Source: Methylotenera mobilis 13 (GTDB lineage: Bacteria > Pseudomonadota > Gammaproteobacteria > Burkholderiales > Methylophilaceae). Taken from it: 64,000 nucleotides of DNA. Within the stretch, counting starts at the first letter, position 1. Each line of letters begins with the position of its first letter. The notes beneath the pieces were generated by a model that was not told where the DNA came from, ran no database searches, and worked only from the letters and a program-made list of their open reading frames with translations. Below are positions 1 through 64,000 of the stretch, piece after piece. A program made the translations under genes and the position numbers. The stretch is taken from contig NZ_KB913035.1 of the NCBI RefSeq assembly GCF_000384255.1, forward strand, positions 1,401,362-1,465,361, given 5' to 3'.

Positions 1-1
1 A

Positions 2-853
2 TACGCTGACTTTGTGACTGCGATGATGGCGTTCTTCCTACTTATGTGGCTGTTGGGCTCTACATCTAAAGCACAAAAAGAAGGGATTGCTGAATACTTT
101 AAAACGCCATTAAAGGTTGCATTGATGGGTGGGGATTCTGTAGGTGCTAGTGATACCTTAATCAAAGGTGGTGGGGGTAAAGACTTTACTAAGAAGCAAG
201 GACAAGTAAAGCCAGTTGATGGGCCACCAGGTAAGCAAAAAAATGTGGATATTAAAGACGCTAAGGCAGCGCTAGAGAAGGCTGAAGCAGAAAAGCTGGA
301 GCTTTTAAAAGAGAAGTTAGAAAAAACTATTGAAGAAAGTCCGACTTTAAGTAAGTTTAAAAAACAATTATTAATTGATATCACAACAGAAGGTTTAAGA
401 ATACAAATAGTTGATGAGCAAAATCGACCTATGTTTGAGTCTGCAAAGGCTGAAATGCAACCCTATGCTAGGCAGATTTTGAAAGAAATTGGACAGATGC
501 TGAATGGTGTTACCAATAAAATTAGCTTATCTGGGCATACGGATGCCGCACCTTACTCTAGTGGTGAAAAAGGTTACAGCAATTGGGAGTTATCATCTGA
601 CCGTGCTAACGCATCACGCAGAGAGTTAATTGCTGGTGGGATGGATGAAGCCAAGTTGTTGCGTGTGGTGGGTTTATCCTCAGTTTCTTTATTTGATAAA
701 GATGATCCACTTAATCCTATCAATCGTCGTATCAGCATTATTGTGATGAACAAACAAGCAGAAATGGATGCGATGAAAGATGATGGTGAAGCGACATTAG
801 CATCTGATGCAGATAGTGAAACGGTAGATAATGTACTGAATAAGAATAACTAA
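2..853 (+). CDS. motB: Flagellar motor stator protein MotB (5' partial)
   Basis: Stator subunit that, with MotA, forms the ion channel driving flagellar rotation and anchors it to peptidoglycan. The reading frame is open to the left edge and begins mid-protein with YADFVTAMMAFFLLMWLLGS, the MotB transmembrane segment with its channel aspartate (the D of YADF), so the true start lies outside the window. A Lys/Glu-rich linker follows, then an OmpA-like peptidoglycan-binding domain with ISLSGHTDAAPY, NWELSSDRANASRR and NPINRRISIIV. 283 residues are visible and the C-terminal tail is acidic. motA is expected just upstream. It is the only flagellar motor gene here and leads the chemotaxis gene series. 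Family call is firm. Confidence 0.95.
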   Translation, partial: YADFVTAMMAFFLLMWLLGSTSKAQKEGIAEYFKTPLKVALMGGDSVGASDTLIKGGGGKDFTKKQGQVKPVDGPPGKQKNVDIKDAKAALEKAEAEKLELLKEKLEKTIEESPTLSKFKKQLLIDITTEGLRIQIVDEQNRPMFESAKAEMQPYARQILKEIGQMLNGVTNKISLSGHTDAAPYSSGEKGYSNWELSSDRANASRRELIAGGMDEAKLLRVVGLSSVSLFDKDDPLNPINRRISIIVMNKQAEMDAMKDDGEATLASDADSETVDNVLNKNN

Positions 854-882
854 TGTTATGTGATATTCATTGGTTTTAATTG

Positions 883-910
883 TAAAGTTAGTAGTAGTTT
901 TTGAAAATAA
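883..910 (+). promoter_or_regulatory. Possible flagellar sigma-28 promoter
   Basis: TAAAGTTA, then GAAAATAA with 16 bases between TAAA and the -10-like block, roughly matches the FliA (sigma-28) pattern TAAA-N15-GCCGATAA. It lies 46 bases before the small CheZ-like gene. The -10 half matches at only about five of eight positions, so this is a weak suggestion. Confidence 0.25.
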
Positions 911-956
911 TACTGTGCTTAATTTAGTAGTATCAACGCGTTAGGATCGTTGTTGT

Positions 957-1505
957 ATGGAAATAAAAACATTACCAATTGCTGAGTTGCGCAAGCTACT
1001 TGCTGCGGTTTCTGACCACGGCAAACAGCATTTAATAGAGGTTGAGGCAGATTTGCTACAAACAACATATCTATTAAGTGAGGCCATTGAGAAGTTAAGC
1101 ACCAGTTTCACCGCTGTGCATGAGGCTGTCTGCGAGCAGCAGCAAGTTCTTGATGCATTGGTTGCAAAATATGCAATCGAGAAACCTGTGTTAGAAAAGC
1201 TAGAAACATTCAAATCTAAAATTGGTGAGGAAGTCAATGTGGCCGTCACCAGTCTTCAGTTCCAAGATCTTACAAGTCAGCTAATAGCAAGAACTATAAA
1301 ACGAGTAAATGGCTTAAAAGACTTATTACATGAAGTTGAGTCTCATAGTAACGAGATGGATCCCAGTCATGAACACGAAGAAATAGTGAAGTTTTTAGAA
1401 GAAATTAGTAATAGTTTGCAGGTAGGTAGCCATGCTTTGTCTGGCGGCTTGCGTCGATCAGTTGGACAGAAAGACATGGCAACTGGTGAAATTGATCTTT
1501 TTTAG
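957..1505 (+). CDS. Small CheZ-like chemotaxis protein with C-terminal IDLF motif
   Basis: A 182-residue, mostly helical protein between motB and cheY1. Residues 101-110 read QFQDLTSQLI, nearly the same as QDFQDLTGQVI around the catalytic Asp and Gln of CheZ in this same window (D151/Q155 there; D104/Q108 here). The spacing of the acidic residue and glutamine that act in CheY-P dephosphorylation is therefore kept, although the protein is about 50 residues shorter than CheZ and lacks the DDLLDSLGF tail. It ends instead in GEIDLF; CheD in this locus ends in GAIDLF. An AGGA ribosome site lies about 10 bases before the ATG. Inference: a second CheY-P phosphatase or CheY-P-binding protein. It could instead be only a helical CheY-docking adaptor. 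The exact family is not recognised. Confidence 0.6.
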   Translation: MEIKTLPIAELRKLLAAVSDHGKQHLIEVEADLLQTTYLLSEAIEKLSTSFTAVHEAVCEQQQVLDALVAKYAIEKPVLEKLETFKSKIGEEVNVAVTSLQFQDLTSQLIARTIKRVNGLKDLLHEVESHSNEMDPSHEHEEIVKFLEEISNSLQVGSHALSGGLRRSVGQKDMATGEIDLF

Positions 1506-1624
1506 AGCGCTAAGGCTAAATATATTAGGTTTGCTGCCGTTAGGCAGTGTAGGTTAAGCATAATAGCGCTCTGGTTCTAGTGGTAAGCGTGATTGTTTGT
1601 TAACAGTAAAAAGTGAGTAAATAA

Positions 1625-1993
1625 ATGGCAAAAACAATATTAGCAGTAGACGACTCAGGATCTCTGCGCCAAATGGTAGCATTTAGTCTAAAGGCTGCAG
1701 GCTATGATGTGGTTCAGGCGGTAGATGGACAAGACGGTCTGAATAAAGCCAAAGAGAAAACTGTGGATCTGGTGTTAACTGATCAAAATATGCCAATTAT
1801 GGATGGTCTAACATTAATTAAAAACTTACGTGAATTAGGTTCTTATCAAAAAGTGCCAATTTTGATGTTAACGACTGAGTCTAGTGATGAAATGAAAGCA
1901 AAAGGTAAGGCTGCCGGTGCTAATGGCTGGCTAGTGAAACCTTTTGATCCGAAACGTTTGATTGAAGTTGTACAAAAAGTGATTGGCTCATAA
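1625..1993 (+). CDS. cheY: CheY-like single-domain response regulator (first copy)
   Basis: 122-residue receiver domain with no output domain. Acidic pocket D9/D10, phosphoacceptor D53 (in LTDQNMPIMDG), switch threonine T83 and K105 (in WLVKPF) are all present. The position equivalent to E. coli CheY Y106 is W102 here, unlike the second CheY at 20.7 kb, so the two copies probably differ in FliM or CheZ binding. It sits upstream of cheA and downstream of the small CheZ-like protein, typical of the PilG/TarY-like receivers placed before cheA in betaproteobacterial loci. It may act as a phosphate sink or an alternative motor regulator. Ribosome site is weak (GTGAG). Confidence 0.9.
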   Translation: MAKTILAVDDSGSLRQMVAFSLKAAGYDVVQAVDGQDGLNKAKEKTVDLVLTDQNMPIMDGLTLIKNLRELGSYQKVPILMLTTESSDEMKAKGKAAGANGWLVKPFDPKRLIEVVQKVIGS

Positions 1994-2228
1994 GGTTTTG
2001 TAGTTTTTCGGGCTATTTAGTATCTAGGTGTTAAGTGGTGTGAATTTAAGTTACTTATTGATGAAAAATAATAAGCAATCAATTCTTAAGTGACATCCAA
2101 ATGAGAGACTCATGTCTAGAAGTGAAAAACGATTAACGCAAAATGAAGTTAGATTGATTTAGATATGATTAAATTTTTTGCTTCTAAATAGAATCACTAA
2201 AGGCTTGAATAAAATGTAGCGGCAGTAT

Positions 2229-2260
2229 TAGCGCAAACCATACGTTTTGTATGCTAGCGC
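2229..2260 (+). promoter_or_regulatory. Hairpin upstream of the cheA ribosome site
   Basis: GCGC and CATAC pair with GTATG and GCGC across an internal loop with a GTTTT apex, ending 14 bases before the GGAG ribosome site of cheA. There is no T-run, so it is not a terminator. A role in mRNA stability or translation is only a guess. The remaining sequence between cheY1 and cheA (1994-2284) shows nothing else recognisable. Confidence 0.25.
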
Positions 2261-2284
2261 ACGTAAATAAGATGGAGTGCGGCA

Positions 2285-4591
2285 ATGACAATTGATATGA
2301 GTCAGTTTTACGAGGTCTTCTTTGATGAGGCTGAGGAGCTATTAGCTGAGGCTGAGCGTTTGCTCTTAGGTATTAATATTGCGAATCCTGACAATGAGGA
2401 ATTAAACGCAATTTTCCGTGCGGCACACTCAATTAAAGGTGGCGCGGCTACTTTTGGTTTTATGGATATGACCGAAATTACGCATGTGCTTGAAAATTTG
2501 TTAGATAAAATTCGTAAACATGAAATGGCACTCACAGCTGAGCATGTTGATGCATTCCTTGCTGCTAAAGATGTGCTCAAAATGGAGTTGGATGGGCATC
2601 GTTTGGCAACAGAGGTAGATGAAGAGCAAGTGGCTGACGTCAAAATGATGTTGAAGCAACTTTCAGAAGCCGGTGCTGTTTCTGCTCCGGTTGTTGCTCC
2701 AGTTGCCACTGCTCCAACGCCTCAGCCTGCAGAACCTATCGTTAAAGAATCCATAGAAACTCCAACGCCAGATGGGATGAGTTGCTTCAATATCGTAATG
2801 CCTGATATTACAGAAAAAGATGTTGAAAACTTGCAAGAAGAACTGGGCCTCTTAGGTGATGCTACAGTGAGTAAGCAAGCGGATGGGCGTTTTGTTATTA
2901 GCTTAACGACTGACTCATCACAAGACGATATTGTTTCTATTTGCTCGTTTATTGTTGATCCAGATGATTTAGTGATTACATTGAAATCAGATTCACCCGT
3001 TGTAGGCACATCCCCAGCTCAAGAGGCTACATCTGAGCTTGCCATAGCAGTTGAAACTCAAGTCGATACTAGTAATAAGGTTTTAGTTCAAGAAGAAGTC
3101 GGTTACGGTCTTTTTGAAGAAGAAGGGAAAGAGAAACAAGAGGAGGGATATGGCTTTTTTGCACCATTTCAGCCTCACCCTGATGCTGTTAAATCAAATC
3201 TAATTGGTGATGACACTGCACTTACACTAGCCAATAGTGGTACGACTAGTGCACAACTTGCTACTGCAGTAAAGGCAGAGGTGGCTGCTACTACAGCTTC
3301 ACAGGATGCTGATCGTAGAAATGCAGGACGCCGTGAGGCTGATAAGGCGCCAGCGAGTGCAGAAGCCTCTTCAATTCGTGTAGGTGTTGAAAAAGTTGAT
3401 CAACTAATTAATTTGGTTGGTGAGTTGGTGATCACGCAAGCGATGATTGAGCAGCGAATTAGTATGCTGGATCCGGTTCATAATGAAGCGTTAATTAACA
3501 GTGTTGGCCAATTAACACGTAATACTCGTGACTTACAAGAGTCCGTGATGTCAATTCGTATGATGCCGATGGATTTTGTATTCTCTCGCTTCCCTCGAAT
3601 GGTGCGTGATCTTGCCGCTAAATTAAATAAAAAAGTAGATTTTGTGACAGTTGGTGCTACAACAGAGTTGGATAAGGGATTGATCGAGCGCATTGTTGAT
3701 CCCCTTACACATTTGGTCAGGAACAGTGTGGATCATGGTATTGAAATACCAGAAAATCGTAGGAAAGCAGGTAAGAGCGAATCTGGCACTTTAACACTTT
3801 CTGCTGCTCACAAAGGCGGTAGCATTGTTATCGAAGTGACTGATGATGGTGCAGGTCTTAATCGAGACAGAATTCTTGCTAAAGCACAATCAAATGGCTT
3901 GCCAGTTAGTGAAAATATGACTGATGGTGAAGTGTTCTCACTAATCTTCGCACCTGGGTTTTCTACCGCAGAGGTTGTTACCGATGTTTCGGGACGTGGT
4001 GTGGGAATGGACGTGGTTAAAAGAAATATCACGGCAATGGGGGGCTCAGTTGAAATTCGCTCTGCACTTGGATTTGGTACCACAATATCTATTGCACTCC
4101 CACTCACACTGGCAATTTTAGATGGCATGTCAGTTTCATTAGGCGATAGTGTCTATGTGATTCCGCTTAATTTAATTGTTGAAACTCTGCAACCACGTGC
4201 TGAAGATATCAAAACTGTCACTGGTGAGGGGCGCATGGTGCATGTGCGTGGCGAATACTTGCCTATTATTGCCTTACATAGTTTATTTAACCATAAGACG
4301 GATATTACTGACCCTACACAAGGTGTTTTAGTATTACTCGAGTCTGACGGTAAAAAATCAGCTTTGTTTGTTGATCGCCTAGTTGGACAGCAGCAAGTGG
4401 TAATTAAGAGTCTAGAAACAAACTTTAAGAAGATTCCAGGCGTATCTGGCGCCACTATCATGGGTGATGGTTCAGTAGCTTTAATCTTAGATGTAGCCGC
4501 TTTGATACAAATGGGGCAAACCACCAACTATATTACCGGCGCAGCCTCATTTTCTAACCAAAATAATCAGCATATGCAAAGTAATGCATAA
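2285..4591 (+). CDS. cheA: Chemotaxis sensor histidine kinase CheA
   Basis: Cytoplasmic kinase that takes receptor signals through CheW and phosphorylates CheY and CheB. Domains in order: P1/HPt (1-105) with phosphorylated H48 in AAHSIKGG; an unstructured linker; a P2-like CheY-binding domain (about 165-235); a long acidic linker with two aromatic motifs, GYGLF (273-277) and GYGFF (288-292); P3 dimerisation helices (about 361-425, SSIRVGVEKVDQLINLVGEL); P4 ATPase with N-box LVRNSVDHG and glycine boxes DDGAGL and GRGVGMDVV; and a C-terminal CheW-like P5 domain. The 768-residue length suits a CheA with P2. GGAG lies 8 bases before the ATG. cheW follows 12 bases after the stop, so they are probably co-transcribed. 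Confidence 0.97.
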   Translation: MTIDMSQFYEVFFDEAEELLAEAERLLLGINIANPDNEELNAIFRAAHSIKGGAATFGFMDMTEITHVLENLLDKIRKHEMALTAEHVDAFLAAKDVLKMELDGHRLATEVDEEQVADVKMMLKQLSEAGAVSAPVVAPVATAPTPQPAEPIVKESIETPTPDGMSCFNIVMPDITEKDVENLQEELGLLGDATVSKQADGRFVISLTTDSSQDDIVSICSFIVDPDDLVITLKSDSPVVGTSPAQEATSELAIAVETQVDTSNKVLVQEEVGYGLFEEEGKEKQEEGYGFFAPFQPHPDAVKSNLIGDDTALTLANSGTTSAQLATAVKAEVAATTASQDADRRNAGRREADKAPASAEASSIRVGVEKVDQLINLVGELVITQAMIEQRISMLDPVHNEALINSVGQLTRNTRDLQESVMSIRMMPMDFVFSRFPRMVRDLAAKLNKKVDFVTVGATTELDKGLIERIVDPLTHLVRNSVDHGIEIPENRRKAGKSESGTLTLSAAHKGGSIVIEVTDDGAGLNRDRILAKAQSNGLPVSENMTDGEVFSLIFAPGFSTAEVVTDVSGRGVGMDVVKRNITAMGGSVEIRSALGFGTTISIALPLTLAILDGMSVSLGDSVYVIPLNLIVETLQPRAEDIKTVTGEGRMVHVRGEYLPIIALHSLFNHKTDITDPTQGVLVLLESDGKKSALFVDRLVGQQQVVIKSLETNFKKIPGVSGATIMGDGSVALILDVAALIQMGQTTNYITGAASFSNQNNQHMQSNA

Positions 4592-4603
4592 GGAGCTTAA
4601 ATA

Positions 4604-5098
4604 ATGAGTACAGATAATTTAGTAAGTAGTTCGAAAGCAAAAAGTGCAGAAGGTGAATACCTCACCTTTGTTTTAGGCGCTGAAGAGTATGGTTTAGAGA
4701 TTTTGAAAGTTCAAGAAATCCGTGGCTATGACGCAGTAACTCAGATAGCTAACACTCCAGAGTTTATTAAAGGTGTTGTTAATCTGCGAGGCAAGATTGT
4801 ACCAATTGTTGATTTACGTATTAAGTTTAATTTAGGTAAGGTTGAATATAACGAGTTTACAGTCGTCATTATTCTTAATCTGCACGGGCGAGTTGTAGGC
4901 ATTGTTGTAGATGGTGTATCTGATGTAATTGCTTTAAAAGAAGAACAAATCCGTGATGTGCCTTCCTTAGTGACCAGTATAGATACGAAATATATCGTAG
5001 GGCTGGCTACACTAGACCAAAGAATGTTGATTTTGGTTGATATCGAACAGTTAATGACAAGTCAGGAAATGGCTTTAGTTGATGCCGTTGCTGCCTAA
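4604..5098 (+). CDS. cheW: Chemotaxis coupling protein CheW
   Basis: 164-residue scaffold linking receptor signalling domains to CheA. A single CheW fold is seen from [20 protein letters not shown] through [39 protein letters not shown] and ILVDIEQLM. The NLRG.I.P..DLR block is diagnostic. A strong ribosome site (AAGGAG) lies upstream and only 12 bases separate it from cheA. No unusual features. Confidence 0.97.
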
Positions 5099-5115
5099 TC
5101 AGTAGTAGTTTCGAG

Positions 5116-5140
5116 TAAGTAAAGAAGTTCTAACCGATAA
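5116..5140 (+). promoter_or_regulatory. Possible sigma-28 promoter before the first receptor
   Basis: ACCGATAA (5133-5140) matches the -10 block GCCGATAA of flagellar sigma-28 promoters at seven of eight positions. The best upstream block is TAAG (5116-5119) with 13 bases between, shorter than the usual 15. It lies about 120 bases before the receptor start. Plausible for a chemotaxis gene, but not proven. Confidence 0.35.
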
Positions 5141-5259
5141 AAATTTATAAATCTTACTTACTTTGAAGTGAAAAAATTGGCTTAATTCCTGAGTCGATTG
5201 ACTGCATTCTAAGCTTTGATTTGTGTAGTTCTAATATGTTGTAAATACGGAGATATGGG

Positions 5260-8238
5260 ATGAAATTACTGAGAGCGCTAACTGTTGCGCAGCGATTAAT
5301 GCTGATTATTGTACTAGCTGTTTCTGTGGTAGCAGTACAGGCTGCAATTGGTTTATATGAGCTAAGCCAAGTTAGAACTAGTCTTAAGTCTGTCTATCAG
5401 GATAGGATGGTCCCAGTCGAGTCATTAAATCAAATTACTTTGAATATGCTCAAGAATCGCGCTCATTTAAATGCTGCTTTAAGTCAATATAATGTGGTAG
5501 TAGCTGAAGATGGACAGACCTATATTGAACTTGATGCTCAATCTGCCATAAAAGAAGCTGATTATATTGAAAGTAAAATTAAAGAAATCAGTGGTATTTG
5601 GGCTACATATCTACAGAACAGCTTAACAACAGAAGAGAAAGTGCTCGCTGACAAGTTTGCTAAAAGCCGCGGTCAGTTTGTTGAGGTGGTTTTAAAACCT
5701 GCTGTTGAACAATTGCGTGCTAATAATTATGAAGCATTAAAACTCACCAATCAAAAAGCATATGATTATTACGTGGCAGCTGAAGCTGACATAAATGCTA
5801 TGGTTAAGTTGAATCTAGAGATTGCCGCAAATGAATATGTCAAAGCATCAACTAATTATGAAAATGTACGTTTGCTCACATTTTCTGGATTGTTTTTTGC
5901 CATGCTAATATTAATTTGGTTAGGTTTTGCAATCACGCGCTCAATTACTAAAGCCTTAGGTGGTGAACCAGATACGATGTATGACACAGCTAAGCGCATT
6001 GCATTGGGTGATTTAGATTTTACTATACCATTGGCTACCAATGATCGAAGTAGCACAATGGCCGCAATGAGCACGATGCAAGCTAATATTAAGTTATTGA
6101 TTTCGGATATTGCAACACTATCTCAAGCGTCGCAACAAGGTCGTTTATCTGCGCGTGCAGATGCAAGCCACCATCAGGGTGATTTCCGTAAGGTTGTCAC
6201 TGGTGTGAATGATACTTTGAATGCCGTCATTGGGCCTCTTAATGTAGCAGCAAGTTATATGGAAAGAATCTCAAAAGGGGATATCCCAACCAAGATTGTT
6301 GATCATTACAATGGCGATTTCAATACCATTAAAAACAATATAAACACGTGTATTGATGCTGTTAATAACTTAGTGAATGAAGCAGTTAGTTTAGAAAATG
6401 CTGCGATTGAGGGACGTTTAAATAATCGTGGTGATATCACAAAATATCAAGGTGATTTCCGTAAAGTTGTTGAAGGATTTAATAACTGTTTAGATGCCGT
6501 GATTAACCCGCTGAATGTAGCTGCTGGCTACGTTGATAATTTTGCAAAGGGTAATATTCCAGCAAAAATTACAGATCACTACAATGGTGATTTTAATATT
6601 ATTAAAAACAATTTGAATGCATGTATTGATGCGCTTAGCTTGTTAGTATCAGATGCCAATATGCTGGCACAAGCGGCCCAAAACCATGAGCTAGATACAC
6701 GTGCAGATATTTCTAAACACTGGGGTGATTACCGAAAAGTGGTCGAGGGTGTTAATGGCACATTAGATGCTGTGATGCAACAGAATGCCGCAGATGCCGC
6801 AGAAAAAGCACAAGAAGCACAAGTATTATCTGACGCAGTTGAAGAAACTCAATTGATCATTGAAGGCGCTAAAACAGGCAACCTCAGTAGCCGAGTTTCC
6901 CTAGCAGGCAAAACTGGTGCAATTGCTAGCCTATGTGATGGCGTGAATGCACTGATGGATAAAATGACGGAAGTGATCATCCAAGTGAAAGAAGCCGGTG
7001 AAACCATCAACACCGCAGCTGGAGAAATCTCCTCAGGCAACACCGATCTATCAAGCCGCACAGAACAGCAAGCATCTAGTCTAGAAGAAACAGCCTCTAG
7101 CATGGAACAGCTCGCCTCAACAGTAAAACAAAATGCGGAAAACGCCAAACAAGCCAATCAACTAGCTAGCGCCGCCTCAGGTGTCGCAGTCAAAGGTGGA
7201 GAAGTCGTTGGTCAAGTCGTCAACACCATGAACGCCATTAACCAAAGCGCCCACAAGATTGAAGACATCATCAGTGTGATAGACGGAATCGCATTCCAAA
7301 CCAACATCCTAGCCCTCAATGCTGCAGTAGAAGCGGCCAGAGCCGGAGAACAAGGTCGAGGCTTTGCAGTGGTTGCCGGAGAAGTCCGCAACCTAGCACA
7401 ACGCTCAGCCTCAGCAGCCAAAGAAATTAAAGAACTCATCACCGACTCCGTCAACAAAACCGCAGAAGGCACCAAACAAGTAGAAAACGCCGGTGCCACC
7501 ATGCAAGAAATCGTGACTTCGGTTCAACGCGTCACCGACATCATGGGTGAAATCGCAGCAGCATCCATAGAGCAAAGTGCTGGCATTGACCAAGTCAACA
7601 ACGCCATCACCAGCATGGACGAAGTGACACAACAAAATGCGGCACTTGTTGAAGAAGCCGCAGCGGCTGCTGAATCGCTAGTAGACCAGGCAGTTGGTTT
7701 AATGGACACAGTGAGTGCGTTTAAATTGAGTGGTGGGTCTAGCATGCAAAGTAGACCAAACTTAAGGACAATTCCACAGCCATCGCGTATTGCGGCTAAG
7801 GTAGCTACACCTAAGTTAACACATGACTTTTCATTTGAAGAGGCAAAGCAAGCTCATATTAAATGGAAAACACGCTTGGTAGACTACATTGCAGGTCGTT
7901 CAAAAGAGCATTTAGAAGTAGAGAAAGTTTGTCGTGATGATCAGTGTCCATTAGGTGGCTGGATACATGGTCGAGCACAAAAACATGCTCACACACCAGA
8001 GTATAAAGAACTTAAAACTGCACATGCGGAGTTTCATGAGAGTGTAGGGCATATCGTGCGATGTGTGCATAACCAGAAACAAACAGAAGCTAAGCAATTG
8101 CTAGGCGGAGAGTTTTCTAAGACATCAAAACGAACTATTAATGCGATTAGCGCGATTGAAGCCAGTGTACAAAATCGAATAACAGGGACTAGTAAAGCGA
8201 TTGCTGGTAACGCTGGTGATGATTGGGAAGAGTTTTAA
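5260..8238 (+). CDS. Methyl-accepting chemotaxis protein, poly-HAMP with C-terminal CZB domain
   Basis: 992-residue receptor. TM1 (about 10-30), a periplasmic four-helix-bundle sensor, TM2 (about 205-226), a HAMP domain with ALGGEP, then tandem HAMP-like modules marked by repeated [11 protein letters not shown] and YQGDFRKVV blocks. The methyl-accepting signalling domain contains the hairpin tip [20 protein letters not shown]. Past it is a chemoreceptor zinc-binding (CZB) domain with [14 protein letters not shown] and AHAEFH supplying the His/Cys ligands. The tail DDWEEF fits the CheR/CheB docking pentapeptide pattern. CZB domains in known receptors sense zinc or hypochlorous acid. The DNA encoding the signalling domain (about 6.84-7.67 kb) uses more C-ending codons than its flanks. 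Confidence 0.93.
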
Positions 8239-8245
8239 AGCTAAT

Positions 8246-8288
8246 GGAGATATGATTAGATTTTAATCTAATCATATCTCCCTATTTT
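8246..8288 (+). terminator. Terminator-like hairpin after the first receptor
   Basis: A perfect 15-base inverted repeat (GGAGATATGATTAGA and its complement, 8246-8260 / 8267-8281) with a TTTTAA loop is followed by CTATTTTA. It lies 8 bases after the receptor stop. The T-run is short, so termination may be partial, letting some transcription continue to the next receptor. Confidence 0.6.
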
Positions 8289-8400
8289 AATGGTCGTGAT
8301 AAGGGGCATAGTTAGTTAGCTTAAGTTTTAGTGTGTATTAATCTGCTATAAACGTTGTGAGTATTATTAAAGTTACTTAAGTACTAGAAAGAATAAAATC

Positions 8401-11400
8401 ATGAAGATCAATATGCCAGTAACACAGCATGAGCTAGAGCTTAATAGTACCCATCAAATTGTTTCCAAAACTGACTTGAAGGGCAGAATCACGTTTATCA
8501 ACAGGGATTTTGTTGAGATAAGCGGGTTTACTGAAGAAGAGCTGATTGGCCAGAGTCATAATATTGTTCGCCACCCTGATATGCCTCCAGAAGCATTTCA
8601 AGATTTGTGGAGTACCGTTAAATCAGGTAAACCTTGGATTGGTATTGTCAAGAACCGCTGTAAAAATGGTGATCATTACTGGGTTGAGGCAGTTGTTTCA
8701 CCTGTAAAAGAAAATGGTACGGTATCTGGCTATATCTCAGTACGTAAAAAAGCGTCACGTGCACAAATTGAAGGTGCGCTAAATTATCACCGCTACCTGA
8801 AAGAGCATCATAGCTGGCTAGAAGGCGTCATGACAAAGGCTAACAACCTTAGACGAAACTTCTCACTCAAAGCTAGAATTGTCTCTATATTTGTTGCAGT
8901 AGCATTGACCTGTTTAGGCCTAGGAGTAAATGGCTTATACGGCATTCAATATAGTAATGATCGCTTATCAACAGTCTACAATGATCGTGTAGTACCACTA
9001 CAGCAGCTTAAAATTGTTGCTGATATGTATGCTGTCAATATTGTTGATACTTCCCATAAGTTACGAAATGGCAACATTAGTTGGTCCCAAGCACAAAAAA
9101 ATGTAGATGATGCGATTAAAGCTGTCGATAAAAACTGGCAAGCATATACGCAAACATACTTAGTTCCTGAAGAGAAAGTATTAATCTCAGAAGCTAAACC
9201 TCTCATTGAACAAGCAAATGTGGCAACGGCAAAGTTAAAAGAGATTATTCGCACCCAAGATGAGTCGTTGATAGCAGAGTTTACAATTAATAATTTATAT
9301 CCGTCGATTGAGCCATTATCTGAAAAAATAAGTGAATTAACAGTATTGCAACTGGATATTGCAGCTAAAGAGTTTAGCCTTGCGCAAGAGAATTATGCTT
9401 TTAAACGTAATTTAAATATCTTGTTCATCTTTCTTGGATTACTAATTACAGGTTTTCTAGGCTGGCAACTTTACCGAGCAATCATGCCACGTATTGCAAT
9501 GGCGATTAGTTACTTAATGGCAACTGCGCAAGGTGAGGATCATGACTCTGTATTGCGGACAGGTCATCGAGATGAAATGACCGATGTGATGGATGCATAC
9601 AGGGCTTTAAAAACTAGGATAGATTTTGACTATACAGATACCTTAGCAGGGGTAGATCGTATTAAGTCAGCATTAGATAATGCGTCTATTCCTGTCACTG
9701 TCGGCAATGAAGTTAATAAGCTTATTTACATGAATAAAGCCAGTTTCAAACTATGGGAGAAAATGAGTGCCAATATAGCGAAATTGCATCCTGGATTTTC
9801 TGTAGACAATCTAGTTGGAGGCACTTTAGGCAAATATATAGAGAACGAAGAAGATCGTGCATCATATGTTGCAGAGCTTAAAGGCACTAAAGTACTAGAC
9901 ACGACAATGGCTGGCCGTCATTTGAGGTTAACTTTCAACCCTGTGCACAATGCAGAGGGCCACTATCTAGGTCGCATGATTCAGTGGGAGGATAGAACAG
10001 AGGAATTAGCTGCTGAACAAAGTATAGCTCGTTTAATAGAGCAGACTGTTTCAGGTGATTTAATGAATAGAATCGATGCAACACAGTATCCGGATGGTTT
10101 TCTAAAGGATATTAGTGAAGGCATGAACAAATTGTTGGAGGCTGTCATTGGTCCACTAAATATGGCCGCAAATTATGTTGATAATCTTTCAAAAGGTGTG
10201 ATTCCTGCAGAAATAACAACCGAGTATGAGGGTGATTTTAATATCATTAAGAACAATCTGAACGCATGCGGTATAGCGATAAAATCCCTAGTTGCAGATG
10301 GCAATTTACTTGCAAAAGCTGCTGAAGCCGGTGATTTAAGTGCACGTGCAGATGCAACAAAACATCTTGGAGAGTATCGTAAAGTAATTGAGGGGCTTAA
10401 TGCTACGCTTGATGCAATTATTGAGCCTTTAAACATGGCCGCGAATAGCGTAGAGGATATTGCTCGCGGTGACATCCCGCAGCAGATTACTCACCGCTAT
10501 AACGGTGACTTTAACAAAATTAAAGATAACTTAAATACTTGTTTTTCTGCAATCAACGCACTAGTTGCAGATACAAAAATGCTTTCTGATGCTGCTGGTG
10601 AAGGTAATGTCTCTGTTAGAGCTGATCCGGATCAACATTTTGGAGATTTCCGTAAAATTGTTGAGGGCGTTAACAATACCCTTGAGATGATTGTTGGCCC
10701 AATTGCTACTGTTAAAATGTCGATTGAGACAATTAACACGGCTGCTAAAGAGATTGCACAAGGCAATTCTGATTTATCACGCCGCACAGAAGATCAAGCA
10801 GCCTCACTAGAAAAAACAGCGGCCAGCATGGAAGAGCTATCTTCAACCGTGAAGCAAAATGCCGACAATGCTAAACAAGCAAATCAGCTCGCTACAGCCG
10901 CCTCTGATGTCGCGGTTAAGGGAGGTGTCGTTGTGTCAGAAGTAGTGACTACAATGGCAAACATTAATCAAAGTGCCAAGAAAATTGAAGACATCATTAG
11001 CGTGATTGACGGCATTGCATTCCAAACGAACATCTTAGCGTTAAATGCAGCAGTTGAAGCGGCAAGAGCAGGTGAACAAGGTCGCGGATTCGCAGTCGTT
11101 GCAGGAGAAGTACGTAACCTAGCACAACGCTCAGCTTCAGCAGCCAAAGAGATTAAAGTGTTGATTACAGAGTCTGTAAACAACACAAACGTAGGTACAG
11201 TGCAAGTAGAAAAGGCTGGTAATACAATGCATGAAATTGTGACCTCTGTTAAACGGGTCACAGACATCATCGCGGAAATCTCGGCTGCTTCGCAAGAGCA
11301 AAGCGTTGGTATTGAGCAAGTCAATGAAGCTATTATGAAAATGGACGACGTCACCCAGCAAAATACGGCCTTAGTAGAAGAGGCTGCTGCTGCTGCAGAG

Positions 11401-11463
11401 TCGTTGATGGATCAGGCAGACGAGCTGATGAAAGCTGTGAGTGTGTTTAAATTAGATCATTAG
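8401..11463 (+). CDS. Methyl-accepting chemotaxis protein with Aer-type PAS and a second PAS
   Basis: 1020-residue receptor. The N-terminus is a cytoplasmic Aer-like PAS (about 10-118; [37 protein letters not shown]), a class that often binds FAD for redox or energy taxis. TM1 (about 157-180), a four-helix-bundle periplasmic region, TM2 (about 339-359), HAMP, and a second, more diverged PAS (about 420-535) follow. Then come repeated HAMP-like modules ([22 protein letters not shown]) and the signalling domain. It ends FKLDH, with no CZB domain and no DWEEF tail, unlike its three neighbours, so it probably relies on them for CheR/CheB recruitment within arrays. No strong ribosome site before the ATG. 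Confidence 0.92.
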
Positions 11464-11556
11464 ATATGATTGATATTTCATTTAAGCTAAGTTTAAATTA
11501 ATGTTATTAAGAGTTAAATGCAAAATCTAAATGAAGATTTAATTAATTTTAGTTGT

Positions 11557-11697
11557 ATGAAACAAAATATAATGCGATTTAGGCATTTATTTTCATGGAT
11601 TCTGCTTGTTCTTTGGCTGAGTTACACTTCAGTGATGTTGAATAGCTTTAAGCAGCAAAATAGTTGGGTAGCATCATTGTGTAGAGCAAGTGATTAA
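11557..11697 (+). CDS. Candidate 46-residue small membrane protein
   Basis: An open frame in the 270-base gap between receptors 2 and 3 starts MKQNIMRFRHLFSWILLVLW and carries one hydrophobic helix (about residues 11-29) then a polar tail ending in CRASD. Its stop lies 36 bases before receptor 3. There is no clear ribosome site and no recognised family. A chance frame in AT-rich sequence is quite possible. Confidence 0.25.
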   Translation: MKQNIMRFRHLFSWILLVLWLSYTSVMLNSFKQQNSWVASLCRASD

Positions 11698-11733
11698 ATA
11701 TTAATTGATCGTTTTAAAAGAATTGGAATTAAA

Positions 11734-14244
11734 ATGGAAGTAGTAAAAAACAGTCAGATTGATCCATGGGCAACTAGCGCAGATAAATTAATGTCAATGA
11801 CATTGCTTGTATTGGTCGCGATTAGTATCTTTATTGGTTATTCAAATGGAACACAATTTGAGGCTTTAGCTATTGGTGTACCTGCACTTGTTATTCCATT
11901 GCTTTTCGTCAAAACGATGCCAGGTTCAGTGCTTGCTAGAATCTCGCTTGCTGCTGCTTTCATGGTGTTTTCCGCACTTTTTATTCAGCAAACACGGGGT
12001 ATGAATGAAGCGCATTTTTCTATTTTCATTTTATTGGCTTTTCTACTTTATTATCGTGACTGGAAGCCAATTTTCGCTGCTGCACTAGTTATCGCAGTTC
12101 ATCACATTAGCTTCAACTCCTTTCAAACTTATGACTCTGGATTCTATGTTTTCCAATCAGGTGCAAATTATAAGTTGCTATTAATACATGCATTAGCTGT
12201 TGTTTTTGAAGCAGCACTTCTCATCATTATTGCGAATAACCTGCGCAAAGAAGCCAACATGATTGGTGGGGCACCGGAGGATGTTGTTAACATTGCGAGG
12301 CAACTTGCTAATGGCAATTTAAATCAACTCATTGATGTTGATGCTCGAGATAAATCTAGTGTTAAATTTGCGCTAAAAACAATGTCAACCAATATGTCTG
12401 CGATCGTATCTCATATCGAAAGTATGACCGTTGAACATGGAAAAGGTAATTTAGAAGCGTTGATTGAGCTGGATCAGCTTCATGGAAGTTATAAATCCAT
12501 GGCTGAGAAGATCAATGCTATGTTAGCTTCGCAAGCTAAATTAGTACATAAAATTACTCAAAGTGTGATTAACTTTTCTAATGGTGATTTTGATCAACCT
12601 TTTGATCAATTGCCTGGCAAGTTGAGTTTTATTAATGAAGCTATCGAACAGTTGCGTGCTAATGTAAAGGCAATCATTGAAGATATCGCAGAGATGTCGA
12701 AAGAACACGAGGTCGGTAATATTGATGCATCGATGGATGTCAGCAAATATAGTGGTGCCTTTGCGAAAACTGTGATGGGTGTCAATGTAATGGTAGGCGC
12801 GCACGTACGTGAGAAAGAAGAAGTAACGGAAGTGATGCGCGCATTAGGCGATGGTGACTTTGATGTACAAATTCAGCAGTATCCGGGTAAGAAAGCAGAA
12901 ATTAATAAGAATCTAGACAGACTCAAAGGTAAGCTAAAGGGCGCGGTTGATTCAGTAAAGTGGGTCACAAATGAGCATGCGCTTGGCAATATTGATATGA
13001 GTCTACATGCGCATCTATTCAAAGGAGGCTTCTCTGAGCTAGCGACGGCAGTCAATGCGATTGTTGCTGGACAACTAGAGTTGACAGAAAAAGCCCTTGC
13101 CTGCGTTAAAGCGTTTGGTGAAGGTGACTTTGACGCTCCGTTAGAAACATTCCCAGGTAAAAAAGTATTTGTGAATGAAGCCATTGAACAAGTACGTACT
13201 AACTTAAAAGCGCTGAACGAAGATGCGCAATTACTAGCAGACGCAGCCCATGCTGGTCGTGTCACCGTTCGTGCTGATGCAGATAGACACCAAGGTGACT
13301 ACCGCAAGATTGTTAACGGCATGAACGAAACACTAGAAATGATCGTTGGTCCGATTGTGACGGTACAGCAATCAGTAGAAACGATTAACACCGCAGCAAG
13401 AGAAATTGCGCAAGGTAACGCTGACCTATCACGCCGCACAGAAGATCAAGCAGCTTCATTAGAAAAAACAGCCGCCAGCATGGAAGAGCTCTCTTCAACC
13501 GTGAAGCAAAATGCCGACAACGCTAAACAAGCCAACCAACTTGCATCAGCCGCCTCAGGCGTTGCTGTAAAAGGCGGTGTAGCAGTATCAGCCGTTGTCA
13601 GCACCATGGCTCAAATTAACGAAAGTGCCAAGAAAATTGAAGACATCATTAGCGTGATTGACGGCATTGCATTCCAAACGAACATCTTAGCGTTGAATGC
13701 AGCAGTTGAAGCAGCAAGAGCAGGTGAACAAGGTCGCGGATTCGCAGTGGTTGCAGGAGAAGTACGTAACCTAGCACAACGCTCAGCTTCAGCAGCCAAA
13801 GAGATTAAAGAACTGATCACAAACTCAGTTAACAAAACCGCAGAAGGCACTAAACAAGTAGAAATGGCTGGGGAAACGATGCAAGAGATCGTCAGCTCAG
13901 TCAAACGCGTGTCAGACATCATTGGCGAAATCTCAGCTGCATCACAAGAGCAAAGTGCTGGTATTGAACAAGTCAACGAAGCCATCATGAAAATGGATGA
14001 CGTCACACAGCAAAATACAGCCTTAGTAGAAGAAGCGGCAGCGGCAGCTGAATCAATGATGGAGCAAGCGGACGAACTGATGAACGCAATCAGCGTATTC
14101 CAGCTAGGATCACATAGTGAAAGTAAAGTATCGCGTAATGTACCGAAGGTGATGACTAGTAAAGCAGCAACGATTGCTAGACCAACGCCTGCCAAAGTGA
14201 GTATAAAGCCCAGTGCGGATGATGGCGATTGGGAAGAGTTTTAA
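11734..14244 (+). CDS. Methyl-accepting chemotaxis protein with six-helix membrane sensor
   Basis: 836-residue receptor with no periplasmic domain. Instead about six membrane helices (21-39, 44-64, 68-90, 95-113, 115-133, 148-170) carry histidines inside or next to the helices (H94 in NEAHF, H123/H124 in AVHHISF, H152). This could bind a metal or cofactor or sense a membrane-soluble signal; that is inference. Alternating HAMP-like modules follow, marked by FPGK and GDFD blocks, then the signalling domain and the docking tail DWEEF. Residues 353-836 are identical to residues 390-873 of the next receptor, with DNA that reads as identical. GGAA lies 7-10 bases before the ATG. Confidence 0.92.
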
Positions 14245-14247
14245 AAA
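12789..14247 (+). repeat. Long direct repeat, copy 1 (poly-HAMP and signalling domain)
   Basis: 1459 bases that read as identical to 15479-16937 at a constant offset of 2690. It starts at a HAMP-module boundary ([15 protein letters not shown]) and ends five bases after the stop codon. Outside both edges similarity falls away at once. Such sharp limits and the lack of silent differences point to recent gene conversion or a duplication with replaced 5' ends. Confidence 0.95.
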
Positions 14248-14312
14248 TACATGTGATAAGTTATTTTTTAAATAGATATTGATAGGTTTTTTTAGTTAGA
14301 AATGGATTTGAG

Positions 14313-16934
14313 ATGCAAATGACTGTTGCAAGAAAAATGTTATTCATAACATTGATTTCTGTATTAGGTTTAGTAGGTTTGTTAACGCTAAATATTTTCC
14401 AGACTGATTCTGTTTACCAAGACACTAACTATGCTAATTCAAATATAGTGCCTAGTATTATTAAGCTTGATGAAATGCGATATAAGTTCAATACGCTTCG
14501 TATCAGAGTTGCTAATCATACGTTGATTAAAGATGAAGCAAAAATGGCTGAAGTTGAAAGTGCAATTAGAAAACTTCAATCGGAATTGAAAGAAATTACA
14601 GAGTCGTATGTTGGCTTTATTTCAGATGAGCAAGAAAAACGTCTATTAGAGGCTGATGTGGAGGGGTTGAACGCTTACTATTCAGATATGGAGCCCATAT
14701 TAAATGCTTCTCGGGCGAATGACAAAGAACTAGCTCACGAGTTATATATTGCTATCCGTACCCCTGCTGAAAAAGCTAACGGCGATATAGCTAACCACAT
14801 GAGTTATAAAGTTGAGCTTGGTCAGAAATTTGCAAATAATGCACTCGCGCTAAAAGAGCAGTCAACCAATATTTCTTTAGTGATAGGCTTACTGATAGTA
14901 CTTGCTACTATTGTGCTTGGTGTTTTAATTACACTTAATCTACGCAAGCAGTTAGGTGGGGAGCCAGATGATGTTGCTAAAATTGCTAATGACATCGCGA
15001 ATGGTGATTTAAACAGCGCTATTAAAATTAATGCAGATGATCGTTCAAGTCTAATGGCATCAATGCTTACTATGCAGCAAACACTGAGAACTGTTATTGA
15101 TGAACAAAGTGCAATGTCAGCACAAAATAAACTTGGCAATATTAGTGCGCAAATTGACGCTACTAAATTCCGTGGCACCTATAAAACTATGGCTGCTAAT
15201 ATTAATGAAATGGCATCTAATCAAGCCGAAGTGATGCGTAAAGTGACTGCTTGTATTGCTGAATTTTCTAAAGGTAACTTTGAAGCGCCATTAGAACGTT
15301 TTCCTGGTCAACGTGCTTTTATTAATGACGGAATTGAGCAATTGCGGGTCAATATTAAAACGTTCATTGCTGAGATGCAAAGTATGTCTGAGCAGCATGA
15401 TTTAGGTGAGATTGACGTAAGAGTTGATGTGGCTAAATTTACTGGTACTTATGCTGAAATGGCTCAATCATTAAATAAAATGGTAGGCGCGCACGTACGT
15501 GAGAAAGAAGAAGTAACGGAAGTGATGCGCGCATTAGGCGATGGTGACTTTGATGTACAAATTCAGCAGTATCCGGGTAAGAAAGCAGAAATTAATAAGA
15601 ATCTAGACAGACTCAAAGGTAAGCTAAAGGGCGCGGTTGATTCAGTAAAGTGGGTCACAAATGAGCATGCGCTTGGCAATATTGATATGAGTCTACATGC
15701 GCATCTATTCAAAGGAGGCTTCTCTGAGCTAGCGACGGCAGTCAATGCGATTGTTGCTGGACAACTAGAGTTGACAGAAAAAGCCCTTGCCTGCGTTAAA
15801 GCGTTTGGTGAAGGTGACTTTGACGCTCCGTTAGAAACATTCCCAGGTAAAAAAGTATTTGTGAATGAAGCCATTGAACAAGTACGTACTAACTTAAAAG
15901 CGCTGAACGAAGATGCGCAATTACTAGCAGACGCAGCCCATGCTGGTCGTGTCACCGTTCGTGCTGATGCAGATAGACACCAAGGTGACTACCGCAAGAT
16001 TGTTAACGGCATGAACGAAACACTAGAAATGATCGTTGGTCCGATTGTGACGGTACAGCAATCAGTAGAAACGATTAACACCGCAGCAAGAGAAATTGCG
16101 CAAGGTAACGCTGACCTATCACGCCGCACAGAAGATCAAGCAGCTTCATTAGAAAAAACAGCCGCCAGCATGGAAGAGCTCTCTTCAACCGTGAAGCAAA
16201 ATGCCGACAACGCTAAACAAGCCAACCAACTTGCATCAGCCGCCTCAGGCGTTGCTGTAAAAGGCGGTGTAGCAGTATCAGCCGTTGTCAGCACCATGGC
16301 TCAAATTAACGAAAGTGCCAAGAAAATTGAAGACATCATTAGCGTGATTGACGGCATTGCATTCCAAACGAACATCTTAGCGTTGAATGCAGCAGTTGAA
16401 GCAGCAAGAGCAGGTGAACAAGGTCGCGGATTCGCAGTGGTTGCAGGAGAAGTACGTAACCTAGCACAACGCTCAGCTTCAGCAGCCAAAGAGATTAAAG
16501 AACTGATCACAAACTCAGTTAACAAAACCGCAGAAGGCACTAAACAAGTAGAAATGGCTGGGGAAACGATGCAAGAGATCGTCAGCTCAGTCAAACGCGT
16601 GTCAGACATCATTGGCGAAATCTCAGCTGCATCACAAGAGCAAAGTGCTGGTATTGAACAAGTCAACGAAGCCATCATGAAAATGGATGACGTCACACAG
16701 CAAAATACAGCCTTAGTAGAAGAAGCGGCAGCGGCAGCTGAATCAATGATGGAGCAAGCGGACGAACTGATGAACGCAATCAGCGTATTCCAGCTAGGAT
16801 CACATAGTGAAAGTAAAGTATCGCGTAATGTACCGAAGGTGATGACTAGTAAAGCAGCAACGATTGCTAGACCAACGCCTGCCAAAGTGAGTATAAAGCC
16901 CAGTGCGGATGATGGCGATTGGGAAGAGTTTTAA
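14313..16934 (+). CDS. Methyl-accepting chemotaxis protein, four-helix-bundle sensor
   Basis: 873-residue receptor. TM1 (about 8-28), a four-helix-bundle MCP ligand domain, TM2 (about 187-208), HAMP with [24 protein letters not shown]-like modules unique to this protein up to residue 389, then a 484-residue C-terminal portion identical to that of the previous receptor, including the tip [20 protein letters not shown] and the tail DWEEF. Only 68 bases separate it from the preceding stop. The pair would deliver two different sensory inputs to exactly the same output module. Confidence 0.94.
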
Positions 16935-16937
16935 AAA
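15479..16937 (+). repeat. Long direct repeat, copy 2 (poly-HAMP and signalling domain)
   Basis: Second copy of the 1459-base segment at 12789-14247; see that entry. I compared the two blocks line by line and saw no difference. Such a repeat could recombine to delete 2690 bases and fuse the sensor of the first receptor to the common output. Confidence 0.95.
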
Positions 16938-17017
16938 GTGATTTTATTGATTAGTGCCTAATGGTTTACAATAGAGGGTAATCGCTAGTAAATAGCTAGC
17001 TTTCAAAGACAAAGTAA

Positions 17018-17086
17018 GGTGGTGAGTGTAACGTTATCCACCATATGTAAGTAAAAATTGGCAGTAACGTTACACTCGACTGCCAA
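17018..17086 (+). promoter_or_regulatory. Two-hairpin element with mutually complementary loops upstream of the Fae gene
   Basis: Hairpin A: GGTGG/CCACC (17018-17022 with 17038-17042), 15-base loop. Hairpin B: TTGGCAGT/ACTGCCAA (17058-17065 with 17079-17086), 13-base loop. The loops contain GAGTGTAACGTTA (17024-17036) and its exact reverse complement TAACGTTACACTC (17065-17077). As RNA this could form either two hairpins with kissing loops or one long 13-pair stem. As DNA it could be two inverted operator sites around AACGTT. No T-run follows. It ends 53 bases before the Fae start. Confidence 0.55.
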
Positions 17087-17139
17087 ACGTAATAAAGAAG
17101 TTAATTTTGAAATTTATTTAGAAGTTCTAGGAGACTGAA

Positions 17140-17703
17140 ATGGCTGTTATTGATCGTGTATTAATTGGTGAGGCATTGGTAATTGAAGATCGCCCAGATG
17201 GTAGTGGTTTAGATCTTAAAAATGTAGCTCACATTGACCTAATCATGGGCCCACGTGGTAGCGCTGCAGAAGATGCGTTTTGCCGTACTCTTACTGATCA
17301 AAAAGAGGGTGTAAATGGCTTGTTAGCTATTGTTGCACCTAACATGATGGTAAAACCAAACACAGTAATGTTTAACAAAGTGACTTTGAAAAACACTAAA
17401 CAATCACTACAAATGTTTGGCCCAGCACAACGTGGTGTTGCGATGGCTGTGATGGACTGTGTTGCTGATGGCACAATTCCTGTTGAAGAAGCGGATGACG
17501 TATTTATTTCTGTAGGTGTGTTTATTGACCAAACTGCAGATATGGATGACCGTATTCAAGATTGGAACTACCGTGCTACTAAACAAGCGATTAAAAGCGC
17601 GATTGCACGTGAGCCAAAAGCTGCTGATTTGTTGAAAGTTTATAAAGAATCTGCACATCCTTTTGCTGCAAAAGAAGGCAGAAGAGCAACAGATAAGGCG
17701 TAG
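17140..17703 (+). CDS. Formaldehyde-activating enzyme (Fae) family protein
   Basis: Fae condenses formaldehyde with tetrahydromethanopterin to methylene-H4MPT in methylotrophs. This 187-residue protein shows Fae blocks NVAHIDLIMGPRGSAAEDAF, LLAIVAPN, KPNTVMFNKVTL, QMFGPAQRGVAMAV and EEADDVF, with the catalytic histidine of the family at H31 (VAHID). It is longer than classical Fae (about 170) because of an insertion before that histidine (roughly residues 15-27) and an extended C-terminus. Strong ribosome site (AGGAG). It lies between receptor 4 and cheR, which is not a normal place for a C1-metabolism gene. It may be an active Fae or a paralogue of the Fae2/Fae3 type with another role, such as formaldehyde binding for sensing. 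Confidence 0.88.
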   Translation: MAVIDRVLIGEALVIEDRPDGSGLDLKNVAHIDLIMGPRGSAAEDAFCRTLTDQKEGVNGLLAIVAPNMMVKPNTVMFNKVTLKNTKQSLQMFGPAQRGVAMAVMDCVADGTIPVEEADDVFISVGVFIDQTADMDDRIQDWNYRATKQAIKSAIAREPKAADLLKVYKESAHPFAAKEGRRATDKA

Positions 17704-17894
17704 TAGTAATAGATGTGATGTGGAGCAATGTTTAAAGATGAAAATGTCCAATAAAGCCAGCTTTAATTAAGTGGTTTTTAGATATTTGCATCTTGCATTG
17801 CTACCTTGTCATTACGTTGATATTGTTCATCAATAATCACAAGTTTATAGGCAGTTAACTGCAATATATTAATAAATAATAAATTAAGAGTGCC

Positions 17895-17933
17895 CAAAGC
17901 ATATTGCTAAAGTGCTTTGTACCAAATTGGTAC
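17895..17933 (+). promoter_or_regulatory. Two adjacent inverted repeats upstream of cheR
   Basis: CAAAGCA...TGCTTTG (17895-17901 with 17913-17919) is immediately followed by GTACCAAATTGGTAC (17919-17933), a near-perfect palindrome. They lie 39 bases before cheR. No T-run follows the second hairpin. It may be an operator or an RNA processing site between the Fae gene and cheR. Confidence 0.35.
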
Positions 17934-17971
17934 AGTAAGTGATTTACAATAAATTACGTGGTGAATAATTA

Positions 17972-18856
17972 ATGTTTAAAAAAGAGCAGCATGAAGAGGG
18001 GCGAGAGTTTAACTTTACTGCTCAAGACTTTGCTAGAGTACGTCACTTAATTTATCGTCATGCAGGCATTTCACTGTCTGAAGCCAAGTCTGATATGGTT
18101 TATAGCCGTATAGGAAGAAGACTTCGTGTTTTAGGCGCAACATCTTTTAAGCACTATCTAGATAATCTAGAGAGTCAGAACGATCCTGCCGAATGGGAGG
18201 CGTTTACCAATGCACTTACAACGAATTTAACCTCTTTTTTTCGTGAAGAGCATCACTTTCCTATACTTGCAGATCATCTGCTTACCTTAAAAAAACCTAT
18301 CCGCATCTGGTGTTCAGCAGCATCTACTGGTGAAGAACCCTACACAATAGCAATGACAGCGTGTGAAGCATTTGGAAGTTTAAACCCTCCGGTTGAAATT
18401 ATTGCCACAGATATTGATACTAATGTGCTATCAACAGCATCTCGTGGAATCTATCCATATGAGCGAGTGAGTAAGCTCTCTGATGCAAGGCGTAAGCGTT
18501 TCTTTTTAAGAGGTTCCGGTCCAAATGAGGGCTCAGTTGCAGTTAGAAAAGAATTAAAGTCGATGATTACTTTTAGTCAGCTTAATTTACTGGATGAAAA
18601 CTGGGCTTTACACGAGCCATTTGATGCAATTTTTTGTAGAAATGTAATGATTTATTTTGACAAACCTACACAGTCAAAGATTTTAAGTCGTTTTGTACCG
18701 TTAATGAAATCAAACGCATTATTATTTGCTGGTCATTCAGAGAACTTTCTTTATGTTTCAGATGCATTCCATTTAAGAGGTAAAACTGTTTACACTTTGG
18801 CAGATGCAAGCAATGTAAAGCGTTCTAACAGCACAGTTAAAGAGAGAGCTTTATGA
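17972..18856 (+). CDS. cheR: Chemotaxis glutamate methyltransferase CheR
   Basis: S-adenosylmethionine-dependent methyltransferase that methylates receptor glutamates during adaptation. 294 residues: an N-terminal helical domain (FNFTAQDFARVRHLIYRHAG, then TTNLTSFFREEHHF) and a SAM-binding domain with IRIWCSAASTGEEPYTIAM, IIATDIDTNVL and FDAIFCRNVMIYFD. Three receptors here carry DWEEF tails, suggesting this CheR docks to them through its beta-subdomain. The cheD start overlaps its stop (ATGA), so translation is coupled. Confidence 0.96.
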   Translation: MFKKEQHEEGREFNFTAQDFARVRHLIYRHAGISLSEAKSDMVYSRIGRRLRVLGATSFKHYLDNLESQNDPAEWEAFTNALTTNLTSFFREEHHFPILADHLLTLKKPIRIWCSAASTGEEPYTIAMTACEAFGSLNPPVEIIATDIDTNVLSTASRGIYPYERVSKLSDARRKRFFLRGSGPNEGSVAVRKELKSMITFSQLNLLDENWALHEPFDAIFCRNVMIYFDKPTQSKILSRFVPLMKSNALLFAGHSENFLYVSDAFHLRGKTVYTLADASNVKRSNSTVKERAL

Positions 18857-19461
18857 GTATGTTGGAAGAAGAAATTTCAACTACCCTATATTTTGACCGA
18901 ACTTTTGATTGTGAAGCGGCAAAAATTGCACCGGGAGAGTACTACTTTACAGATAAAGACATGTTGATAGTAACTGTCTTAGGGTCATGTGTATCTGCAT
19001 GTATTCGAGATAATAAAACAGGTATAGGCGGTATGAACCACTTCATGTTACCTGATAGTGCAGCTGCAGATAAAGACAGTCCTATTTCTGAATCTATGCG
19101 CTATGGCACTTATGCAATGGAGGTTTTGATAAACCAATTGCTTCGTAACGGCGCAAGACGCGAAAATCTAGAAGCCAAAATATTTGGTGGCGGCAATGTA
19201 CTCAAAAGCTTTACCACCACTAATGTTGGTGACCGTAATGCAATTTTCGTGAGGAAATACCTGAGCGCAGAGGGTATAAGGATTACGGGTGAGGATTTAT
19301 TAGATATCTACCCTAGAAAAGTTTATTATTTCCCTAAAACTGGTCGTGTTTTAGTGAAGAAATTGAAACAAATGCATAATGACACCTTGTTTAAACGTGA
19401 AGAAGTTTACGCAAGTAAACTTAAAACATCCGATGTTGGTGGTGCAATTGATTTATTTTAA
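18853..19461 (+). CDS. cheD: Chemoreceptor glutamine deamidase CheD
   Basis: Deamidates receptor glutamines to glutamates, creating methylation sites. 202 residues with the CheD core: VLGSCVSACIRD (catalytic Cys in GSC), GGMNHFMLP (catalytic His), RYGTYAMEVLINQLL, EAKIFGGGNVL and IGDRN-like VGDRNAIFV. It overlaps cheR by four bases. The C-terminal extension ends GGAIDLF, the same last four residues as the small CheZ-like protein at 957, so the tail may be a common docking motif. cheB follows 40 bases later. Confidence 0.95.
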   Translation: MSMLEEEISTTLYFDRTFDCEAAKIAPGEYYFTDKDMLIVTVLGSCVSACIRDNKTGIGGMNHFMLPDSAAADKDSPISESMRYGTYAMEVLINQLLRNGARRENLEAKIFGGGNVLKSFTTTNVGDRNAIFVRKYLSAEGIRITGEDLLDIYPRKVYYFPKTGRVLVKKLKQMHNDTLFKREEVYASKLKTSDVGGAIDLF

Positions 19462-19501
19462 TTGTTATATTGAATAAGCAATAAGGCGTGAGAATAAGCA
19501 A

Positions 19502-20572
19502 ATGAAAATAAAAGTACTAGTTATTGATGATTCGGCACTAATTCGTAGTTTATTGACTGAGATTATTAACGACCAAAAAGATATGATGGTTGTTGGTGCT
19601 GCGCCAGATCCGCTGATTGCTCGTGAGATGATTAAGCAATTAAATCCTGATGTACTAACGCTTGATGTCGAAATGCCAAAAATGGATGGCTTGGATTTCT
19701 TGGAAAAGCTGATGCGTCTCCGACCAATGCCAGTTGTCATGGTATCTACGTTGACAGAAAAGGGTTCAGAAATCACGATGCGCGCCTTAGAGTTAGGTGC
19801 AACAGACTTTGTCACTAAACCTAAAATGTCTATTACTGAAGGTATGCGTGAGTACACTGAGGAAATTACAGATAAAATTAGAGCGGCCTCTCAAGCGAAA
19901 GTATCATCTCCAAGTCGACATGCTGTTACTGGTAATGTCGAAAACAAGCCATCACAATTACGTAACCCACTGATTAGTAGTGAGAAGCTCCTGATTATTG
20001 GTGCTTCTACCGGTGGAACGGAAGCTATCAAGTCATTTTTGCTACAAATGCCTTCAGATTGCCCTGGTATTTTAATTACACAGCATATGCCTGCAGGTTT
20101 TACAAAATCTTTTGCGAATAGACTAAACTCTTTATGTCAAATATCCGTTAAAGAAGCTGAAGGTGGTGAACGTGTGTTACCTGGTCATGCTTATATTGCA
20201 CCCGGCGATAAACACTTGTTATTAGCAAGAAGTGGTGCAAACTATGTGACTGAACTAAGTGATGCGCCACCAGTGAATCGTCATAAGCCTTCTGTGGATG
20301 TATTGTTTGAATCAGCTGCATTAAATGCTGGTAAAAATGCTATTGGGGTCATCTTGACTGGTATGGGTAAAGATGGCGCTGTGGGTATGGCTCAAATGAA
20401 AAATGCTGGCTCATATAACTTTGCTCAAAATGAGGAGAGTTGTGTTGTGTATGGTATGCCGAAAGAGGCCGTCGCGCATGGTGGCGTAGACGAAGTTGCA
20501 CATCTAAATGAATTGCCTAAATTAGTGCTTAATCATTTAGTGACCAATAGTACCCGTGCTTTACGCGTGTAA
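19502..20572 (+). CDS. cheB: Chemotaxis methylesterase / glutamine deamidase response regulator CheB
   Basis: Removes receptor methyl groups when phosphorylated by CheA. 356 residues: receiver domain (1-120) with D10/D11-type acidic pocket (VIDDSALIR), phosphoacceptor D55 and K107; a linker; and the methylesterase domain (about 160-350) with catalytic S169 (IGASTGG), H195 (TQHMPAG) and D291 (LTGMGKDG). Complete and canonical. It completes the CheR-CheD-CheB adaptation set. Confidence 0.97.
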
Positions 20573-20735
20573 ATCATAGGGAAGTATCAATGATATTGAT
20601 GAAGTCTTGGTCATTTTAACGAATGGTAAAGTCTCCATCATCAATGTTTAGAGTATAAAATAATTATAGAGTTTACTTGTTGTATTGACGTTTAAGTTTA
20701 AGCTTTAATACTAAGAGTATTTAATGGAGTGGAGC

Positions 20736-21134
20736 ATGGCAAATACAAATACTAAATTTCTTGTTGTGGATGATTTTTCTACAATGCGTAGAATCGTTCG
20801 TAACTTGCTGAAAGAGCTTGGGTATACCAATGTAGATGAGGCTGAAGATGGCGTTGCTGCATTGAGTAAACTGAAAGGTGGTGGATTTGAATTTGTTGTA
20901 TCAGATTGGAACATGCCTAATATGGACGGTTTGACATTGTTGCAAAATATTCGTGCCGATGCTGAACTCTCTAAACTACCTGTCTTAATGGTAACCGCTG
21001 AAGCAAAAAAAGAAAATATTATTGCTGCAGCACAAGCAGGTGCTAATGGCTACGTTGTAAAACCATTCACTGCTGCTACACTTGATGAAAAATTATCAAA
21101 AATATTTGAGAAGCTTGAGAAAGCAGGGGCTTAA
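20736..21134 (+). CDS. cheY: Chemotaxis response regulator CheY (second copy)
   Basis: Motor-binding response regulator. The start is placed at the second ATG ([15 protein letters not shown]), which has GGAGTGGAG just upstream; the earlier ATG at 20724 overlaps that ribosome site. With this start the 132-residue protein has the same numbering as E. coli CheY: D12, D13, D57 ([10 protein letters not shown]), T87, Y106 and K109. It is followed two bases later by cheZ, so this is the likely motor CheY, whereas the copy at 1.6 kb has Trp at the Y106 position. Confidence 0.95.
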
Positions 21135-21136
21135 CT

Positions 21137-21826
21137 ATGACTAGTGAAGTCACACAGCAGCAAGCTGCAAATGTTGAATCTTCAGTTGGATTGTCATCGA
21201 GTGATGAAATTCTTAACCGTGTAGGGCATGTCACTAGAACATTGCATGATAGCCTAAGTGGATTAGGCCTAGATAAAATATTAGAACAAGTTGCACAAGA
21301 TATTCCAGATGCGCGTGATCGATTAGCTTATGTGGCTCGGATGACTGAGCAGGCAGCAGAGCGTGTTCTGAATGCAACTGATGTGGCGATTCCATTACAA
21401 GAGGAGCTTGCGTCTGGCGCAACAGCATTGGAACAACGTTGGAAAAGTGTAATGGCTGAGCCATCATTAAAGAGCGAATATAATTTGGCCGCAAATGAGA
21501 CGCTTACTTATTTAGCAATGGCAGGAAAAAACACAGCAGAAACCAAAGCCTTACTGATGGATATCATGATGGCGCAGGATTTTCAGGATTTGACGGGACA
21601 AGTCATCAAAAAAATCACTGGCCTAGCTCAGGATTTAGAAAAGCAGTTAGTGCAATTACTCATTGATTTTTCACCAGCTATCCCTAAGAAAGACGCAGAA
21701 GCAAATAAAGCTGATACCGGTGATAACTCAGCGCTTTTGAATGGGCCACAAATCGATCCAAATGCTGTGGATGTTGTTGCTAGCCAAGAGCAGGTCGATG
21801 ATTTGCTTGATAGTTTAGGGTTCTAG
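21137..21826 (+). CDS. cheZ: CheY-P phosphatase CheZ
   Basis: 229-residue helical phosphatase that speeds CheY-P dephosphorylation. The motif AQDFQDLTGQVIKKI (147-161) carries the catalytic pair D151/Q155, and the end QEQVDDLLDSLGF is the CheY-binding C-terminal helix of canonical CheZ. A flexible region (about 180-210) links them. It is translationally coupled to cheY (2-base gap). The presence of a true CheZ makes the CheZ-like motif of the small protein at 957 notable, since the locus would hold two. Confidence 0.95.
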   Translation: MTSEVTQQQAANVESSVGLSSSDEILNRVGHVTRTLHDSLSGLGLDKILEQVAQDIPDARDRLAYVARMTEQAAERVLNATDVAIPLQEELASGATALEQRWKSVMAEPSLKSEYNLAANETLTYLAMAGKNTAETKALLMDIMMAQDFQDLTGQVIKKITGLAQDLEKQLVQLLIDFSPAIPKKDAEANKADTGDNSALLNGPQIDPNAVDVVASQEQVDDLLDSLGF

Positions 21827-21860
21827 TCAGAGTTACATAGGGCTTGTATTTTTGATTACC

Positions 21861-21908
21861 AGCAATTGTTATCAATAAACTAGTCAATATTGATAACAAT
21901 TGCTTTGG
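21861..21908 (+). terminator. Inverted repeat ending the chemotaxis gene series
   Basis: A perfect 16-base inverted repeat (21861-21876 and 21889-21904) with a 12-base loop starts 35 bases after cheZ. Only a short TTT follows, so it is a weak intrinsic terminator or mRNA 3'-end stabiliser. The rest of the gap to 22109 is AT-rich, with three copies of TTTGGTTATT (21944, 21977, 22067). Confidence 0.5.
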
Positions 21909-22109
21909 TGGTTAGTTGCCAACACTATTATTCCTAGATTAAGTTTGGTTATTCCAAAGTAAATTTTTTCATTTTATTTGGTTATTTTTCTTAGTGGTTG
22001 GCATTTCTTATTCTAAGCGAGCTTAGTTTGTTTTGCATGGGTAGACTTTATGAATACTGAGTTTCATTTGGTTATTCTGATAAAGAACTCACTTTCTTAA
22101 CCTTTTCTT

Positions 22110-22655
22110 TTAATTCCCAGTCCCCTGAATGTTTTTTAAGTCGTCAATTATTTGCTGAGAGTGGTTAGAAACATCCACACTATTATAGATTTTGATTACT
22201 TTTGAACTCGGGTCAATGAGAAATGTATAGCGTTTTGCAATTTTAGTGAAGATTAGATTGCTAAGCGCGTGATAAGCCTTTGCGACGCTACCATCAGTGT
22301 CAGCTAGCAAGGTGAACGGTAGGTGGTATTTCTCTGCAAACTTCTGGTGAGAGGTTTCTGAATCAACACTTATTCCAATTACCTTGGCATTCAATTGTTC
22401 TAGTTTAGATAAGTCATCTCTAAAGTTGCATGCCTCTTTAGTGCATCCTGGGGTGTCATTTTTAGGATAAAAATAAAGTACTACATATTTTCCTTTGTAG
22501 TCAGATAACAAGTGATTGCTACCTTTTGTATCTTTTAAACTAAACTCTGGAGCATCTTCTCCTATAGTTAAACTCGGTTGCATAGATGAATAGTGGCGAT
22601 AGCCTAGGAATGCAACGAGTATGATTGCTGCATAAAAAAGAACCTTAATTAACAT
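22110..22655 (-). CDS. Membrane-anchored peroxiredoxin, Bcp/PrxQ type
   Basis: Thiol peroxidase reducing hydrogen and organic peroxides with thioredoxin-like donors. 181 residues: an N-terminal hydrophobic segment (about 4-19), longer than cytoplasmic Bcp (about 155), then a peroxiredoxin fold with YFYPKNDTPGCTKEACNFRD (peroxidatic C71, resolving C76) and VIGISVDS. The anchor suggests it acts on the periplasmic face. It converges on cheZ from the opposite strand and seems monocistronic. Some homologues are called thioredoxin-dependent thiol peroxidase. Confidence 0.9.
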   Translation of the reverse strand: MLIKVLFYAAIILVAFLGYRHYSSMQPSLTIGEDAPEFSLKDTKGSNHLLSDYKGKYVVLYFYPKNDTPGCTKEACNFRDDLSKLEQLNAKVIGISVDSETSHQKFAEKYHLPFTLLADTDGSVAKAYHALSNLIFTKIAKRYTFLIDPSSKVIKIYNSVDVSNHSQQIIDDLKNIQGTGN

Positions 22656-22792
22656 ACAATAACCTTTTTAGATGTAGTTCACTGACAAATAACGCTCTGA
22701 GAATGTTAGCACTATTTGTTTTTTTCTGTAAAACATAACGTATAAGACATTACATTTATTCACGTAATGTTTTATTTAAGGCCTCTACCCTT

Positions 22793-22798
22793 TATAAT
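22793..22798 (+). promoter_or_regulatory. -10 box of tRNA-Arg
   Basis: TATAAT lies 14 bases before the mature tRNA 5' end. No strong -35 box is visible at 17 bases further upstream. The GC-rich block between the -10 and the gene typical of stringently controlled promoters is not obvious. Confidence 0.6.
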
Positions 22799-22812
22799 GC
22801 TCTACTAGTTTT

Positions 22813-22888
22813 GCCCCCGTAGCTCAGTGGATAGAGCATCCCCCTCCTAAGGGGAGGGTCACACGTTCGATTCGTGTCGGGGGCACCA
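22813..22888 (+). tRNA. tRNA-Arg (anticodon CCU)
   Basis: 76-base cloverleaf: acceptor GCCCCCG pairs with CGGGGGC, anticodon stem TCCCC/GGGGA encloses loop CTCCTAA with anticodon CCT (reads AGG), T-loop GTTCGATTC, discriminator A and an encoded CCA (22886-22888). tRNA-Arg(CCU) genes are common integration sites, but no integrase or attachment duplication was seen nearby. Confidence 0.97.
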
Positions 22889-22996
22889 TCAATTCAATAG
22901 ATCATTAATATTAGTATCACCTGCTGCTTGATGTTTTAAAGTAGCGTAACGTATTGTATTGGTTTGACTATATTTTATTAATTTACTTACAAATAA

Positions 22997-24631
22997 ATGA
23001 ACTTAGCAAGAGATCATTCATCACCAATAACAATGACACCAATATTATTTCAAAGATTATCTTTAGTCCTATTTTCATTATTGGCTGTTTTTATTCTCGT
23101 CACGTTTAAGCAGTACGGGATTAGCAACGACGAGCAAGTGCAACATGTCTATGGTCAATTACTGCTAAATTTTTATAGTACAGGTTTTGCAGATCAGGCC
23201 GCTTTTACTTACAAAAATCTCTATTTGTATGGCGGGCTGTTTGATTTAATCGCTGCCATCTTAGAAAAAATCTTACCGCTTTGGGTGTGGGATATACGTC
23301 ATTTACTATCAGCCTTATTTGGTTTTGCTGGGATCGTGGCTGTTTATAAGATTACCAATGAGCTTGCTGGTCTACGCGCTGCTTTTTTAGCAGTATTTCT
23401 ACTGACCATTACAGGGGCATGGGCTGGTGCGATGTTTACACACACCAAAGATGTATCTTTTGCTGCCTGCATGGTATGGGCACTATATTACACGCTACTT
23501 ATTTCTAAACACTTACCTCGTATTCCTTTAGCCTTGAGTTTCAAGCTAGGTATTGCTGTGGGGATGGCATTAGGCTTAAGAATCGGTGGTGCGTTTGCTG
23601 TTATTTATTTGCTTTTAATGGTTTTTTTCGCTGGTTTGTTAAAGGTAAAAAACTTTAAGCTTATATTGAGTTTTTACTGGCAGAGTTTTTTAGGCTTGCT
23701 ACCAGCTGGTGTTGTTGCTTTTTGCTTAATGGCTATTTTCTGGCCATGGTCGGTGATGGGTACAGATCACATTTTAATCGCTGTAAAGTCCTTCTCGCAC
23801 TTTGCATTCGATATGAATACTATTGTGAATGGCCAGTTCATTAATATTGGCGACGTACCTCGCACTTATTTGTTTCAGTACTTGGGAATTCGATTACCTG
23901 AAATTTTTCTTCTTGGTTTATTGAGTCTTTTACTTGTATTGGCGATAAGAGTTAAACAGTTGGTGTTAGTGCAATGCTTACCTGAAATCACGATTGCAAT
24001 TGCTTTACTCACCCCTTTGATTTTTGTGATTTTAGATCGTCCAGCACTTTATAATGGGGTAAGGCATTTTACCTTTGTGATTCCTACATTAGCGATTGTT
24101 GCAGGGATTGGATTGTCCAAAATGTTTGATATGTTAGTCTCATACCAAAAGTGGCGAATATGTTTTGCTGCGGTATGTGCGTTATTGAGTATGAATACGA
24201 TTTTTACACTATCTGCACTGCATCCTTATCAGTACTTGTACTACAATCATTTTGCCGGCGAGAATTTTAAGCAAGCCCAACATCATTGGGAGGCCGATTA
24301 TTGGTCTAGTAGTTTAATTGACGCTACTAAAATTCTAGAACACTATGTTGATAAAGAAGCTATATCGAAAAATACAGGCTCGGTATATTCTGTTGCCGTT
24401 TGCGCAGAGGCTTTTCAAGGACAAGCCTATTTAGATGACAGATTTAAAATTACTGAAGACTGGGTGACGGCTGATTTCTTTATGTCTAGTACTAATATGA
24501 ATTGCGATAAAGTACTGCAAGGTGAAGTGATTGGTGTTGTTGAGCGCTTAGGTGCACCGTTAGCTGTCGTTAAAGACCGCAGAACATTAATAGGCGAAGC
24601 GCGTAGACCTCGTGCAGCACCTCGAGATTAA
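22997..24631 (+). CDS. Polytopic membrane glycosyltransferase, GT39/PMT-like
   Basis: 544-residue protein with about ten to twelve membrane helices. The first loop has SNDEQ (D45/E46), where GT-C enzymes that use polyprenyl-phosphate sugars keep their catalytic acidic pair, and the next loop has AMFTHTKDVSFA. This fits the dolichyl-phosphate-mannose-protein mannosyltransferase/ArnT superfamily. Its neighbours (a GT2 enzyme making lipid-P-sugar four bases downstream, and a GtrA flippase-like protein) make a three-step lipid-linked glycosylation route likely: activate sugar, flip, transfer in the periplasm. The acceptor is unknown. No good ribosome site is seen before the ATG. Confidence 0.75.
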   Translation: MNLARDHSSPITMTPILFQRLSLVLFSLLAVFILVTFKQYGISNDEQVQHVYGQLLLNFYSTGFADQAAFTYKNLYLYGGLFDLIAAILEKILPLWVWDIRHLLSALFGFAGIVAVYKITNELAGLRAAFLAVFLLTITGAWAGAMFTHTKDVSFAACMVWALYYTLLISKHLPRIPLALSFKLGIAVGMALGLRIGGAFAVIYLLLMVFFAGLLKVKNFKLILSFYWQSFLGLLPAGVVAFCLMAIFWPWSVMGTDHILIAVKSFSHFAFDMNTIVNGQFINIGDVPRTYLFQYLGIRLPEIFLLGLLSLLLVLAIRVKQLVLVQCLPEITIAIALLTPLIFVILDRPALYNGVRHFTFVIPTLAIVAGIGLSKMFDMLVSYQKWRICFAAVCALLSMNTIFTLSALHPYQYLYYNHFAGENFKQAQHHWEADYWSSSLIDATKILEHYVDKEAISKNTGSVYSVAVCAEAFQGQAYLDDRFKITEDWVTADFFMSSTNMNCDKVLQGEVIGVVERLGAPLAVVKDRRTLIGEARRPRAAPRD

Positions 24632-24635
24632 ATAG

Positions 24636-25613
24636 ATGAGCAAAAATATTTTTCCAAGACTAAATACTGATGCATGTATCAGTGTAATTGTACCTGCCTT
24701 TAATGAGGAGGCTGCGATTGTTAGTACTATTCATACAATCGTTGACCGGCTTAAGCAGTTGAGTCAGACGTGGGAAATTATTGTGATTGATGATGGTAGT
24801 CGCGATCAAACAGCAAATATTGTGCGTAACTTACCAGCTGATTTGCAAACGACATTGGTGCGATTTTCACGTAATTTTGGTAAAGAGTATGCGATTACCG
24901 CTGGTTTAGAGTATGCAACTGGTAACGTGGTAATTTGTATGGATGCAGATGGTCAGCACTCGTCGGAGTTGTTGGTTAAGATGTTGGAAAAATGGCGTGA
25001 AGGATACGATATGGTCTATGCGTATCGACAAGACCGCGCTGTAGAGTCACGATTTAAACGCTGGGGCTCACGTATTTTTTATCGCGCGATTAGCTTGGGT
25101 GGGCAGATTCATATTCCACGAGATGCTGGGGATTTCCGTTTGATGGACAGACAGGTAGTGAATGCGTTGCTTTCATTACCTGAACGTAACCGCTTCATGA
25201 AAGGTATTTATGCATGGGTTGGCTATCATTCTATTGGTATTCCATTTACGCCATTACCACGCTCTCATGGTGAGAGTGCATTCTCAAAACTAAAGCTAAT
25301 CCAGTTGGCTTGGACGGGCGTGACTAGCTTCTCTGTGATGCCATTGCGCTTAGCGAGTGCGGTAGGTGCTTTACTTGCGATGGTTTCTTTTATTTATGGC
25401 ATGTATGTAGTGATTGATCATATGTTCTTCAATGAGTCAGTACCAGGCTGGCCAACCATCATTGCGAGTATGATGTTTTTTGCCGGCGTGCAATTGTTGT
25501 TTATTGGTATTTTAGGTGAGTATTTGTCCCGTATTTATGATGAGGTGAAAGGGCGCCCACCTTATATTGTGGCTGAGGTATTAAAGCCACAAGTGATAAC
25601 ACCACATCAATGA
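24636..25613 (+). CDS. GT2 family polyprenyl-phosphate glycosyltransferase (GtrB/ArnC-like)
   Basis: 325 residues: cytosolic GT2 domain with VIVPAFNEEAAI, WEIIVIDDGSRDQT and the metal-binding VICMDADGQHSSELL (DxD), then two C-terminal membrane helices (about 235-255, 268-295). This layout is that of dolichol/undecaprenyl-phosphate sugar synthases (DPM1, GtrB, ArnC). It follows the GT39-like gene by four bases and overlaps gtrA by four (ATGA). Substrate sugar cannot be told from the sequence. Confidence 0.88.
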   Translation: MSKNIFPRLNTDACISVIVPAFNEEAAIVSTIHTIVDRLKQLSQTWEIIVIDDGSRDQTANIVRNLPADLQTTLVRFSRNFGKEYAITAGLEYATGNVVICMDADGQHSSELLVKMLEKWREGYDMVYAYRQDRAVESRFKRWGSRIFYRAISLGGQIHIPRDAGDFRLMDRQVVNALLSLPERNRFMKGIYAWVGYHSIGIPFTPLPRSHGESAFSKLKLIQLAWTGVTSFSVMPLRLASAVGALLAMVSFIYGMYVVIDHMFFNESVPGWPTIIASMMFFAGVQLLFIGILGEYLSRIYDEVKGRPPYIVAEVLKPQVITPHQ

Positions 25614-26002
25614 CACCGACGCATCGACATTCAATTTCATGGTTTGCTGTGATTGGTGTGTTAGCCGCAGGTGTGCATTATGTGGTTGCTGTGAGTTTGG
25701 AGTTGACGCATGTGCTAAATGCAATTTATGCCAATACTGCAGGCTTTCTTTGTGCGTTTCCAATGAGCTATTTTGGGCATCGTAAGTTAAGTTTTTCTGG
25801 GCAAATTTCGTCTCATCTGCATGCATTTCCACGCTTCTTTATTGTGGCTCTATTTGGTTTTTTAGCTAATCAGCTTTTAGTGATTAATGCTATTTACTTT
25901 ACGAGTGTTCCATTTTGGTTAGTGCTTGGTGTTGTAATGGTCATTGTTGCGGTTTCTACTTATTTTTTGAGCCGTTACTGGGCATTTAAAGGGGGGCTGT
26001 AA
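25610..26002 (+). CDS. GtrA-family membrane protein
   Basis: 130 residues with four membrane helices and the GtrA signature (FAVIGVLAAGVHYVVAVSLE, then NTAGFLCAFPMSYFGHRKLSF, and YFLSRYWAFKG at the end). GtrA proteins are proposed flippases for lipid-linked sugars made by GtrB-type enzymes. It overlaps both neighbours (ATGA with the GT2 gene; TAATG with the deacetylase gene), so the four genes form one operon. Confidence 0.9.
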   Translation: MTPTHRHSISWFAVIGVLAAGVHYVVAVSLELTHVLNAIYANTAGFLCAFPMSYFGHRKLSFSGQISSHLHAFPRFFIVALFGFLANQLLVINAIYFTSVPFWLVLGVVMVIVAVSTYFLSRYWAFKGGL

Positions 26003-26793
26003 TGCAGCTTATCATTTGCGCTGATGATTTTGCACAAAGCCCTGAAATTGATATGGCGATTGTTCGCCTAATAGAAAACAATAGGCTTACTGCGACATCT
26101 TGCATGGTGAATAGTCCGCATTGGACGGCTTCTGCGAAATTATTAACTGCTGAAATTAGGCAAAAAGCGCATATAGGACTGCATCTTGACTTTACCCAGT
26201 TTGGGTATCGTTATCCGCATTATCTATTGACCTTGCTGAGCTTAGTGCGTTGTTTGCCAAGATTAGCTATTCAAGAAAGCATTGAGCATCAACTGAATCA
26301 ATTTGAAGCTGAGCTTGGAGCTAAGCCAGATTATGTAGATGGACATCAACATGTGCATCAACTCCCACAGATTCGTGAGATATTATTATCTGTGTTAAAA
26401 CGGCGTTACGATAAGCATTTGCCATGGATAAGAATTGCTAGGCCGCACATGGCTAGTGGCATTAAAGGCTGGATCATTAAAATGCTTGGCGCAAACGCGT
26501 TAGAGTTAGAAGCCAAGAGGTTGGGGTTTCGAAGTAGTAATGCACTGTTGGGTGTTTATAACTTTAGCGGAAGCACGCAAGACTATAAAAAACGTCTTGT
26601 AGACTGGGCTTTACAGGCCCAGCAGGGCGTTGGTACATCGGTACTGATGTGTCACCCTGCTGTTAAGCTGCAAGTCGATGGCAGCGAAATAAGTGACCCT
26701 ATTTATCCTGCTAGGCTAAATGAGTTTAGTGTACTAAATAGTGAGTCTTTTAACGCTATATTTAATGAAGTTAAAATTGTACGTGAGCCTTAA
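26002..26793 (+). CDS. ChbG/HpnK (YdjC) family carbohydrate deacetylase
   Basis: 263 residues. QLIICADDFAQSPEID gives the metal-binding aspartates, IGLHLDFTQFG and DYVDGHQHVHQLP give the histidines of the YdjC deacetylase fold, and LMCHPA is the last conserved block. Members remove acetyl groups from N-acetylated sugars (ChbG on chito-oligosaccharides) or take part in hopanoid head-group synthesis (HpnK). Here it is the last gene of the GT39/GT2/GtrA operon, so deacetylating a lipid-linked HexNAc before or after transfer is a reasonable inference. Confidence 0.85.
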   Translation: MQLIICADDFAQSPEIDMAIVRLIENNRLTATSCMVNSPHWTASAKLLTAEIRQKAHIGLHLDFTQFGYRYPHYLLTLLSLVRCLPRLAIQESIEHQLNQFEAELGAKPDYVDGHQHVHQLPQIREILLSVLKRRYDKHLPWIRIARPHMASGIKGWIIKMLGANALELEAKRLGFRSSNALLGVYNFSGSTQDYKKRLVDWALQAQQGVGTSVLMCHPAVKLQVDGSEISDPIYPARLNEFSVLNSESFNAIFNEVKIVREP

Positions 26794-26875
26794 ATTCTGT
26801 ACATTTTGTTAGTCTGCATGCGCACAATATTAACTTTTAGATTGGTGCTTGTTTAGGGTTGAAGTCAATGAGGTG

Positions 26876-27346
26876 TTAGGTAGTAGCTGGCTTAACAGAT
26901 TTTTTTGTTTTAGTGTTCGCCTGAGCTACGCAATACTCTTTGCCATAAGTGCCAATATTAGAATCTATTTCATAGTAATGATTAGTGTAAGCGTATTTAC
27001 CAGCTTTATTCTTTTGAATAGTTGCAATGCCGGTGCTGAATTCTGATGAACTTAACTCTGTCATGCTTAATGTGAAAGCGACTTTGTTTAAATTGGCTAC
27101 TGCTTTGCCTTTATAGACAAAAGAGTTTTCAGTTTCTACATGAAAGTCATAAATGCCGATGTTTCCTCTGCTAGCAGCGCGATTAAGCATTAGTTTTGCT
27201 TGTACTTGGTAGCTACCTACTTTGTTATTGTTGCCTTTGCATGTGTATGTACCGCTGTAATTTGCACCAACAAAGTTTGGTTTTGCCTCTGCAATATGAA
27301 TTGAGCTAACCGTAAGTAGTAAAGAGGCGATAATCGTACGTTTCAT
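26876..27346 (-). CDS. Secreted protein with conserved cysteine pair (paralogue of the protein at 42023)
   Basis: 156 residues with a signal peptide (cleavage probably after IHIAEA). The core runs YSGTYTCKGNN...GSYQVQAKLML...IYDFHVETEN...GKAVANLNKVAF...FSTGIATI.KNKAGKYAY...YGKEYCV. It aligns block by block with the 138-residue protein at 42023-42439, including the two cysteines, which may form a disulphide. A Lys/Thr-rich tail follows. Function not recognised. It is transcribed divergently from the glucan-synthesis genes. Confidence 0.7.
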   Translation of the reverse strand: MKRTIIASLLLTVSSIHIAEAKPNFVGANYSGTYTCKGNNNKVGSYQVQAKLMLNRAASRGNIGIYDFHVETENSFVYKGKAVANLNKVAFTLSMTELSSSEFSTGIATIQKNKAGKYAYTNHYYEIDSNIGTYGKEYCVAQANTKTKKSVKPATT

Positions 27347-27532
27347 GATGGATATATTAAGGTGTTTCGAAAGGGAGTATTGTAGCGTGAGGCTCTTAAT
27401 GTATGAAGCTAAGTTTTTATATTTTTATAGCTTAATATTTTGTTTTGTTTCGATGCTTGCATTATGATGAGCGCCTGAGTCAACTTATCGTCGATAATTA
27501 ACCTAACTACATCTGAATTTACGTCTGAATTT

Positions 27533-29107
27533 ATGCAAACTTCCCAAGTTAAGGCTTTATCAACAAAACTAATCTGGCGTTTCAGTCTATTTAATATTGT
27601 TTTGTTAGTAGCTTTAATCATTTGGCTTTGGCAGGAAACTAAGCCAGTAATTATCGTTCAGCCTCAACTGCCTGTTAATGGAAAGCTGCAGTGTGTTTCT
27701 TATTCCCCTTATTACAATCCTGGGCAAACTCCTCTTGACCAGAATAGTTTTATTCAGCCGGCGCAGATTGATCATGACCTTTCTGTACTTTCCAAGCAAT
27801 TTAATTGTGTGCGAATTTATTCGGTTTCTCAGGGACTTGAATATGTACCAGAAGCTGCTTCTAAATTAGGGATGCAAGTTTACCTAGGCGCTTGGATTGG
27901 TTGGGTAAGCGCAAATAATGATAAAGAGCTTGATCTCGCGATAAGTATTGCAAACAAATATCCAGAGACTGTCAAAGCGTTAATCGTAGGTAATGAGGTT
28001 TTACTGCGTGGAGAGCAGTCGGAGGCAGCGATGCATGAGTACTTGCTAAAAGCACAGCAGCTAACAGAAGTACCTGTCACTTACGCTGATGTATGGGAGT
28101 TTTGGCGTAAGCATCCTCAGCTTGAGTCTAATGTAGATTTTGTCACTGTGCATATTCTTCCCTATTGGGAAGATGACCCTCAAGCAATTGATCATGCAAC
28201 TCAGCATGTAGTGAATGTGATGGGTTTACTTAAAGAGACGTTTAAAAAACCAATTCTGATTGGTGAGACTGGTTGGCCATCTGTTGGCAGGCAGCGACAG
28301 GTTTCTCAGCCAAGTTTAATTAATCAGGCAAGTTATTTGCGTGGTTTTTTACAGCTTGCGCATGATAACGGTTGGCAGTATAACTTGATTGAAGCGATTG
28401 ACCAACCATGGAAGCGTGACCTTGAAGGGACAGTAGGTGGATATTGGGGCATCTATGACACAGAGTTGACACCTAAATTTGCATTTAGTGGAGATGTTCA
28501 GCCACGACATGATGTTGAGATGATTGTGCTGGCAGGCTTGCTAGGTTTTGCTCTATTTATTGGGTTGGCATTTTACTTTCAAGTAGGTGACAAATATCTC
28601 AAACTAGGTTTATCTGCTGCTGGCACAGTATTTGGGATATCGGTTTGGTTGCAAACTCAATATTTAATCAGTGCTTGTCGAAATGTCTTAGAGTGGGCGA
28701 CTTTAGGTGGTTTAGCATTGGTTGGTTGGTTGACCGTGATCGCTCTGGTGGTGTGTCTATGTCAATCGAATAAGCGTTATTTAGTAATATTGAAAATCTG
28801 CGCTTTGATATTGGTGTACGCAGCAATCAGCGCTACTGCTCTATTGATTGTTGATGGTAGATACCGAGACTTTCCTATTAGCTTATTTGCATTACCAGTT
28901 CTGCAATTATCATTTGCTTCTATTATTTTAGGGGTGGAAGTGAGGATGAAACGCTTATTCGCTTATCTATTGAGTGTAGCGCTAGTGATGGCAGCTTTGT
29001 ATAGCGTTTACCTAGAGGCTTACAATATATCTGCATATTATTGGTTGATGCTTAGTGGCTTACTTGCTTTGGCGCTGTTGCCTAAGCATCAACTTTCAAC
29101 TCATTGA
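27533..29107 (+). CDS. GH17-like membrane protein of a beta-glucan locus
   Basis: 524 residues: one N-terminal membrane helix (about 17-34), an extracytoplasmic GH17 (endo-beta-1,3-glucanase fold) domain (about 50-325), and about six to eight C-terminal membrane helices. Both catalytic glutamates of GH17 appear to be kept: E155 in IVGNEVLLR and E245 in LIGETGWPS, with IDQPWKRDLEG near the end of the domain. Such domains in glucan synthases act as transglycosylases (branching or cyclising) rather than hydrolases. It lies 33 bases before the GH17-GT2 gene and would act on the same glucan. The start is uncertain as no ribosome site is clear. Confidence 0.82.
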   Translation: MQTSQVKALSTKLIWRFSLFNIVLLVALIIWLWQETKPVIIVQPQLPVNGKLQCVSYSPYYNPGQTPLDQNSFIQPAQIDHDLSVLSKQFNCVRIYSVSQGLEYVPEAASKLGMQVYLGAWIGWVSANNDKELDLAISIANKYPETVKALIVGNEVLLRGEQSEAAMHEYLLKAQQLTEVPVTYADVWEFWRKHPQLESNVDFVTVHILPYWEDDPQAIDHATQHVVNVMGLLKETFKKPILIGETGWPSVGRQRQVSQPSLINQASYLRGFLQLAHDNGWQYNLIEAIDQPWKRDLEGTVGGYWGIYDTELTPKFAFSGDVQPRHDVEMIVLAGLLGFALFIGLAFYFQVGDKYLKLGLSAAGTVFGISVWLQTQYLISACRNVLEWATLGGLALVGWLTVIALVVCLCQSNKRYLVILKICALILVYAAISATALLIVDGRYRDFPISLFALPVLQLSFASIILGVEVRMKRLFAYLLSVALVMAALYSVYLEAYNISAYYWLMLSGLLALALLPKHQLSTH

Positions 29108-29140
29108 TTACTTTAAGATAGAAATTTCCCGCGTAACTTT

Positions 29141-31711
29141 ATGATTAAAAAACTTCAAAGCTATTTAAGCCCATTTATTTTTGCTGTATTAGTGGCTGCT
29201 ATTCACTTTGGCATTTGGCATATTTCTAATCGTGCTTTACCGTTAATCAATGCACCAGATATTGTGAATGGTTTTGCATTCAGTGGATTTCAAGTAGATC
29301 AAAGTCCGCTCAAAAAAGAATACCCGAGTGCAGCTGAGTTGGAAAAAGACCTGCAACTGCTCAAGCCATTGACCAAACGTATTCGTATTTATGGTGCGCT
29401 AGAAAATAGTGAAGTGACTGCACTTGCTTCTAACCTAGGTTTTTATGTGACTGCTGGTGCATGGCTTGGCAGTGATTCTGTCGCGAATCATCGTGAAGTG
29501 GATGCGCTAAAGGTGAAAATAAAGCATTACCCAAGAATTGAACGTGCAATTGTGGGTAACGAGGTGTTACTAAGAAATGACCTGACTCCAGACCAGTTGA
29601 TTAGTTACATAGAGGAAGTTCGTAAAACAACAAAATTGCCTATCTCAACGGCTGAACCTTGGCATGTATGGTTAAAGAACCCTGAGCTTGTGAAGCATGT
29701 GGATTATATTGCAGTGCATTTGTTGCCATATCATGAAGGCGTGCCTGTAGAGGCTGCAGTAGATTACTCGCTCAAACGATATCAAGAGCTAATGGATGTT
29801 TATCCGAGAAAAAAAATCGTGATTACTGAAATTGGTTGGCCAAGTCATGGGCCAACTTTAGGTGCTGCGGTTGCGTCTGATGTGAATCAGGCGCTTTTTG
29901 TGAGGGAGTTTTTAGCCAAAACCGCACATAAAAATTATGACTATTACCTGATGGAAGCATTTGATCAACCTTGGAAGAAAGAGCTGGAAGGTTGGGCTGG
30001 TGCGTATTGGGGGATGTTTGATGCTGAACGACATGAGAAATATTCATTGCAAGGTGCGGTGCCTAAAGATGACCGTTGGAAAGCAAAGGCTTTATGGGCG
30101 AGCTTGTTAGGGCTTTTGCCAATATTCTTTATTGCTTATCGATTTAGGCATTGGGGTTTAGGGGCGCGTAGCTCAATGGCGGTATTGCTCCAAGCTTGTA
30201 TTACTACGTTGGTCGTTGCATGGAATTTGCCAGGTGATTATTACTATACGATGAAAGATTTTGTTGTATTAGTAGCGTTGCTAATAGGCATGGGTTTAAC
30301 GTCAGCAGTATTGATGATCTACGCGGTTGAGTTTAGTGAAGTAATGTTTAAAAAAGGCTGGAACCGTGCATTTAAACGTGCGAAGCCTCTGCCTGCTGAG
30401 CAAGAGCTGTTTGTTTCTGTCCATTTGGCATGTTATAACGAGCCGCCAGAGATGGTAATTACGACCATTGAAAGTTTAGCTAAACTCAATTACACCAATT
30501 TTGAGGTGATTGTTGTTGATAACAACACAAAAGATGAAGCTAAATGGAAGCCATTAGAAGCTTACATGGCAAAAATGCCAGAGAATTTTAAATTCTTTCA
30601 TTTGCCACAATGGCCTGGCTTTAAAGCGGGCGCTTTAAATTTTGCCCTAGATCAAACCAACCCTAAGGCGCAAGTAGTGGGTGTGGTCGATGCTGACTAT
30701 GAGGTAACACCGGATTGGCTTTCTGATTTAGTGCCGCATTTCTTAGAGCAAAAAGTGGCTGTAGTACAAGCGCCGCAAGCGCATAGGGATTGGGAACATA
30801 GTTTCTTCCGCAGTATGGGTAACTGGGAATTTGAAGGTTTCTTCCGTATCGGGATGCATCATCGTCATGAGCGTAATGCATTGATTCAACATGGCACAAT
30901 GACATTGGTGAGGTATCAGGCGCTGATTGATAGTGGCAAATGGTCTGAGTGGTGTATTTGTGAAGATACTGAGCTAGGGTTACGTTTACTTGAAGACGGC
31001 TATGAGCTACGTTATATCGATGATACTTTTGGACGAGGTCTAACTCCCGCGGACTTTAAAGCACTTAAATCTCAACGTTTCCGTTGGGCATTTGGTGCGA
31101 TGCAAATTCTTAAGCATCACATACCTAAGCTATTGGGCGACTCAACATTAACATTTGGACAACGCTACCACTTCTTAACTGGCTGGTTTGGTTGGTTGGG
31201 TGAGGCATTGCAGCTAGGTTTTACGATAGGCTCAATTGGCTGGTCAATCGCGATGCTTTTATTCCCAGAAGATGCAAGCCTGCCAGTGTCCATCATGATT
31301 ACTACCATTATTTGTTTCTTGGTAATCAAAGCAATCATGGGGCCGATGCTGTATTTGAAAACGATGACATGCAAATGGATTGATATTTTTGGCGCATCAG
31401 TTGCAAGTCTTGGTCTATCACACGCGATTGCCCGAGGTATCATCAGTGGGTTAATTAAAAAGGATGGCGTGTTTAAAGTAACTGCAAAAGGGAAAGGGCT
31501 CAATAAGACTAACTGGTTTGATTGGATTGCGCCAATTCAAGAAGAGCTATTTTTGTTATGTGCTTTAACGATATGTAGTATTGCTATGCTAATAACGCGT
31601 GGTATCAGCAATATTGATGCGCAAATATGGGTAGCGATGCTAAGTTTGCAATCATTGCCTTATCTAAGTGCGGTTGCTTGTCAAATTATCAGTAAAAAAG
31701 AAAATGGTTGA
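29141..31711 (+). CDS. GH17-GT2 fusion, NdvB-like beta-glucan synthase
   Basis: 856 residues. Membrane helix (about 11-28), GH17-like domain (about 40-300) with E141 (IVGNEVLLR) and E230 (VITEIGWPS), three membrane helices, a processive GT2 domain (SVHLACYNEPPEMV, VVDADYEVTPDW, CEDTELGLRLLEDG, QRFRWAFGAMQ: D, DxD, ED and QxxRW motifs) and further C-terminal helices. This architecture is that of Pseudomonas aeruginosa NdvB, which makes cyclic beta-1,3-glucans, and is related to rhizobial ndvB/ndvC. It polymerises UDP-glucose at the inner membrane. The downstream gene overlaps it by four bases. Confidence 0.9.
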   Translation: MIKKLQSYLSPFIFAVLVAAIHFGIWHISNRALPLINAPDIVNGFAFSGFQVDQSPLKKEYPSAAELEKDLQLLKPLTKRIRIYGALENSEVTALASNLGFYVTAGAWLGSDSVANHREVDALKVKIKHYPRIERAIVGNEVLLRNDLTPDQLISYIEEVRKTTKLPISTAEPWHVWLKNPELVKHVDYIAVHLLPYHEGVPVEAAVDYSLKRYQELMDVYPRKKIVITEIGWPSHGPTLGAAVASDVNQALFVREFLAKTAHKNYDYYLMEAFDQPWKKELEGWAGAYWGMFDAERHEKYSLQGAVPKDDRWKAKALWASLLGLLPIFFIAYRFRHWGLGARSSMAVLLQACITTLVVAWNLPGDYYYTMKDFVVLVALLIGMGLTSAVLMIYAVEFSEVMFKKGWNRAFKRAKPLPAEQELFVSVHLACYNEPPEMVITTIESLAKLNYTNFEVIVVDNNTKDEAKWKPLEAYMAKMPENFKFFHLPQWPGFKAGALNFALDQTNPKAQVVGVVDADYEVTPDWLSDLVPHFLEQKVAVVQAPQAHRDWEHSFFRSMGNWEFEGFFRIGMHHRHERNALIQHGTMTLVRYQALIDSGKWSEWCICEDTELGLRLLEDGYELRYIDDTFGRGLTPADFKALKSQRFRWAFGAMQILKHHIPKLLGDSTLTFGQRYHFLTGWFGWLGEALQLGFTIGSIGWSIAMLLFPEDASLPVSIMITTIICFLVIKAIMGPMLYLKTMTCKWIDIFGASVASLGLSHAIARGIISGLIKKDGVFKVTAKGKGLNKTNWFDWIAPIQEELFLLCALTICSIAMLITRGISNIDAQIWVAMLSLQSLPYLSAVACQIISKKENG

Positions 31712-33255
31712 TTACTCATTTGACTAACGCTAGTAGACATAATCCTTTTTGGTCAAATTCTCATCATCGTCATTTCATCCGTGGCGTGATTCGGTTTTTG
31801 ACCTATCTTTGCGCATTTTTTCTGATAGCGATCGCTTATTGGGTGGCTGATAATTTTGGCGAGCCTTCATTAGAGCAGCTACTTTACCATGCGCAGTTTG
31901 GTATGGGTGGGCTGGTTGATACCGATGCTGCTGTGATTAAAAGCTTTTTAATTTGGTGCGCACTGCTACCAATATTAAGCTCGCTATTGCTGGTATTGAT
32001 TGAGTACTCAATCGCATTGTTTCTAACACATGGCTCAACCCATTGGTTAACTAAGCCGGCGCGTATGGCCAATATCCATTTTATCAAGGTGTTTTATTGG
32101 TTTATTGGTCATCGGGCACCCTTATATGCGTTGACGGCAGCAGCGATATATTTTGGAATTCAGTTTTCTGTCACCATTTTTTTGCATAATCAATTTGGTA
32201 AAGATTACTTTGCGGCGCATTACCTTAATCCAATAGCCGTAAAAGTAGAGGCGGTTAGACCTAAAAACTTGGTGCTGATTTACGTCGAAAGCCTTGAGAA
32301 CTCCTATAAAGAACCTAAGTTGTTTGGTAAAAATCTTTTAAGTAGTTTAGATCATTTAAAGGGCTTAAGCTTTACGGACTACAGAAAAGCACCTGGCACA
32401 TGGTGGACAATTGCTGGCATTACAGCAACACAATGTGGTGTACCGCTTAAAAGTGTTAGTTTATATGACGGCAATGATCAGGGCGAGAAAATGAAGACCT
32501 TTCTGCCTAATGCGGTTTGTCTAGGTGATGTTTTGCATGAGGCTGGCTATCACAATGTCTATATGGGGGGCGATGCACTTGGTTTTGCGGGTAAAGGCAT
32601 GTTCTTTAAAGACCATCATTATGATGAAGTTTATGGCCGCGATGAATTAAGAGGTAAGTTGACAGATGCTGAGTTAAATTTTTGGGGGCTGTACGATGAC
32701 CACTTATTCGCAGCAGTCAAAACTAAGTTGGTAGAATTGCATAAGAAGCAGCAACCGTTTAACCTGACAGTGACCACAATTGATACGCACGGCCCTGACG
32801 GTCATTTTTCTGATTATTGTAAATCGTTAGGTGTTAAAACTTTTGAAGGTATTGTGGAATGTACATCACGTCAGGTTGCTGGCTTTGTCAAGTTTATCAA
32901 GAAAAGTGGTTATCTAAAAGACACTCAAGTGGTGATTCTTGGTGACCACTTAGCAATGGAGAACCCTGTCAGCGACAAGTTAGACCGAGTGAAAGAGCGC
33001 CTTATTTTTAATCAATTTATTTCAAATAGCCATTTTGAGAAGAATCGTAATCATATTTTACCTTTTGATATGTTTCCTACCATTCTCGATTTTATTGGCT
33101 TTAAAGTACAAGGTGGCAAATTAGGTCTAGGCTATACGGCATTTTCTAAAGAAATAGACATGTCACTGATACCTGATTATGAAGAAATGAATCAAGACTT
33201 ACTTAATCAATCAGATATGTATTTAGATCTTTGGAAACATAAAACAACGCTTTAA
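31708..33255 (+). CDS. OpgB/MdoB-like phosphoglycerol transferase
   Basis: 515 residues: about four N-terminal membrane helices, then an alkaline-phosphatase/sulfatase-fold domain. YVESLENSY supplies the metal-binding Glu, APGTWWTIAGITATQCGVPL matches the active-site block of OpgB (nucleophile probably T234), and VILGDHLAMENP gives the Asp-His pair. OpgB moves phosphoglycerol from phosphatidylglycerol onto periplasmic glucans. The start is TTG, overlapping the previous stop as TTGA, so translation is coupled to the glucan synthase. This strongly suggests that the glucan made by the NdvB-like enzyme is decorated. Confidence 0.85.
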   Translation: MITHLTNASRHNPFWSNSHHRHFIRGVIRFLTYLCAFFLIAIAYWVADNFGEPSLEQLLYHAQFGMGGLVDTDAAVIKSFLIWCALLPILSSLLLVLIEYSIALFLTHGSTHWLTKPARMANIHFIKVFYWFIGHRAPLYALTAAAIYFGIQFSVTIFLHNQFGKDYFAAHYLNPIAVKVEAVRPKNLVLIYVESLENSYKEPKLFGKNLLSSLDHLKGLSFTDYRKAPGTWWTIAGITATQCGVPLKSVSLYDGNDQGEKMKTFLPNAVCLGDVLHEAGYHNVYMGGDALGFAGKGMFFKDHHYDEVYGRDELRGKLTDAELNFWGLYDDHLFAAVKTKLVELHKKQQPFNLTVTTIDTHGPDGHFSDYCKSLGVKTFEGIVECTSRQVAGFVKFIKKSGYLKDTQVVILGDHLAMENPVSDKLDRVKERLIFNQFISNSHFEKNRNHILPFDMFPTILDFIGFKVQGGKLGLGYTAFSKEIDMSLIPDYEEMNQDLLNQSDMYLDLWKHKTTL

Positions 33256-33386
33256 TACATCTCTTTGCAATCACTAAATGTTAGTGGCGAAAGTGTCTGT
33301 GAATAATGAGCGTGTTGAGCTCAATCAAATCTAATGACATAAGATGAAGGGATTTTGCCAATTTAGCTTCATGATTTTACTTACTC

Positions 33387-33402
33387 GTTGTTCATGAACA
33401 AC
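33387..33402. promoter_or_regulatory. 16-base perfect palindrome upstream of pqqA
   Basis: GTTGTTCATGAACAAC reads the same on both strands and lies about 92 bases before the pqqA start, in a gap with no other gene. Its symmetry suits binding of a dimeric regulator. No specific factor is recognised. The rest of 33256-33493 shows nothing else I can support. Confidence 0.4.
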
Positions 33403-33493
33403 AATAGGGCTCAAAGTCTGCGTTGGCGCATAATTCAATTACACGAACAAGACAGCCGTCAGTTCTAAAAAACTTAAACTTTGGAGAATTATT

Positions 33494-33565
33494 ATGTGGA
33501 CAACACCAGCAGCGACAGAAATGCGTTTTGGCTTTGAAGTAACTATGTACGTAATGAACAAATAA
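33494..33565 (+). CDS. pqqA: Coenzyme PQQ precursor peptide PqqA
   Basis: A 23-residue peptide beginning MWTTPAATEMRFGFEVTMY. The E-V-T-x-Y block holds the glutamate (E15) and tyrosine (Y19) that PqqE cross-links and from which pyrroloquinoline quinone, the cofactor of methanol dehydrogenase, is built. GGAG lies 7 bases before the ATG, and a strong terminator follows 16 bases after the stop. No pqqB, C, D or E gene is nearby, so pqqA is a stand-alone unit, which allows very high expression of the precursor. Too short for normal gene calling. Confidence 0.95.
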   Translation: MWTTPAATEMRFGFEVTMYVMNK

Positions 33566-33581
33566 CTTTGTTTTGCGTATT

Positions 33582-33613
33582 AAAAAACCAGCTAAGTTAT
33601 AGCTGGTTTTTTT
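33582..33613 (+). terminator. Intrinsic terminator of pqqA
   Basis: Stem AACCAGCT/AGCTGGTT with a 7-base loop, flanked by an A-run before and seven T after. The flanking A/T runs make it work in both directions, so it may also end the uup transcript arriving from the opposite strand. Confidence 0.9.
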
Positions 33614-33664
33614 ATTTAAATTTAATGGCCTTTCTAGTATAATTAACCATCAATTCATTAGCTA

Positions 33665-35572
33665 TTAAGCTAAGCGTTTATCTAGGTCTTCCCAACGTAG
33701 CATTTTAGCCTCAATCTCTGCATCAATTTGGGCTAAACGTGTTTGTAGCGTTTTGACCTGATCAGGATCTTGCACGTAGATGTTAGCATCAGCCAATGTT
33801 AAATTGATGTTGGTTTGTTCTGCTTCTAGTTTTTCAATCAAAGCAGGCATTTCATCTAGTTCTTTTTGTTCTTTAAAGCTTAGTTTGTTCGCTGTGTTTT
33901 TAGGCGCAACTTCTTTTGCCGCTGGTTTGCTAGATTGCGCTTTTGCTAGTGCAGCTTTATCGGCTTCACGTTTAGCGGTAAAACGCTGCCAATCATCATA
34001 ACCCCCCCCAAACTCTGTTAATACGCCATTACCTTCAAAGGCGATTACCTGTGTTACGGTGTTTTCTAAGAACGCACGGTCATGGCTGACTAGGAATAGT
34101 GTGCCATTAAAATCTTGTAATAAATTTTCCAGTAGCTCTAGTGTGTCGATATCTAGGTCATTTGTAGGCTCATCTAATACCAGTATGTTGGCAGGGCGTG
34201 CAAATAAGCGTGCTAATAGCAATCGGTTACGCTCGCCACCTGAAAGTGATTTGACTGGTGAGCGTGAGCGCTGCGGCGGAAATAAGAAGTCTTCCAAATA
34301 GCTAATAACGTGTTTACGTTCTTCACCAATTTGCACAAAATCAGAGCCAGGGCTAATGGTGTCAGCTAATGTGGCTTCTTCATTGAGTTGTTCACGCATT
34401 TGGTCAAAATAGGCGACACTTTGTTTACTGCCACGCTCAATACTGCCACTATCTGGCTCAATGTCAGCCAGTATGAGTTTAAGTAGGGTAGTTTTGCCGA
34501 TACCGTTAGGGCCTAGCAAGCCAATTTTGTCGCCACGCAAAATACGTGTGCTGAAATCTTTAATCAGCACTTTGTCGCCATAGGCTTTGCTAACGTTCTC
34601 AAGCTCTGCAATCAGTTTGCCACTGCGTTCGCCTACATCTACATTCAGTTTTACATTACCTTGACGTTCGCGGCGTGCTGCACGCTCTAATCTAAGCGCT
34701 TCAAGTCTGCGCACTCGGCCTTCATTGCGTGTGCGGCGTGCTTTAATGCCTTGGCGAATCCAAACTTCTTCTTGTGCGAGTATCTTGTCAAACTTGGCTG
34801 CGTGGGTTTCTTCAACCGCTAGTAGTTCTTCTTTTTTAAGTTGGTAAGCGGTAAAGTTACCGATAAAGTCTGTGAGTTTGCCGCGGTCTAGCTCAGTGAT
34901 TCGAGTCGCTAGTTTGTCCAAAAAGCGTCTGTCATGGGTAATAAACAATACGCTACCATTAAAGCCGAGCAATAAATCCTCTAACCATTCAATCGCACTT
35001 AAATCCAAGTGGTTGGTTGGCTCGTCAAGTAATAGCACTTCAGGTTCTGCTACCAGTGCGCGGCCTAGAGCCACACGTTTACGCCAGCCACCTGAGAGTG
35101 TGCTGATGAGTGCGTCTGCGTCTAAATTTAAGCGGCTAAGCACAGCCTCAACCCGCGATTGTGCTGCCCAGCCATTTTGTGCGTCTAAATCATGCTGTAG
35201 TGCCTGCATGTGCGTCATCAGTGCTTCGATATCTGCGTCTGGCATGCCCATGTCATGCGTCACTTGGTGATAATCAACAAGGATTTGTTGCAGATTACCT
35301 AATCCTTCTGCCACAGCCTCAAACACAGTATGTGTTGCTACTAATTCAGGTTCTTGGGGAACATAAACCACACGTGCGTTAGGCGCACGCCAAACAGTAC
35401 CATCGTCTAGTTTAATAGTGCCAGCAATCGCTTTTAGTAAGCTGGATTTCCCAGCGCCATTGCGACCAATTAAACCTACGCGTTCTCCTGCGTCTAGCTG
35501 AAATGCTGCGTGGTCGAGTAGGGCGTGGTGACCAAAGGCGAGGCAGGCGTTATCGAGGATGATGTATGGCAT
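33665..35572 (-). CDS. uup: ABC-F family ATPase Uup
   Basis: 635 residues with two ATP-binding cassettes and no membrane domain. Walker A motifs GRNGAGKSSL and GPNGIGKTTL, signatures LSGGWRKRVALGRAL and LSGGERNRLLLARL, Walker B regions VLLLDEPTNHLDL and ILVLDEPTNDLDI. A C-terminal coiled-coil extension (about 545-635) separates Uup from other ABC-F proteins. Uup binds ribosomes and DNA junctions and affects precise transposon excision. It follows rep on the same strand after a 59-base gap and could be co-transcribed with it. Confidence 0.92.
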   Translation of the reverse strand: MPYIILDNACLAFGHHALLDHAAFQLDAGERVGLIGRNGAGKSSLLKAIAGTIKLDDGTVWRAPNARVVYVPQEPELVATHTVFEAVAEGLGNLQQILVDYHQVTHDMGMPDADIEALMTHMQALQHDLDAQNGWAAQSRVEAVLSRLNLDADALISTLSGGWRKRVALGRALVAEPEVLLLDEPTNHLDLSAIEWLEDLLLGFNGSVLFITHDRRFLDKLATRITELDRGKLTDFIGNFTAYQLKKEELLAVEETHAAKFDKILAQEEVWIRQGIKARRTRNEGRVRRLEALRLERAARRERQGNVKLNVDVGERSGKLIAELENVSKAYGDKVLIKDFSTRILRGDKIGLLGPNGIGKTTLLKLILADIEPDSGSIERGSKQSVAYFDQMREQLNEEATLADTISPGSDFVQIGEERKHVISYLEDFLFPPQRSRSPVKSLSGGERNRLLLARLFARPANILVLDEPTNDLDIDTLELLENLLQDFNGTLFLVSHDRAFLENTVTQVIAFEGNGVLTEFGGGYDDWQRFTAKREADKAALAKAQSSKPAAKEVAPKNTANKLSFKEQKELDEMPALIEKLEAEQTNINLTLADANIYVQDPDQVKTLQTRLAQIDAEIEAKMLRWEDLDKRLA

Positions 35573-35631
35573 GTGTGACTTTCAAATTATTACTGATATA
35601 TTTTAACTGCTTGTATATGAGATACAAAATG

Positions 35632-37650
35632 CTATTGTTTATTGAGCATGGCTCTAATGTTTGCCATTTTAGATTTACCAAAATCTTTGCTTGCTTCAGG
35701 GTCTTTATTAAATGGGTTACCAAAGTGGCGTACATCATCTTTTGGAATTTCTGCAATAAAACGGCTAGGTTCGCACATTTCCATTTCACCCGCGCGTTTG
35801 CGTTTTTTACACCATGAAATATTCAGTGATTTTTGTGCACGGGTAATGCCAACATACATTAAGCGGCGTTCTTCTTCAATTTTGTCGTTATCAATGGACT
35901 CTCTGTGTGGAAGGATACCTTCTTCTACACCAATCAGAAATACGTGGCCAAATTCCAAGCCCTTAGAAGCGTGTAAGGTTGATAGCTTTACTGCGTCAGG
36001 CTCGCCATTTTCACGGCCTTCTAACATACTCATGAGTGATACCATTTGCGTGAGTTCTAGCAGGTTTTTGCCTTCTTTCTCATTGCCATACTCGGTGCTT
36101 GGCTCACCTTTTTTAGAAAGCCAGCCAGTGAAATCAAGTACGTTTGACCATTTAACTTCTGCGGCGCGGGGCTCTTCAGAGTCGTATAGAAATGCTTCGT
36201 ACTGTATGGTCGCCAATAGGTCATTCAGCACTTCATTGGCAGGATCGCGCACAGCACGGTCTTGCAGTTTGTTAATGTACTGGCAAAAGTTGAGTAAGTC
36301 TTCTAGTTGTTTATTACCAATCTCATTTTGGAAGCCGCCTTCAAAAGCGGCTGCAAATAGTGAGATTTTGTGTGCGCTGGCATATTCACCTAAGCGTTCA
36401 AGTGTCGTATTGCCAATCCCTTTTTTAGGGGTGGTCGCGGCACGGATAAATGCAGGGTCATCATCTTCATTGGCAATGAGTCTTAAATAGCTGATTAAGT
36501 CTTTAATTTCTGCTTTATCAAAGAAAGATTGACCGCCAGATACGGTGTAGGGGATTTTTTGGTTGCGTAAATGCTGCTCAAAGATACGCGCCTGATGGTT
36601 GCCACGGTAAAGAATGGCATAATCTTTAAAGTAAGTGCGGTTTTCAAACTTGTGTGCTTGTAGCTTCATGACCACGCTCTCGGCCTCATGCTCTTCGCTC
36701 ATGGCTGCCGTGACTTGAATGAGATCGCCAGTGCCAAGCTCGCTCCATAGTTTCTTTTCAAACAACTTAGGATTATTTGAAATCACTTGGTTAGCTGCAC
36801 GTAAAATACGTACGGTAGAGCGGTAATTTTGCTCAAGCTTAATCACCTTAAGCTTACTAAAGTCTGTGGTGAGTTGGCGTAGATTTTCAACATCAGCGCC
36901 GCGCCAGCCGTAAATCGCTTGGTCATCATCGCCCACAGCGGTAAATTGTCCACGTATACCTGTGAGCATTTTTACCAATTTGTACTGGCAAGCGTTGGTA
37001 TCTTGGTACTCATCAATCAATAGATATTGCAACTTACGTTGCCATTTATTCAGCGCTTCTTCATGCTGTTCAAATAACTCAACGGGTAGCTTGATTAAAT
37101 CATCAAAGTCTACGGCTTGATAAGCCTTTAAGGTTTGCTGGTAAATCTGGTACACCTTAGCAGCGGCATGGGTGAGCTCTTCATCTGCCTGTGCTTTCGC
37201 TTGGTCTGGATTAATAAAAGCATTTTTCCAGCCAGAAATCTGCCATTGCGTTTTACGTAATAGCTGTTTGTCTGTGGTGGCAAGTACGTCCGCTAAAATT
37301 TTAAAGCTATCTGATGAATCTAGAATTGAGAACTGTGGCTTATAGCCAAGTAATGCCGCCTCTGCGCGCAACATTTGCAACCCTAGTGAGTGAAATGTGG
37401 CAATGGTGAGGCCTTTGATATTAGTGCCTTGCATAAGCTTGCCAACACGCTCTTGCATTTCTAATGCGGCTTTGTTGGTAAACGTAATCGCCGCAATTTC
37501 TTTTGGCGCATAGCCCGCTTCATTAATCAGATAGCTGATCTTTTGGGTAATGACGCGGGTCTTTCCACTGCCAGCACCAGCTAACACCAGTAGCGGGCCG
37601 TCCAAATATTTTACCGCCTCACGCTGAGGCGCATTCATTGAATTTAACAT
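35632..37650 (-). CDS. rep: ATP-dependent DNA helicase Rep
   Basis: 672-residue superfamily 1A 3'-5' helicase. Walker A LVLAGAGSGKTRVITQKI, then TFTNKAALEMQERVG, LIDEYQDTN (motif II), VGDDDQAIYGWRGA (III), QNYRS (IV), LHASKGLEF (V) and YVGITRAQ (VI). The end, MANIRAMLNKQ, matches the Rep-type C-terminus (interaction with DnaB) better than UvrD. Role: clearing proteins ahead of replication forks and restart. The neighbouring GTPase gene ends 12 bases upstream, so the two probably share a transcript. Confidence 0.94.
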   Translation of the reverse strand: MLNSMNAPQREAVKYLDGPLLVLAGAGSGKTRVITQKISYLINEAGYAPKEIAAITFTNKAALEMQERVGKLMQGTNIKGLTIATFHSLGLQMLRAEAALLGYKPQFSILDSSDSFKILADVLATTDKQLLRKTQWQISGWKNAFINPDQAKAQADEELTHAAAKVYQIYQQTLKAYQAVDFDDLIKLPVELFEQHEEALNKWQRKLQYLLIDEYQDTNACQYKLVKMLTGIRGQFTAVGDDDQAIYGWRGADVENLRQLTTDFSKLKVIKLEQNYRSTVRILRAANQVISNNPKLFEKKLWSELGTGDLIQVTAAMSEEHEAESVVMKLQAHKFENRTYFKDYAILYRGNHQARIFEQHLRNQKIPYTVSGGQSFFDKAEIKDLISYLRLIANEDDDPAFIRAATTPKKGIGNTTLERLGEYASAHKISLFAAAFEGGFQNEIGNKQLEDLLNFCQYINKLQDRAVRDPANEVLNDLLATIQYEAFLYDSEEPRAAEVKWSNVLDFTGWLSKKGEPSTEYGNEKEGKNLLELTQMVSLMSMLEGRENGEPDAVKLSTLHASKGLEFGHVFLIGVEEGILPHRESIDNDKIEEERRLMYVGITRAQKSLNISWCKKRKRAGEMEMCEPSRFIAEIPKDDVRHFGNPFNKDPEASKDFGKSKMANIRAMLNKQ

Positions 37651-37662
37651 GACAAATTACTA

Positions 37663-38613
37663 TTAATTTGAGTCAGATGCTTCGTCTGTTTCCGAAGCTT
37701 GATCTGAGGCTTGTTCTGAGGTGTTAGTTGGGTTAGTTTGTGTACTTAACACCATTGCGGCTCTTGATGATGGCGTTTCTAAACTCACGCGACCAATTGC
37801 ACCACTGCGGTAATCCGTTAAAAAGGCAACTGCGGTTTTTTCCATATCCCACAGGCCATCATGGCGTTTGTAAGACCTGCGTTTTGCAATGGCCTCAAGT
37901 AAATCTACACCATCCATTTGCATCACATCTAGTTTCATTGCGTCTAGTTTATAACGCGCATTCACTAGGGCAGGGTAGCTTTTTAATAAGTTATTGGCTA
38001 AAAATGTAGCGACATCTTCATCAATAACCGCATTTCTACCAATCGCATGGCTAGCGGCCAGCATATAGCCATCAGACTCGTAAGCGATTCTAGGCCACAT
38101 CATGCCTGGGGTATCGGTAATGCTCATAGTGTCGTCTAAGTCAAAACGTTGTTGGCTTTTGGTCACGGCAGGTTCATCACCTACTTTTGCCACGCGGCGA
38201 TTAAGCAGGGCGTTCATTAGCGTAGATTTTCCCACGTTAGGAATACCCATAATCAACATACGCAATGGTTTTAAATGGGTGCCACGGTGAGGTGTGATTT
38301 TTCTGCAGATAGCAGGGATTTTTTTGGCATCGCCTGCTTTTTTACAAGAAAGTGCAACCGCTTTAGTATTGGGCTGCGCGTTAAAATAGTTTAACCAAGC
38401 TTGGGTAGCGGCAGGGTCTGCTAAATCTGCCTTGTTTAAAATCTTAAGTTGAGGGCGTTGGCGAAACAAACGCATTTCATCAATCATTGGGTTGTGGCTA
38501 GCTGCGGGTACCCTTGCATCTAATACCTCAATTACCATGTCGGTAAACTCCATGGTCTCTTCGGCTTTTTTACGCGCTTGGGTCATGTGACCCGGGTACC
38601 ATTGAATTGCCAT
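37663..38613 (-). CDS. Ribosome biogenesis GTPase RbgA/YlqF
   Basis: 316-residue circularly permuted GTPase: the motif order is G4 (NKADL), then G1 (GIPNVGKSTLMN), then G3 (DTPGMMWP). The start MAIQWYPGHMTQARKKAEE is typical. RbgA proteins drive a late step of 50S subunit maturation. The last 25 or so residues are low-complexity Ser/Glu/Asp/Gln (SEQASDQASETDEASDS), an unusual acidic tail that looks unstructured. It lies directly upstream of rep. Confidence 0.92.
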   Translation of the reverse strand: MAIQWYPGHMTQARKKAEETMEFTDMVIEVLDARVPAASHNPMIDEMRLFRQRPQLKILNKADLADPAATQAWLNYFNAQPNTKAVALSCKKAGDAKKIPAICRKITPHRGTHLKPLRMLIMGIPNVGKSTLMNALLNRRVAKVGDEPAVTKSQQRFDLDDTMSITDTPGMMWPRIAYESDGYMLAASHAIGRNAVIDEDVATFLANNLLKSYPALVNARYKLDAMKLDVMQMDGVDLLEAIAKRRSYKRHDGLWDMEKTAVAFLTDYRSGAIGRVSLETPSSRAAMVLSTQTNPTNTSEQASDQASETDEASDSN

Positions 38614-38880
38614 CTATTTCATTTCCTCAATAATTCTGATTTTGTTGCCATCGACTTTGCTAATATTAGCTAAGATAAAGTCTTGGTTTGCAAAAGTTTT
38701 GGCTTGCAGCAAAAGTTTTGGTTAGTACATAAAGTGCAGTGTGTTCAGCTTTTCTTTAAATCATCAACGATGATGGTGTAACAAAATTTGCTTTTAACTA
38801 ATTTCAGTATTTTAGCATTGACGGCTTCAATTCAAGTTTTTATCTGTGACTCTCCCTGGATTATTTATGCAAGCATGATG

Positions 38881-39360
38881 TTATTGAGCACGTTCCATTT
38901 TGCGTTCTTTAATTTTTTCACGTAACTCTTGGCGTTGTTCTGGGCTCATATTTCTGATTCGGCTTTTGAACTTTTCTTTTTGCTCTGGAGACATATTATT
39001 CCAGCGCTCACGTAACGCTTTACGTTTTTCGGCTGGCAATTGTCTGAACTTTTGCATATGTTCTTTCACTAAAGCTTTATCTTCAGGAGAAAGGTTTTTA
39101 AAGCGAGTGATGTTTTCTTTAGCACGCTCCCGTTGTTCAGGCGGCATGTTTGCCCATTTTTCAGCACCTTTGCTCAGCTTTTCTTGTCGATGAGGAGGCA
39201 ATTCATTCCAACGATCTTTAATGCCGCTTAGGGTTTGCTGTTGCTGTTCGTTTAAGTCATCCCATGCAATGCCTTCTGCCATGGCTTGTTTTGGAGATAA
39301 AGCGAAGCATAATAATACTAGCCTCATTACAAGATAGTGATGCTTGATAGATAGGTTCAT
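38881..39360 (-). CDS. DUF3106-type periplasmic helical protein
   Basis: 159 residues. Signal peptide (about 1-28), then a charged helical region with repeated MSPEQ/LSPEDK/MPPEQ turns at about 13-18-residue spacing, ending KIKERKMERAQ. These turns are the DUF3106 pattern and resemble the LTxxQ helices of periplasmic sensors such as CpxP, Spy or ZraP. Its start overlaps the stop of the preceding 84-residue gene (ATGA). Last gene of the sigma-factor unit; a role in envelope or metal stress sensing is inference. Confidence 0.8.
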   Translation of the reverse strand: MNLSIKHHYLVMRLVLLCFALSPKQAMAEGIAWDDLNEQQQQTLSGIKDRWNELPPHRQEKLSKGAEKWANMPPEQRERAKENITRFKNLSPEDKALVKEHMQKFRQLPAEKRKALRERWNNMSPEQKEKFKSRIRNMSPEQRQELREKIKERKMERAQ

Positions 39361-39611
39361 TTTTTGCTACCTCCTGCAGGTGCGGCCATGTCAGCGTGTT
39401 GTTTGTTACTTTGTTTTACGGTGTTAGTTTTTTGAGGGTTAGTCTGTTTTTGCGCTAGTTCTGCTAAGGCAGCTTCTAGCATGCCATCGTCATCCATCTC
39501 GCCAAGCATTTCGATAAAATCTAAAGGAGGGCTTGATTCCGCCAATGCAGGCGCGGTGTAAATTAGCGCAGTGATTAGCAGTAGGCTGTAGCCTGATAAT
39601 TTAAACGGCAT
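39357..39611 (-). CDS. Small secreted protein in the sigma-factor unit
   Basis: 84 residues: signal peptide (about 1-24, TAPALA cleavage) then an acidic segment (DFIEMLGEMDDDGMLEAALA) and a Lys/Gln-rich tail. No family recognised. It overlaps the DUF3619-type gene by 11 bases and the DUF3106-type gene by four, so the three are translated together. It may act with them as a small periplasmic partner. Confidence 0.7.
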   Translation of the reverse strand: MPFKLSGYSLLLITALIYTAPALAESSPPLDFIEMLGEMDDDGMLEAALAELAQKQTNPQKTNTVKQSNKQHADMAAPAGGSKK

Positions 39612-40029
39612 TATCTATATCCTCGGTTGCCAATATTTCGTCCATCCATACATAAAAGTCTGGGTCAGATGTAGTTTCTAAATCTTCTGGATGCGTGAGT
39701 AACTCTAACATTGCGATTTGTTCATATTGATCATGGTTACCGCTTTGTTGCGCCGCCATGCGCTGTGTTGAATCATCAATATTGTCAGGGCTGTAAACGA
39801 TCAAAACAGTCAGTAAAGCACATAATGCAAATGTGCCAACTGGAATCCAAGCATTAAAATTCCAGGCATTGAAATTCAATCGCGATTGTGGGCGTTGTTT
39901 TTCGAGTACCTTTTGACGAATAGACGTCAAGGCTAGTTGCGTTTCTTTATCTAACGTAATAACGCTTTCATCCAAGCTGGTTTTCACCTTGGTTTCAAAG
40001 GGTTCAAATTGTGATTGCTCGGTTGTCAT
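39601..40029 (-). CDS. DUF3619-type single-pass membrane protein, candidate anti-sigma factor
   Basis: 142 residues with start placed at MTTEQSQFEPF, where the ATG overlaps the sigma-factor stop as ATGA; the longer upstream reading frame is a shadow of the sigma gene. An N-terminal cytoplasmic part (FETKVKTSLDESVITLD, about 1-55), one membrane helix (about 63-83, PVGTFALCALLTVLIVY) and an acidic periplasmic part. Position, coupling and topology fit an anti-sigma factor for the upstream ECF sigma. The ZAS-type zinc motif is not seen. Confidence 0.75.
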   Translation of the reverse strand: MTTEQSQFEPFETKVKTSLDESVITLDKETQLALTSIRQKVLEKQRPQSRLNFNAWNFNAWIPVGTFALCALLTVLIVYSPDNIDDSTQRMAAQQSGNHDQYEQIAMLELLTHPEDLETTSDPDFYVWMDEILATEDIDNAV

Positions 40030-40589
40030 TGGTAATCCTCTAGCTTTCCACGTAGCTTTTCTAATGCTCTCGCATAATGTGTTTTTACACTGCTCGCAGA
40101 GCACTGCATGATGAGTGCAGTTTCGTTGATATCTAAACCTTCCCACACACGTAGTAAAAATACTTGTTGTTGTCGCAAGGGTAGAGCACTTAATGCCGTG
40201 TTTAGCCCTGTCATGAACTGCGAGTCTTGAAGCTTGATGTCAGGCTCATGGCTAGTGTCAGTAGGGTGTTGTGCTAGTGCGTCTTCAACTGTTTCATCTT
40301 CGTCATCACTCCAGTTTAGCCAGCTTCTAAAGCGGTTACGTACAGACTGCCTACGATGCCAATCCAGAATACGGCTATTCAGTATGCTGTAAAACAGTGC
40401 TTTCCATTCTGAAGTTTGATGATGACTGTATTTCTGCACTAACTTCATCATGGTGTCTTGTACTATTTCAAGTGCGTCATCACGATTACCCGTGGCTATT
40501 TGTGCCATGCGAAAAGCGCGACCTTCAATATCTGCTAGAAAATGATTCATACTGAGATACTGTTTATCGAAATCGCGCTCCATCGGCAT
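40026..40589 (-). CDS. ECF-type RNA polymerase sigma factor
   Basis: 187 residues. Region 2 (FLADIEGRAFRMAQIATGNR, DDALEIVQDTMMKLVQ, AWKALFY-like SEWKALFYSILNSRILDWHRR) and region 4 (LSALPLRQQQVFLLRVWEGL, CSASSVKTHYARALEKLR) flank an acidic insert (about 92-115). It belongs to the RpoE-like ECF group found with DUF3619 and DUF3106 genes in betaproteobacteria. It starts 16 bases after the repeat-protein gene and overlaps the candidate anti-sigma gene. Start may be one of two nearby ATGs. Confidence 0.9.
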   Translation of the reverse strand: MPMERDFDKQYLSMNHFLADIEGRAFRMAQIATGNRDDALEIVQDTMMKLVQKYSHHQTSEWKALFYSILNSRILDWHRRQSVRNRFRSWLNWSDDEDETVEDALAQHPTDTSHEPDIKLQDSQFMTGLNTALSALPLRQQQVFLLRVWEGLDINETALIMQCSASSVKTHYARALEKLRGKLEDYQ

Positions 40590-40605
40590 ATTATAGTCGT
40601 AGACG

Positions 40606-40980
40606 TTACTTGCGTTTAGCGCGATGGTCTAGGCGGTTGTTGATACGTTCACCTTTTCTATCATAATGGTTGTCGATACGGTCACCACGATTATCCAAAT
40701 GCTGATCGATACGGTCACCTTTACGCTCTAAATGGTTAGCGCGCTTTTCATGTCCATTATCGCGTGCTTTGTCGGCCTTAGCATCAAGATTGTGCTCAAT
40801 TCTGTCGCCGCGATTATCTAGGCGTTCTTCAATACGATCACCTTTGTTGTCTAGGCGATGCTCTATGCGGTCACCACGTTTATCTAAGTCTACTTTAGTG
40901 CTTGTGGTATCGTCAGCCATCACAGCGGCTGATGCAATTAAGCTGAACAAAGTAACAGTAATCGACAGTGCGTTTTTCAT
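40606..40980 (-). CDS. Secreted 11-residue-repeat protein (RGDRI repeats)
   Basis: 124 residues with start chosen at MKNALSITVTLF, which has AAGGA upstream and a signal peptide (about 1-22); the longer frame has neither. The mature protein is almost entirely an 11-residue repeat, (K/R)-G-D-R-I-x-x-x-L-D-x, at residues 34-44, 45-55, 56-66, 86-96, 97-107 and 108-118, broken by 67-85. An 11-residue period suits a long, highly charged helix. No cysteines. It lies immediately upstream of the ECF sigma gene, as its possible target or sensor. No function known to me. Confidence 0.75.
   Translation of the reverse strand: MKNALSITVTLFSLIASAAVMADDTTSTKVDLDKRGDRIEHRLDNKGDRIEERLDNRGDRIEHNLDAKADKARDNGHEKRANHLERKGDRIDQHLDNRGDRIDNHYDRKGERINNRLDHRAKRK
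40627..40881 (-). repeat. Tandem 33-base coding repeats
   Basis: Six diverged 33-base units in two groups of three, encoding the RGDRI repeat. The units differ at silent positions, so they are not very recent duplications. Confidence 0.8.
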
Positions 40981-41115
40981 GATTGTTTCCTTATCTTGTT
41001 TTGTTTGGATATTGATTGGGGAACACAAGTGAAGTGTTCTTAGTATACAAAACGCAGTCGTTATTTGTTTGACGACAAGCCAGATAAAAAATATTTTTTC
41101 AATTAAAATAGCAAT

Positions 41116-41940
41116 ATGCAAAATATTCCAGAAATAAAACCTAATCAATCTATTGAGCTACTTAAAGCGCTACATATCCTCACGCGTGACGGTAAGCTTA
41201 ATCAAGATAGTCGCCGTAAACTTAAGCAAGTTTATCACTTGGTAAATTTTATTGATCCTTTGTTCAACGATGTTTTAGGGCATAACCCAAATCCCGTTCT
41301 GGTGGATCATGGTGCGGGCAAATCTTACCTTGGTTTTATTCTGTATGACTTACTACTTAAGCAGTTAGAAGCTGGCGAAGTGATTGGTATTGAAACGCGT
41401 GCAGAATTAGTGGCTAAATCCAAAGACCTCGCGCAACAGCTTAACTTTGCGCGGATGCGTTTTGAGCATTTAACCGTGGAAGAATCCATCAGCTCAAATG
41501 TGATTCCTAACCAAGTTGATATCGTAACGGCTTTACATGCGTGCAACACTGCAACCGACGATGCGATTCAATTTGCACTAAAAAAACAGGCAAAATATAT
41601 GGTGTTAGTGCCATGCTGCCAGGCGGAAGTAGCAGAAGTCTTACGCCAACATAAAAATGAAAGTTTTGGCAAAACGGCGTTAAGTGAAATATGGCGCCAC
41701 CCGATTCATACGCGCGAGTTTGGTAGCCAAATCACCAATGTGTTACGTTGTTTGCAGTTAGAGGCCGCAGGTTACAGCGTCACAGTGACAGAGTTGGTAG
41801 GGTGGGAACACTCCATGAAAAATGAATTAATCATTGCAAAATACACTGGCCAGCCTCGTAAAAATGCAGCAGAACGCATTACGAATATATTGCAAGAGTT
41901 GAACTTAGAAACTATGCAATCCAGATTTCTAGCATTGTAA
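41116..41940 (+). CDS. SAM-dependent methyltransferase of unknown target
   Basis: 274 residues. The N-terminus is a short helical region; LVDHGAGKSYLGFILYDLL is motif I of a class I methyltransferase, GIETRAELV motif II, VDIVTALHACNTATDDAI motif IV-like, and YMVLVPCCQAEV a conserved Cys-Cys block. The pattern HACNTATDDAI with VPCCQ resembles the METTL25/RRNAD1-like methyltransferase group. The substrate cannot be told from the sequence. Divergent from the repeat-protein gene, with their starts about 135 bases apart. Confidence 0.75.
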   Translation: MQNIPEIKPNQSIELLKALHILTRDGKLNQDSRRKLKQVYHLVNFIDPLFNDVLGHNPNPVLVDHGAGKSYLGFILYDLLLKQLEAGEVIGIETRAELVAKSKDLAQQLNFARMRFEHLTVEESISSNVIPNQVDIVTALHACNTATDDAIQFALKKQAKYMVLVPCCQAEVAEVLRQHKNESFGKTALSEIWRHPIHTREFGSQITNVLRCLQLEAAGYSVTVTELVGWEHSMKNELIIAKYTGQPRKNAAERITNILQELNLETMQSRFLAL

Positions 41941-42022
41941 AGACTTAAGCACTGTAATACTTAGCAACATCATGATTAAGCTTGTCGGTTTAATTATATA
42001 TAATGAAACATAAGGTTTAAAT

Positions 42023-42439
42023 ATGAAGCTTTTTACCAGCATATTATTGTGTTTGATGAGCGTGAGTAGCCATGCCGAAACAACCAACACGCCAGACTTT
42101 AGTGGCGTGTACAACTGCGTAGGAGATGATGCGCATGAGGGGAAATATACAGGCACGGTGACGATGCAATTAAAGCCAGAACACAGCACAGCAAACTATG
42201 CCAGCTATGACTTTAAGCTTGAAGTACCAGAGTACGGCACTTACCTTGGCCATGCTGCGGCCAATGGCTACAATGTTGCTATGTACTTTGCGCTAGAAGA
42301 TCAAACTACTAAAGACTATGGCACGGGCATTGCCGAAATGAAGAAAAATGCAAAAGGGCAGTGGGGCTTTCATAAGTTTTATTTTGAGCCTGATTTCAAA
42401 GGTGGCAACACAGGGGTTGAAGACTGCGTTATCCAATAA
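42023..42439 (+). CDS. Secreted protein with conserved cysteine pair (paralogue of the protein at 26876)
   Basis: 138 residues, signal peptide (cleaved after SSHA), then FSGVYNCVGDDAHEGKYTG...NYASYDFKLEVPEYGTYLG...DYGTGIAEMKKNAKGQWGF...VEDCVIQ. The same blocks and both cysteines occur in the protein at 26876-27346. Probably a small beta-rich periplasmic protein with one disulphide. No known family recognised; likely lineage-specific. It stands alone between the methyltransferase and the iron-uptake genes. Confidence 0.7.
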   Translation: MKLFTSILLCLMSVSSHAETTNTPDFSGVYNCVGDDAHEGKYTGTVTMQLKPEHSTANYASYDFKLEVPEYGTYLGHAAANGYNVAMYFALEDQTTKDYGTGIAEMKKNAKGQWGFHKFYFEPDFKGGNTGVEDCVIQ

Positions 42440-42700
42440 ATCTGACATTCACTAGTTTACTTGCCTATTTAAGAGTGATGTTGTTTCACAGCCACACTTC
42501 ATTTTAATGCTTGTAGTTGTTGCTTATGTGGTTAGCTAATCGGTTGTTAAGCTCTCGTTGGCTATCTCCAACATAGAGAGTCGTTCCTTTTGTACCGCAC
42601 ATGCAACATGTATTATCAAGTGCGATTTTTCATCGCATACACATTTAATCCTACAAGTAGAGTATTAAAAATTCGTATTGTCAGTTGTGTTTATACGGAA
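42440..42700. other. Gap before the iron-uptake genes
   Basis: Apart from the Fur box at its right end (separate entry), I see no gene, RNA or clear terminator in this stretch between the secreted-protein gene and the sigma gene. Confidence 0.4.
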
Positions 42701-42719
42701 TATAATGAGAATCATTATC
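42701..42719. promoter_or_regulatory. Fur box upstream of fecI-like sigma gene
   Basis: TATAATGAGAATCATTATC matches the 19-base Fur consensus GATAATGATAATCATTATC at 17 positions. It lies 34 bases before the ECF sigma gene, so the sigma/anti-sigma/receptor genes are probably repressed when iron is plentiful. Confidence 0.85.
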
Positions 42720-42753
42720 ATTTGTAACCCGTCGGGTTTTATTAGGCCTATAC

Positions 42754-43263
42754 ATGTCAGCTGTGGATGTATCCCTTCTGCAAGAAGTTCATACACTATA
42801 TTGCTCACACCACGGCTGGTTGGTTAACTGGCTAAAGCGGCGTTTGGGTTGTATACACAATGCTAATGATTTAGCTCAGGATACGTTCCTGCGTGTCATT
42901 GACAAGTCTACAATGCTTACCCATGTGAATGAGCCTAGGGCATTTTTAAGCACCATTGCTCATGGATTAATGGTTGATCATATCCGCAGAAAAGAACTGG
43001 AGCAGGCTTATCTGCAAGCGATTGCGCACTTACCACAGAGGTTAATATCATCAGCTGAAGGACGCTTGGTTTTTATAGAAGCGTTAATGCATATAGACAG
43101 ATTATTTGTTGGATTGAAGCCCAATGTTCGTAGTGTTTTTTTACTGTCGAGATTAGAGGGGATGACCTATCCGGAAATTTCCATTAAGTTGGGAGTGTCG
43201 CTCAGAACGGTAGAAAGTCATATGGCAGAAGCGCTGCGTCATATACTTACAAAAAGTCGTTAA
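42754..43263 (+). CDS. FecI-type ECF sigma factor
   Basis: 169 residues. Region 2 (HHGWLVNWLKRRLGCIHNANDLAQDTFLRV, LSTIAHGLMVDHIRRKELE) and region 4 (LKPNVRSVFLLSRLEGMTYPEISIKLGVSLRTVESHMAEAL) are typical of FecI/FpvI/PvdS-like iron-starvation sigma factors. A Fur box precedes it; a FecR-like regulator and a TonB receptor with a signalling domain follow, so it should transcribe the receptor gene when the ferric siderophore binds. Confidence 0.93.
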   Translation: MSAVDVSLLQEVHTLYCSHHGWLVNWLKRRLGCIHNANDLAQDTFLRVIDKSTMLTHVNEPRAFLSTIAHGLMVDHIRRKELEQAYLQAIAHLPQRLISSAEGRLVFIEALMHIDRLFVGLKPNVRSVFLLSRLEGMTYPEISIKLGVSLRTVESHMAEALRHILTKSR

Positions 43264-43364
43264 CTTGCGACATACCGCTCAACCGATTAGACTCCATGTT
43301 TAAGTTGAGCACTTACAGCAATAAACTGTGAGTTTTTCATTCTCTTAATTAGACTGCTTTTGCA

Positions 43365-44414
43365 TTGAACTCTTCCAGCCCATTTCCCGATAATCACTCT
43401 ACAAGTTCTGACAGCGTAGATATTCCACCAGAGGTGTACGAGGCATTAATTAGTTGGTCAGTCAAACTTAACTCAGGAATAGCGAGCAATGATGTTATGC
43501 AGCAGTTGCTAAGTTGGCGGGCGCAAAACCCTTTGCATGAGGCTGCTTGGCAAAAGTTAAATAAAATAGAGCAGCACTTTGATCAATTCCCCATCACTTC
43601 TAAACCAATCGTCACAGAGACCTTTTCTATTGCAGATCAGCAAAAAAGTGCCCTTACTACACGACGTCGCCGTTTAAAGAGGCTTAGCTTAGCGGCTATG
43701 ATAATCACGGCTACTGCCTTACTTGCAAATCAATATACGCCATGGCATCAAGAGGCTCATTATGCAACAGGTATAGGTGAAAGAGAGACAGTCATACTTG
43801 CGGATGGAACCCAGGTCATGTTGAATACTAACTCTGAGATTGATGTGAATTTTTCATTATTTAAGCGTGAAATAATATTGCAGCGTGGTGAAATATATAT
43901 AGAAACCAGTAAAGATAAAGAGTCTTTAGTCGGGAGACGGTCGTTTTTGGTGAAATTCGAGCAGACAGCGTTAGAGGCAATTGGCACTAAGTTCTCGGTG
44001 AATAACCAAACGTCTAACACCAAATTGTATGTGACAGAGGGGATAGTTGAGATACAGCCTAACAACTATGCACCAGTGCGTGCTTATGCCTATGAGTCTT
44101 ATACGATGCTTGAGGGCACTTCTGCGCCTATAAAAATAAACACTACAGATCAAGTGATGAATATGGATCCGATGGCGTGGATAGGTGGAGTGCTGGTTGT
44201 TAAACAAATGCGTTTAGATGAATTTGTTACAGAGCTGTCGCGTTACCAGGATATAACAATAATCTGCGATGCAGATGTTGCTCATCTTAAGGTCTCTGGT
44301 GTGTTCCAGTTAAACCAAGAGGAGCCTGTGGGGCACGCGCTTAAAGCGATTAGCCGAACGTTACAGGTCAGCATAGATAAAAAAAATAGAGCAGTTATTA
44401 TTAGTAAGAAGTGA
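43365..44414 (+). CDS. FecR-like anti-sigma/sigma regulator
   Basis: 349 residues with a TTG start; no ATG lies in frame before the N-terminal domain. DUF4880-like cytoplasmic domain (about 18-75, EVYEALISWSVKLNSG...ASNDVMQQLLSWRAQNPLHEAAW), one membrane helix (about 103-120), then the periplasmic FecR domain (TGIGERETVILADGTQVMLNTNSEI and following) and a C-terminal STN-like domain. It relays the receptor signal across the inner membrane to the sigma factor. The TTG start may keep its level low relative to the sigma factor. Confidence 0.9.
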   Translation: MNSSSPFPDNHSTSSDSVDIPPEVYEALISWSVKLNSGIASNDVMQQLLSWRAQNPLHEAAWQKLNKIEQHFDQFPITSKPIVTETFSIADQQKSALTTRRRRLKRLSLAAMIITATALLANQYTPWHQEAHYATGIGERETVILADGTQVMLNTNSEIDVNFSLFKREIILQRGEIYIETSKDKESLVGRRSFLVKFEQTALEAIGTKFSVNNQTSNTKLYVTEGIVEIQPNNYAPVRAYAYESYTMLEGTSAPIKINTTDQVMNMDPMAWIGGVLVVKQMRLDEFVTELSRYQDITIICDADVAHLKVSGVFQLNQEEPVGHALKAISRTLQVSIDKKNRAVIISKK

Positions 44415-44530
44415 CATTAATCAAACTGCCATTAAAAATATTTAAAAAATAAATCACAAAAAACTGCGGGTTTTTTCAACGTTGTTCGGCATATGGTTAT
44501 TTATCTAATTCTTTAAAAGGTATTTTAACT

Positions 44531-47026
44531 ATGTGCAATCAGCGCAACGATTATGTTGGCAATGGCGTATATTGCGAAAATGTGATGTCACACGTCCAAA
44601 TCAGCAACCGCAAGCAAGCAAGTACTCGCCAGTTTCTACCTCGTACTATCTCAGTAGCAATCAAAGCATTATTTATCACTGGTGCTATCGCTACGCTAAA
44701 TTTATCTTACTCATCCTCTGTATACGCTGCTGATAGTCAGGTCGTTGTTTACAAACTGCCTGCAGGGACGCTTGAAGACTCTTTAAATACATTTGCAAAG
44801 CAATCGGGCATTACCCTAACGTTTGATCCAGCATTGGTAAAAGGAAAAACTGTCCCAGCCGTCAATAGCCAACTTCCAGCGCAGCAAGTTTTGCTGCAGA
44901 TTTTGAAAGGTAGCGGCCTGCAACCAATCACCATAGATGGTGCCGTAATCATTAAGCCGCAACCTTTAGCAGGCAATATGGACGCTTTGCAGGAAGTCGT
45001 CGTAAACGCTGAAAAAGTGGCTTCACCAAGTAGCTTATCTCAGCCTTTTGCTGGAGGGCAAGTAGCAAAGGCTAGCCGCATGGGTATATTAGGTAATGTG
45101 GATCTGTTTGATACACCATTTAGCACGCAAAGCTTTACTGATGAGTTTGCACTTGATCAACAGGCGAGACGAGTGGCAGATATTATCGCGGTGGATCCAT
45201 CTGTACGTAGTGCAATGGCAGAATATGGAGATAGCGAGACTTATATGATTCGTGGTTTTCCTTTGTTTGTGAATCAGGTGGGGATGAATGGACTGTATGG
45301 CATGACGGAACTTAGGCGAATTGCGCCAGAGTTCTATGAGCGTATTGATGTGCTCAAAGGCCCGGCATCTATGCTTAATGGCAGTAGCCCATTTGGAGTG
45401 ACTGGCGGCAATGTTAACTTGGTGACTAAGCGAGCAGGTGATAAGCCATTGACGCGGTTAACTGGTAGTTATATTTCCGATAGCCAATTTGGAGGACATT
45501 TAGATTTTGGTCGTCGCTTTGGAGAGGATAATGCTTGGGGTGTGCGCCTGAATGTATTAGCGCGTGATGGTGATACACCTATTAGCCGTCAGGAGGATCG
45601 TATGTATGACGGTTCTTTGGCATTGGATTATCGTGGCGAGAAATTCAGTGCTAGTTTAGATATGATAAGTCAAGACAGATTAACGAAAGCCTATTCTGCA
45701 AACATTGTCTATAACCAAGGCTTTGCGCTACCACGAGCACCAGAAAATGATAAAAACTTTACCAACGATTGGGAGTTTTACAAAAGTAACTCAAATAACT
45801 GGATGGCTAAAGCCGAGTATGAGTTTAGTCCGCAAGTCAGCACTTATGCAACTTATGGGCAAGCAAAAGGGCAAGAAGAGTATTTTTACGCTGGCTCACA
45901 AGGTCGTCGCTTTATTAACAGTTCAGGTGACTTTACAGCGCGTGCAGGTGGATACAAAGGTTATTATGAAGTTGAAACCTATGAGCTAGGTATGCGTGGC
46001 CGCTTTATGCTCGGAGATATGAGTAATAGTTACGCACTTTCTTATAGTGATTTTGGTCGTACAGCAGGCGGTGCAGTAGTCAATGCAACTGCGCAATACA
46101 CTGGCAATGTATATAACAGCCCCAACCTTCCAAAACCTACTGTCAATTATGGCTTAATTCCTCAAAATGGTGATTTACAGTTAAGTAGTTTGGCCTTGAT
46201 TAATACTTTTGGCTTCTTAGAAGATAGTTTGTTAGTCACTTTAGGTGCGCGTGACCAAAAACTGTATAGCGGTATCTTTAGTGCTGGCGTTAAAAATGCT
46301 GCTTATGATGAAAGCAAAGTAACACCGACCGGGGCAGTGTTAGTAAAGTTGGGTAATTACTCACTATACGGTAATTACAGTGAAGGTTTGTCACAGGGTT
46401 CAACCGCACCTAATACTACTGTGAATGCAGGTGAAAACTTATCGCCGTTTATTACTAAGCAGTACGAAGTAGGGGCAAAATACAATGCAGGCACATTTGG
46501 AGTGACAGCTGCACTATTTCAAATTACACAGCCTAGCGCCTTTACAAATGCCGCAAACCGGTTTGTAGAAGATGGCGAGCAACGTAACCGTGGGTTAGAA
46601 CTGTCTACATTTGGTCAACCATTAAACGGCGTTCGACTATTAGCTGGCTTAACTTTAATCGACCCTGAACAAACCAAAACACTGAATGGTGTTAATGATG
46701 GTAAAGATGCGATTGGTGTACCTAGGATTAATCTCGTATTAAATGGTGAATATGATATTTTCGCACTTCCTGGACTAACTCTGACTGGACGAGTAACAGC
46801 ATTTAGCGATGCACAAGCTGATGTTGGCAACACGCAAAGCATTCCTGGCTGGTCTAGTTTAGATGCTGGCGCACGTTATGTGACTCAGGTTTCTGGTAAG
46901 ACCGTCACACTACGTGCCAATGTGATGAATTTAGCTGATAAAAACTATTGGAACTCGGTATCACGTGGTTTTATTACGTCAGGTGCACCACGCACGGCAT
47001 TGATATCGGCAACGATAGACTTTTAG
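44531..47026 (+). CDS. TonB-dependent siderophore receptor with signalling (STN) domain
   Basis: 831 residues. An unusually long N-terminus before the signal sequence (another ATG lies at 44585); signal peptide ending SSSVYAAD; STN signalling domain (about 73-155, YKLPAGTLEDSLNTFAKQSG); plug domain (SQSFTDEF-like TQSFTDEFALDQQA, TYMIRGFPLF, ERIDVLKGPASMLNGSSPFG, GGNVNLVTKRA); and a 22-strand barrel ending in ISATIDF with terminal Phe. It resembles FpvA/FoxA-type ferri-hydroxamate or pyoverdine receptors that also signal to FecR. The ligand is not determinable here. Confidence 0.92.
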   Translation: MCNQRNDYVGNGVYCENVMSHVQISNRKQASTRQFLPRTISVAIKALFITGAIATLNLSYSSSVYAADSQVVVYKLPAGTLEDSLNTFAKQSGITLTFDPALVKGKTVPAVNSQLPAQQVLLQILKGSGLQPITIDGAVIIKPQPLAGNMDALQEVVVNAEKVASPSSLSQPFAGGQVAKASRMGILGNVDLFDTPFSTQSFTDEFALDQQARRVADIIAVDPSVRSAMAEYGDSETYMIRGFPLFVNQVGMNGLYGMTELRRIAPEFYERIDVLKGPASMLNGSSPFGVTGGNVNLVTKRAGDKPLTRLTGSYISDSQFGGHLDFGRRFGEDNAWGVRLNVLARDGDTPISRQEDRMYDGSLALDYRGEKFSASLDMISQDRLTKAYSANIVYNQGFALPRAPENDKNFTNDWEFYKSNSNNWMAKAEYEFSPQVSTYATYGQAKGQEEYFYAGSQGRRFINSSGDFTARAGGYKGYYEVETYELGMRGRFMLGDMSNSYALSYSDFGRTAGGAVVNATAQYTGNVYNSPNLPKPTVNYGLIPQNGDLQLSSLALINTFGFLEDSLLVTLGARDQKLYSGIFSAGVKNAAYDESKVTPTGAVLVKLGNYSLYGNYSEGLSQGSTAPNTTVNAGENLSPFITKQYEVGAKYNAGTFGVTAALFQITQPSAFTNAANRFVEDGEQRNRGLELSTFGQPLNGVRLLAGLTLIDPEQTKTLNGVNDGKDAIGVPRINLVLNGEYDIFALPGLTLTGRVTAFSDAQADVGNTQSIPGWSSLDAGARYVTQVSGKTVTLRANVMNLADKNYWNSVSRGFITSGAPRTALISATIDF

Positions 47027-47040
47027 TGGTTGTAGCTAAT

Positions 47041-48357
47041 ATGCGTTCTATTTTTATATTACTACATCGCTATGTGGGCCTGTTAATTGCATTATTCTTA
47101 GTGTTAAGTGGACTCACTGGTGCGGTAATCTCATGGGATCATGAGTTAGATGATTTGCTGAATCCGCATTTAATGGATGCTAAAAGCACTGGTGTCGCTA
47201 TTTCACCCATCGAGCTTGCTAAGCAGATTGAAGCACGTTATCCAGAAGTGCGCGTTACTTACCTGCCAATTGAGATTGAGCCCGGTGAGTCGTTTCGGTT
47301 TGGCGTTAGCCCAAAACGTAACCCGGTCACCAATCAGTTGTTCGAGCCTGGATTCAATCAGATATTTATCGATCCTGTTACTGGGGATGAGCTGGGCAAG
47401 CGCCAATGGGGGCTTGCGTGGCCACTTACTAAAGAAACCTTTGTTTCATTTTTGTACAAGCTTCATTACACACTACATTTGCCTGAAATGTCGGGAACAG
47501 ATCGTTGGGGAATATGGTTGCTAGGCATTATTGCAATTCTTTGGACGCTGGATAGTTTTGTCGGTTTTTACTTAACTTTACCAGTGAAGCGACGTGTCAC
47601 CGCAAATCAGGCTGTAGAAACTCAGGTAGGTGAATTTAACGATGAGCTATCTACGGAACATTTACCTAAGTCGGTCAGTAAGTCATGGTGGCAACGCTGG
47701 CAATCCGCATGGAAAGTGCGCTGGTCTAGTGGTGCAAATAAGCTAAATTTCGACTTACACCGCGCATTTGGCCTTTGGACATGGGGGTTATTGATTATTA
47801 TCGCCTTCACGGCATTTTCATTAAATCTATACCGTGAAGTGTTTTATCCAGCCATGTCTAATATCTCAAAGGTGACACCATCACCATTTGATTTGCGTAC
47901 TCGCGCACCTAAACATGAGCCTATTGCACCACTAAGCCAATTCGGGGAAATTGCCACTAAAGCGCAAGCTGAAGCTAAAAGCCGTGGTTGGGTTGAGCCT
48001 ATAGGTAGTGTTCTTTATAACCAAGCCTTTGGAATATACGGTGTGCAGTTTTACAAACCAGAAGATGGCCATGGTGCAGGAGGTGTAGGTCATAAACGCT
48101 TATATTACGATGCAAAAGATAGTCGTTACCTAGGTGACCGTCAACCATGGAAAGGTACGATAGCAGACATTTTTTTACAAGCACAGTTTCCATTACACTC
48201 CGGGCGTATTCTAGGGCTTCCTGGGCGAATATTGATTTCGGTCATGGGCTTGGTAGTGGCAATGCTCAGTGTGACTGGTATCGTTATTTGGTGGCGTAAA
48301 TGTGCATCACGCCAACGTTACTCAGGCAAAAAGCTAAGGGTAATTAAGGCAATCTGA
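47041..48357 (+). CDS. PepSY-associated membrane protein (PiuB-like)
   Basis: 438 residues with start chosen at MRSIFILLHRYVGLLIALFL; the longer reading frame overlaps the receptor gene. Four membrane helices (about 8-28, 160-183, 243-265, 403-425) with large periplasmic PepSY regions; HRYVGL and FDLHRAFGLWTW are the family histidine motifs. Such proteins often sit beside siderophore receptors and are thought to take part in periplasmic reduction of ferric siderophores. It follows the receptor by 14 bases, so it belongs to the same unit. Confidence 0.85.
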   Translation: MRSIFILLHRYVGLLIALFLVLSGLTGAVISWDHELDDLLNPHLMDAKSTGVAISPIELAKQIEARYPEVRVTYLPIEIEPGESFRFGVSPKRNPVTNQLFEPGFNQIFIDPVTGDELGKRQWGLAWPLTKETFVSFLYKLHYTLHLPEMSGTDRWGIWLLGIIAILWTLDSFVGFYLTLPVKRRVTANQAVETQVGEFNDELSTEHLPKSVSKSWWQRWQSAWKVRWSSGANKLNFDLHRAFGLWTWGLLIIIAFTAFSLNLYREVFYPAMSNISKVTPSPFDLRTRAPKHEPIAPLSQFGEIATKAQAEAKSRGWVEPIGSVLYNQAFGIYGVQFYKPEDGHGAGGVGHKRLYYDAKDSRYLGDRQPWKGTIADIFLQAQFPLHSGRILGLPGRILISVMGLVVAMLSVTGIVIWWRKCASRQRYSGKKLRVIKAI

Positions 48358-48459
48358 TCATAAGAGGATTAGTTTTACGTGCTTAACAATGAGTACGTAT
48401 GCGCTAAATTAAGAGTTGTCACATTTCTATTGCTAGTACACGACATCTCGAACAACCGT

Positions 48460-48465
48460 TATAAT
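48460..48465 (+). promoter_or_regulatory. -10 box of tRNA-Lys
   Basis: TATAAT nine bases before the mature 5' end. The -35 region is not clear. Confidence 0.5.
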
Positions 48466-48474
48466 AGAGAGATT

Positions 48475-48550
48475 GGGAGATTAGCTCAGCTGGTAGAGCA
48501 GCGGACTCTTAATCCGTTTGTCGCGAGTTCGATCCTCGCATCTCCTACCA
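48475..48550 (+). tRNA. tRNA-Lys (anticodon CUU)
   Basis: 76-base cloverleaf: acceptor GGGAGAT pairs with ATCTCCT (one G-U), anticodon stem GCGGA/TCCGT around CTCTTAA with anticodon CTT (reads AAG), T-arm GCGAGTTCGATCCTCGC and encoded CCA (48548-48550). A terminator follows. Confidence 0.96.
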
Positions 48551-48558
48551 ATTAAATC

Positions 48559-48587
48559 AAAGGCTTGTGCTTATGCGCAGGCCTTTT
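48559..48587 (+). terminator. Intrinsic terminator after tRNA-Lys
   Basis: A 12-pair stem (two G-U pairs) with a TTAT loop, followed by TTTT. It starts eight bases after the tRNA. The sequence from here to 48817 has no other supported feature. Confidence 0.75.
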
Positions 48588-48817
48588 GACTTTACTACCC
48601 TCTAGCGCGAGAATTAATCGCAAATTTTGCGCACTTTACACTGCAAAATACGTATAACTCATTAACAAAAATTAGCGATTATCTATTATTAGAATGGTTT
48701 ATTTTTGTAGTGTATTGATTTTATTGGTAAATTAATACTTAACTATTGACGTAAATATCGCTAATAGTTGGCACGTTATTTGATTCATTAACTTGGTAAA
48801 TTACTAAAGGGTTAATG

Positions 48818-49477
48818 ATGAATATTGTGACTAAAAAACTATTTGGCTTGATGTTGGTCGGCTTGTTATTTTCTAACGTTACATTTGCAGGCATGAACGA
48901 AGATGTTGTTCAATTGCAAAAATCTTGGGAAAAGCTTAAATACCAAACACCAACCGCTCAACAGGAAAAAGGGTTTGAGGCGTTGTTAGTAGAATCTAAA
49001 GCGGTGACTGCACAATATCCTGATAAAGCAGAGCCTTTGATTTGGCAAGGCATTATTGAGGCAACATTTGCTGGTGTAAGAAACGGGATTAGTGGCCAAT
49101 TAGCTGCTTTGTCTTTAGTTAAAAGCGCAAAAAAGAGTTTTGATGCGGCTATTGGTATTAATCCCAATGCTTTACATGGCTCAGCTTATACAAGCTTAGG
49201 TTCTTTGTATTACCAAGTGCCGTCTTGGCCAATTTCGTTTGGTGATAATCAAAAAGCAAAAGAGTACTTGACTAAAGGGCTTGAGCTAAACCCTGAGGGC
49301 ATTGATTCTAATTACTTTTATGGTGATTATCTTTATAAAACTGGTGATGTTTCAAAAGCTGAATCTGTATTGAAAAAAGCGTTGCAAGCTAGCCCTAGAG
49401 AAGGGCGAGAAGTTTCAGACGAAGGTCGTAAAAAAGAAATCAACGATTTGCTCAAAAAAATGGCAGAAAAGAAGTAA
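48818..49477 (+). CDS. Periplasmic TPR-repeat protein
   Basis: 219 residues from the second ATG (AAAGG lies upstream; the ATG at 48815 is also possible). Signal peptide (about 1-24, SNVTFA cleavage). Helical repeats include PLIWQGIIEATFAG, KKSFDAAIGINPNAL, and AKEYLTKGLELNPEGIDSNYFYGDYLYKTGD, matching TPR spacing. Probably a scaffold or interaction module. The DUF2141 gene follows after six bases, so they are co-transcribed; a terminator then ends the unit. Confidence 0.8.
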   Translation: MNIVTKKLFGLMLVGLLFSNVTFAGMNEDVVQLQKSWEKLKYQTPTAQQEKGFEALLVESKAVTAQYPDKAEPLIWQGIIEATFAGVRNGISGQLAALSLVKSAKKSFDAAIGINPNALHGSAYTSLGSLYYQVPSWPISFGDNQKAKEYLTKGLELNPEGIDSNYFYGDYLYKTGDVSKAESVLKKALQASPREGREVSDEGRKKEINDLLKKMAEKK

Positions 49478-49483
49478 TTTCAC

Positions 49484-49906
49484 ATGAAGTTGATACTGTT
49501 AAGTTTTATGGTGTGGGCCACTTCCAGTGGCTTAGCTTTTGCAGAAGAGCACAGTTTAATAGTAAATTTTACTGGGGTAAAAAATAGCTCAGGAGATGTT
49601 TATGTTGAGCTATATTCTGACCCTAAAACGTTTAGAAAAAGTGCTTTAGCAACAAATGTTATTAAAGCTAAAGCGCAAGAGGGTACTGTCACCATTAAAT
49701 TTACTGGTGTTAGCCCTGGGGTTTATGCAATTTTGGCTTTTCATGATGAAGATGGAAATGGCGTACTTAATAAGCGTTTCGGTATGATTCCAACTGAAGG
49801 CTATGCTTTATCCAATAACCCTGACGTCTTTGGACCGCCTGCATTTAAAGATAGCGGATTTGAAGTACTTTCAGATAAAGAGCTAACCATCCCCATGCAT
49901 TATTAA
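49484..49906 (+). CDS. DUF2141 family secreted protein
   Basis: 140 residues: signal peptide (about 1-20) then a small beta domain with VNFTGVKNSSGDVYVELY, YAILAFHDEDGNGVLNKRFGMIPTEGYALSNN, the diagnostic block of DUF2141. The DxDxNGxL segment looks able to bind calcium. Function of the family is unknown. Paired with the TPR protein. Confidence 0.88.
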   Translation: MKLILLSFMVWATSSGLAFAEEHSLIVNFTGVKNSSGDVYVELYSDPKTFRKSALATNVIKAKAQEGTVTIKFTGVSPGVYAILAFHDEDGNGVLNKRFGMIPTEGYALSNNPDVFGPPAFKDSGFEVLSDKELTIPMHY

Positions 49907-49990
49907 TTCCTAATAGCCCGTCTTAAGTTGATGATTATTTAATTAAATCAATATTGCACAACCTATCTTTGTATCACCTTTGCACACGTT

Positions 49991-50023
49991 AAAAGACTTA
50001 GCCATTATTGGCTGAGTCTTTTT
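49991..50023 (+). terminator. Intrinsic terminator after the DUF2141 gene
   Basis: A 14-pair stem (49991-50004 with 50009-50022, one G-T) with a four-base loop, followed by T residues. Confidence 0.9.
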
Positions 50024-50070
50024 ATATTATTAGGGTGTTCGAGTATAAAAAACCATAATAATCGGATTAT

Positions 50071-51687
50071 ATGAAAATCATTTTAACCCCGCTAAATCGC
50101 ACCATCGTATTAGTTTCCCTTTTCATTATGCTGACAGGTAACCTATCCCTATTTAAAAGGCTTTTAGAGATTTATCCATTTGGTTTTGGAAACTTGCCTT
50201 TTTTATTATCGCTGACGATATTTTTTACCTTAGCTACCACCTTGTTTATGCTGATGATTAGTTATGGTAGGGCAACCAGATGGATACTCGCCTTTTTTCT
50301 CATTGCGTCATCACAAGCTGCTTACTACATGGATCAATATGGCATCGTGATAGACACTGTTATGATCGATAATATCGTACAGACTAATCTTCACGAAGCT
50401 GCTGGGTTGCTCAATATGAACCTTGTGATTCGAACACTTTTTCTAGGCTTGCTTCCTGCATGGTTTGTATTAAGAAAAACGCCTGTGCCTCAAGTTGTTA
50501 AGGCGGAGTTGATGTCGAAGATTGCTTTGTTGATTCTGTTTGTATTGGGTATTGGTGCCGTAGTAGCACCTTTCACAGCGGGGTACGCATCATTCATCAG
50601 AGAGCATAAAATGACTCGAATGTTCGCAAATCCAATCTATTTTACGTACTCTGGTGTTCAGTATTTAACGCAGAAGTTTAAATCGACAGAGGTAGTTAGA
50701 TTGAAACAAACCGCCACTGATGCTGTTGAGATAGGCCCTGAACATAAAAATGAACTCATCATATTAGTGGTGGGAGAGACCGCAAGGGCTGATCGATTTT
50801 CATTAAATGGCTACGCAAAAGAAACTAATCCACAACTTAGTAAACAAGATGTAGTTAGCATGACAGATGTGTCATCGTGCGGAACATCTACAGGCGAGTC
50901 AGTACCATGCATGTTTTCAATCATGAAGCGAAAACACTTTAACAGGGAAGAGGCCTTGCATATTGAAAATGCATTGGATGTACTGTATGAAAACGGTGTG
51001 CAGATTTTATGGCGAGACAATAACTCAGATTCCAAGGGTGTTGCAGTTAGGATGCAGTACGAAGATTTCAAGAGTCCAAAGCTAAATCCTGAATGTGATG
51101 AAGAGTGCAGAGACATCGGAATGTTGAGCGGTCTTGATGAATACATCGCATCTAAAACTAAGAAGGATATATTAATTGTTTTGCACCAAATGGGAAACCA
51201 CGGTCCTGAATATTACAGGAGGTACCCAAAAGAGTTTGAACGCTTTACACCTGCTTGTAAAAGTAGTGATCTCAAAAACTGCACTAAGGAGGAGATTGAT
51301 AATGCCTATGATAATGCAATCCTTTATACCGATTTCTTTTTATCTAAGGTCATAGATTTTCTGAAAAAGTACGATGGGCGATATGAAACAGCGATGTTAT
51401 ATGTGAGTGACCATGGAGAGTCGCTTGGTGAGCATGGTATTTATTTGCACGCAGCTCCTTATATGATTGCACCTAAAGAGCAAACACATATTCCTGCCAT
51501 TTTATGGATGGGAAAGAACTTTGATTATCAAATCGATCAGCTTAAACCCTACCGAGATTATCCATTGAGCCATGATGATTTGTTTTGTATGTTACTGGTA
51601 GGCTTTGAAATGGATTCAAAAACCTGTGAAACACGTAGAAACGTACTGTTTGAGAATCGAGATCTTAAAAGTACTGGCGGAAAGTAA
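50071..51687 (+). CDS. Phosphoethanolamine transferase (EptA/MCR family)
   Basis: 538 residues: five N-terminal membrane helices, then a periplasmic alkaline-phosphatase-like domain. VVGETARADRFSLNGY gives metal ligand E236, SCGTSTGESVPCMFS gives the nucleophile T272 flanked by structural cysteines, and YVSDHGESLGEHG the Asp/His ligands. These enzymes add phosphoethanolamine from phosphatidylethanolamine to lipid A or other glycans, lowering surface charge. It has its own promoter region after a terminator. Whether lipid A or a glycan is the acceptor is not clear. Confidence 0.92.
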   Translation: MKIILTPLNRTIVLVSLFIMLTGNLSLFKRLLEIYPFGFGNLPFLLSLTIFFTLATTLFMLMISYGRATRWILAFFLIASSQAAYYMDQYGIVIDTVMIDNIVQTNLHEAAGLLNMNLVIRTLFLGLLPAWFVLRKTPVPQVVKAELMSKIALLILFVLGIGAVVAPFTAGYASFIREHKMTRMFANPIYFTYSGVQYLTQKFKSTEVVRLKQTATDAVEIGPEHKNELIILVVGETARADRFSLNGYAKETNPQLSKQDVVSMTDVSSCGTSTGESVPCMFSIMKRKHFNREEALHIENALDVLYENGVQILWRDNNSDSKGVAVRMQYEDFKSPKLNPECDEECRDIGMLSGLDEYIASKTKKDILIVLHQMGNHGPEYYRRYPKEFERFTPACKSSDLKNCTKEEIDNAYDNAILYTDFFLSKVIDFLKKYDGRYETAMLYVSDHGESLGEHGIYLHAAPYMIAPKEQTHIPAILWMGKNFDYQIDQLKPYRDYPLSHDDLFCMLLVGFEMDSKTCETRRNVLFENRDLKSTGGK

Positions 51688-51898
51688 CAATTAATTTGAT
51701 GCCATGCTTATTTTATCTTTGGTATCAGAATTAATGCCGATTAATGAGATTCATGAAAATTCATTTTTAATTTAATAGCTAAGGCATAGCTTATAGATAA
51801 TTAATATTGGTACCGCTACGTTTTCTATCTTAATTCACTTATAATTTGTCGCGCTTTAGTTTGTTAAGCCAATATATTTTTATGTTTATAAGGAATGT

Positions 51899-52729
51899 AT
51901 GAAACGCTTTTTGATGTTATTGATGGTTGCACTTACTTGTTTGAGCTTATTAGCCCCTATGGCAGAAGCTAAACGCTTTGGTGGGGGAGGTAGCTTTGGT
52001 AAAAATAGGCCAGTACCAACCAAACAGACACAGAAAGCGCCTGAAACTGCACCCAAACAAACCTCATCTGGCGCAAGTAAATGGCTTGGCCCATTAGCTG
52101 GGTTGGCGATTGGTGCTGGTCTTGCAAGCATGTTTGCAGGCGGCGGTTTAGGTGCGTTTGGTAATGCTATCGGTACTATTTTAATGGCGCTTGCGGCGGC
52201 AGCAGTCATTATGTTCTTGATAGGTAAATTCAGAAGATCACAACAACCTAACATGCAATACGCAGGTGCTGGCGCACCATATAACGCGCCACAACCATTG
52301 CGTGAAGAAGCGTTTGCTAGTGCCTCTTCTGTAAAAAATAGTGGCAATATTCCTCATGACTTTCCTGTAGAAAGCTTTTTGAGAAATGCAAAAATGTCTT
52401 TTATTCGCTTGCAAGCCGCTAATGATAGAAAAGACATTAACGATGTTCGTGAATACACAACGCCAGAGATATTTGCCGAGATCTCCATGCAAATGCAAGA
52501 GCGTGGAAATACACAGCAAGCGACTGAGGTGGTTTCTATCAATGCTGAGCTATTAGAAGTGGTAAATGAAGGTGAATACTTGATAGCCAGCGTACTTTTT
52601 ACTGGGCAGTTACGTGAAAATAACGAAATGTTAGAAAATATAGATGAAGTTTGGCATATTCAACGAAATGCGAACGACGTTAATTCAACATGGTTATTGG
52701 CTGGTGTTCAACAGGTTAGTATTCAATAA
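51899..52729 (+). CDS. Tim44-like domain protein
   Basis: 276 residues: signal peptide (about 1-24, MAEA cleavage), Gly-rich FGGGGSFGKNRPVPTKQTQ segment, one or two Gly/Ala-rich membrane helices (about 65-110), then a Tim44-like domain (about 150-275; DFPVESFLRNAKMSFIRLQAANDRKDINDVREYTTPEIFAEI). Bacterial members are inner-membrane proteins of uncertain role. Followed by a strong terminator. Confidence 0.88.
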   Translation: MKRFLMLLMVALTCLSLLAPMAEAKRFGGGGSFGKNRPVPTKQTQKAPETAPKQTSSGASKWLGPLAGLAIGAGLASMFAGGGLGAFGNAIGTILMALAAAAVIMFLIGKFRRSQQPNMQYAGAGAPYNAPQPLREEAFASASSVKNSGNIPHDFPVESFLRNAKMSFIRLQAANDRKDINDVREYTTPEIFAEISMQMQERGNTQQATEVVSINAELLEVVNEGEYLIASVLFTGQLRENNEMLENIDEVWHIQRNANDVNSTWLLAGVQQVSIQ

Positions 52730-52800
52730 GTTTGTTACTGTTTTAACCAAGTAGCAACGGTTAAAATAAAATCAGTTAGTTGAAGTGTTGATTAAAGTGA

Positions 52801-52830
52801 GGGCTTAGATACATCTAAGCCCTTTTTTAT
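52801..52830 (+). terminator. Intrinsic terminator after the Tim44-like gene
   Basis: Nine-pair stem GGGCTTAGA/TCTAAGCCC with a four-base loop followed by six T. Confidence 0.92.
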
Positions 52831-52866
52831 TTTAAGTCCACATAATCTATAGTCGGTATTATTGTC

Positions 52867-53007
52867 ATGTGCGGTTTTTGCTCACTAATCGCCAATTTTT
52901 TAATTGCCACTACAAAACACTATAAACATGACATTTTTGTGGATTTAGTATTTAATCCAAACGTTGTTCTGGCTATGTGTCATGAAATGTTAGGAATTGG
53001 ATTTTGA
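52867..53007 (+). CDS. Candidate 46-residue leader ORF before the KdpD-like kinase
   Basis: An open frame beginning MCGFCSLIANFLIATTKHYK and ending GIGF overlaps the TTG start of the kinase as TTGA, so its ribosomes would finish at that start codon. No ribosome site is obvious for it. It may be a leader peptide coupling translation, or chance. Confidence 0.25.
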   Translation: MCGFCSLIANFLIATTKHYKHDIFVDLVFNPNVVLAMCHEMLGIGF

Positions 53008-54491
53008 AAACACAAATCATTCAAGCCACTTTTGTGGTAATTATGCTAGTGCTAACCACTGCGCTAAGTCAAAAATTCTCGAGCATATTAGGCTTAACTG
53101 GCGTAGCAATGACTTATTTGTTACTAGTGGTTGCTGTGGCCTATTTCCAATCATTCCTTAGTGCTTGTTTTACTGGCTTGACAGCATTTTTCTTGATTAA
53201 TTATTTCTTCATCACACCGCGATTTACTTTTCAAGTTGCTAATGTTGAATCCATTGCTAGTTTGGTTAGCTTTTTATTGGTGTCTCTTGTCATTACCTCG
53301 TTAGTGAAAAAACTTAGGTTTCAAACTGGCGAGTCTATGGCGGCATATAAGCGTGCAGATTTCGCAAAACGATTAGCCGAACACTTAGCGATTGCAGATG
53401 ACATCAATACTCTTTTTCAAGAGAGTTGCCACCTTTTAAGTGCTGAGTTTGAAACAAAAGTTTTGATTGGCATGTTAGATAGTGAAAGCAAATTTGTCAC
53501 CAATTCAGATCAAAATGAGATTACTTTGCCCACGCATAATGCGATGAGATGGGTTGCTGACAATGGAAAACCAATCGGTCCTTTTACTGGTAATTGGGAA
53601 GCATCTGAATATTGGGTGATTCCATTTAATCGATTACCCAGTAAAGATCCTGTTTTAATTGTAAGCAATGTTGGGGCAGGGGCTAGTTTAGCTACATTGA
53701 ATGCGATTAAGTATTCGGTTGACCAGATTGCGATGGCTTATCAACGACTTAACAACTTAGAACGTGCAAAAAAGGCAGAGCTTATTGCACAGGAAGAGGC
53801 GATTCAAAATGCCTTACTTGCGTCAATAGCCCATGACATGAGAACGCCGTTAACCTCTATTTTAGGCGCCGCCACAGCGTTAGGCCAAAAGAACGTAAAG
53901 TTAAGTGAAAGTCAGAATGAGCATTTAACCGCACTAATTGCATCGCAAGCCCAGCATTTGGCAACGACTACTGAAAATATACTTTCATTAATACGCCTTG
54001 AATCAAGTACCTCAAACACCATTCCAATGGCGCTAGAATCCCCAGAGGAAATCATTGGGATCGTATTGAAGTTATATAAAGATCGTGGTGATGATTTAAA
54101 CTTTAATGTGACGATCAACGAACAAGAGTTATTGATATATGCAAATGCTAATCTGTTGATTCAGGCATTAATCAATCTTATCGATAATGCGAAATTATCT
54201 AATCTGTCTTCAAATGTTCAAGATGCCATTCAAATTGAGGTTGGTAAAAAGGATCATCGTATTTACATCAGTATTTTGGATAGTGGGGAAGGCTTTAGTG
54301 ATGATTTCAATATCACAAGGATTAAAAAATTCTCGTCAACTCGCAGTAAAGGGTTTGGCCTAGGTTTACCTATCGTTCAAGCAATTGCTAATGCACATCA
54401 TGCCGATTTAATGATTAGTAACCGTGATATTCATGGTGCATGTGTCACATTGAGCTTTACCATACCAGAAATCGATACAATTTATGCTTGA
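53004..54491 (+). CDS. KdpD-like sensor histidine kinase lacking the N-terminal KdpD/USP part
   Basis: 495 residues with a TTG start (AGGAATTGG upstream). Four membrane helices (about 5-25, 33-52, 55-72, 85-103; DUF4118-like), a GAF-like domain (about 130-245), a HisKA helix with phosphorylated H277 in SIAHDMRTPLTS, and an HATPase with NLIDNAK, DSGEGFS and GFGLGLPIV. Full KdpD (about 900 residues) has an N-terminal ATP/USP-binding half that is missing here. Overlaps the regulator gene by eight bases. Confidence 0.9.
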   Translation: MKTQIIQATFVVIMLVLTTALSQKFSSILGLTGVAMTYLLLVVAVAYFQSFLSACFTGLTAFFLINYFFITPRFTFQVANVESIASLVSFLLVSLVITSLVKKLRFQTGESMAAYKRADFAKRLAEHLAIADDINTLFQESCHLLSAEFETKVLIGMLDSESKFVTNSDQNEITLPTHNAMRWVADNGKPIGPFTGNWEASEYWVIPFNRLPSKDPVLIVSNVGAGASLATLNAIKYSVDQIAMAYQRLNNLERAKKAELIAQEEAIQNALLASIAHDMRTPLTSILGAATALGQKNVKLSESQNEHLTALIASQAQHLATTTENILSLIRLESSTSNTIPMALESPEEIIGIVLKLYKDRGDDLNFNVTINEQELLIYANANLLIQALINLIDNAKLSNLSSNVQDAIQIEVGKKDHRIYISILDSGEGFSDDFNITRIKKFSSTRSKGFGLGLPIVQAIANAHHADLMISNRDIHGACVTLSFTIPEIDTIYA

Positions 54492-55173
54492 TAAAGAATT
54501 AATATTGATTGTAGAAGATGATTTACAAATCAGCGAGTTTTTACAATTTAGCTTGGATGCTCACGGTTTTAAAACAACGCATGCGGCTTTTCTTACAGAT
54601 GCAATTGATTTATTTCAACACCAAAAACCTAAGCTGATTTTATTGGACTTAAACCTCCCCGATGGCGATGGTTTGAGTTTTATTCAACATGTCAGATTAA
54701 ACTCAGACATACCGATAATCGTATTGTCTGCACGCCAATCTGAAGAAGAAAAAGTAGATTGTTTTAATGCAGGTGCTGACGATTATCTTGCAAAACCCTT
54801 TGGTGTTAACGAACTTATTGCTCGGATTAAAACGTCTCTAAAACGTTTATCGATGATGTATTTACGCGATGATGTTTTTAAAGTTGATGATTTGGAAATA
54901 GATGTATTTAATGCGAGTGTTTCTCTGAACTCACAACAGTTACATCTCACCCCAATTGAGTTTAAGCTGTTATTTATATTAGCTAAAAGGCCAGGTAAGG
55001 CATTTACGCACCGTCAGTTATTGACCGAGGTTTGGGGGGCTGAGTACGTGAATGATGTTCATTATTTGCGTATTCACATGGGTAGGCTTCGTGCGCGCTT
55101 GGAAGCTAACCCAGCCTCACCACGATATATTCTTACAGAGGCTGGTATCGGCTATAGATTAGCGGCTTCATAA
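54484..55173 (+). CDS. KdpE-like OmpR-family response regulator
   Basis: 229 residues: receiver domain with ED pair (11-13) and phosphoacceptor D55 (LLDLNLPDGDG), K at 104-105 (AKPFG), then an OmpR/PhoB winged helix (about 130-228; LTPIEFKLLFILAKRPGKAF, RIHMGRLRARLEANP). Partner of the truncated KdpD-like kinase. The likely target is kup, 88 bases downstream, because no kdpFABC operon is in the window. Confidence 0.92.
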   Translation: MLDKELILIVEDDLQISEFLQFSLDAHGFKTTHAAFLTDAIDLFQHQKPKLILLDLNLPDGDGLSFIQHVRLNSDIPIIVLSARQSEEEKVDCFNAGADDYLAKPFGVNELIARIKTSLKRLSMMYLRDDVFKVDDLEIDVFNASVSLNSQQLHLTPIEFKLLFILAKRPGKAFTHRQLLTEVWGAEYVNDVHYLRIHMGRLRARLEANPASPRYILTEAGIGYRLAAS

Positions 55174-55261
55174 ATATTAGTTGTTTGTTTATGTGATTGA
55201 TATGTGCTCAATGATGTAATGGTATTTCTTATCATCATTACATTACTATTTATTACTCACT

Positions 55262-57133
55262 ATGACAACTCAATCTAAAAGTATTGGCGCACTAACACTA
55301 GGTGCAATTGGCGTGGTTTACGGGGATATTGGTACCAGCCCACTCTACACCATTAAAGAAATTTTTGGAGAGTCTACAGGCATCGCGCTTACACATCCAA
55401 ACATAGTAGGTGCAATTTCTGCTGTGTTTTGGGCATTAATGTTTATTGTGACTTTGAAATACATCGTATTGGTGCTTCGCGCAGATAACAGGGGCGAAGG
55501 CGGTGTGATGGCGCTATTGGCACTAGCTGCCTCTTCAGCAAGAAACAAGCTAGGCAAAAAGACCTTTATGTTGGGGCTCGGTGTGATGGGCGCAGCGTTG
55601 TTTTATGGTGACAGTATATTAACCCCTGCAATTTCGGTACTATCCGCAGTTGAAGGTTTAGAAATTGTTGCACCAGGCTTATCACATTATGTTTTGCCAA
55701 TTTCAATTACGATTCTAATCGCCTTATTTCTGTTTCAAAAACATGGAACAGAAATGGTAGGTAAGTTTTTTGGGCCAATTGTCATTTTATGGTTTGTTGT
55801 GCTGGGCAGTATTGGTGTATCAAACATTATTGATAATCCACAGATACTTCACGCGATTAATCCAATACATGCGTACGAATTTCTAACTTCACGCGGTGCA
55901 GGTATTTTTCTGGCAGTTGGGACTGTTGTCCTTGCGGTCACTGGTGCTGAGGCTCTATATGCTGATATGGGGCACTTTGGTAAGCCTGCAATTCGTTTCG
56001 CTTGGGTAGGGCTAGTGTTTCCAGGGCTAGCACTTAACTACTTAGGCCAAGGTGCATTATTGCTTACGACCCCATCTGCTGTCAGCAATCCATTTTATTT
56101 ATCATTTCCTAGTGAATTGCTTATTCCAGCGGTAATCCTTTCGACGCTTGCTACGATTATTGCGTCACAAGCTGTTATTTCAGGTGCGTACTCTATTACA
56201 AGGCAAGCCATACAGCTTGGGTTTCTTCCTAGAATGAGAATCCTTCATACATCTGCAACAGAGTCTGGTCAGATCTATGTGCCAGCTGTTAACTGGGGAT
56301 TGTTGGTTGCTGTCATACTCACGGTAATGTTCTTCCAGAACTCATCTGCAATTGCAGCAGCCTATGGGATAGCCGTGACAGGGACGATGTTAATTACCTC
56401 AATACTGACCTATTTTGTGGTGCGAAATATTTGGAAGTATCCTTTATGGCTTGCGGCTGGTGCGACAAGTATATTCATTGCGCTGGATGTGATGTTGCTA
56501 GCTTCGTGCTCGGTGAAGTTTTTCAAAGGTGGTTGGTTCCCAATTGCGCTTGCAGTGATCATGGTGGTCATCATGTGGACATGGAAGCAAGGAAGAGAAA
56601 CGCTTTTAAGCAGCATTCATAATGATGATCCTAAACTAGATGATTTCATTAAAAGTATTGCTGGCAGCGATATTGCTCGTGTTGAAAGAACGGCCGTATA
56701 TCTCTCTGCTAATGTCGATAATGTGCCACAAGCGCTGATGCATAATCTAAAGCATAATCAGGTGCTACATCAAACTAATTTAATTATTACAGTAGAGTTT
56801 ACAGATGAGCCTAATGTACCAATGGAACAAAGGGTTGATATAAAAGCGTTAGAGGCTGGTTTTTGGCAATTTAAACTATATTTTGGGTTTATGGATACAC
56901 CCGATGTACCGAAAGCTTTACTGGGTATTCACATTCCTAATGTATCGATTGATGCATTCACGACGTCTTATTTTCTTAGTCGCGAAACAATTATTTCTGG
57001 GCATGGTGGGGCAATGGCAAAATGGCGTGACGATCTTTTTGTGTTCATGTCTCGCAACTCAGGAAGTGCGGTCGATTTTTTTAATATACCAAGTAATAGC
57101 GTGATTGAATTGGGATCAAGAGTGCATATTTAA
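55262..57133 (+). CDS. kup: Potassium transporter Kup
   Basis: 623-residue K+/H+ symporter: [20 protein letters not shown] is the signature start, followed by about 12 membrane helices and a C-terminal cytoplasmic domain (from about 460). [23 protein letters not shown] and [10 protein letters not shown] are family motifs. It is the only potassium transporter here and follows the KdpDE-like pair on the same strand. Confidence 0.96.
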
Positions 57134-57166
57134 GATTAAAAGTAAGTTTAATGATTGGATGTCAAC

Positions 57167-57391
57167 ATGAGTGATAAACCAGACGTTACAGAATCTGAAA
57201 TTAGTTGTTTAGAAATGGTTCGCAATGGCAACTATCTGAATGTTGCCTCAGCTTGTAATGAAGTAGAAACGTTAGTAGCAAAAGGATATGTTTCTAAAGT
57301 CGCTTTAGTTGGCATGCCGCTGATGCAACGCCATTATGATTATGTGTTGTCAGTTCCAGGCTTGATTGTGTTGAGACAATATAAACCATAG
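57167..57391 (+). CDS. Small protein downstream of kup, unknown
   Basis: 74 residues from ATG at 57167 (a TTG at 57155 is possible). Soluble, with SEISCLEMVRNGNYLNVASA and VALVGMPLMQRHYDYVLSVPG. No signal peptide or membrane helix. It lies 33 bases after kup and could be part of that transcript. No family recognised. Confidence 0.6.
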   Translation: MSDKPDVTESEISCLEMVRNGNYLNVASACNEVETLVAKGYVSKVALVGMPLMQRHYDYVLSVPGLIVLRQYKP

Positions 57392-57460
57392 TTTCGAATG
57401 AGTAGGCCATCTTTAAAAACAGTATTAAATTTCTTTGGATAATGATGGGTTAACTAAAGC

Positions 57461-58333
57461 TTAAGATTTGATTGGCCGTGACTTAATCGCAATGATTGCA
57501 CCAGACATAATAATGATGCACATGCCAACAATACTTAGTGTATCTGGTACATGATTAAATACCAGCCAACCAAGTACGCCAGCCCATATCAGTTGTAAGT
57601 AATTCATTGGTGCAAGTAGTGAGGCTGGCGAGTGGCGATAGGCTGCCGTATACAGAAAGTGGCCAATTCCTCCCGTCATGCCCATGCTAAGAAAGAGTAA
57701 TGCGTCCCATAGGCTTGGTGTTGGGCCGTACCATGACCATGGCAGAAATATACCGTATGCAACAGAGCCAATGAATGCTGAGTAAAACAGCATTGCTACG
57801 GTTAGTTCTGTTGTGACGAGAACGCGCGAGAGTAGTTGATAGACGACCAGTGCGCCTACAACAACAAATGCATAAATTGTCCCAGTGGTATCTAATCCAC
57901 TGTCTGGATGGACAATGAGTAGCACTCCCAAGAAACCAATCACGGCAGCAACCCAGCCAAACAAACGGATACGTTCACCTAGAAAAACCCCCGCAGATAG
58001 CACGACTAGCATCGGACCAAGAAACACAATCGCAGTTGTTTCAGCCACAGGCATGCGTTGCAAGGCCAACCCCATAAATAGCGATGCTATTGCGAGTGAG
58101 GCACCGCGTACTATGACTAAGCCCGTGTGTTTTGTTTGGAGAAGTTTCATGCCCTGGCTAGGCGCTAATAACACAATCATCAGTATGCAGTGTGTGATGT
58201 AACGAATTGCAATGACCAGTAGCACGTTGTAATGCGTAACCAGATACTTGGTTGTGGTATCCATGCATGCAAAGAGAAAGAGCGCTGATACAAACAGAAG
58301 TACACCTTGAAAAGGGTGGCTGACTTTATTCAT
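57461..58333 (-). CDS. EamA-family (DMT superfamily) exporter
   Basis: 290 residues with ten membrane helices in two five-helix EamA repeats (first about 9-138, second about 150-283). Typical blocks are ATTKYLVTHYNVLLVIAIRY, PVAETTAIVFLGPMLVVLSA and SPASLLAPMNYLQLIWAGVL. Members export metabolites such as amino acids. Substrate unknown. Converges with the kup unit. Confidence 0.88.
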   Translation of the reverse strand: MNKVSHPFQGVLLFVSALFLFACMDTTTKYLVTHYNVLLVIAIRYITHCILMIVLLAPSQGMKLLQTKHTGLVIVRGASLAIASLFMGLALQRMPVAETTAIVFLGPMLVVLSAGVFLGERIRLFGWVAAVIGFLGVLLIVHPDSGLDTTGTIYAFVVVGALVVYQLLSRVLVTTELTVAMLFYSAFIGSVAYGIFLPWSWYGPTPSLWDALLFLSMGMTGGIGHFLYTAAYRHSPASLLAPMNYLQLIWAGVLGWLVFNHVPDTLSIVGMCIIIMSGAIIAIKSRPIKS

Positions 58334-58706
58334 TAAGTATTTCTAGAAAGTTATATTTTTAATTAAGCATCTAATCGTAGCATATAGATTAAATGAGGCG
58401 TGTTGTTACTGTAACTTAAGCTAGTACTTGCTTAGCATCATGACTTTGCTCATTAAAACTAGCACAGCCTACAGAGACGATTACTTAAAAGATTCCCCAA
58501 GTATTTTAATATATACGTGATTGATTTAGCTGTTATGAATAATGATTATTCGCTCAAATATGTATATTTACAGATTCAAAAAGATGCTAAATATAAATTG
58601 ATAGAGTCCGATTAAACCTGATTATTTGAAGACAGCGCTAACGTCCTTACAACCGAAAAGTAGTATGATTAAACCGCAATATTTTCAATTAATTTGGAGA
58701 ACAAAA
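58334..58706. other. Gap between the EamA and PsiF genes
   Basis: AT-rich sequence holding the promoters of the two divergent genes. The only frame, MNNDYSLKYVYLQIQ and on for 26 residues, is not convincing. No Pho box could be recognised. Confidence 0.4.
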
Positions 58707-59111
58707 ATGAAAAAAATATTAATAGCCATGTTGATGACTGCCTTTTGTTTTGCGGTAAATGCAGAAACTCAGCAAGATAAAATGAAAACCTGTAATGCAG
58801 ATGCGGGCAAAAAAGAATTGAAAGGCGACGAGCGTAAAGCCTTTATGAAAGACTGTTTATCTGCCAAGCCAGCACCAGCGCTGACATCACAACAAGATAA
58901 GATGAAAACTTGTAATGCAGATGCTGGGAAAAAGGAGTTAAAGGGTGATGAGCGTAAAGCTTTTATGAAAACTTGCTTATCTGCCAAGCAGGAGCAACCA
59001 GCCGTCTCTCAGCAAGATAAAATGAAAACTTGTAACGCAGATGCAGGCAAAAAAGCGTTAAAAGGTGATGAACGTAAAGCCTTCATGAAAACATGTCTTT
59101 CATCAAAATAG
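58707..59111 (+). CDS. PsiF repeat protein with three repeats
   Basis: 134 residues; start at MKKILIAMLMTAFCFAVNAE (GGAG upstream; signal peptide 1-19). Three PsiF repeats begin QQDKMKTCN at residues 22, 62 and 102, an exact 40-residue period, each with a Cys pair (C29/C50, C69/C90, C109/C130) that could form a disulphide. E. coli PsiF, induced by phosphate starvation, has two. The role is unknown. The repeats are close in DNA too. Confidence 0.9.
   Translation: MKKILIAMLMTAFCFAVNAETQQDKMKTCNADAGKKELKGDERKAFMKDCLSAKPAPALTSQQDKMKTCNADAGKKELKGDERKAFMKTCLSAKQEQPAVSQQDKMKTCNADAGKKALKGDERKAFMKTCLSSK
58770..59108 (+). repeat. Three tandem 120-base coding repeats of psiF
   Basis: Units start at 58770, 58890 and 59010, with high identity, the third shortened at its end. 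Differences are mostly silent or in the linker. Confidence 0.85.
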
Positions 59112-59219
59112 TCTTGTAATAAGTGGTTAATTAACTGGCCTTGATCAAAAGACTTACCCCAGAGAGTAACTAAGAAGCGCTTTCAGGGGGGCTATATTAC
59201 TGAACCATTCAATTGTTGG

Positions 59220-59248
59220 GCACAGTTCAATTAATTATTGAACTGTGC
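59220..59248. terminator. Terminator-like hairpin between convergent genes
   Basis: GCACAGTTCAAT and its complement (59220-59231 / 59237-59248) around a five-base loop, between psiF and the VWA gene on the opposite strand. T-run weak on both sides. Confidence 0.5.
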
Positions 59249-60184
59249 TTAATGGAGGAGATTTTTTCGTTTTGGTAAATAGTCTGCTATAACAAAAAAA
59301 GCTGAAATTAAGGCAAAAATCCAACCTGTTTCCACATGTGCTGGGCTATTGCCTGCGGATGGAAGTTTGTTAATTGCAGCTAAAAATTTTGTTTGCAAGT
59401 CAGCCCTAACGTAATTTGCATTAATATCACTTACAACTTCTTTTAAATACTCTTCACGTAATGCGGATAGGTAGTATTCGTGAGGGTCGCTAGCAATTGA
59501 GTCATCTCGTTTTCCTACAGAGTCTTCGTTCACTATTTGGCTTGGTTCTATTTTAGTTGCGTATTGTGACCAGTAACCAATGATCTCATCTTTACTATTA
59601 AACTTAGGGATTGGAGACGGCTCTTGTGAACCTATACCAGCTAATAACCAACTAGTACTTCCTTGCATAGGCTGTAGATCAATTTTAGTAATGGCGTTTA
59701 ATGGTGCTGCTTCATCACCATCCGTTAAAAAGATAATTTTAGTTGGTTCAGGGAGTGTTAAAGAAACGCTACCTGCATCGATTAAGCCTAATCTGAGATG
59801 GCTACTTCCACGCCATGCCATACGCCATTCAAGGTGTTTTAATGTATCTTGAATCACTCCAAAGTTCTCACATATTTCAATAGGCACATAGAGTGGGACA
59901 ACTTCAGCGTTAGCAAACAATGCGATGCTCACTTTAGTACCACATGGAAGTTCTTTAAGACTCATGCTGATTAATTGTAAAGCGTAGTTTAATCTGCTTA
60001 TTGGTCGTTTATTCATATGCATGTCTTTAACATTCATGCTCTGTGTGATATCAATGACAAACATGTAATTATTAACATTAAGCGAAAGTGGTATTTTAGG
60101 ATTGACCATAGCAATTGCTAAGCCAATCAGAGCTAACCATAAATATAATCCACGGTGAATAAAATATAAGTGCAAGTAACTCAT
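59249..60184 (-). CDS. VWA-domain membrane protein, MxaL-like
   Basis: 311 residues: membrane helix (about 12-28), VWA domain with metal-site DITQS (45-49), IALFANAEVVPLYVPIEICE, WRMAWRGSSHLRLGL, IIFLTDGDEAAPL, and a C-terminal helix (about 286-302). The blocks VDITQSMNV, LPCGTKV, PIE-C-N and RMAW look like those of MxaL-type VWA proteins, which insert or mature calcium in methanol dehydrogenase; this comparison is from memory. Here it lies apart from any mxa genes, 62 bases downstream of a four-helix membrane protein. A different substrate protein is possible. Confidence 0.65.
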   Translation of the reverse strand: MSYLHLYFIHRGLYLWLALIGLAIAMVNPKIPLSLNVNNYMFVIDITQSMNVKDMHMNKRPISRLNYALQLISMSLKELPCGTKVSIALFANAEVVPLYVPIEICENFGVIQDTLKHLEWRMAWRGSSHLRLGLIDAGSVSLTLPEPTKIIFLTDGDEAAPLNAITKIDLQPMQGSTSWLLAGIGSQEPSPIPKFNSKDEIIGYWSQYATKIEPSQIVNEDSVGKRDDSIASDPHEYYLSALREEYLKEVVSDINANYVRADLQTKFLAAINKLPSAGNSPAHVETGWIFALISAFFVIADYLPKRKNLLH

Positions 60185-60246
60185 ACATGCATCATGCTTT
60201 ACTCTGAGTGCTCAATAGCGTCATCAGTATTTTTCAAAACGGATCG

Positions 60247-60690
60247 TTAAGTTTTTTGGAATGTAGCGCGAAAGATAAATACAGATGCTTTGCCAAATCC
60301 ATAGCTGGTGGTAAGGATGCTGGCAAATAAGTAGTACTTGAATATATCTGGTGGAGGTGAGGTTGGGCTATCTAGTGATGGAAAAACTGCCATGAGAAAA
60401 AATAAACTAGAGTTAGTAAATGCTCCAATCACCATTGCCCAATTTACATGCCACGGTAAAGGCACCTTGGCTGCATATATCCCTAGTATTAAAGCTGTCA
60501 TTAGCAAGAAGTCAATATGCGCCTGTAGTAAACGTGTGAACTTACCAACAAAAATATCTTGTAATGGATATACCCCAAAATTTAATCCAACCATACACCA
60601 TGCCAATATTAATGCCATGATTAACCACATTGCAGCACCGCGGATTAGCACAATATTGCCAGCATGTTTGTCGTTCTGATAGTCCATCAA
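60247..60690 (-). CDS. Four-helix membrane protein, unknown
   Basis: 147 residues with four membrane helices (about 16-38, 52-74, 79-101, 115-140). LLQAHIDFLLM places a histidine within the second helix and SPPPDIFKYY precedes the fourth. The layout vaguely resembles small four-helix haem proteins of the styrene-oxide-isomerase type, but I cannot support that. Same strand as the VWA gene and divergent from an AraC regulator, which suggests a regulated pair. Confidence 0.6.
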   Translation of the reverse strand: MMDYQNDKHAGNIVLIRGAAMWLIMALILAWCMVGLNFGVYPLQDIFVGKFTRLLQAHIDFLLMTALILGIYAAKVPLPWHVNWAMVIGAFTNSSLFFLMAVFPSLDSPTSPPPDIFKYYLFASILTTSYGFGKASVFIFRATFQKT

Positions 60691-60855
60691 GTTCTCCTAA
60701 GTCATCAATTGATTCAGTGTGAAGATTAATCAAATTGCATTGATCAAACTTGATTTGAATGGATGAAAAACTTGACTGTAACGGTGTTTTGAAAATTTAC
60801 ACCGCTTAAGTAATAAGGTTATGATATTGAAGGGAGTGCACAATGGAGTAATTAA

Positions 60856-61839
60856 ATGAGTCAGCCAGATTTAGATCTACAGCCTCTGGTTAATAGCCCA
60901 ATTAGGTTATCAACAGAAGATATTCCTGCATCCAATAGGCAAGCGTGGCTTAGCGAAGTTATCGGCCGGGAGTATGCCAATGTAAAAATCACGCCGCCTA
61001 AAAAAGGTAAGCTGTTTAATGAAATGCTTATTTATCCTTGGCAGGACTTGCGGCTCTCTGTGATACACTCAAACAGCATCAACATCGAGCGACTACCCAA
61101 AGAGCCCCATTACAACAGCCAAGATAACTACTTTGGTGTTGTTTTGCTTTCAGGTAAATATCTACTGGAGCAAAATAATCGTGAAGTTTACCTACAGCCT
61201 GGTGAGATGACGATTTATGATGCAACACTTCCTCATCGCATTTATTGCCCCGAAAGCTTTTCTAAGCTCATCATATCGATTCCTCGCAAACAAATGCGAG
61301 AAAGGATGGCTGGCGTTGAGCATTGCACTGCATTAAAAATGAAATGTGATGTCGGTATAGGCGCAGTTACCTCACGTTATATTCAATCGGTTGCGGCGGA
61401 GGCGAGTTGTATGCCATCAGCAACTTTTAGTGCGGCCTCTGATAGTGCTTTAGACTTATTTACTCTCGCTTTAAATAGTGTCATCCCACAACATATACAG
61501 CTTTCCAGAAGTCGCTCATTATCGTTATATCGAGTTAAAGATTTCGTAAAACGTAACTTATCGAATCCGGCACTTGATAGTGTACGTATTGTTCAAGGTA
61601 CAGGATTGTCTGAGCGATACATTAATGAGTTGTTTCATGATGAAGATACATCATTAATGCGTTATGTTTGGAAGCAGAGGTTAATGAATTGCTATCGAGA
61701 TTTGGCTAATCCTAATTTTGTTACTAAACAAGTTTCTGAGATTGCATTACGTTGGGGATTTAATGATTTTTCTCATTTTAGTCGTGCGTTCAAGCAGCAG
61801 TATGGCGTCACACCAAGAAGTGTGAAAGTGCTTAATTAG
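60856..61839 (+). CDS. AraC-family transcriptional regulator (FeaR-like)
   Basis: 327 residues: N-terminal AraC-binding-like domain with EMTIYDATLPHRIYCPESFSKLI (about 115-145), and a C-terminal AraC DNA-binding domain (about 225-325; VRIVQGTGLSERYINELFHD, EIALRWGFNDFSHFSRAFKQQYGVTPRS). Such regulators respond to small amines or alcohol-derived ligands. It is divergent from the membrane-protein/VWA pair with a 165-base shared gap, so it probably controls them. Confidence 0.9.
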   Translation: MSQPDLDLQPLVNSPIRLSTEDIPASNRQAWLSEVIGREYANVKITPPKKGKLFNEMLIYPWQDLRLSVIHSNSINIERLPKEPHYNSQDNYFGVVLLSGKYLLEQNNREVYLQPGEMTIYDATLPHRIYCPESFSKLIISIPRKQMRERMAGVEHCTALKMKCDVGIGAVTSRYIQSVAAEASCMPSATFSAASDSALDLFTLALNSVIPQHIQLSRSRSLSLYRVKDFVKRNLSNPALDSVRIVQGTGLSERYINELFHDEDTSLMRYVWKQRLMNCYRDLANPNFVTKQVSEIALRWGFNDFSHFSRAFKQQYGVTPRSVKVLN

Positions 61840-62030
61840 TTAATATAAAAAATATAATAGTTTATATTAAACAATAATATATTTATTTTTATTAAAGTGT
61901 TTTATTTAGATTTTATTGTGGAAATGGTCACTATATATTGATTAATAGTTAAGCATGCTGAATTTAGCAGTGTTTATTATTGATGAGCAATTTTATTGGT
62001 GTTGACTAAGTTACTTTTGATATTGATATA
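61840..62030. other. AT-rich gap after the AraC gene
   Basis: Very AT-rich with no credible gene or RNA. It ends in the two-way terminator that closes the convergent HU gene. Confidence 0.4.
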
Positions 62031-62059
62031 AAAAAACGACCGCATATGCAGTCGTTTTT
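62031..62059. terminator. Two-way terminator between AraC and HU genes
   Basis: AAAAAACGAC...GTCGTTTTT with an inner GCAT/ATGC extension; A-run and T-run on both sides make it work in either direction. Confidence 0.85.
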
Positions 62060-62149
62060 AGCAAGACTTTTTCAGTGGGTCAAGCCAAACTAGGAGGAAA
62101 GACGAGGGTTTCGTCTTACACTAGCTGTTAGGCTTGCTGAAGTTAACTA

Positions 62150-62422
62150 TTAGTTAACTTTGTCTTTAAGTGTTTTGCCTGCTTTAAACACAGGAGCATT
62201 ACGTGCAGCGATTTCAATCGCTGCGCCTGTAGAAGGATTGCGACCTGTACGAGCAGCTTTTTTAGTAACTTGGAATGTACCAAAACCTACAAGGGCAACA
62301 TTGTCACCAGCTTTCAATGTGTCACCAACAGTGCTAATGATTGCATCTAGTACACGGTTTGCATCAGCTTGTGTTACACCAGCTTCTGCAGCTACTTTTG
62401 CTACTAATTCAGATTTGTTCAT
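62150..62422 (-). CDS. DNA-binding protein HU
   Basis: 90-residue nucleoid protein: [40 protein letters not shown] (the HU/IHF signature) and [14 protein letters not shown] rather than IHF because of the [12 protein letters not shown] arm and the ending. Binds and bends DNA without specific sequence. Monocistronic, ended by the two-way terminator. Confidence 0.95.
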
Positions 62423-62640
62423 GTGAATATCCTAAATATGGTTAAGAAATTATCCCCAGCCCTTATTGGGCAAGGGGTAGGAGGGAATACATCGTAGCAC
62501 TAATTTATATTAGTCGGCTAATTGCTTTGTAAAAAAAGATGAAAAAATAATGAAAAATTGAAGATTTGACACGATATTGCTACTTTCTGTGCTGGACTCT
62601 CAATTGAAAGTCACGATTTTAGTGCAATTATTACTCTCGC

Positions 62641-63546
62641 TTACTCTAAATCCCAGTATGGTTCAGTGCCGAAGCGTTCGATTAAAAAGTCTATCAGGAC
62701 GCGAATTTTTAATGGCAAGTTCCGCTTTGGCAGATACAGTGCATATACGTGTTGATGCACAGGAATATATTCTGACAACACAGATTTTAAACGTTTGGCT
62801 TGAATGTCTTTACCAATAATAAACGTTGGTAGTAATGCTAAACCAAATCCGCCTAACACGACTTGCGATAAAGCTTCGTCATCATTGATACGTAATCTAC
62901 CCGATACTGGCACAGAAACTTCACCCCCTGGTCCATTAAAGCGCCATAAGCCCTTATCTCCAGAGTGAATGTAATCTAGGCAGTTGTGGTTAACGAGGTC
63001 CTGTGGAAGAAGCGGGGTGCCGAACTCTTCAAAATAATCAGGCGTAGCGCATAATTTACGTCGTATCGGCGCTAACTTTCTGGCAACCAAAGCTTGTGGC
63101 AAGTCACGAGTAACACTGATGACAACGTCATAACCCTCTTCAGTTAAATCAACCACGCGGTCAGTAATCGTCATGTCAATATCAAGTTCTGGATAATGGC
63201 GCAGAAAATCACCTATCGCTGGCGCAATATGTAGCGTTCCGAATGCAACTGATGCAGCCACCTTAAGCACTCCGCGGGGTTGCGCGTTCAGACTGTCAAT
63301 CATCTTATGGGCTTGATCTGCTTCGTAGCTAATGCGTGTGCAATAGTCAAAAAAAGCAGTGCCTACTTCAGTTAAGCTTAGGTGCCGTGTGCTTCGATTA
63401 AGCAAACTGGCCCCAAGCGATTGTTCTAGTTTTGAAACCGCTTTACTCACGGATGATCGTGAAACACCAAGCTTTCTAGCTGCAGCTGAAAAGCTTTGTT
63501 CGTTCACGACATGGGCAAAAGTAATCATCAGATTTAAATCATACAT
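62641..63546 (-). CDS. LysR-family transcriptional regulator
   Basis: 301 residues: N-terminal winged helix (FAHVVNEQSFSAAARKLGVSRSSVSKAVSKLEQSLGASLLNR) and a substrate-binding domain (about 90-295; LKVAASVAFGTLHIAP, YDVVISVTRDLPQALVARKL). The pattern fits the DsdC/CrgA-like LysR group often next to oxidoreductase genes. Here it stands alone and is divergent from rnk. Target and ligand unknown. Confidence 0.92.
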   Translation of the reverse strand: MYDLNLMITFAHVVNEQSFSAAARKLGVSRSSVSKAVSKLEQSLGASLLNRSTRHLSLTEVGTAFFDYCTRISYEADQAHKMIDSLNAQPRGVLKVAASVAFGTLHIAPAIGDFLRHYPELDIDMTITDRVVDLTEEGYDVVISVTRDLPQALVARKLAPIRRKLCATPDYFEEFGTPLLPQDLVNHNCLDYIHSGDKGLWRFNGPGGEVSVPVSGRLRINDDEALSQVVLGGFGLALLPTFIIGKDIQAKRLKSVLSEYIPVHQHVYALYLPKRNLPLKIRVLIDFLIERFGTEPYWDLE

Positions 63547-63664
63547 AGTGTCATTGTAGCGCTAAGGGAAACAATTATGTTCAATTGTATGGACTAATTT
63601 AATTGATACGTAAAGATTAATATTGAGCCTTGCCAATAGATGTGGCGTATTAATTTTGTATGGT

Positions 63665-64000
63665 ATGGATATCACGATGGAACTAGAAAATTTAATCATT
63701 TCAGATAAGGATTTTGTTCGATTATCTAAGCTAGATAATCATGGATTGTTGAGCTATGAGTTGAGCCGGGCAGTTGTCGTGCCAGAAGACCAAGTGCCGC
63801 CAAATGTCGTAAGAATGAACACCCGAGTGGTCTATTTAGATGAAAGTAACGGCATTAGTCGAGAGGTGGAGTTAGTGTTTCCAGAAGACGTAGATTTAGA
63901 TGTCGGGAAAATTTCAGTGCTGTCACCAGTGGGTTCAGCGTTGCTTGGGCTTGAGGAGGGGCAAACGATTGATTGGTCATTCCCTAACGATCCTTCTCGA
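63665..64000 (+). CDS. rnk: Nucleoside diphosphate kinase regulator Rnk (3' partial)
   Basis: 112 residues visible, open to the right edge. MELENLIISDKDFVRLSKLD begins an N-terminal helical part; PPNVVRMNTRVVYLDESNG, EVELVFPEDVDLDVGKISVL and SPVGSALLGLEEGQTIDW match the GreA-like C-terminal domain of Rnk, which binds RNA polymerase in competition with GreA/DksA. Two in-frame ATGs (63665, 63677) are possible; the second better fits the family start. It ends outside the window. Confidence 0.88.
   Translation, partial: MDITMELENLIISDKDFVRLSKLDNHGLLSYELSRAVVVPEDQVPPNVVRMNTRVVYLDESNGISREVELVFPEDVDLDVGKISVLSPVGSALLGLEEGQTIDWSFPNDPSR

Follow-up and report, generated by a model that had tools for sequence, protein, structure and literature searches.

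The fae gene and its chemotaxis neighborhood

The window, that is, the whole stretch of 64,000 nucleotides of Methylotenera mobilis 13 DNA analyzed here, contains a formaldehyde-activating enzyme gene (fae) surrounded by chemotaxis genes. The features at this locus are listed below.

14313–16934, plus strand: gene for a methyl-accepting chemotaxis protein with 4HB, HAMP and MCPsignal domains and the C-terminal end DWEEF, upstream of fae
17024–17077, strand not applicable: perfect 13-nt inverted repeat, GAGTGTAACGTTA / TAACGTTACACTC, arms 28 nt apart, upstream of fae
17140–17703, plus strand: fae, 187 aa, ATG start; canonical-type formaldehyde-activating enzyme by PF08714 and TIGR03126, over cut-off, and by orthology
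17665–17700, plus strand: C-terminal tail after HPF (AAKEGRRATDKA), a short form of the RRxxD tail of the lineage
17704–17830, plus strand: stable RNA structure between fae and cheR (z −5.3; 0 of 200 shuffles equally stable)
17972–18856, plus strand: cheR (Pfam CheR, 188.9 bits)
18853–19461, plus strand: cheD (Pfam CheD, 114.4 bits)
19502–20572, plus strand: cheB (Pfam CheB_methylest, 223.5 bits)
20724–21134, plus strand: cheY-type receiver gene (Pfam Response_reg, 106.7 bits)
21137–21826, plus strand: cheZ (Pfam CheZ, 252.5 bits)
22110–22655, minus strand: peroxiredoxin gene (Pfam AhpC-TSA, 142.3 bits)

Pfam confirmed the arrangement described in the earlier note: fae lies between a receptor gene and cheR, is followed by cheR-cheD-cheB-cheY-cheZ, and all of these genes are on the plus strand. 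Two adjacent receptor genes share an identical 1456-nt run at their 3′ ends (12789–14244 and 15479–16934), which points to a recent duplication or to gene conversion. A further receptor of the cluster (5260–8238) has a chemoreceptor zinc-binding (CZB) domain at its C terminus. We considered the inverted repeat upstream of fae as a conserved operator and rejected this; among the che-linked loci scanned, it is perfect only in the window and in L033, where both arms are changed, and it is imperfect in the others.

The encoded protein is a canonical-type Fae

Enzymes of the Fae family condense formaldehyde with tetrahydromethanopterin. The product of the ORF at 17140–17703 matches Pfam PF08714 (Fae) over residues 9–175 with 207 bits (E 1.7e-61). 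Against the NCBI equivalog TIGR03126 it scores 197.5 bits, compared to a cut-off of 118.05, and covers positions 2–160 of the 160-position model, as a canonical Fae with a full-length domain does. No domain other than Fae was matched in Pfam and NCBIfam, and the protein has no signalling or receptor domain of its own. The closest solved structure is 1y5y (Fae; E 1.6e-53), which we take to be the M. extorquens protein. His31, Asp33, Leu62, Lys80, Thr82 and Gln97 of the window protein are identical to the 1y5y sequence (6/6 positions); presumably, these are the active-site positions of M. extorquens Fae, His31 being the catalytic His and the other five being ligand contacts. The catalytic His is therefore kept, as had been claimed for this gene.

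The genome (2.80 Mb, single contig) holds three Fae-family genes: the window fae, one copy that is 61% identical to it (FaeB, G000:599553–600104) and one that is 34% identical. The latter (L115 1474–2124, minus strand; G000:202449–202949) is without the catalytic His, which the window protein keeps, so the window protein is not of Fae2 type. We call the 34%-identical gene Fae2-like, a label drawn from gene counts in the accessible part of PMC4109929. Its codon adaptation index (CAI) is at the ribosomal level (0.764), and perhaps it encodes an abundant non-canonical Fae. According to the accessible text of PMC5023235, single deletions of fae2 and fae3 in Methyloversatilis gave no growth phenotype, whereas deletion of fae1 did.

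The H4MPT pathway is represented in this genome by mch, MtdB-type, beta-RFAP synthase and H4MPT-linked TIGR03123 genes. Profile searches confirmed several of its H4MPT genes, together with those for transaldolase, hexulose-phosphate synthase and hexulose-phosphate isomerase. Among 40 family genomes picked, 22, several of them incomplete assemblies, keep mch with no canonical-type Fae (no orthologue of at least 69% identity and no FaeB type). Fae is therefore not strictly required in the family, and H4MPT pathways that lack a true Fae may be widespread. The record titled Methylotenera versatilis 7 (L101 8001–8540) encodes a Fae that is 76–77% identical to that of the window. In the available portion of PMC4109929, 'Methylophilaceae 7' is described as having no true Fae; going by the name, it would be the strain of L101.

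Relocation of fae from the H4MPT/RuMP cluster

In Methylobacillus, Methylovorus, Novimethylophilus and gammaproteobacterial relatives, the fae orthologue is located within the H4MPT/RuMP cluster (hereafter cluster-linked), and L073 has the complete order orf5-tal-hps-hpi-fae-hisA-like. The identity between the window fae and the H4MPT-cluster Fae of other Methylophilaceae is mostly 81–88%, and 74–80% for the more distant ones. Of the 14 genomes checked for the old slot, hpi-[fae]-hisA-like, 11 have hpi directly beside hisA-like and the slot empty; these are ten genomes with che-linked fae and the che-less G006. The other three have fae in the slot. The new site shows the reciprocal picture: in nine genomes that have fae elsewhere, the receptor gene of the che cluster adjoins cheR without fae in seven, one shows no receptor there, and in one the contig ends.

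A protein tree of 99 rows was built with the tail excluded and 19 identical cores left out. The che-linked proteins group with L038, which lies at a contig end, and L105, whose che genes are gone (support 82/67). This group and its sister group, L070/L087/L162, form one clade (99/96; the bootstrap had not fully settled), which is nested among the cluster-linked Fae. An AU test had also been made with the che rows constrained to form a clade (p 0.097); it was badly posed, with L105 falling inside the group and yet left out of the constraint, and the clade supports replace it. By its nested position in the tree, this clade and the reciprocal synteny, the window fae is an orthologue of the H4MPT-cluster Fae of its Methylophilaceae relatives. 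The earlier note had called it a paralogue; it is instead the cluster gene, relocated, and the candidate role of a sensing-specialised paralogue was dropped on the same synteny and tree. Since the relocated lineage and its sister form one clade, a single relocation suffices, and one fae move would be enough to explain the distribution.

Convergent che linkage elsewhere in the class was looked for and rejected. The class-wide scan gave 82 non-own Fae matches in 48 genomes, and 81 of them, all but the G276:C11 match, were covered by 80 stretches (at most ∼6 kb on each side, shorter at contig ends). The order receptor-fae-cheR occurs in 0/80 of these stretches. Four (L211, L214, L224 and L256) contain a receptor- or che-like match of more than 40 bits, and H4MPT genes are also present in 46 of the 50 stretches that bear a non-Fae2 Fae. 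In L214 (5974–8711, minus strand), from a distant class member, a receptor-like gene immediately precedes a Fae whose N terminus is extended, possibly an independent link.

Conservation of the linkage between fae and the che genes

We examined how firmly fae stayed with the che genes in a family sample of 150 genomes, in which CheD was counted at an identity of at least 60% and the Fae orthologue at that of at least 69%. The fae orthologue is present in 83 genomes and CheD in 64; both are within 4 kb of each other in 42, and both are present but apart in 21. G022 is the single genome with CheD in which the fae orthologue was not found. In the 42 che-linked genomes, the distance between fae and CheD is 1571–1848 bp by listed coordinates, and strand and order are the same. 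Judging from the named loci, we read genus codes g1 and g19 as Methylotenera and Methylophilus, respectively. All CheD-bearing genomes of both have che-linked fae (16/16 and 22/22, together 38/38), so the placement is stable, and four more che-linked genomes lie outside these two genera.

Eight g1 genomes are without CheD, and all of them retain mch. Among them, fae is intact in G006, G117 and G137, is cut by a contig end in G122, and was not found in the remaining four. The gene is likewise intact in 17 genomes of other genera that were counted as CheD-less, one of which (G024) has a 31% match. A sensor partner should be kept only where the chemotaxis genes are kept, and fae is not so restricted; however, since four of the eight CheD-less g1 genomes are without fae, loss of the motility genes may take fae along. 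In L105 (genome G152, same places as G117), a receptor fragment remains 249 bp upstream of fae, and the che genes are gone. In the che-less sisters L070, L087 and L162, fae is directly followed by a peroxiredoxin gene, a homologue of the gene after cheZ in the window; on the simplest reading, the che genes would have been deleted around a retained fae.

The N-terminal insertion and the C-terminal tail

Compared to 1y5y, nine residues are inserted near the N terminus of the window protein, and its C terminus has 8–9 additional residues. Both of these segments, which the earlier note had pointed out, are real, but they differ in their distribution. The insertion is present in 32/37 distinct cluster-linked Methylophilaceae proteins, shorter in five, and absent in six gammaproteobacterial ones. 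Because it is common to most of the cluster-linked relatives, it does not mark a chemotaxis role, and we rejected it as a marker.

The tail, in contrast, is nearly lineage-specific. Among distinct proteins, the core motif RRxxD/N was found in 38/39 che-linked, 1/43 cluster-linked (L100) and 2/10 other proteins (L038 and L105); the count covers proteins of at least 160 aa other than L001, with identical proteins within one class taken once. The number of residues after HPF is 3–5 in cluster-linked proteins, apart from one truncated fragment and L100, which has 14 and fills two rows with the same protein; in che-linked proteins it is 12–61, except for four in L044. In the longer tails, RRxxD is followed by one or two 'AxxQMKxR'-type repeats, which occur in no non-Fae ORF of the loci scanned; in the group of the window, the tail is shortened to about nine additional residues. 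Calculated for five sets of relatives, dN/dS is 0.11–0.23 for the tail and 0.02–0.04 for the core. To judge from these ratios, the tail is a real protein segment under purifying selection, with a weaker constraint than the core. A structure model of one long-tailed Fae (L072), in which the tail is mostly one helix, has a mean pLDDT of 65.5, a confidence too low for use.

Tail and che linkage both arose in one lineage (one independent pair on supported branches), and their association therefore counts as one event. The Fae of L100 (8001–8573) lies in an H4MPT cluster, separated from the hisA-like gene by several genes, and its tail is of che type with the end SRRAEDN. In listings and partial texts of the literature on Fae, chemotaxis and these genera, we found no description of the C-terminal tail or of the two-sided relocation, and a search for a C-terminal extension gave no paper. 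The tail, almost confined to the relocated lineage, is apparently undescribed.

Codon usage and RNA structure

CAI was calculated with 26 ribosomal, elongation-factor and rpoA genes as reference (mean 0.72). The CAI of fae is 0.762, that of the che and receptor genes is 0.53–0.64, and that of hps, tal and hpi is 0.76–0.84. The codon usage of fae is that of an abundant enzyme; it matches hps, hpi and the ribosomal genes, unlike the che genes. This signal could be inherited.

Where the cheR start can be placed, the gaps between fae and cheR are 56–520 nt. In 20 of 29 distinct loci, the first 130 nt of the gap have z < −2; the 130 nt upstream of fae, taken as control, do so in 5 of 29. In nine of the 29 gaps the RNA is not unusually stable. 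With 44-nt windows, 16/29 gaps are more stable than all 60 shuffles, and the gap at our locus is not among them (6/60 as stable). These counts omit gaps shorter than 60 nt and ∼13 loci, mostly long-tailed Methylophilus, in which the cheR start could not be placed. The RNA structure at 17704–17830 may end or protect the fae transcript. No T-run terminator was found in the window, and the fae strand showed neither a classical terminator nor a promoter of sigma-70 type; in Rfam, no match reached a gathering score. As a mobile repeat the hairpin was rejected: the genome holds short weak second matches and no second good copy.

Co-expression with motility had been suggested for this gene. The stable RNA after the fae stop, in 20/29 loci versus 5/29 upstream controls, does not support it, although it is no proof of separate transcription. 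As for what would undo a link to chemotaxis, the gene does lie elsewhere outside one lineage, and its separate transcription is suggested rather than shown.

Origin and function of the relocated fae

We consider it probable that the window fae is an ordinary, catalytically equipped metabolic Fae that was relocated into the che genes and forms its own unit. In an ancestor shared by the Methylotenera- and Methylophilus-type genera, a single fae would have moved out of the H4MPT/RuMP cluster (hpi-fae-hisA-like) to a position flanked by a receptor gene and cheR. It has remained there, probably as a well-translated unit of its own and in most cases separated from cheR by a stable RNA structure. The relocated lineage carries the C-terminal tail, composed of RRxxD and then zero to two short repeats, with about nine extra residues in the group of the window. 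Here, the protein presumably works as metabolic Fae, transcribed apart from cheR and in need of no chemotaxis partner. Several findings stand against this metabolic reading. The 38/38 linkage and the selection on the tail are not predicted for a pure passenger, and FaeB likewise exceeds the cut-off of TIGR03126, scoring higher (229 bits). The low transcription of the M. mobilis che-cluster fae relative to mmol_2056, the 10-fold rise in M. versatilis 301 (both described below), the missing T-run terminator, the nine gaps of ordinary RNA stability and the 22 genomes with mch but no canonical-type Fae also count against it.

What the earlier note had taken as pointers to a sensor, a paralogue with an insertion, turned out to be a relocated cluster gene with a common insertion, Fae as its sole domain and enzyme-like codon usage; a chemotaxis role would be kept open by the tail and the steady linkage only. 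A catalytic Fae might also report formaldehyde to chemotaxis, with the tail docking on CheR, CheD, a receptor or the array. The near-restriction of the tail to che-linked proteins (38/39 versus 1/43), its purifying selection, a repeat pattern seen in no non-Fae ORF of the loci scanned, the linkage in all 38 CheD-bearing genomes of two genera, and sensing or signalling roles proposed earlier for Fae, as told in the accessible text of PMC3728764, are consistent with such a double function. We nevertheless think it unlikely. The tail is down to about nine extra residues in the group of the window and absent in che-linked L044, it is present in cluster-linked L100 and in L105 with the neighboring che genes gone, its association with the linkage amounts to one event, and the model of the long-tailed Fae is of low confidence. 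Moreover, in the part of PMC10613068 available to us, formaldehyde taxis of Methylobacterium aquaticum proceeds via a receptor and does not depend on fae1, fae2 and hgd, which are genes for formaldehyde oxidation. It is a long shot that Fae was recruited after the move as a flux-reading chemotaxis component, which would turn over formaldehyde with its tail (RRxxD and helix-like repeats) docked to CheR/CheD, a receptor or the array, so that the formaldehyde load tunes adaptation; if so, the short tail in the group of the window would be a minimal dock.

Fae could instead be co-transcribed with the che genes, so that formaldehyde capacity rises as cells turn motile. This fits the constant strand, order and CheD distance (1571–1848 bp) in the 42 che-linked genomes, and the accessible text of PMC3728764 reports that a fae in a sensing/chemotaxis cluster of M. 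versatilis 301 was up about 10-fold in sediment; but the same text describes mmol_1253 as unresponsive to in situ conditions, the gaps to cheR reach 520 nt with stable RNA after fae in 20/29 loci, and the codon usage of fae differs from that of its neighbors, which makes such coupling quite improbable. The 10-fold rise implies that regulation differs between the species, as far as that text goes. It is very improbable that the window fae is a second Fae specialised for sensing and that the metabolic role lies with the FaeB-type gene. FaeB does outscore the window fae (Pfam 226 versus 207 bits, TIGR03126 229 versus 197.5 bits), and in the portion of PMC3728764 at hand, the che-cluster fae of M. 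mobilis is transcribed much less than mmol_2056 in JLW8, a gene that would be of FaeB type. Against it, a FaeB-type copy is missing from 29 of the 42 che-linked genomes (among these, G139 has another copy elsewhere, 73% identical), and by synteny the che-linked gene is the displaced cluster gene. FaeB also has low codon adaptation (CAI 0.505) and, in the alignment with 1y5y, Asp in place of the Thr that we take to be a ligand-contact residue.

What was a published curiosity, fae in a chemotaxis cluster, becomes the relocation of a single gene for which the site of departure and that of arrival can both be seen. In addition, a central formaldehyde enzyme has a lineage-specific tail that can be removed and tested, and the old idea of Fae signalling is now directly testable in single-Fae Methylophilus.

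Comparison with known systems

The window protein resembles Fae as represented by TIGR03126 and PDB 1y5y in its full-length domain, the catalytic His, the residues taken as ligand contacts, and a score far above the cut-off. It differs in the nine-residue insertion (found in most of its family), the C-terminal tail and the location among che genes instead of H4MPT genes. Fae2 and Fae3, as treated in the accessible part of PMC5023235, belong to the same Pfam family; the one Fae2-like gene of this genome is 34% identical to the window fae and misses the catalytic His.

The che-cluster location and the sensing idea were already known, since both were in print by 2013–2014 in the available portions of PMC3728764 and PMC4109929. 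The former places Methylotenera mmol_1253 in a sensing/chemotaxis cluster and recalls an earlier idea of Fae in sensing; the latter reports one fae in a conserved chemotaxis cluster of new Lake Washington strains, and not in H4MPT clusters as for Methylovorus and Methylobacillus. The window shares with them fae in a conserved chemotaxis cluster outside the H4MPT cluster; the empty slot, the tail and the persistence without che genes, none of which is mentioned in those portions, are added here. A known link between formaldehyde and chemotaxis is MtpA of Methylobacterium aquaticum 22A, which, in the accessible text of PMC10613068, is a receptor and not a Fae.
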